A DNA stretch of 13,306 nt from Chromatiales bacterium. GTDB lineage: Bacteria; Pseudomonadota; Gammaproteobacteria; Steroidobacterales; GCA-2729495. The notes below the pieces were generated by a model, which was not told the DNA's origin, did no database searches, and saw only the letters and a program-made list of their open reading frames with translations. The stretch lies in contig JAUWKW010000013.1 of assembly GCA_030614035.1 (NCBI GenBank), positions 1-13,306 of the forward strand, given 5' to 3'. Of this stretch, positions 1 to 13,306 are shown one piece after another; positions within the stretch are counted from its first letter, which is position 1, and each line of letters opens with the position of its first letter. Both the position numbers and the translations under genes were made by a program.

Positions 1-1
1 A

Positions 2-94
2 AGCGAGTCGGCGAATCATGCCCGAGCGAAGCATGAGTTGGTGGCTGACAACTTCAGCTTCGGCGGGCACCTCTTTGAAGGTGGAAAGGGGTAG
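2..94 (+). CDS. Possible 3' end of an unidentified upstream gene (partial)
   Basis: An open frame enters from the left edge and ends at a TAG at 92-94, giving about 30 residues that finish in [14 protein letters not shown]. The composition looks protein-like (aromatic and glycine residues clustered near the end), and something must lie upstream of the following gap. I do not recognise the family. The FSFGG stretch loosely recalls the C-terminal FGFGG element of beta-ketoacyl synthases, but the asparagine and hydrophobic strand expected after it are missing, so I do not make that call. It could also be chance open sequence. Low confidence. Confidence 0.3.
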
Positions 95-323
95 CTTAGA
101 CAGTCGCATATGCACTGGCCCTTGCAGGGAGCCGGTCTGACCCCATCGGCCGGCGACATTCTAACGGCAATCGCGGTGCAAGTCCCTGTTTGGCGGACCG
201 CAGGGCGCCCGCCAGAACCGAGCTCAGCCGCAGGTAGCGCACACTGCGACGGGCTACACGCTGCGGGTGTATTCGCGCGGTCGCCGTGGCAATATGCCGG
301 GAAGCTCAATTCGCGGAGGCCCT
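95..323. other. Intergenic stretch upstream of pssA
   Basis: This is 229 bases between the possible end of the upstream gene and the start of pssA. Short open frames cross it on both strands, but none has a ribosome-binding site or recognisable product. There is a weak 4-bp hairpin (CCCT, loop TGC, AGGG at 119-129) with no following T run, so it is not a convincing terminator. I found no clear sigma-70 promoter pair. The promoter of the pssA operon is expected here or further upstream, but I cannot place it. Confidence 0.4.
315..319 (+). promoter_or_regulatory. Ribosome binding site deciding the pssA start
   Basis: A full GGAGG lies four bases before the GTG at 324. The other in-frame starts, GTG at 267 and ATG at 294, have no Shine-Dalgarno-like sequence in front. 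The four-base spacing is on the short side but workable, and valS in this window shows the same spacing (GAGG, four bases, ATG). Confidence 0.55.
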
Positions 324-1124
324 GTGGAAGAGCAAGATAAGAAAAAGGGGCGGATACGCCGCCGCGGCATCTACCTGCTTCCCAATCTGTTGACCACGGC
401 AGCACTGTTCGCTGGTTTCTACGCAGTAGTTGCGGCAATCGACGGCAACTATCCAAGTGCAGCCGTTGCTATTTTTATTGCGCAGCTACTGGACGGCCTG
501 GACGGAAAGCTGGCACGCCTGACCAGAACCGAGTCCGACTTCGGTAAAGAATATGACAGCCTTTCGGACATGGTCGCGTTCGGTTTGGCGCCAGCGTTGG
601 TTGTATACCAATGGGGCGTCGAACGTTTGTCCGAATACGGCTGGATCTGGGGCAAACTGGGTTGGCTGGCTGCGTTTCTGTACGCGGTTGCGGCGGCGCT
701 GCGGCTGGCGCGGTTCAACGCGATGCCGGAAGATTCAGACCGACGTTTCTTCCAGGGATTGCCGAGTCCTCCGGCAGCCGCGCTGGTCGCCGGTATGGTC
801 TGGGTTGGCACCGTGCACCAATGGTCCGGCGGCTTCGCGCTCGCGTTGGCGTTTTCGATTACCGCGGCCGCAGGTGCCCTGATGATTTCGCGGTTTCCCT
901 ACTACAGTTTTAAAGAGATCAGTGGCCGCGGTCGGATCTCCTTTACCTATGCCTTCGTGGTCCCACTGATATTCATTTTGATTGCGCTGAATCCACCCAC
1001 CGTGTTGTTTTCGCTGGCCGGAACTTACGCAATATCAGGGCCGATCACGGCGCTGTGGCGCCTGCGAAGCGGCGCTGACTCAGCCAAACAGAGCTCCGGC
1101 ACTGCTCCGGGGGCCGGACCGTGA
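324..1124 (+). CDS. pssA: CDP-diacylglycerol--serine O-phosphatidyltransferase (membrane type)
   Basis: The enzyme makes phosphatidylserine from CDP-diacylglycerol and L-serine in the inner membrane, the first committed step to phosphatidylethanolamine. The CDP-alcohol phosphatidyltransferase signature DGx2ARx8Gx3Dx3D is complete: D60, G61, A64, R65, G74, D78 and D82 (numbered from the GTG at 324). The upstream D57-G58 extends it. The N-terminal RRRGIYLLPNLLTT and the internal FFQGLPSPPAAA are typical of PssA rather than of PgsA or cardiolipin-type members. Several hydrophobic membrane spans follow. This is the multi-spanning type II enzyme, not the peripheral phospholipase-D-like form of E. 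coli. The protein is 266 residues from the chosen start; ATG 294 or GTG 267 would add 10 or 19 residues but lack a ribosome-binding site. The stop overlaps the next gene in GTGA, so it heads a coupled four-gene operon. Family call is firm, start moderate. Confidence 0.93.
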   Translation: MEEQDKKKGRIRRRGIYLLPNLLTTAALFAGFYAVVAAIDGNYPSAAVAIFIAQLLDGLDGKLARLTRTESDFGKEYDSLSDMVAFGLAPALVVYQWGVERLSEYGWIWGKLGWLAAFLYAVAAALRLARFNAMPEDSDRRFFQGLPSPPAAALVAGMVWVGTVHQWSGGFALALAFSITAAAGALMISRFPYYSFKEISGRGRISFTYAFVVPLIFILIALNPPTVLFSLAGTYAISGPITALWRLRSGADSAKQSSGTAPGAGP

Positions 1125-1828
1125 GCGAGCCCGCCGCCAGATTGTCACCGCGCCAGCGCAAGCTGCTCGACGCAATGGGGATTGATATCTGGGTCAGTCC
1201 CGATCGTTTGGCGGACGTGCCGGCGGCCGACGGTGCCATCGGCGTCAGCGTTGGCGGTACCCCCGACCAGGACTGGATTGCATTGGAACAGGAGGTATTG
1301 AGCTGCACACGCTGCCCATTGCACCGTTCCCGCACCCAGGCCGTCTTCGGGGTTGGAAATTCGTCGGCAGATTGGCTGATCATCGGCGAGGCCCCCGGCG
1401 TTGAAGAGGACCGGCGCGGGGAACCGTTCGTCGGCCGTGCCGGGCAATTGCTGAACGAGATGCTTCGCGCTGCCGGGTTAACGCGCGAACAGGTCTATAT
1501 CGCTAATATCCTGAAGTGCCGACCACCCGAGAATCGTGACCCGCGACCGGAGGAAGTCAGCTGCTGCACTCCTTATCTGGAGCGCCAGATCAGCCATATC
1601 GCGCCGCGGTTGATTCTTGCCGTTGGGCGAATTGCGGCACAAAATCTACTCGGTGTCGACATGCCCCTGGGAAAAATGCGTGGCACGGTGTACCACTATG
1701 GATCGGGAGGCATTCCAGTCGTGGTGACTTATCATCCAGCCTACCTGCTTCGCAGTCCCAGCCAAAAGCGCAAAGTCTGGGAGGATCTCTTGCTGGCGCA
1801 GCAACTGCTACAGGACCTTAGTCGATGA
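1121..1828 (+). CDS. Family 4 uracil-DNA glycosylase (Fe-S) with psi-like N-terminal extension
   Basis: The protein removes uracil from DNA to start base excision repair. Cys62, Cys65, Cys133 and Cys149 match the CxxC...C-x15-C spacing of the 4Fe-4S cluster in family 4 enzymes. Motif GEAPG is at 89-93, followed by the typical PFVGRAGQLLN (about 103-113), and the second active-site motif HPAYLLR is at 205-211. Start is the GTG whose GTGA overlaps the pssA stop; the end overlaps rimI in ATGA. At 235 residues it is longer than a minimal family 4 enzyme because of about 55 extra N-terminal residues. These begin with a basic helix-like segment, RQRKLLDAMGIDIW (11-24), resembling the start of E. 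coli DNA polymerase III psi (HolD), then an Ala/Gly/Val/Asp-rich linker. Enzyme family is firm. The role of the extension is inferred. Some databases label such proteins 'phage SPO1 DNA polymerase-related', which is the same domain. Confidence 0.92.
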   Translation: MSEPAARLSPRQRKLLDAMGIDIWVSPDRLADVPAADGAIGVSVGGTPDQDWIALEQEVLSCTRCPLHRSRTQAVFGVGNSSADWLIIGEAPGVEEDRRGEPFVGRAGQLLNEMLRAAGLTREQVYIANILKCRPPENRDPRPEEVSCCTPYLERQISHIAPRLILAVGRIAAQNLLGVDMPLGKMRGTVYHYGSGGIPVVVTYHPAYLLRSPSQKRKVWEDLLLAQQLLQDLSR

Positions 1829-2304
1829 TCGCGGCCGTCCAAGATCTGGGACCAAGCATACGCGAAATGCAGTATGGCGATGTGCCGGCGATCGTTGCGA
1901 TTGAAGCCGATACGTACGCGTTTCCGTGGACCGCAACAATATTTCGGGATTGCCTGCTGGCCGGATACACCAGCCTGGTGCTTGAACACGCTGGTGGACT
2001 GCAGGGCTATGCGATCATGTCGCTGGCCGCGGCTGAGGCACACCTGCTGAACCTGTGCGTGGCCGGGCATTTGCGATGTCGCGGTTTCGGCAGACAGTTG
2101 CTGCACCAACTGCTGGGTCAGGCACGAAGCGCGCGCGCCGAGCGAATCTACCTCGAAGTACGTCCAACCAACCAGGCTGCGCTGGAGATGTATCGCCAAG
2201 CCGGATTCGTCGAACTGGGAATTCGCCGAAACTACTATCGGTCGCTGGCCGGTCGCGAAGACGCAATGGTCCTGGTGCGTCGCCTGAATGAAATCCGCGC
2301 ATAG
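1825..2304 (+). CDS. rimI: Ribosomal protein S18 alanine N-acetyltransferase
   Basis: A GNAT-fold enzyme that transfers acetyl from acetyl-CoA to the N-terminal alanine of ribosomal protein S18. The acetyl-CoA loop RxxGxG is R84-C-R-G-F-G89. The following EVRPTNQAALEMYRQAGF (111-128) is the RimI-type C-terminal core with its glutamate at 111, and NYY (136-138) followed by EDAMVL matches the tyrosine region of RimI. FPW near residue 34 is also typical. The length (159) fits RimI (about 150). The ATG overlaps the glycosylase stop (ATGA) and has AGGA nine bases upstream. A shorter start at ATG 1867 is possible because the first 14 residues are not needed for the fold. The 3' end overlaps the transporter gene by 17 bases. 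In E. coli rimI directly follows holD; here it directly follows the glycosylase. Confidence 0.92.
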   Translation: MIAAVQDLGPSIREMQYGDVPAIVAIEADTYAFPWTATIFRDCLLAGYTSLVLEHAGGLQGYAIMSLAAAEAHLLNLCVAGHLRCRGFGRQLLHQLLGQARSARAERIYLEVRPTNQAALEMYRQAGFVELGIRRNYYRSLAGREDAMVLVRRLNEIRA

Positions 2305-3541
2305 CCGTTTATCGGTCATTAGCTGGGCGCTCTACGACTGGGCCAATTCGGCATTTTCTCTGACTGTGGTTACGGCCTTTGTACCGGTGCTGCTGGCCCA
2401 ATATTGGAACGATGGCGCCGCGTCCACGGTCACCACTTTCCGGCTCGGCTGGGCGAATGCGCTCGCCAGTCTGGTAATTGCGCTGATAGCACCGATCATA
2501 GGCGCCATTGCTGATCGGGCGAGTCGCCGCAAAGGGTTACTGCTGGTATTTGCTGCGCTGGGCGTGATCATGACCGGCGCACTCTTTTTCGTCGCTCAGG
2601 GTCAGTGGTTCATCGCGGTGGCCTTGTATGTCTTTGCATCAATCGGATTCGCCGGCAGCAATTCACTTTACGACGCATTACTAATTGCAGTTTCCACAGA
2701 AGAAGACTTCGACCGGATATCAGCTCTTGGATACGCTTACGGTTATCTCGGCGGTGCTTTGCTGTTTACGCTGAATGTGCTGATGGTTGCAAACCCGGGT
2801 TGGTTTGGTCTCGCTTCAGATGTCGAAGCGGTGCGATTGGCGTTTTTGCTGGTGGCAATCTGGTGGGCCGTTTTCAGTATTCCGTTGCTGCTGTTCGTGC
2901 CGGAAGACCGGACCGCCGCACAATCAGTTGCGCATTCGGTGGTCGATGGTTTGCGGCAGCTTAAAAAGACACTGGCAAAAGTGCGGTCGCATCGCGATAC
3001 GGTAGTTTTCCTGCTGGCCTATTGGCTGTATATCGACGGCGTTTATACGATCATCAAAATGGCGGTCGACTATGGTTTATCGCAGGGATTGAACATGGAT
3101 GACCTGATCCAGGCCGTGCTGATTACCAACTACATCGGTTTCCCGGCAGCACTGGCGTTCGGCGCATTTGGTGCCCGGTTCGGCGCTAAGCGTGGAATTA
3201 TCCTGGCGCTTTGTGTCTACCTGCTTGCAACGGCGATGGCGCCTTTCATAAATACAGAGGCGGAGTTCTATGCACTCGCGATCGCGATCGGGTTGGTACA
3301 GGGCGGTGTGCAGAGCCTGAGCAGGTCGCTATTCGCGCGGCTTATACCTGTTGGACAAACCGCGGAATTTTTCGGCTTTTACAACATGCTGGGCAAATTC
3401 GCGGCGATTCTCGGGCCGGCGATGGCCGGGGTTGTAGCTTTAGCCACGGGCAGCCAACGGATCGGCATCCTGTCGATCATCGTGTTATTTATTGCAGGCT
3501 TGGCAGTACTGACCCGCGTTCGGGTCCCGCCGGCAGCTTAA
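2288..3541 (+). CDS. MFS transporter, UMF1 / Atg22-like family
   Basis: A 417-residue inner-membrane protein with about twelve hydrophobic spans. The opening WALYDWANSAFS (13-24) is the hallmark of the UMF1/Atg22-like branch of the major facilitator superfamily. The loop between spans 2 and 3, GAIADRASRRKGL (72-84), is the MFS motif A. A cytoplasmic-looking charged stretch (about residues 215-238, DGLRQLKKTLAKVRSHR) separates the two halves. Yeast Atg22 exports amino acids from the vacuole, but the substrate of bacterial members is generally unknown and nothing here identifies it. The start lies inside the rimI 3' end (17-base overlap) and has no clear Shine-Dalgarno, so translation probably depends on coupling to rimI. 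Its TAA shares the bases TTAA with the stop of the convergent transglutaminase gene. Family confident; function unknown. Confidence 0.88.
   Translation: MKSAHSRLSVISWALYDWANSAFSLTVVTAFVPVLLAQYWNDGAASTVTTFRLGWANALASLVIALIAPIIGAIADRASRRKGLLLVFAALGVIMTGALFFVAQGQWFIAVALYVFASIGFAGSNSLYDALLIAVSTEEDFDRISALGYAYGYLGGALLFTLNVLMVANPGWFGLASDVEAVRLAFLLVAIWWAVFSIPLLLFVPEDRTAAQSVAHSVVDGLRQLKKTLAKVRSHRDTVVFLLAYWLYIDGVYTIIKMAVDYGLSQGLNMDDLIQAVLITNYIGFPAALAFGAFGARFGAKRGIILALCVYLLATAMAPFINTEAEFYALAIAIGLVQGGVQSLSRSLFARLIPVGQTAEFFGFYNMLGKFAAILGPAMAGVVALATGSQRIGILSIIVLFIAGLAVLTRVRVPPAA
3538..3541. other. Shared TTAA carrying both convergent stop codons
   Basis: Bases 3539-3541 read TAA on the plus strand and end the MFS gene. 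Bases 3538-3540 read TAA on the minus strand and end the transglutaminase gene. The two operons therefore have no bases between them. Any transcription terminator must lie inside the opposite gene. Confidence 0.95.
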
Positions 3542-5517
3542 TCGGGCTGGCGGCGTCGACTGGGCCGAAAGCGTCGGATTCGCTCGGTGAACTCGGCCAG
3601 ACGATCAGCAGCGGTCATTCCCTCGTAGCGCAATTGCAGGTAGAGGGCGTTGATCGCCACAATATCCCCGGCCAGATCCGGACGAACGCCAATCACCGCG
3701 CGGGCAAAATCGCTTGGACCTTCAGCCGGCTGCGGACCTCTGCCGATGTTGGCCAGCCGATTACAGAATCGCCGATACTGCCGCAAAACCGGGTCGACCG
3801 GACGAACCCCGGCCCGACCGAGCATGAACGCCAGCGCAGCCAGAAACACCGCGCAGCTGGTCATCATTGCAGCGACCAGGTCTGACCAGGAGGGCTTCGT
3901 AAAGCCCAGCGACTGCAGCAAGCTGCGTTGCACTTCCGGGCCAAATCCCAATACCCACTGGTTCCAGGCAGCATTGACCGCATCCCAGCTCAAGACCAGC
4001 CGGTTCAGCACGGGATTACCCCGCAGGCCTCGAATGCCATCACGTTCGCCGGCCGGTAGCGCCTCCTCCAGACCGTATTCGATGCGTTCAGGCGCCACCG
4101 CCGCGGTTGGGTCGAAGCGCAGCCAGGCACCGTCGAGCCACACTTCGGTCCAGGCGTGCGCGTTCGATTGGCGCACGATCCAGTAATCCGCCAGCGGGTT
4201 TCTTTCGGCGCCCTGGTACCCGGTGACCAGGCGCGCTGGGATGCCGGCGGCACGCGCCAGCACGGCAAAAGCCGATGCATAATGCTCACAAAAGCCTTTC
4301 CGGGTTTCGAACAGGAATTCATCGACCGGGTTGTCACCCAGGAGCTGGGGTGAAAGAGTGTAATAAAAAGCTTCCCGCCGGAACATTCTCAGTAGCTCCA
4401 TCAAATAAGCACGATCGCTGGTGGCGGCGCGGCGCAAGCGCTGCGCCATCGCCACGCTATTTGGATTGCTGGCCGGTGGCAGGAATGTGTTCGCCTGAAG
4501 ATACCGTGGGTGCTCGTCAATTCGGTTGATGCCGCCGGTGACCGAGCCGGCACGATACGCGATCCGTTGACGGATCGGAGTTTGGTTCATCAACTGATAC
4601 CCACCGGCAAGATACCCGCGCGGCGCGTCCCATTGCACGGGCGTTTCCAGGGCCAGTAACCAGCGGCGCCCGTGTGGCTCCAGGATCAGTTCATAGTTGA
4701 CGGTCGCAGCATGTCCCGGTGTAGCGGCGTCCGCTCTCGGGCGCAGCCCCCGATCTCGCCATGCCCAGCTGCGTCCATTGAAGAAACTCATTACCGGCCC
4801 GCGCCAGTAGCGTTCCCGGGGTTCGGGCACGGCCGATTCAAAACGCACACGAAAGGCCACAGCGTCGGAGCGGCTCAGGCTGGAAATGTCGCCTGGATTG
4901 ACCGTATCACTTAAGCCCGTGATCCCGCTGCCGCCGCCGGCTGGCAGGGCCCAGAATGGGCCCGGTACGCGGGGGAACAGAAAGAAAAGCAGCAACATTA
5001 ACGGTATCGCCTGTGCGATAAGCACCATCGCATGCATCAAGCTTCGGCGCGGTGGAAACGGTGGCCCGCGGACGCTTGATTGCAGCAGCGCGCAAATCGT
5101 AAAAGTCGTGCCGAGCAGCAGTAGGCCGACTGACCAGATCGCCTGTTCGCGCAGGAATGCGGCGAACAGCAGAAAAAAACATATCAACGCGACAATGGCC
5201 TGGTCGCGTTCGGCCCGGGTCTCGAGCAACTTCAGTCCAACCATGACCAGTAACAGGGCCGTACCCGCCTGGACACCGCTGATGCGCCGGTATGTCCAGA
5301 TGACCGCGATAAGACCAAACAGTGCCAGCGGGATGCGCAGCCAGCCGGACGGCAAACTCCAGCGACGTTGCTCGGCAAACAGCCGCCAGGTCGCGATGCT
5401 CAGCACCAGTGCGATGATCCACGGACTTACGAACGGAAAATGCGGCGCACTGGCGACAAGCATCGCGCCAATCAGCCAGGCAATGCGAACGACGTCACCG
5501 GTTGCTGCCGCATTCAT
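3538..5517 (-). CDS. TgpA-type transglutaminase-like membrane protein (DUF3488)
   Basis: A 659-residue inner-membrane protein with a large periplasmic transglutaminase-like domain. The N-terminal part (about residues 10-182) has a cluster of membrane spans (DUF3488), ending in FPRVPGPFWALP. The family-typical GLSD..NPGDIS.LS.SDAVAFRVRF follows at 201-226. The papain-like triad is visible: Cys410 in GFCEHYASA, His454 in NAHAWTEVW and Asp469 in FDPTAA. A last membrane span lies at about 546-568, then a C-terminal soluble tail. P. aeruginosa TgpA of this type was reported to be essential; the substrate is not settled. The start is ATG 5517, overlapping the DUF58 stop (ATGA), with AGGAA eight bases upstream. 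Upstream in-frame starts would run into DUF58. It is the last gene of the minus-strand train and ends at the shared TTAA. Confidence 0.92.
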   Translation of the reverse strand: MNAAATGDVVRIAWLIGAMLVASAPHFPFVSPWIIALVLSIATWRLFAEQRRWSLPSGWLRIPLALFGLIAVIWTYRRISGVQAGTALLLVMVGLKLLETRAERDQAIVALICFFLLFAAFLREQAIWSVGLLLLGTTFTICALLQSSVRGPPFPPRRSLMHAMVLIAQAIPLMLLLFFLFPRVPGPFWALPAGGGSGITGLSDTVNPGDISSLSRSDAVAFRVRFESAVPEPRERYWRGPVMSFFNGRSWAWRDRGLRPRADAATPGHAATVNYELILEPHGRRWLLALETPVQWDAPRGYLAGGYQLMNQTPIRQRIAYRAGSVTGGINRIDEHPRYLQANTFLPPASNPNSVAMAQRLRRAATSDRAYLMELLRMFRREAFYYTLSPQLLGDNPVDEFLFETRKGFCEHYASAFAVLARAAGIPARLVTGYQGAERNPLADYWIVRQSNAHAWTEVWLDGAWLRFDPTAAVAPERIEYGLEEALPAGERDGIRGLRGNPVLNRLVLSWDAVNAAWNQWVLGFGPEVQRSLLQSLGFTKPSWSDLVAAMMTSCAVFLAALAFMLGRAGVRPVDPVLRQYRRFCNRLANIGRGPQPAEGPSDFARAVIGVRPDLAGDIVAINALYLQLRYEGMTAADRLAEFTERIRRFRPSRRRQPD

Positions 5518-6527
5518 GCCGATGGTTCCTGGCTTGCGCCGTCGTCCGTCTGCCCAAATGTCGCCAACTGTCGCAGGCATTGGTGCACGTGCTGCTCGCC
5601 GCGCTGAGGTGCTATCGCGCTGCCTGGCAACCGCAAGCCAAAAGCTTGTCGCTCCCGATGTGCGTCGAGCACCAGTCGGGTAAGCATCGACAAACGGCTC
5701 TCGGTGTTCGCGGCAGCGACGGCATTCCATTCGATCCACAGCGGCTGCCGACCGCCTTCACGATACTCCTTGACGAGCAGAGTGCCGAGGCGAGCCACAC
5801 TCTTCCACGCGACGCGCCGAGGAGAATCGCCGGGACGAAATTCGCGCAGCCCGGAAAATTCGTCGTCACCAGACTGTTGTTGGCCGCCTGCATCCTGCGC
5901 GCTGGAAAGCACATCGAGTGGCGGCGAAGAATCGGCCGGTTTCGGGTAGACCAGCGCGGTTGTATCCAGGTTTATCCACGCCCAGGCTCGCAGCAACCCC
6001 AGAGGAAAAGTGGTGCTGACCGCCAGCCGTGGCGTTTGCATCCAACCTCTGCTTGGTGCGTCCAACGGCAACGAAAAGCGCGCATCGGACAGCGGGCCAA
6101 TGTCGACGTAGCGCGGGGATGACCGGTCCCAGGCGACGCGAATTTGCCAACGGTGCATTGTGCGCGAGTTGCCCGCAATAAATCTGAATTGCGCTTGTTG
6201 CCCGGCGAAGACCGGAGCAACACCCTGAAAGTCCAATCGGAGCCCAACGAGATTGCGGTGGCAGTGATGCATGGTAACCAGGCCGATGCCGGTTAGCAGG
6301 AAGGTCAGTGCAAAACCCATGTTGTTGTTGTAGTTCATCGAACCGAGCAACAAAACGAAAACGGTCAGCGCGTATGCGAGCCCGGTTCTGGTCGGCAGGA
6401 TGTAAATGCGACGGCGCGCCAGTTCGAGGCGCTGCGGGTCGACGCCCTGGCGGCGTCGCGCCCATCGCCGGCCCCGGTCGCCGATCTGGGCGGCCGCGTA
6501 TTGCCAGGGAAGCCGCAGCACGCTCAA
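5514..6527 (-). CDS. DUF58 domain protein of the MoxR module
   Basis: A 337-residue protein with two hydrophobic spans near the N terminus (about 46-64 and 69-86), separated by NYNNNMG, then a soluble domain. The DUF58 core is clear: FSGLREFRPGDSPRRVAWKS (224-243) followed by LLVKEYREGG (250-259). DUF58 proteins are regular partners of MoxR ATPases and transglutaminase-like membrane proteins; their biochemical role is unknown, though part of the fold resembles von Willebrand A domains. The start is a TTG at 6527 overlapping the MoxR stop (TTGA). A GTG two codons later is an alternative. There is no good Shine-Dalgarno, so translation is probably coupled to the ATPase gene. The end overlaps the transglutaminase start by four bases. 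Family call is firm; function stays at module level. Confidence 0.9.
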   Translation of the reverse strand: MSVLRLPWQYAAAQIGDRGRRWARRRQGVDPQRLELARRRIYILPTRTGLAYALTVFVLLLGSMNYNNNMGFALTFLLTGIGLVTMHHCHRNLVGLRLDFQGVAPVFAGQQAQFRFIAGNSRTMHRWQIRVAWDRSSPRYVDIGPLSDARFSLPLDAPSRGWMQTPRLAVSTTFPLGLLRAWAWINLDTTALVYPKPADSSPPLDVLSSAQDAGGQQQSGDDEFSGLREFRPGDSPRRVAWKSVARLGTLLVKEYREGGRQPLWIEWNAVAAANTESRLSMLTRLVLDAHRERQAFGLRLPGSAIAPQRGEQHVHQCLRQLATFGQTDDGASQEPSA

Positions 6528-7459
6528 GGAATGGGCACCGAATCCAGCACGAACTGACCGGACTGCCGCTCGGCAGTATCAACTTCGGCTCTCAGGCGCA
6601 GGCGATGCCCTGCGACCGCCGGGAACACCGCCTGCACGTCTTCCGGGTGTACACCGGCATGTCCGCAGATCAATGCCCAGGCGCGGGCTGCGCTGATCAA
6701 ATCAACGGACGCCCGGGGCGACAGTCCAAGTTCAAACTCCGCTGCCGAACGCGTAAACCGGACAAGGGCCTGCACGTAGTCCAACAGCGCATCAGAAACC
6801 GCAATTTGCCGGGTTGCTGCTCGCATTTCGATCAGGCTGGCATCACCAACCAAAGGCTCCAGCTGATCCAGTAAGTTGCGTCGGTCGTCGCCGCAAAGCA
6901 ATTTGCGCTCCAGTTCTTCGGCCGGATAGCCCAGCCCGATGCGCATTAAAAAACGGTCCAGCTGGGACTCGGGTAACGGGAAGGTACCGATCTGATAAAC
7001 CGGGTTCTGCGTCGCGATCACGAAAAACGGACTGGGTAAGGCGTAGGTTTCGCCATCTACCGTGACCTGGTGCTCCTCCATGGCTTCCAGCAGGGCGCTT
7101 TGTGATTTGGGTGTCGCCCGATTTATTTCGTCGGCGAGTATCAGCTGGGCAAACAGCGGTCCTTTGTGGAATTGAAATCTGGCTTCGGTCTGCTGGTATA
7201 TGGTCACCCCGATCACGTCGGCCGGCATCAGGTCACTGGTGAACTGGATACGGCTGAAACTGAGATCCAGCACCACAGCGAGCGAACGGGCCAGCAGCGT
7301 TTTGCCGACTCCGGGAACGTCTTCTATCAGCAAATGCCCGCCGGCGAGCACGCAGGCCAGCGCCAGCCGAATCTCATCGTCCTTACCGAGGATGACCTGG
7401 CCAACCTCGTCAGTCAGTTTGTCGGCGACGGCGGTCGCCTGATGAATCGCAGCATTCAT
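6524..7459 (-). CDS. MoxR-family AAA+ ATPase
   Basis: A 311-residue cytoplasmic AAA+ ATPase, the size usual for MoxR proteins. The Walker A region EDVPGVGKT is at 46-54 with Lys53 and Thr54. Walker B LILADE is at 106-111, and the sensor 1 region FFVIATQNP at 145-153. The MoxR-typical GTFPLPESQLDRFL follows at 158-171, and the C-terminal lid includes SPRASVDLISAARAWA. MoxR ATPases act as chaperone-like remodelling or metal-insertion factors, and this branch is usually encoded with DUF58 and transglutaminase genes, as here. ATG 7459 has GGGGAG nine bases upstream. The gene begins 37 bases after the valS stop, with no T-tailed hairpin between, so it may be read from the valS transcript. The client protein cannot be told from the sequence. 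Confidence 0.93.
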   Translation of the reverse strand: MNAAIHQATAVADKLTDEVGQVILGKDDEIRLALACVLAGGHLLIEDVPGVGKTLLARSLAVVLDLSFSRIQFTSDLMPADVIGVTIYQQTEARFQFHKGPLFAQLILADEINRATPKSQSALLEAMEEHQVTVDGETYALPSPFFVIATQNPVYQIGTFPLPESQLDRFLMRIGLGYPAEELERKLLCGDDRRNLLDQLEPLVGDASLIEMRAATRQIAVSDALLDYVQALVRFTRSAAEFELGLSPRASVDLISAARAWALICGHAGVHPEDVQAVFPAVAGHRLRLRAEVDTAERQSGQFVLDSVPIP

Positions 7460-7496
7460 GGGTCACGGCTCCCCGGGCTGCGCTTGCGCCGGGCGC

Positions 7497-10256
7497 TTAA
7501 ATCAGTTCATCCAGTTTCTCGAGCTGGGCATCAATCTGGCTGATTTCGCGTTCCAGGTCTGTGAACCGTTGCCGTTCTTTGGCCAACACCGCCGCTGGGG
7601 CTTTGGCGAGGAATTGCTTGTTTTCGAGCTTGCCCTGAATCTTTTGGAGATCATGCGTGCCGCGGCCGCGCTTTTTCTCCAGGCGGAGCTTTTCGGCCGC
7701 AACGTCGATCACACCCGCCATTGGCACCAGGATTTTCATTGCCCCGAGCAGCGCGGTTGCGGACGGCGGCGGCGATTCGTCGTCGGCGAGGACCCGGACG
7801 TCAGCGAGTCGGCCGAGGTTCTTTAAATACAGCGCGTGGCGCGCCAGCAACTCCTGGTCCGTGTCCGACGCACCCTGTAACAGCACGGACAATGGCCGAC
7901 CGGGCGCAATGTCCATTTCGCCACGAATCTGGCGAATGCCAATAATGACGCCCATGATCCATTCGATCTGCTGCTCGGCATCTGCATCCTTATCGAACGC
8001 GTCCGCGCTTGGGTAGGCCTGCAGCATGATCGTTGCGCCGTCGCGAGGCGCCAGTTTCTGCCAGATCTCCTCGGTAATAAACGGGATCAGTGGGTGCAGG
8101 CAGCGCAGCAACGCGTCGAGTACTTCAACCAGGGTTTCGCGCGTCGCCGCTTTCGACGAATCCGTAGCATCCGTATCCTGCAACGCGGTTTTAGACAGCT
8201 CCAGGTACCAGTCGCAGTATTCGTTCCAGGTGAACTCGTATAGCGTTTTGGCCGCGAGATCGAGGCGGTAGGATTCCAGGTGTTTACGCGTGTCCACGAT
8301 TGTCTGATTAAGGCGCGAACGAATCCAGCGGTCACAAAGGTTTTGATCCGCGGGGGCTATCGGCGCGGACTGAGCATCTGGAGTTTGATTCATCAGCACA
8401 TATCGGGCCGCATTCCAGATTTTGTTACAAAAATTTCGGTAACCCTCTATTCGATTCAAATCGAATCGAATGTCGCGGCCCGTGCTGGCCAATGCAGCGA
8501 AGGTAAAGCGCAATGCATCTGTACCGAACTCGGGGATGCCATTGGGAAATTGCTTGCGGGTCGCGGCCTCGATCTGCGGTTTCAATTGCGGCTGCATCAG
8601 TCCGGCGGTGCGTTTGTCCAGCAGCGTATCCAAATCGACCCCGTCTATCAGGTCCAGCGGATCGAGCACGTTTCCCTTGGACTTGGACATCTTCTGGCCT
8701 TCCTGGTCGCGAATCAGCCCGTGTATGTAAACTTCGCGAAACGGCACATCGCCGGCAAATTTCAGGCCCATCATGATCATCCGTGCAACCCAGAAGAAGA
8801 TGATGTCGAAACCGGTGACCAGGACGCTGCCAGGGTAGAACGTCTTCAGGTCTGACGTGTCGTCGGGCCAACCCTGTGTGGAAAAGGGCCACAGCGCAGA
8901 CGAAAACCAGGTGTCCAGAACGTCTTCGTCCTGGCGAAGCACCAGATCTGGTGCAAGGTCGTGCCGTTGCCGGGCTTCGGTCTCTGATCGGCCGACATAG
9001 ATGTTCCCGGCGTCGTCATACCACGCGGGAATTCGATGGCCCCACCACAGTTGCCGGCTGATGCACCAGTCCTGGATGTTGTGCATCCACTCGAAGTAGG
9101 TTTTGGACCAGTTTTCCGGTATGAAACGAATGCGGCCATCTTCGACCGCCTGGATGGCTGGCTCAGCCAGGGGCCCGGTTTTCACGAACCACTGATCTGT
9201 CAGGTACGGTTCCACGATCTCGGTGCTGCGATCACCGCGCGGAACCATCATCGAGTGGTCTTCGATCTTTTCAACGAGGCCTGCGGCCTCAAGGTCGGCG
9301 ACAACACGTTTCCGGGCGTCGAAGCGGTCGAGGTTCCGGTATGGCTCCGGCGCGTTGTCGTTAATCTCTGCGTTGGTTGAAAAAATATTGATGATTGGCA
9401 AATCGTGTCGCAGGCCGACTTCGTAATCGTTGAAATCATGGGCCGGCGTAATCTTTACGCAGCCGCTGCCAAACTCGGGGTCGACGTATTCGTCCGCGAT
9501 GACCGGTATCTGCCGGCCCGTTAGCGGCAACTCCACCGTTAGCCCGACCAGCGAACGGTAACGTGTGTCTTCGGGATGCACGGCTACGGCTGTGTCGCCA
9601 AGCATCGTTTCAGGTCGAGTCGTGGCTACAACGACATAGCCGTCCCCACTCGTTAGCGGATAGCGGAAATGCCACAGGTGGCCTTGCTCTTCTTTCGACA
9701 GTACCTCGAGGTCGGACAGGGCCGTGTGCAACACCGGATCCCAATTAACCAGACGCTTGCCCCGGAAAATTAAGCCTTCATCGTATAGTTGAACGAATAC
9801 TTCGATGACTGCCCGCGACAGGTCCTCGTCCATCGTGAACCGTTCGCGACTCCAGTCGCCCGAACTGCCCATGCGCCTGAGCTGCTGCGCGATCGTATCG
9901 CCCGATTGCTGTTTCCAGTCCCAGACTTTCTGCAGGAACGCTTCCCGCCCGAGGCTCAGGCGATCCTGACCGGCGGATTCGATCTGCCGTTCGACGACCA
10001 TTTGCGTGGCGATACCGGCGTGGTCCATGCCGGGTTGCCACAAGCTGTTGTAACCGAGCATACGGTGATATCGCGTCAGGGCGTCCATGATCGTGTCCTG
10101 GAACGCGTGCCCCATGTGCAGTGTGCCGGTGACATTCGGCGGCGGAATCATTATCGAGTACGGCTCGCCGTGACCGGACGGCGCAAAATAGCCAGCCTTC
10201 TCCCAATGCGCGTACCAGGCTTTCTCGATGGCGGCTGGCTTATAGGATTTTTCCAT
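7497..10256 (-). CDS. valS: Valyl-tRNA synthetase
   Basis: A class I aminoacyl-tRNA synthetase that charges tRNA-Val in the cytoplasm. It is 919 residues, within the normal range. The ATP-binding HIGH motif is HMGH (47-50) after PPPNVTGTL. The editing (CP1) domain, which removes mischarged threonine, includes [18 protein letters not shown] (211-228). The [16 protein letters not shown] block (397-412) is typical. KMSKS is at 522-526. The C terminus (about 850-919) is charged and helical, ending in KLDELI, and is the valS-specific coiled-coil arm. The start overlaps the small upstream gene (TGATG) and has GAGG four bases before the ATG. The long plus-strand open frames across it are shadows. 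Confidence 0.98.
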
Positions 10257-10567
10257 CAGGCCTCAGGTTTTCCCTTGGTATCACCGGGGCCACCGGAAAA
10301 TTGTTCTTTCAGGATGTCATCGATCAGTATTGGAAGTTCGTGCTGGGCTCTGCGGCGCAGCCGCTCCGCCAGCGTAAATTCCAGATCCTTGAGCATATTT
10401 GCCAGCAGCCGTTCAATGAGGAGGAGACCGCTCTTGGTCAGCCGTGAGCGCAACAACTCCAGATCCGCCTCATCGATTTGGCTTGCTGCTGGCGTTTCCT
10501 CGGCACCCGCCTGCTTTTCGATGCTCTCCGTTAATAGTGGAATGCGATCGCTTGCCACAGCAGTCAT
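10256..10567 (-). CDS. Small helical protein of unknown function between holC and valS
   Basis: A 103-residue soluble protein that I cannot assign to a named family. Its first 35 residues are polar and probably flexible. Residues about 36-93 look alpha-helical with many Leu, Arg and Glu (for example [20 protein letters not shown], then [21 protein letters not shown]). The tail is Gly/Lys/Pro-rich. No signal peptide, membrane span or cysteine motif is seen. ATG 10567 overlaps the holC stop (ATGA), and its own stop overlaps the valS start (TGATG). This packing, and my recollection that Pseudomonas has a small hypothetical gene in the same holC-valS slot, argue that it is real. An in-frame upstream start would overlap holC by 75 bases and is unlikely. 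Confidence 0.72.
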
Positions 10568-11004
10568 CCAATCGGATGGGTTTCTATCTGACAACCCTGA
10601 TCGCGGTAGTACTGATAGCGTTGCCGGCCAGCCGCGCGGCAACCATCGCTGCGATCGACGATCTCGGCTACGCGGGGGAAGGCCGCATAGAAAGACGGCG
10701 TTTGTTCGGACAGATTGATCAGCAGATCGCCTTCGCCGGTACTATCGGTGCCGCATCCAATCGTCACCGGTGCGGCAGGGATGCGGCCCGGTTCGACGAG
10801 TTCATGCGGCACAAAGCTGCCACCGCGGAAAGTCCAAAGCAAATCGTCAAGGCGCCGGGCATCGGCTTGGGTTTCGGCGTGGGCGTAAATCCTGTGGGAG
10901 AGTACGTAAGCCTTCTCCGCCAAACGGCAGGCGAATCGTAACCGGCCACTCGGCTCGGTTGATTCAAGGACGTAAAAGTCTACGCGGGTCGCTGCGTTCG
11001 GCAA
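10564..11004 (-). CDS. holC: DNA polymerase III subunit chi
   Basis: Chi is the accessory clamp-loader subunit that pairs with psi (HolD) and binds the C-terminal tail of SSB, linking the replicase to single-stranded DNA. Family features include the start TRVDFYVLES, the block FACRLAEKAY (24-33), and DDLLWTFRGGSFVPHE (53-68) with the aromatic DxLLWTF motif. The rest covers the normal length: 146 residues against 147 in E. coli. I chose the TTG at 11004 because a perfect GGAGG ends eight bases upstream and the family alignment begins just after it. The frame stays open up to 11181 inside pepA, but those residues are not chi-like. It lies 71 bases behind pepA and overlaps the next gene in ATGA. 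No holD is present in this window. Confidence 0.9.
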   Translation of the reverse strand: MPNAATRVDFYVLESTEPSGRLRFACRLAEKAYVLSHRIYAHAETQADARRLDDLLWTFRGGSFVPHELVEPGRIPAAPVTIGCGTDSTGEGDLLINLSEQTPSFYAAFPRVAEIVDRSDGCRAAGRQRYQYYRDQGCQIETHPIG

Positions 11005-11012
11005 CGCCAATT

Positions 11013-11017
11013 CCTCC
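11013..11017 (-). promoter_or_regulatory. Ribosome binding site deciding the holC TTG start
   Basis: On the minus strand GGAGG (11017-11013) is followed by eight bases and then TTG at 11004. A second TTG at 11010 is too close to the Shine-Dalgarno to be used. This fixes a non-ATG start for holC. Confidence 0.7.
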
Positions 11018-11075
11018 GGGCGGTTCCACCGATGCGCCGAAAATCGCAGTGCTCGGATGACGGTGCTACGGGGCT

Positions 11076-12560
11076 CTATTGATCCAGCAGGAATTCTACC
11101 AGCAACGGCACCGGCCGGCCGGTGCTGCCTTTTCTCGCGCCGCCGCGCCATGCCGTGCCAGCGATATCCAAATGAGCCCAATCGGTGCCATCAACGAACC
11201 GGGACAAAAAGCACGCGGCAGTGATTGTTCCTGCGTCGCGTCCGCCCACATTTGCAACATCGGCAAAGTTACTCTTCAATTGAGCTTGGTATTCATCGTC
11301 CAGCGGCAACTGCCAGGCCGGGTCATCGGCAGCGTTTCCGGCATCGAGCAGTTTTTTAGCCAGCCGGTTGGAGTTCGACAGCAAACCCGTTCGATGTTTA
11401 CCGAGCGCAACCACGCAGGAACCGGTTAGCGTAGCGACATCAATCATCGCCGCCGGCTTGAAGCGTTGGGCGTAGGTCAATGAGTCGGACAGAATCAGCC
11501 TGCCTTCAGCATCGGTATTCAGCACCTCGATCGTTTGGCCCGACATCGCCGTGACGATGTCCCCCGGCTTGGTGGCTTTACCGCTGGGCAGGTTCTCCGC
11601 CGCGGGCACCAGGCCGACGAGATTCACCTTGAGTTTGAGTTGGGTGATTGCCTTCATGACTCCGACAACAGTTGCTGCACCGCTCATGTCGAATTTCATT
11701 TCATCCATGGCGCCGGGCGGTTTGAGTGAGATGCCACCCGCATCGAAAGTGATGCCCTTGCCAATCAGCGCGATGGGAGGCTTGGCCGCGGCGGCGCCAC
11801 GGTAGCGCAGGACGATGAACTTGGCCGGTTCGTCGGTTCCTGCCGTAACAGACAGCAGCGCACCCATTTTCAATTTTCGCATTTCCGCTTCGTTAAGCAC
11901 CTGGACCGTCAGTTTCGGCGCGTTCTTCGCGAGTTCACGCGTGCGTTTGACCAGGTACGTGGGCGTGCAGACGTTTGCGGGCAGGTTGCCCAGGTCACGG
12001 GTCAGGTCCTGGCCGGCGCCGATGGCGTCACCGTGAGCAATTCCGCGCCGGGCGCGGGTAGCCGCTTTCCGATCACGAACGGCGATACCGAGGGTCTTGA
12101 GGGCGGGTTTGTCGACCTTCGAATTGGATTTCATCGCGGTGAATCGATACACCGTGTCATGCCAGGTTTCCGCGGCGATCCGCGCCAGCCGATACGCATC
12201 GCTGCCGGCAACGCGTTCGAGGCTCACATATGAAATCGCATCGGTATGATTCGAACCCGATAACGCAGTGAAGGCAGCGCGCATTGCCTTCCGATAAGCG
12301 CGGCCGTCGAATTCGTCTTTCGGGCCGCAGCCCACCAGCAACAAACGGTCAAACGGACATCCTTCGGTCTGCGTTAAAAGCAAGGTCTGGCCCACTCCGT
12401 CACGCAGATCGGCACTTTTGTTAACCGCTGAAATTGCTCCGCTGATGACAGAATCGATTGCCCGCGCCGCCGTGCCGAGCTTGCCGCCGTCATAGACCGG
12501 CACGATGGCGACATCGGTGCGCTGTTCTGTCGGTTTGCCCGTCTTGACCTGATACCGCAT
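11076..12560 (-). CDS. pepA: Leucyl aminopeptidase (M17 family)
   Basis: A cytoplasmic two-metal aminopeptidase that removes N-terminal residues, Leu preferred; the E. coli homologue also binds DNA in Xer recombination and pyrimidine-dependent regulation. It is 494 residues, normal for the family. The signature NTDAEGRL is at 348-355. The metal ligands line up with E. coli at a constant offset of two: Lys268, Asp273, Asp291, Asp350 and Glu352. The catalytic Lys280 (in GGISLKPP) and Arg354 are also present. The N-terminal 160 residues form the less conserved hexamer or DNA-contact domain. ATG 12560 has AGGGG seven bases upstream. It is the first gene of the minus-strand train and faces away from lptF across the 237-base gap. 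Whether it keeps a DNA-binding role here cannot be judged. Confidence 0.97.
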   Translation of the reverse strand: MRYQVKTGKPTEQRTDVAIVPVYDGGKLGTAARAIDSVISGAISAVNKSADLRDGVGQTLLLTQTEGCPFDRLLLVGCGPKDEFDGRAYRKAMRAAFTALSGSNHTDAISYVSLERVAGSDAYRLARIAAETWHDTVYRFTAMKSNSKVDKPALKTLGIAVRDRKAATRARRGIAHGDAIGAGQDLTRDLGNLPANVCTPTYLVKRTRELAKNAPKLTVQVLNEAEMRKLKMGALLSVTAGTDEPAKFIVLRYRGAAAAKPPIALIGKGITFDAGGISLKPPGAMDEMKFDMSGAATVVGVMKAITQLKLKVNLVGLVPAAENLPSGKATKPGDIVTAMSGQTIEVLNTDAEGRLILSDSLTYAQRFKPAAMIDVATLTGSCVVALGKHRTGLLSNSNRLAKKLLDAGNAADDPAWQLPLDDEYQAQLKSNFADVANVGGRDAGTITAACFLSRFVDGTDWAHLDIAGTAWRGGARKGSTGRPVPLLVEFLLDQ

Positions 12561-12797
12561 CAGGTATCCCCTGTGTGCTGTTTTTGGCGGCCGCGCCGCT
12601 GACTTGACTCTCAGCTTCGGCAGCCCTGAAGATAGGGCAAGAGAGCCACATTCTTCCCCAAACGAATGCGGCGTAGTTTACTTGATTATCATCTGACTCG
12701 CGAAGCCGTTCGCTGCCTGGAACCGATCACGCCAATGCCAATAACGGTCCGTACAGACGCCGCGCTCACGCCGGCATTACGATTCGGCTGATCCGCC
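12561..12797. promoter_or_regulatory. Divergent pepA / lptF intergenic region
   Basis: These 237 bases separate two outward-facing essential or housekeeping operons, so promoters for both should lie here. On the minus strand, GATAAT (12690-12685) is a fair -10 candidate for pepA, but no good -35 stands in front of it. On the plus strand, TTGACT (12604-12609) is a fair -35, with only weak -10 sequences 17-18 bases on. I see no riboswitch, attenuator peptide or coding frame. The lptF start has no strong Shine-Dalgarno. Region call is positional; individual promoter elements are tentative. Confidence 0.5.
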
Positions 12798-13306
12798 ATG
12801 TCCAGCATACTCAGTCGCTATATTCTGAAAGAAACAGCTCAGACCTGGCTGGCCGTGACATTGGTGCTGCTGATGGTATTGCTGACCAATCAGTTTGCCC
12901 AGGTGCTGGGGGACGCCGCCGCGGCCAAACTGCCCAAGGATGCAGTGTTAACTGTGATGGGCTTCAGCTCGATCACCTATCTGACCATACTGATTCCATT
13001 GGGCATGTTCCTGTCCGTCATGCTGGCAATGGCCCGCTTTTACCGCGATAGCGAAATGGCCGCGATGATGGCATCGGGTATTGGACCGTTGGCCTTGTAC
13101 CGCCCTTTGATTACGTTTGCGCTGGTACTCGCAGCGACTGTCGGTTACTTGTCGATGGATCTGGTGCCCCGTGCTACCGAGCGCGGACAGCTCATCAGCG
13201 AAAAGGCGAAACAACAAGCCGAGTTGGGTCTGCTCGAGGCCGGCCGAGTCGTATCCTTCGGCTCCGACGACGCCGTCATGTACGCTGAAAAGGTGTCTGA
13301 CAGCGG
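12798..13306 (+). CDS. lptF: LPS export system permease LptF (5' part, cut by window end)
   Basis: LptF pairs with LptG in the inner-membrane ABC transporter LptB2FG, which extracts lipopolysaccharide and passes it to LptC/LptA. The visible 169 residues start MSSILSRYILKETAQTWLAV. They contain a first membrane span (about 17-37), the motif ITYLTILIPLGMFLSVMLAMARFYRDSEM (59-87) typical of LptF/LptG, then ALMxxG-like AAMMASGIGP (88-97), and a third span at about 101-120. The start of the periplasmic beta-jellyroll domain follows (from about residue 145, GLLEAGRVVSFG). The frame is open to the right edge with no stop. Divergence from pepA is the arrangement known in E. coli, where lptF-lptG diverge from pepA-holC-valS, and it favours LptF over LptG. 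Confidence 0.93.
   Translation, partial: MSSILSRYILKETAQTWLAVTLVLLMVLLTNQFAQVLGDAAAAKLPKDAVLTVMGFSSITYLTILIPLGMFLSVMLAMARFYRDSEMAAMMASGIGPLALYRPLITFALVLAATVGYLSMDLVPRATERGQLISEKAKQQAELGLLEAGRVVSFGSDDAVMYAEKVSDS

Follow-up and report, generated by a model that had tools for sequence, protein, structure and literature searches.

A family-4 uracil-DNA glycosylase with a psi-type N terminus, probably bifunctional and related to the clamp-loader subunit HolD

The N terminus of psi (HolD) docks on domain III of three tau/gamma subunits, according to the parts consulted of two papers (PMC3290774, PMC11253446). Chi is described as occurring in alpha-, beta- and gammaproteobacteria and psi only in the last of these (PMC3290774, in part), and several genomes are described in which psi was not found though chi keeps its psi-binding site (PMC3197488, in part). 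In the window, i.e. the whole 13,306-nucleotide stretch of Chromatiales DNA analysed here, a gene for a uracil-DNA glycosylase (UDG) opens with a peptide that resembles the N terminus of psi. Is this a chance likeness, a repair enzyme tethered to the clamp loader, or psi itself in another form?

The glycosylase gene and its N-terminal peptide

The features that bear on this question are the following.

1121..1828, + strand: family-4 UDG with a psi-type N terminus (235 residues, GTG start, stop included)
1151..1192, + strand: psi (HolD)-type clamp-loader peptide, residues 11-24 (alignments; helix predicted at 10-18)
1193..1282, + strand: variable linker, residues 25-54 (conservation and structure model)
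1283..1813, + strand: UDG catalytic domain, residues 55-231 (profile and structure matches)
1304..1567, + strand: four cysteines as in family-4 Fe-S UDGs (alignment)
1304-1306, + strand: C62
1313-1315, + strand: C65
1517-1519, + strand: C133
1565-1567, + strand: C149
1388..1390, + strand: Glu90 of motif A (GEAPG), conserved in 170/170 rows
1733..1735, + strand: His205 of motif B (HPAYLLR), conserved in 170/170 rows
1825..2304, + strand: rimI, S18-alanine N-acetyltransferase (TIGR01575, 110.4 bits, cut-off 86.4)
10585..10989, - strand: holC, encoding chi (PF04364, 126.7 bits)

The window protein scores 228.9 bits against TIGR00758 (cut-off 125.3), which makes it a family-4 UDG by score, and 139.5 bits against PF03167. 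Glu90, His205 and all four cysteines, which we take from what is known of family 4 to be the Fe-S cluster ligands, are present, so that the complete Fe-S UDG domain claimed from the sequence alone does lie behind the peptide. By its residues the protein is best read as a complete glycosylase of the active type, with enzymatic activity to be expected. The structure model places a helix at residues 10-18 and gives pLDDT below 50 to a linker at residues 26-43; the UDG domain is modelled with confidence. Elsewhere in the same genome there is another UDG-like match, a weak one (G000:C163:1378-1758, - strand, E 5.7e-9).

Residues 11-24 (nt 1151-1192) read RQRKLLDAMGIDIW, and the N terminus of HolD in E. 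coli K-12 (NC_000913.3) reads MTSRRDWQLQQLGITQW; the E. coli peptide, as given in the sequence-only reading, proved exact, and the resemblance to the UDG holds. The literal pattern then proposed, R-x4-L-x2-[LM]-G-I-x2-W, was too strict. Its Leu16 and Trp24 are invariant in the 118 homologues that could be anchored among the 120 closest of 8,000 scored (the anchoring pattern itself required an aromatic residue, W, F or Y, where Trp24 stands), whereas among the homologues listed Asp is frequent in place of Gly and Val in place of Ile, and the first Arg is variable; a near-literal form, [RK]....L..[LM]GI..[WYF], fits just 21/120. An Arg three residues past the Trp occurs in 110/118 anchored homologues, with Pro at this place in the window protein. 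The linker that follows carries about 1 bit per column in the same 118. Conservation had been set beforehand as the key test, and the peptide is indeed kept in close orthologues in which the linker varies.

The same picture came from gene loci. The Trp motif and an adjacent rimI are both found in 30/30 of the best loci of the class (the window's own included) and both in 55/60 further fetched loci, and in 72/80 and 76/80, respectively, of loci from named genome records (best 80 of 588). Over these three groups, which are biased towards close relatives of the window, this gives 157/170 for the motif and 161/170 for rimI, or 153/166 and 157/166 without the window and three doubles; 8 of the 13 loci without Trp have Tyr or Phe instead. 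In a hand-chosen set (28 genomes, 30 loci), 27 loci have a UDG above 40 bits, and among these the motif is found in 17 and adjacent rimI in 11. Three of the loci from named records, L054, L072 and L112, stand under the titles Klebsiella pneumoniae (two) and Synechococcaceae cyanobacterium (one); the locus is nonetheless the gammaproteobacterial one, and the records are probably mislabelled metagenome bins.

That so short a motif might arise by chance was a stated worry. A loose pattern, L..[LMI][GDEA][IV]..W, matched 25 times in 1,182,914 residues (8,581 non-UDG six-frame ORFs, from loci picked by HolD, UDG and rimI searches, for which only the chance rate has meaning). By reading, 23 of the 25 matches are HolD or psi-like genes adjoining rimI; L153 is a doubtful case, its peptide lying in a frame other than that of the long ORF, and L059 is the one chance match, so the pattern occurs beyond chance.

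Profile-profile comparison of the N termini only (45 residues of HolD, n=30, against 55 of the UDGs; hhalign) yielded a probability of 98.2 and a score of 55.0 over 30 columns, and the best of 400 column shuffles reached 21.8, so that the check proposed in the sequence-only reading came out as a match, with 0/400 shuffles attaining the real score. By this comparison the window protein carries the conserved N-terminal clamp-loader peptide of psi. It has no match to PF03603 at E up to 1, and thus stays below the Pfam cut-off for psi/HolD; PF03603 is generally weak on UDGs, and one relative, L017, passes its cut-off (23.4 bits) through positions 3-26 alone. The claim made here is therefore one of homology and psi-like function rather than of family filing. 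In alignments with the Thermotoga, Thermus and Sulfolobus UDGs, the match begins at residues 46-51 of the window protein, opposite the first or second residue of those enzymes, which indicates that the N-terminal extension is an addition.

The bodies of psi and UDG and the series of altered forms

Once the peptide is removed, HolD profiles still match the UDG with probabilities of 95-98 and 0/400 shuffles reaching the real score, in a control run with gap-rich columns removed (with these columns kept, 5 shuffles scored 131-136, more than the real match, on stretches of 5 to 27 columns, which is an artefact). A model built from HolD sequences alone, of middling confidence, found UDGs as its top PDB matches, with E. 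coli psi lower. An HMM of the UDG body did not detect E. coli HolD directly (-1.8 bits), and the homology of the bodies therefore rests on the HolD profile and on intermediates. On these computed matches psi and UDG are shown to have homologous bodies, and classical psi is best read as a decayed UDG, the direction of change being the more probable one. The peptide would then not simply have been added to a glycosylase, a point overlooked in the sequence-only reading.

The intermediates form a series, from intact UDG through forms with altered catalytic residues and four cysteines, then forms with no cysteines, to HolD. At the intact end, Glu90 and His205 are kept in every one of the 170 rows that make up the three main groups and represent 167 distinct bodies, and 160 rows have all four cysteines. 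The other ten, otherwise intact psi-type UDGs, have Ser for the third Fe-S cysteine at position 133 (L191, L204, L207, L216, L221, L242, L068, L076, L083 and L098). Four relatives, L174, L175, L176 and L177, combine a UDG body of 106 to 145 bits, the peptide, rimI and four cysteines with replacement of Glu90 (by Asp, Ile, Asp and Ala, respectively) and, except in L174, of His205 (by Ala, Ser and Ser). In L180 and L181 all four cysteines are gone; L180 belongs to the same family as L167, which has the cysteines and both catalytic residues. A search with the altered bodies as queries returned 1,007 proteins, and 107 of the 120 listed have the peptide and neither catalytic motif by regular expression, a criterion under which some matches, like L174, retain the His. 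The 120 listed (P0137-P0256) and L174-L177, several with four cysteines, look like Fe-S psi subunits. Two of them, named Chromobacterium (P0251 and P0254), which we take to be betaproteobacteria, have a variant peptide longer by one residue, EMGLGPAW; P0256, named Thioalkalivibrio, has the usual form.

Further candidates were sought in the 38 chi-bearing genomes with neither UDG nor PF03603, in 31 of which rimI could be located. Thirty such loci were read, and in 16 of them the gene upstream of rimI fits a loose psi pattern, several with remnants of motif B; by reading, one of these 16 (L130) matches by chance and another (L154) is doubtful. The pattern left 14/30 loci unmarked; some of these, such as L129, L134, L135, L137 and L147, look psi-like by eye, without the Trp, and L140, L148 and L156-L158 show nothing psi-like. 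A plasmid search with E. coli HolD (13 records) added nothing. In a maximum-likelihood tree of 54 UDG bodies the altered rows, on long branches, attract each other, which makes one loss and several losses indistinguishable in this tree, and the psi-type UDGs do not separate as a single clade from those of other classes.

Gene slot and genome distribution

The UDG gene is tightly packed, its GTG start overlapping the stop of an upstream CDP-alcohol phosphatidyltransferase gene (GTGA) and its stop overlapping the start of rimI (ATGA). E. coli holD has the corresponding position, directly upstream of rimI, which it overlaps (NC_000913.3), so that the window gene occupies the place of psi. The window's genome (72% complete) gave no PF03603 match for psi and does encode DnaX domain III (PF12169, 74.1 bits). 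Within the window, holC is placed between pepA and valS (the latter identified by reading of its translation). A 128-residue ORF between holC and valS (10256-10642, - strand) has no Pfam or NCBIfam match, and the stretch 3538-7459 (- strand) contains a TgpA-type transglutaminase gene with neighbours that, judged from their translations, are a DUF58-like and a MoxR-like ATPase gene.

Among 369 genomes of the class, UDG matches were strong in 250 (E at most 1e-50, a self-set limit), weak in 42 and absent from 77, and HolD was found in 0, 1 and 14 of these, respectively (the 16 PF03603 genomes minus that of the UDG L017). In the single genome with HolD and a weak UDG match it is, by reading, HolD itself that matches the UDG query. 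Strong UDG matches and HolD thus exclude each other in the 369 genomes. Chi is present in 234, 32 and 45 of the strong, weak and no-UDG genomes.

Ung passed its cut-off in 16, 25 and 65 of the same groups. The difference between genomes with a strong UDG, whose catalytic residues were inspected in part of them, and those with none (16/250 vs 65/77; Fisher P ~1.6e-40) persists with one genome per family (7/114 vs 25/27; P ~2.9e-19); these P values are too small since the genomes are related, but the trend itself is plain. Where the UDG match is strong, Ung is usually lacking, and where there is none, Ung is usually present. The six genomes of L174-L177, L180 and L181 (G137, G250, G143, G204, G224 and G145) all have Ung.

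Proposed role and comparison with known systems

Peptide and body homology, synteny, phyletic exclusion and the altered-form series were all computed, and the reading we prefer, with a probability of roughly 0.8, is that the window gene is bifunctional, encoding a protein that would be both an Fe-S family-4 UDG and the psi subunit, with classical psi its decayed form. The earlier suggestion of a UDG tethered to the clamp loader or doubling as psi is thereby supported, with DnaX binding a probable property of the peptide: the rimI synteny, a chi gene in the window, the failure to find a HolD match and the homology of the bodies together favour a tether that doubles as psi.

The tether might nevertheless work without replacing psi, the UDG being held on DnaX and making no contact with chi, which would act alone or with another partner. 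We regard this as unlikely. In the hand-chosen set, 13 genomes lack chi and have a UDG match; 9 of their UDGs carry the Trp motif and 2 have Tyr, so that the peptide is mostly kept, which speaks against a strict tie to chi, and the consulted part of PMC3290774 suggests direct binding of chi to tau in the absence of psi. Such a separation sits badly with the match of the HolD body model to the UDG fold and with the psi-binding sites that chi conserves where psi was not found (PMC3197488, in part).

It is distinctly improbable that the peptide shares descent with psi but, in the UDG, has another partner (the beta clamp, SSB or something else), the binding of DnaX being an acquisition of the HolD branch. 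Outside the class, proteobacterial UDGs do bear different N-terminal peptides: in 40 further genomes, 39 of them from other classes of the phylum, most UDGs have, by eye, a different conserved peptide at the start, followed by a linker, and rimI (searched with an HMM from two sequences) lies near only one UDG, that of the same class. Chi is present in 39/40 of these genomes, and by eye the peptides of their loci (L257-L296) include LLAFYLEAGVDEAIGEEPVDRF-like, LEYWQECGIDLLSGD-like and YLREIGVVTPI forms. Against a different partner, UDG and HolD alignments agree in which residues are fixed, most simply because of one ligand, and chi accompanies a strong UDG in 234/250 genomes. Fusion or convergence, in which a UDG unrelated to psi gained a psi-type peptide or evolved a similar helix independently, is very improbable, since despite the ease with which short peptides converge and the lack of a sequence match between E. 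coli HolD alone and UDG, the body-only profile matches, the fold matches of the HolD model, the shared rimI slot and the altered intermediates all argue for related bodies.

In the preferred reading of a bifunctional UDG and psi, the N-terminal helix with its conserved Leu and Trp would dock on the DnaX collar, as does the N terminus of E. coli psi, and the flexible linker would carry the glycosylase domain, placed where the psi body sits. This domain probably also binds chi, through which it would reach SSB, and uracil in the template or new strand could be removed right at the fork. The HolD proteins of E. coli and relatives would come from this gene once it had lost catalysis and the Fe-S cysteines, mostly in genomes with Ung for uracil repair. 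We lean slightly towards a wider proposal, that psi is a decayed Fe-S uracil glycosylase and not an orphan subunit: an active glycosylase would still be psi in most chi-bearing Proteobacteria (beta, gamma and perhaps, with variant peptides, alpha), uracil excision being built into the replisome, and psi would have become a pure scaffold only after takeover by Ung.

A link between psi and uracil glycosylase is absent from the titles and abstract openings of the open-licence literature among the matches listed, from the passages seen of PMC3197488, PMC12871192, PMC3290774, PMC13213242 and PMC3331839, and from those of PMC11253446, PMC7145534 and PMC3000357, which name both. An origin from a decayed UDG would explain why psi seems absent from many bacteria and would offer an answer to the stated question of why chi is wider than psi in Proteobacteria. 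It would give psi an evolutionary origin, would show a DNA-repair enzyme turning stepwise into a structural part of the replisome, and predicts a uracil glycosylase within the clamp loader of many Proteobacteria.

Among known systems, the structurally characterized family-4 UDGs of Thermus (1ui0), Thermotoga (1vk2) and Sulfolobus (4zbx) have no psi-type N-terminal extension, unlike the window UDG. YoaA-chi of E. coli, in the portions of the literature consulted, resembles our proposal in that a repair protein works with chi of the clamp loader, although YoaA is presented there as an iron-sulfur helicase and, unlike the window UDG, not as a relative of psi. The closest counterpart is psi itself (HolD, PF03603; E. 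coli, P. aeruginosa), which shares with the window UDG the N-terminal peptide, a homologous body and the company of chi and, in E. coli, the gene slot before rimI; HolD is without the catalytic residues and Fe-S cysteines, whereas the window UDG has them all and escapes PF03603.
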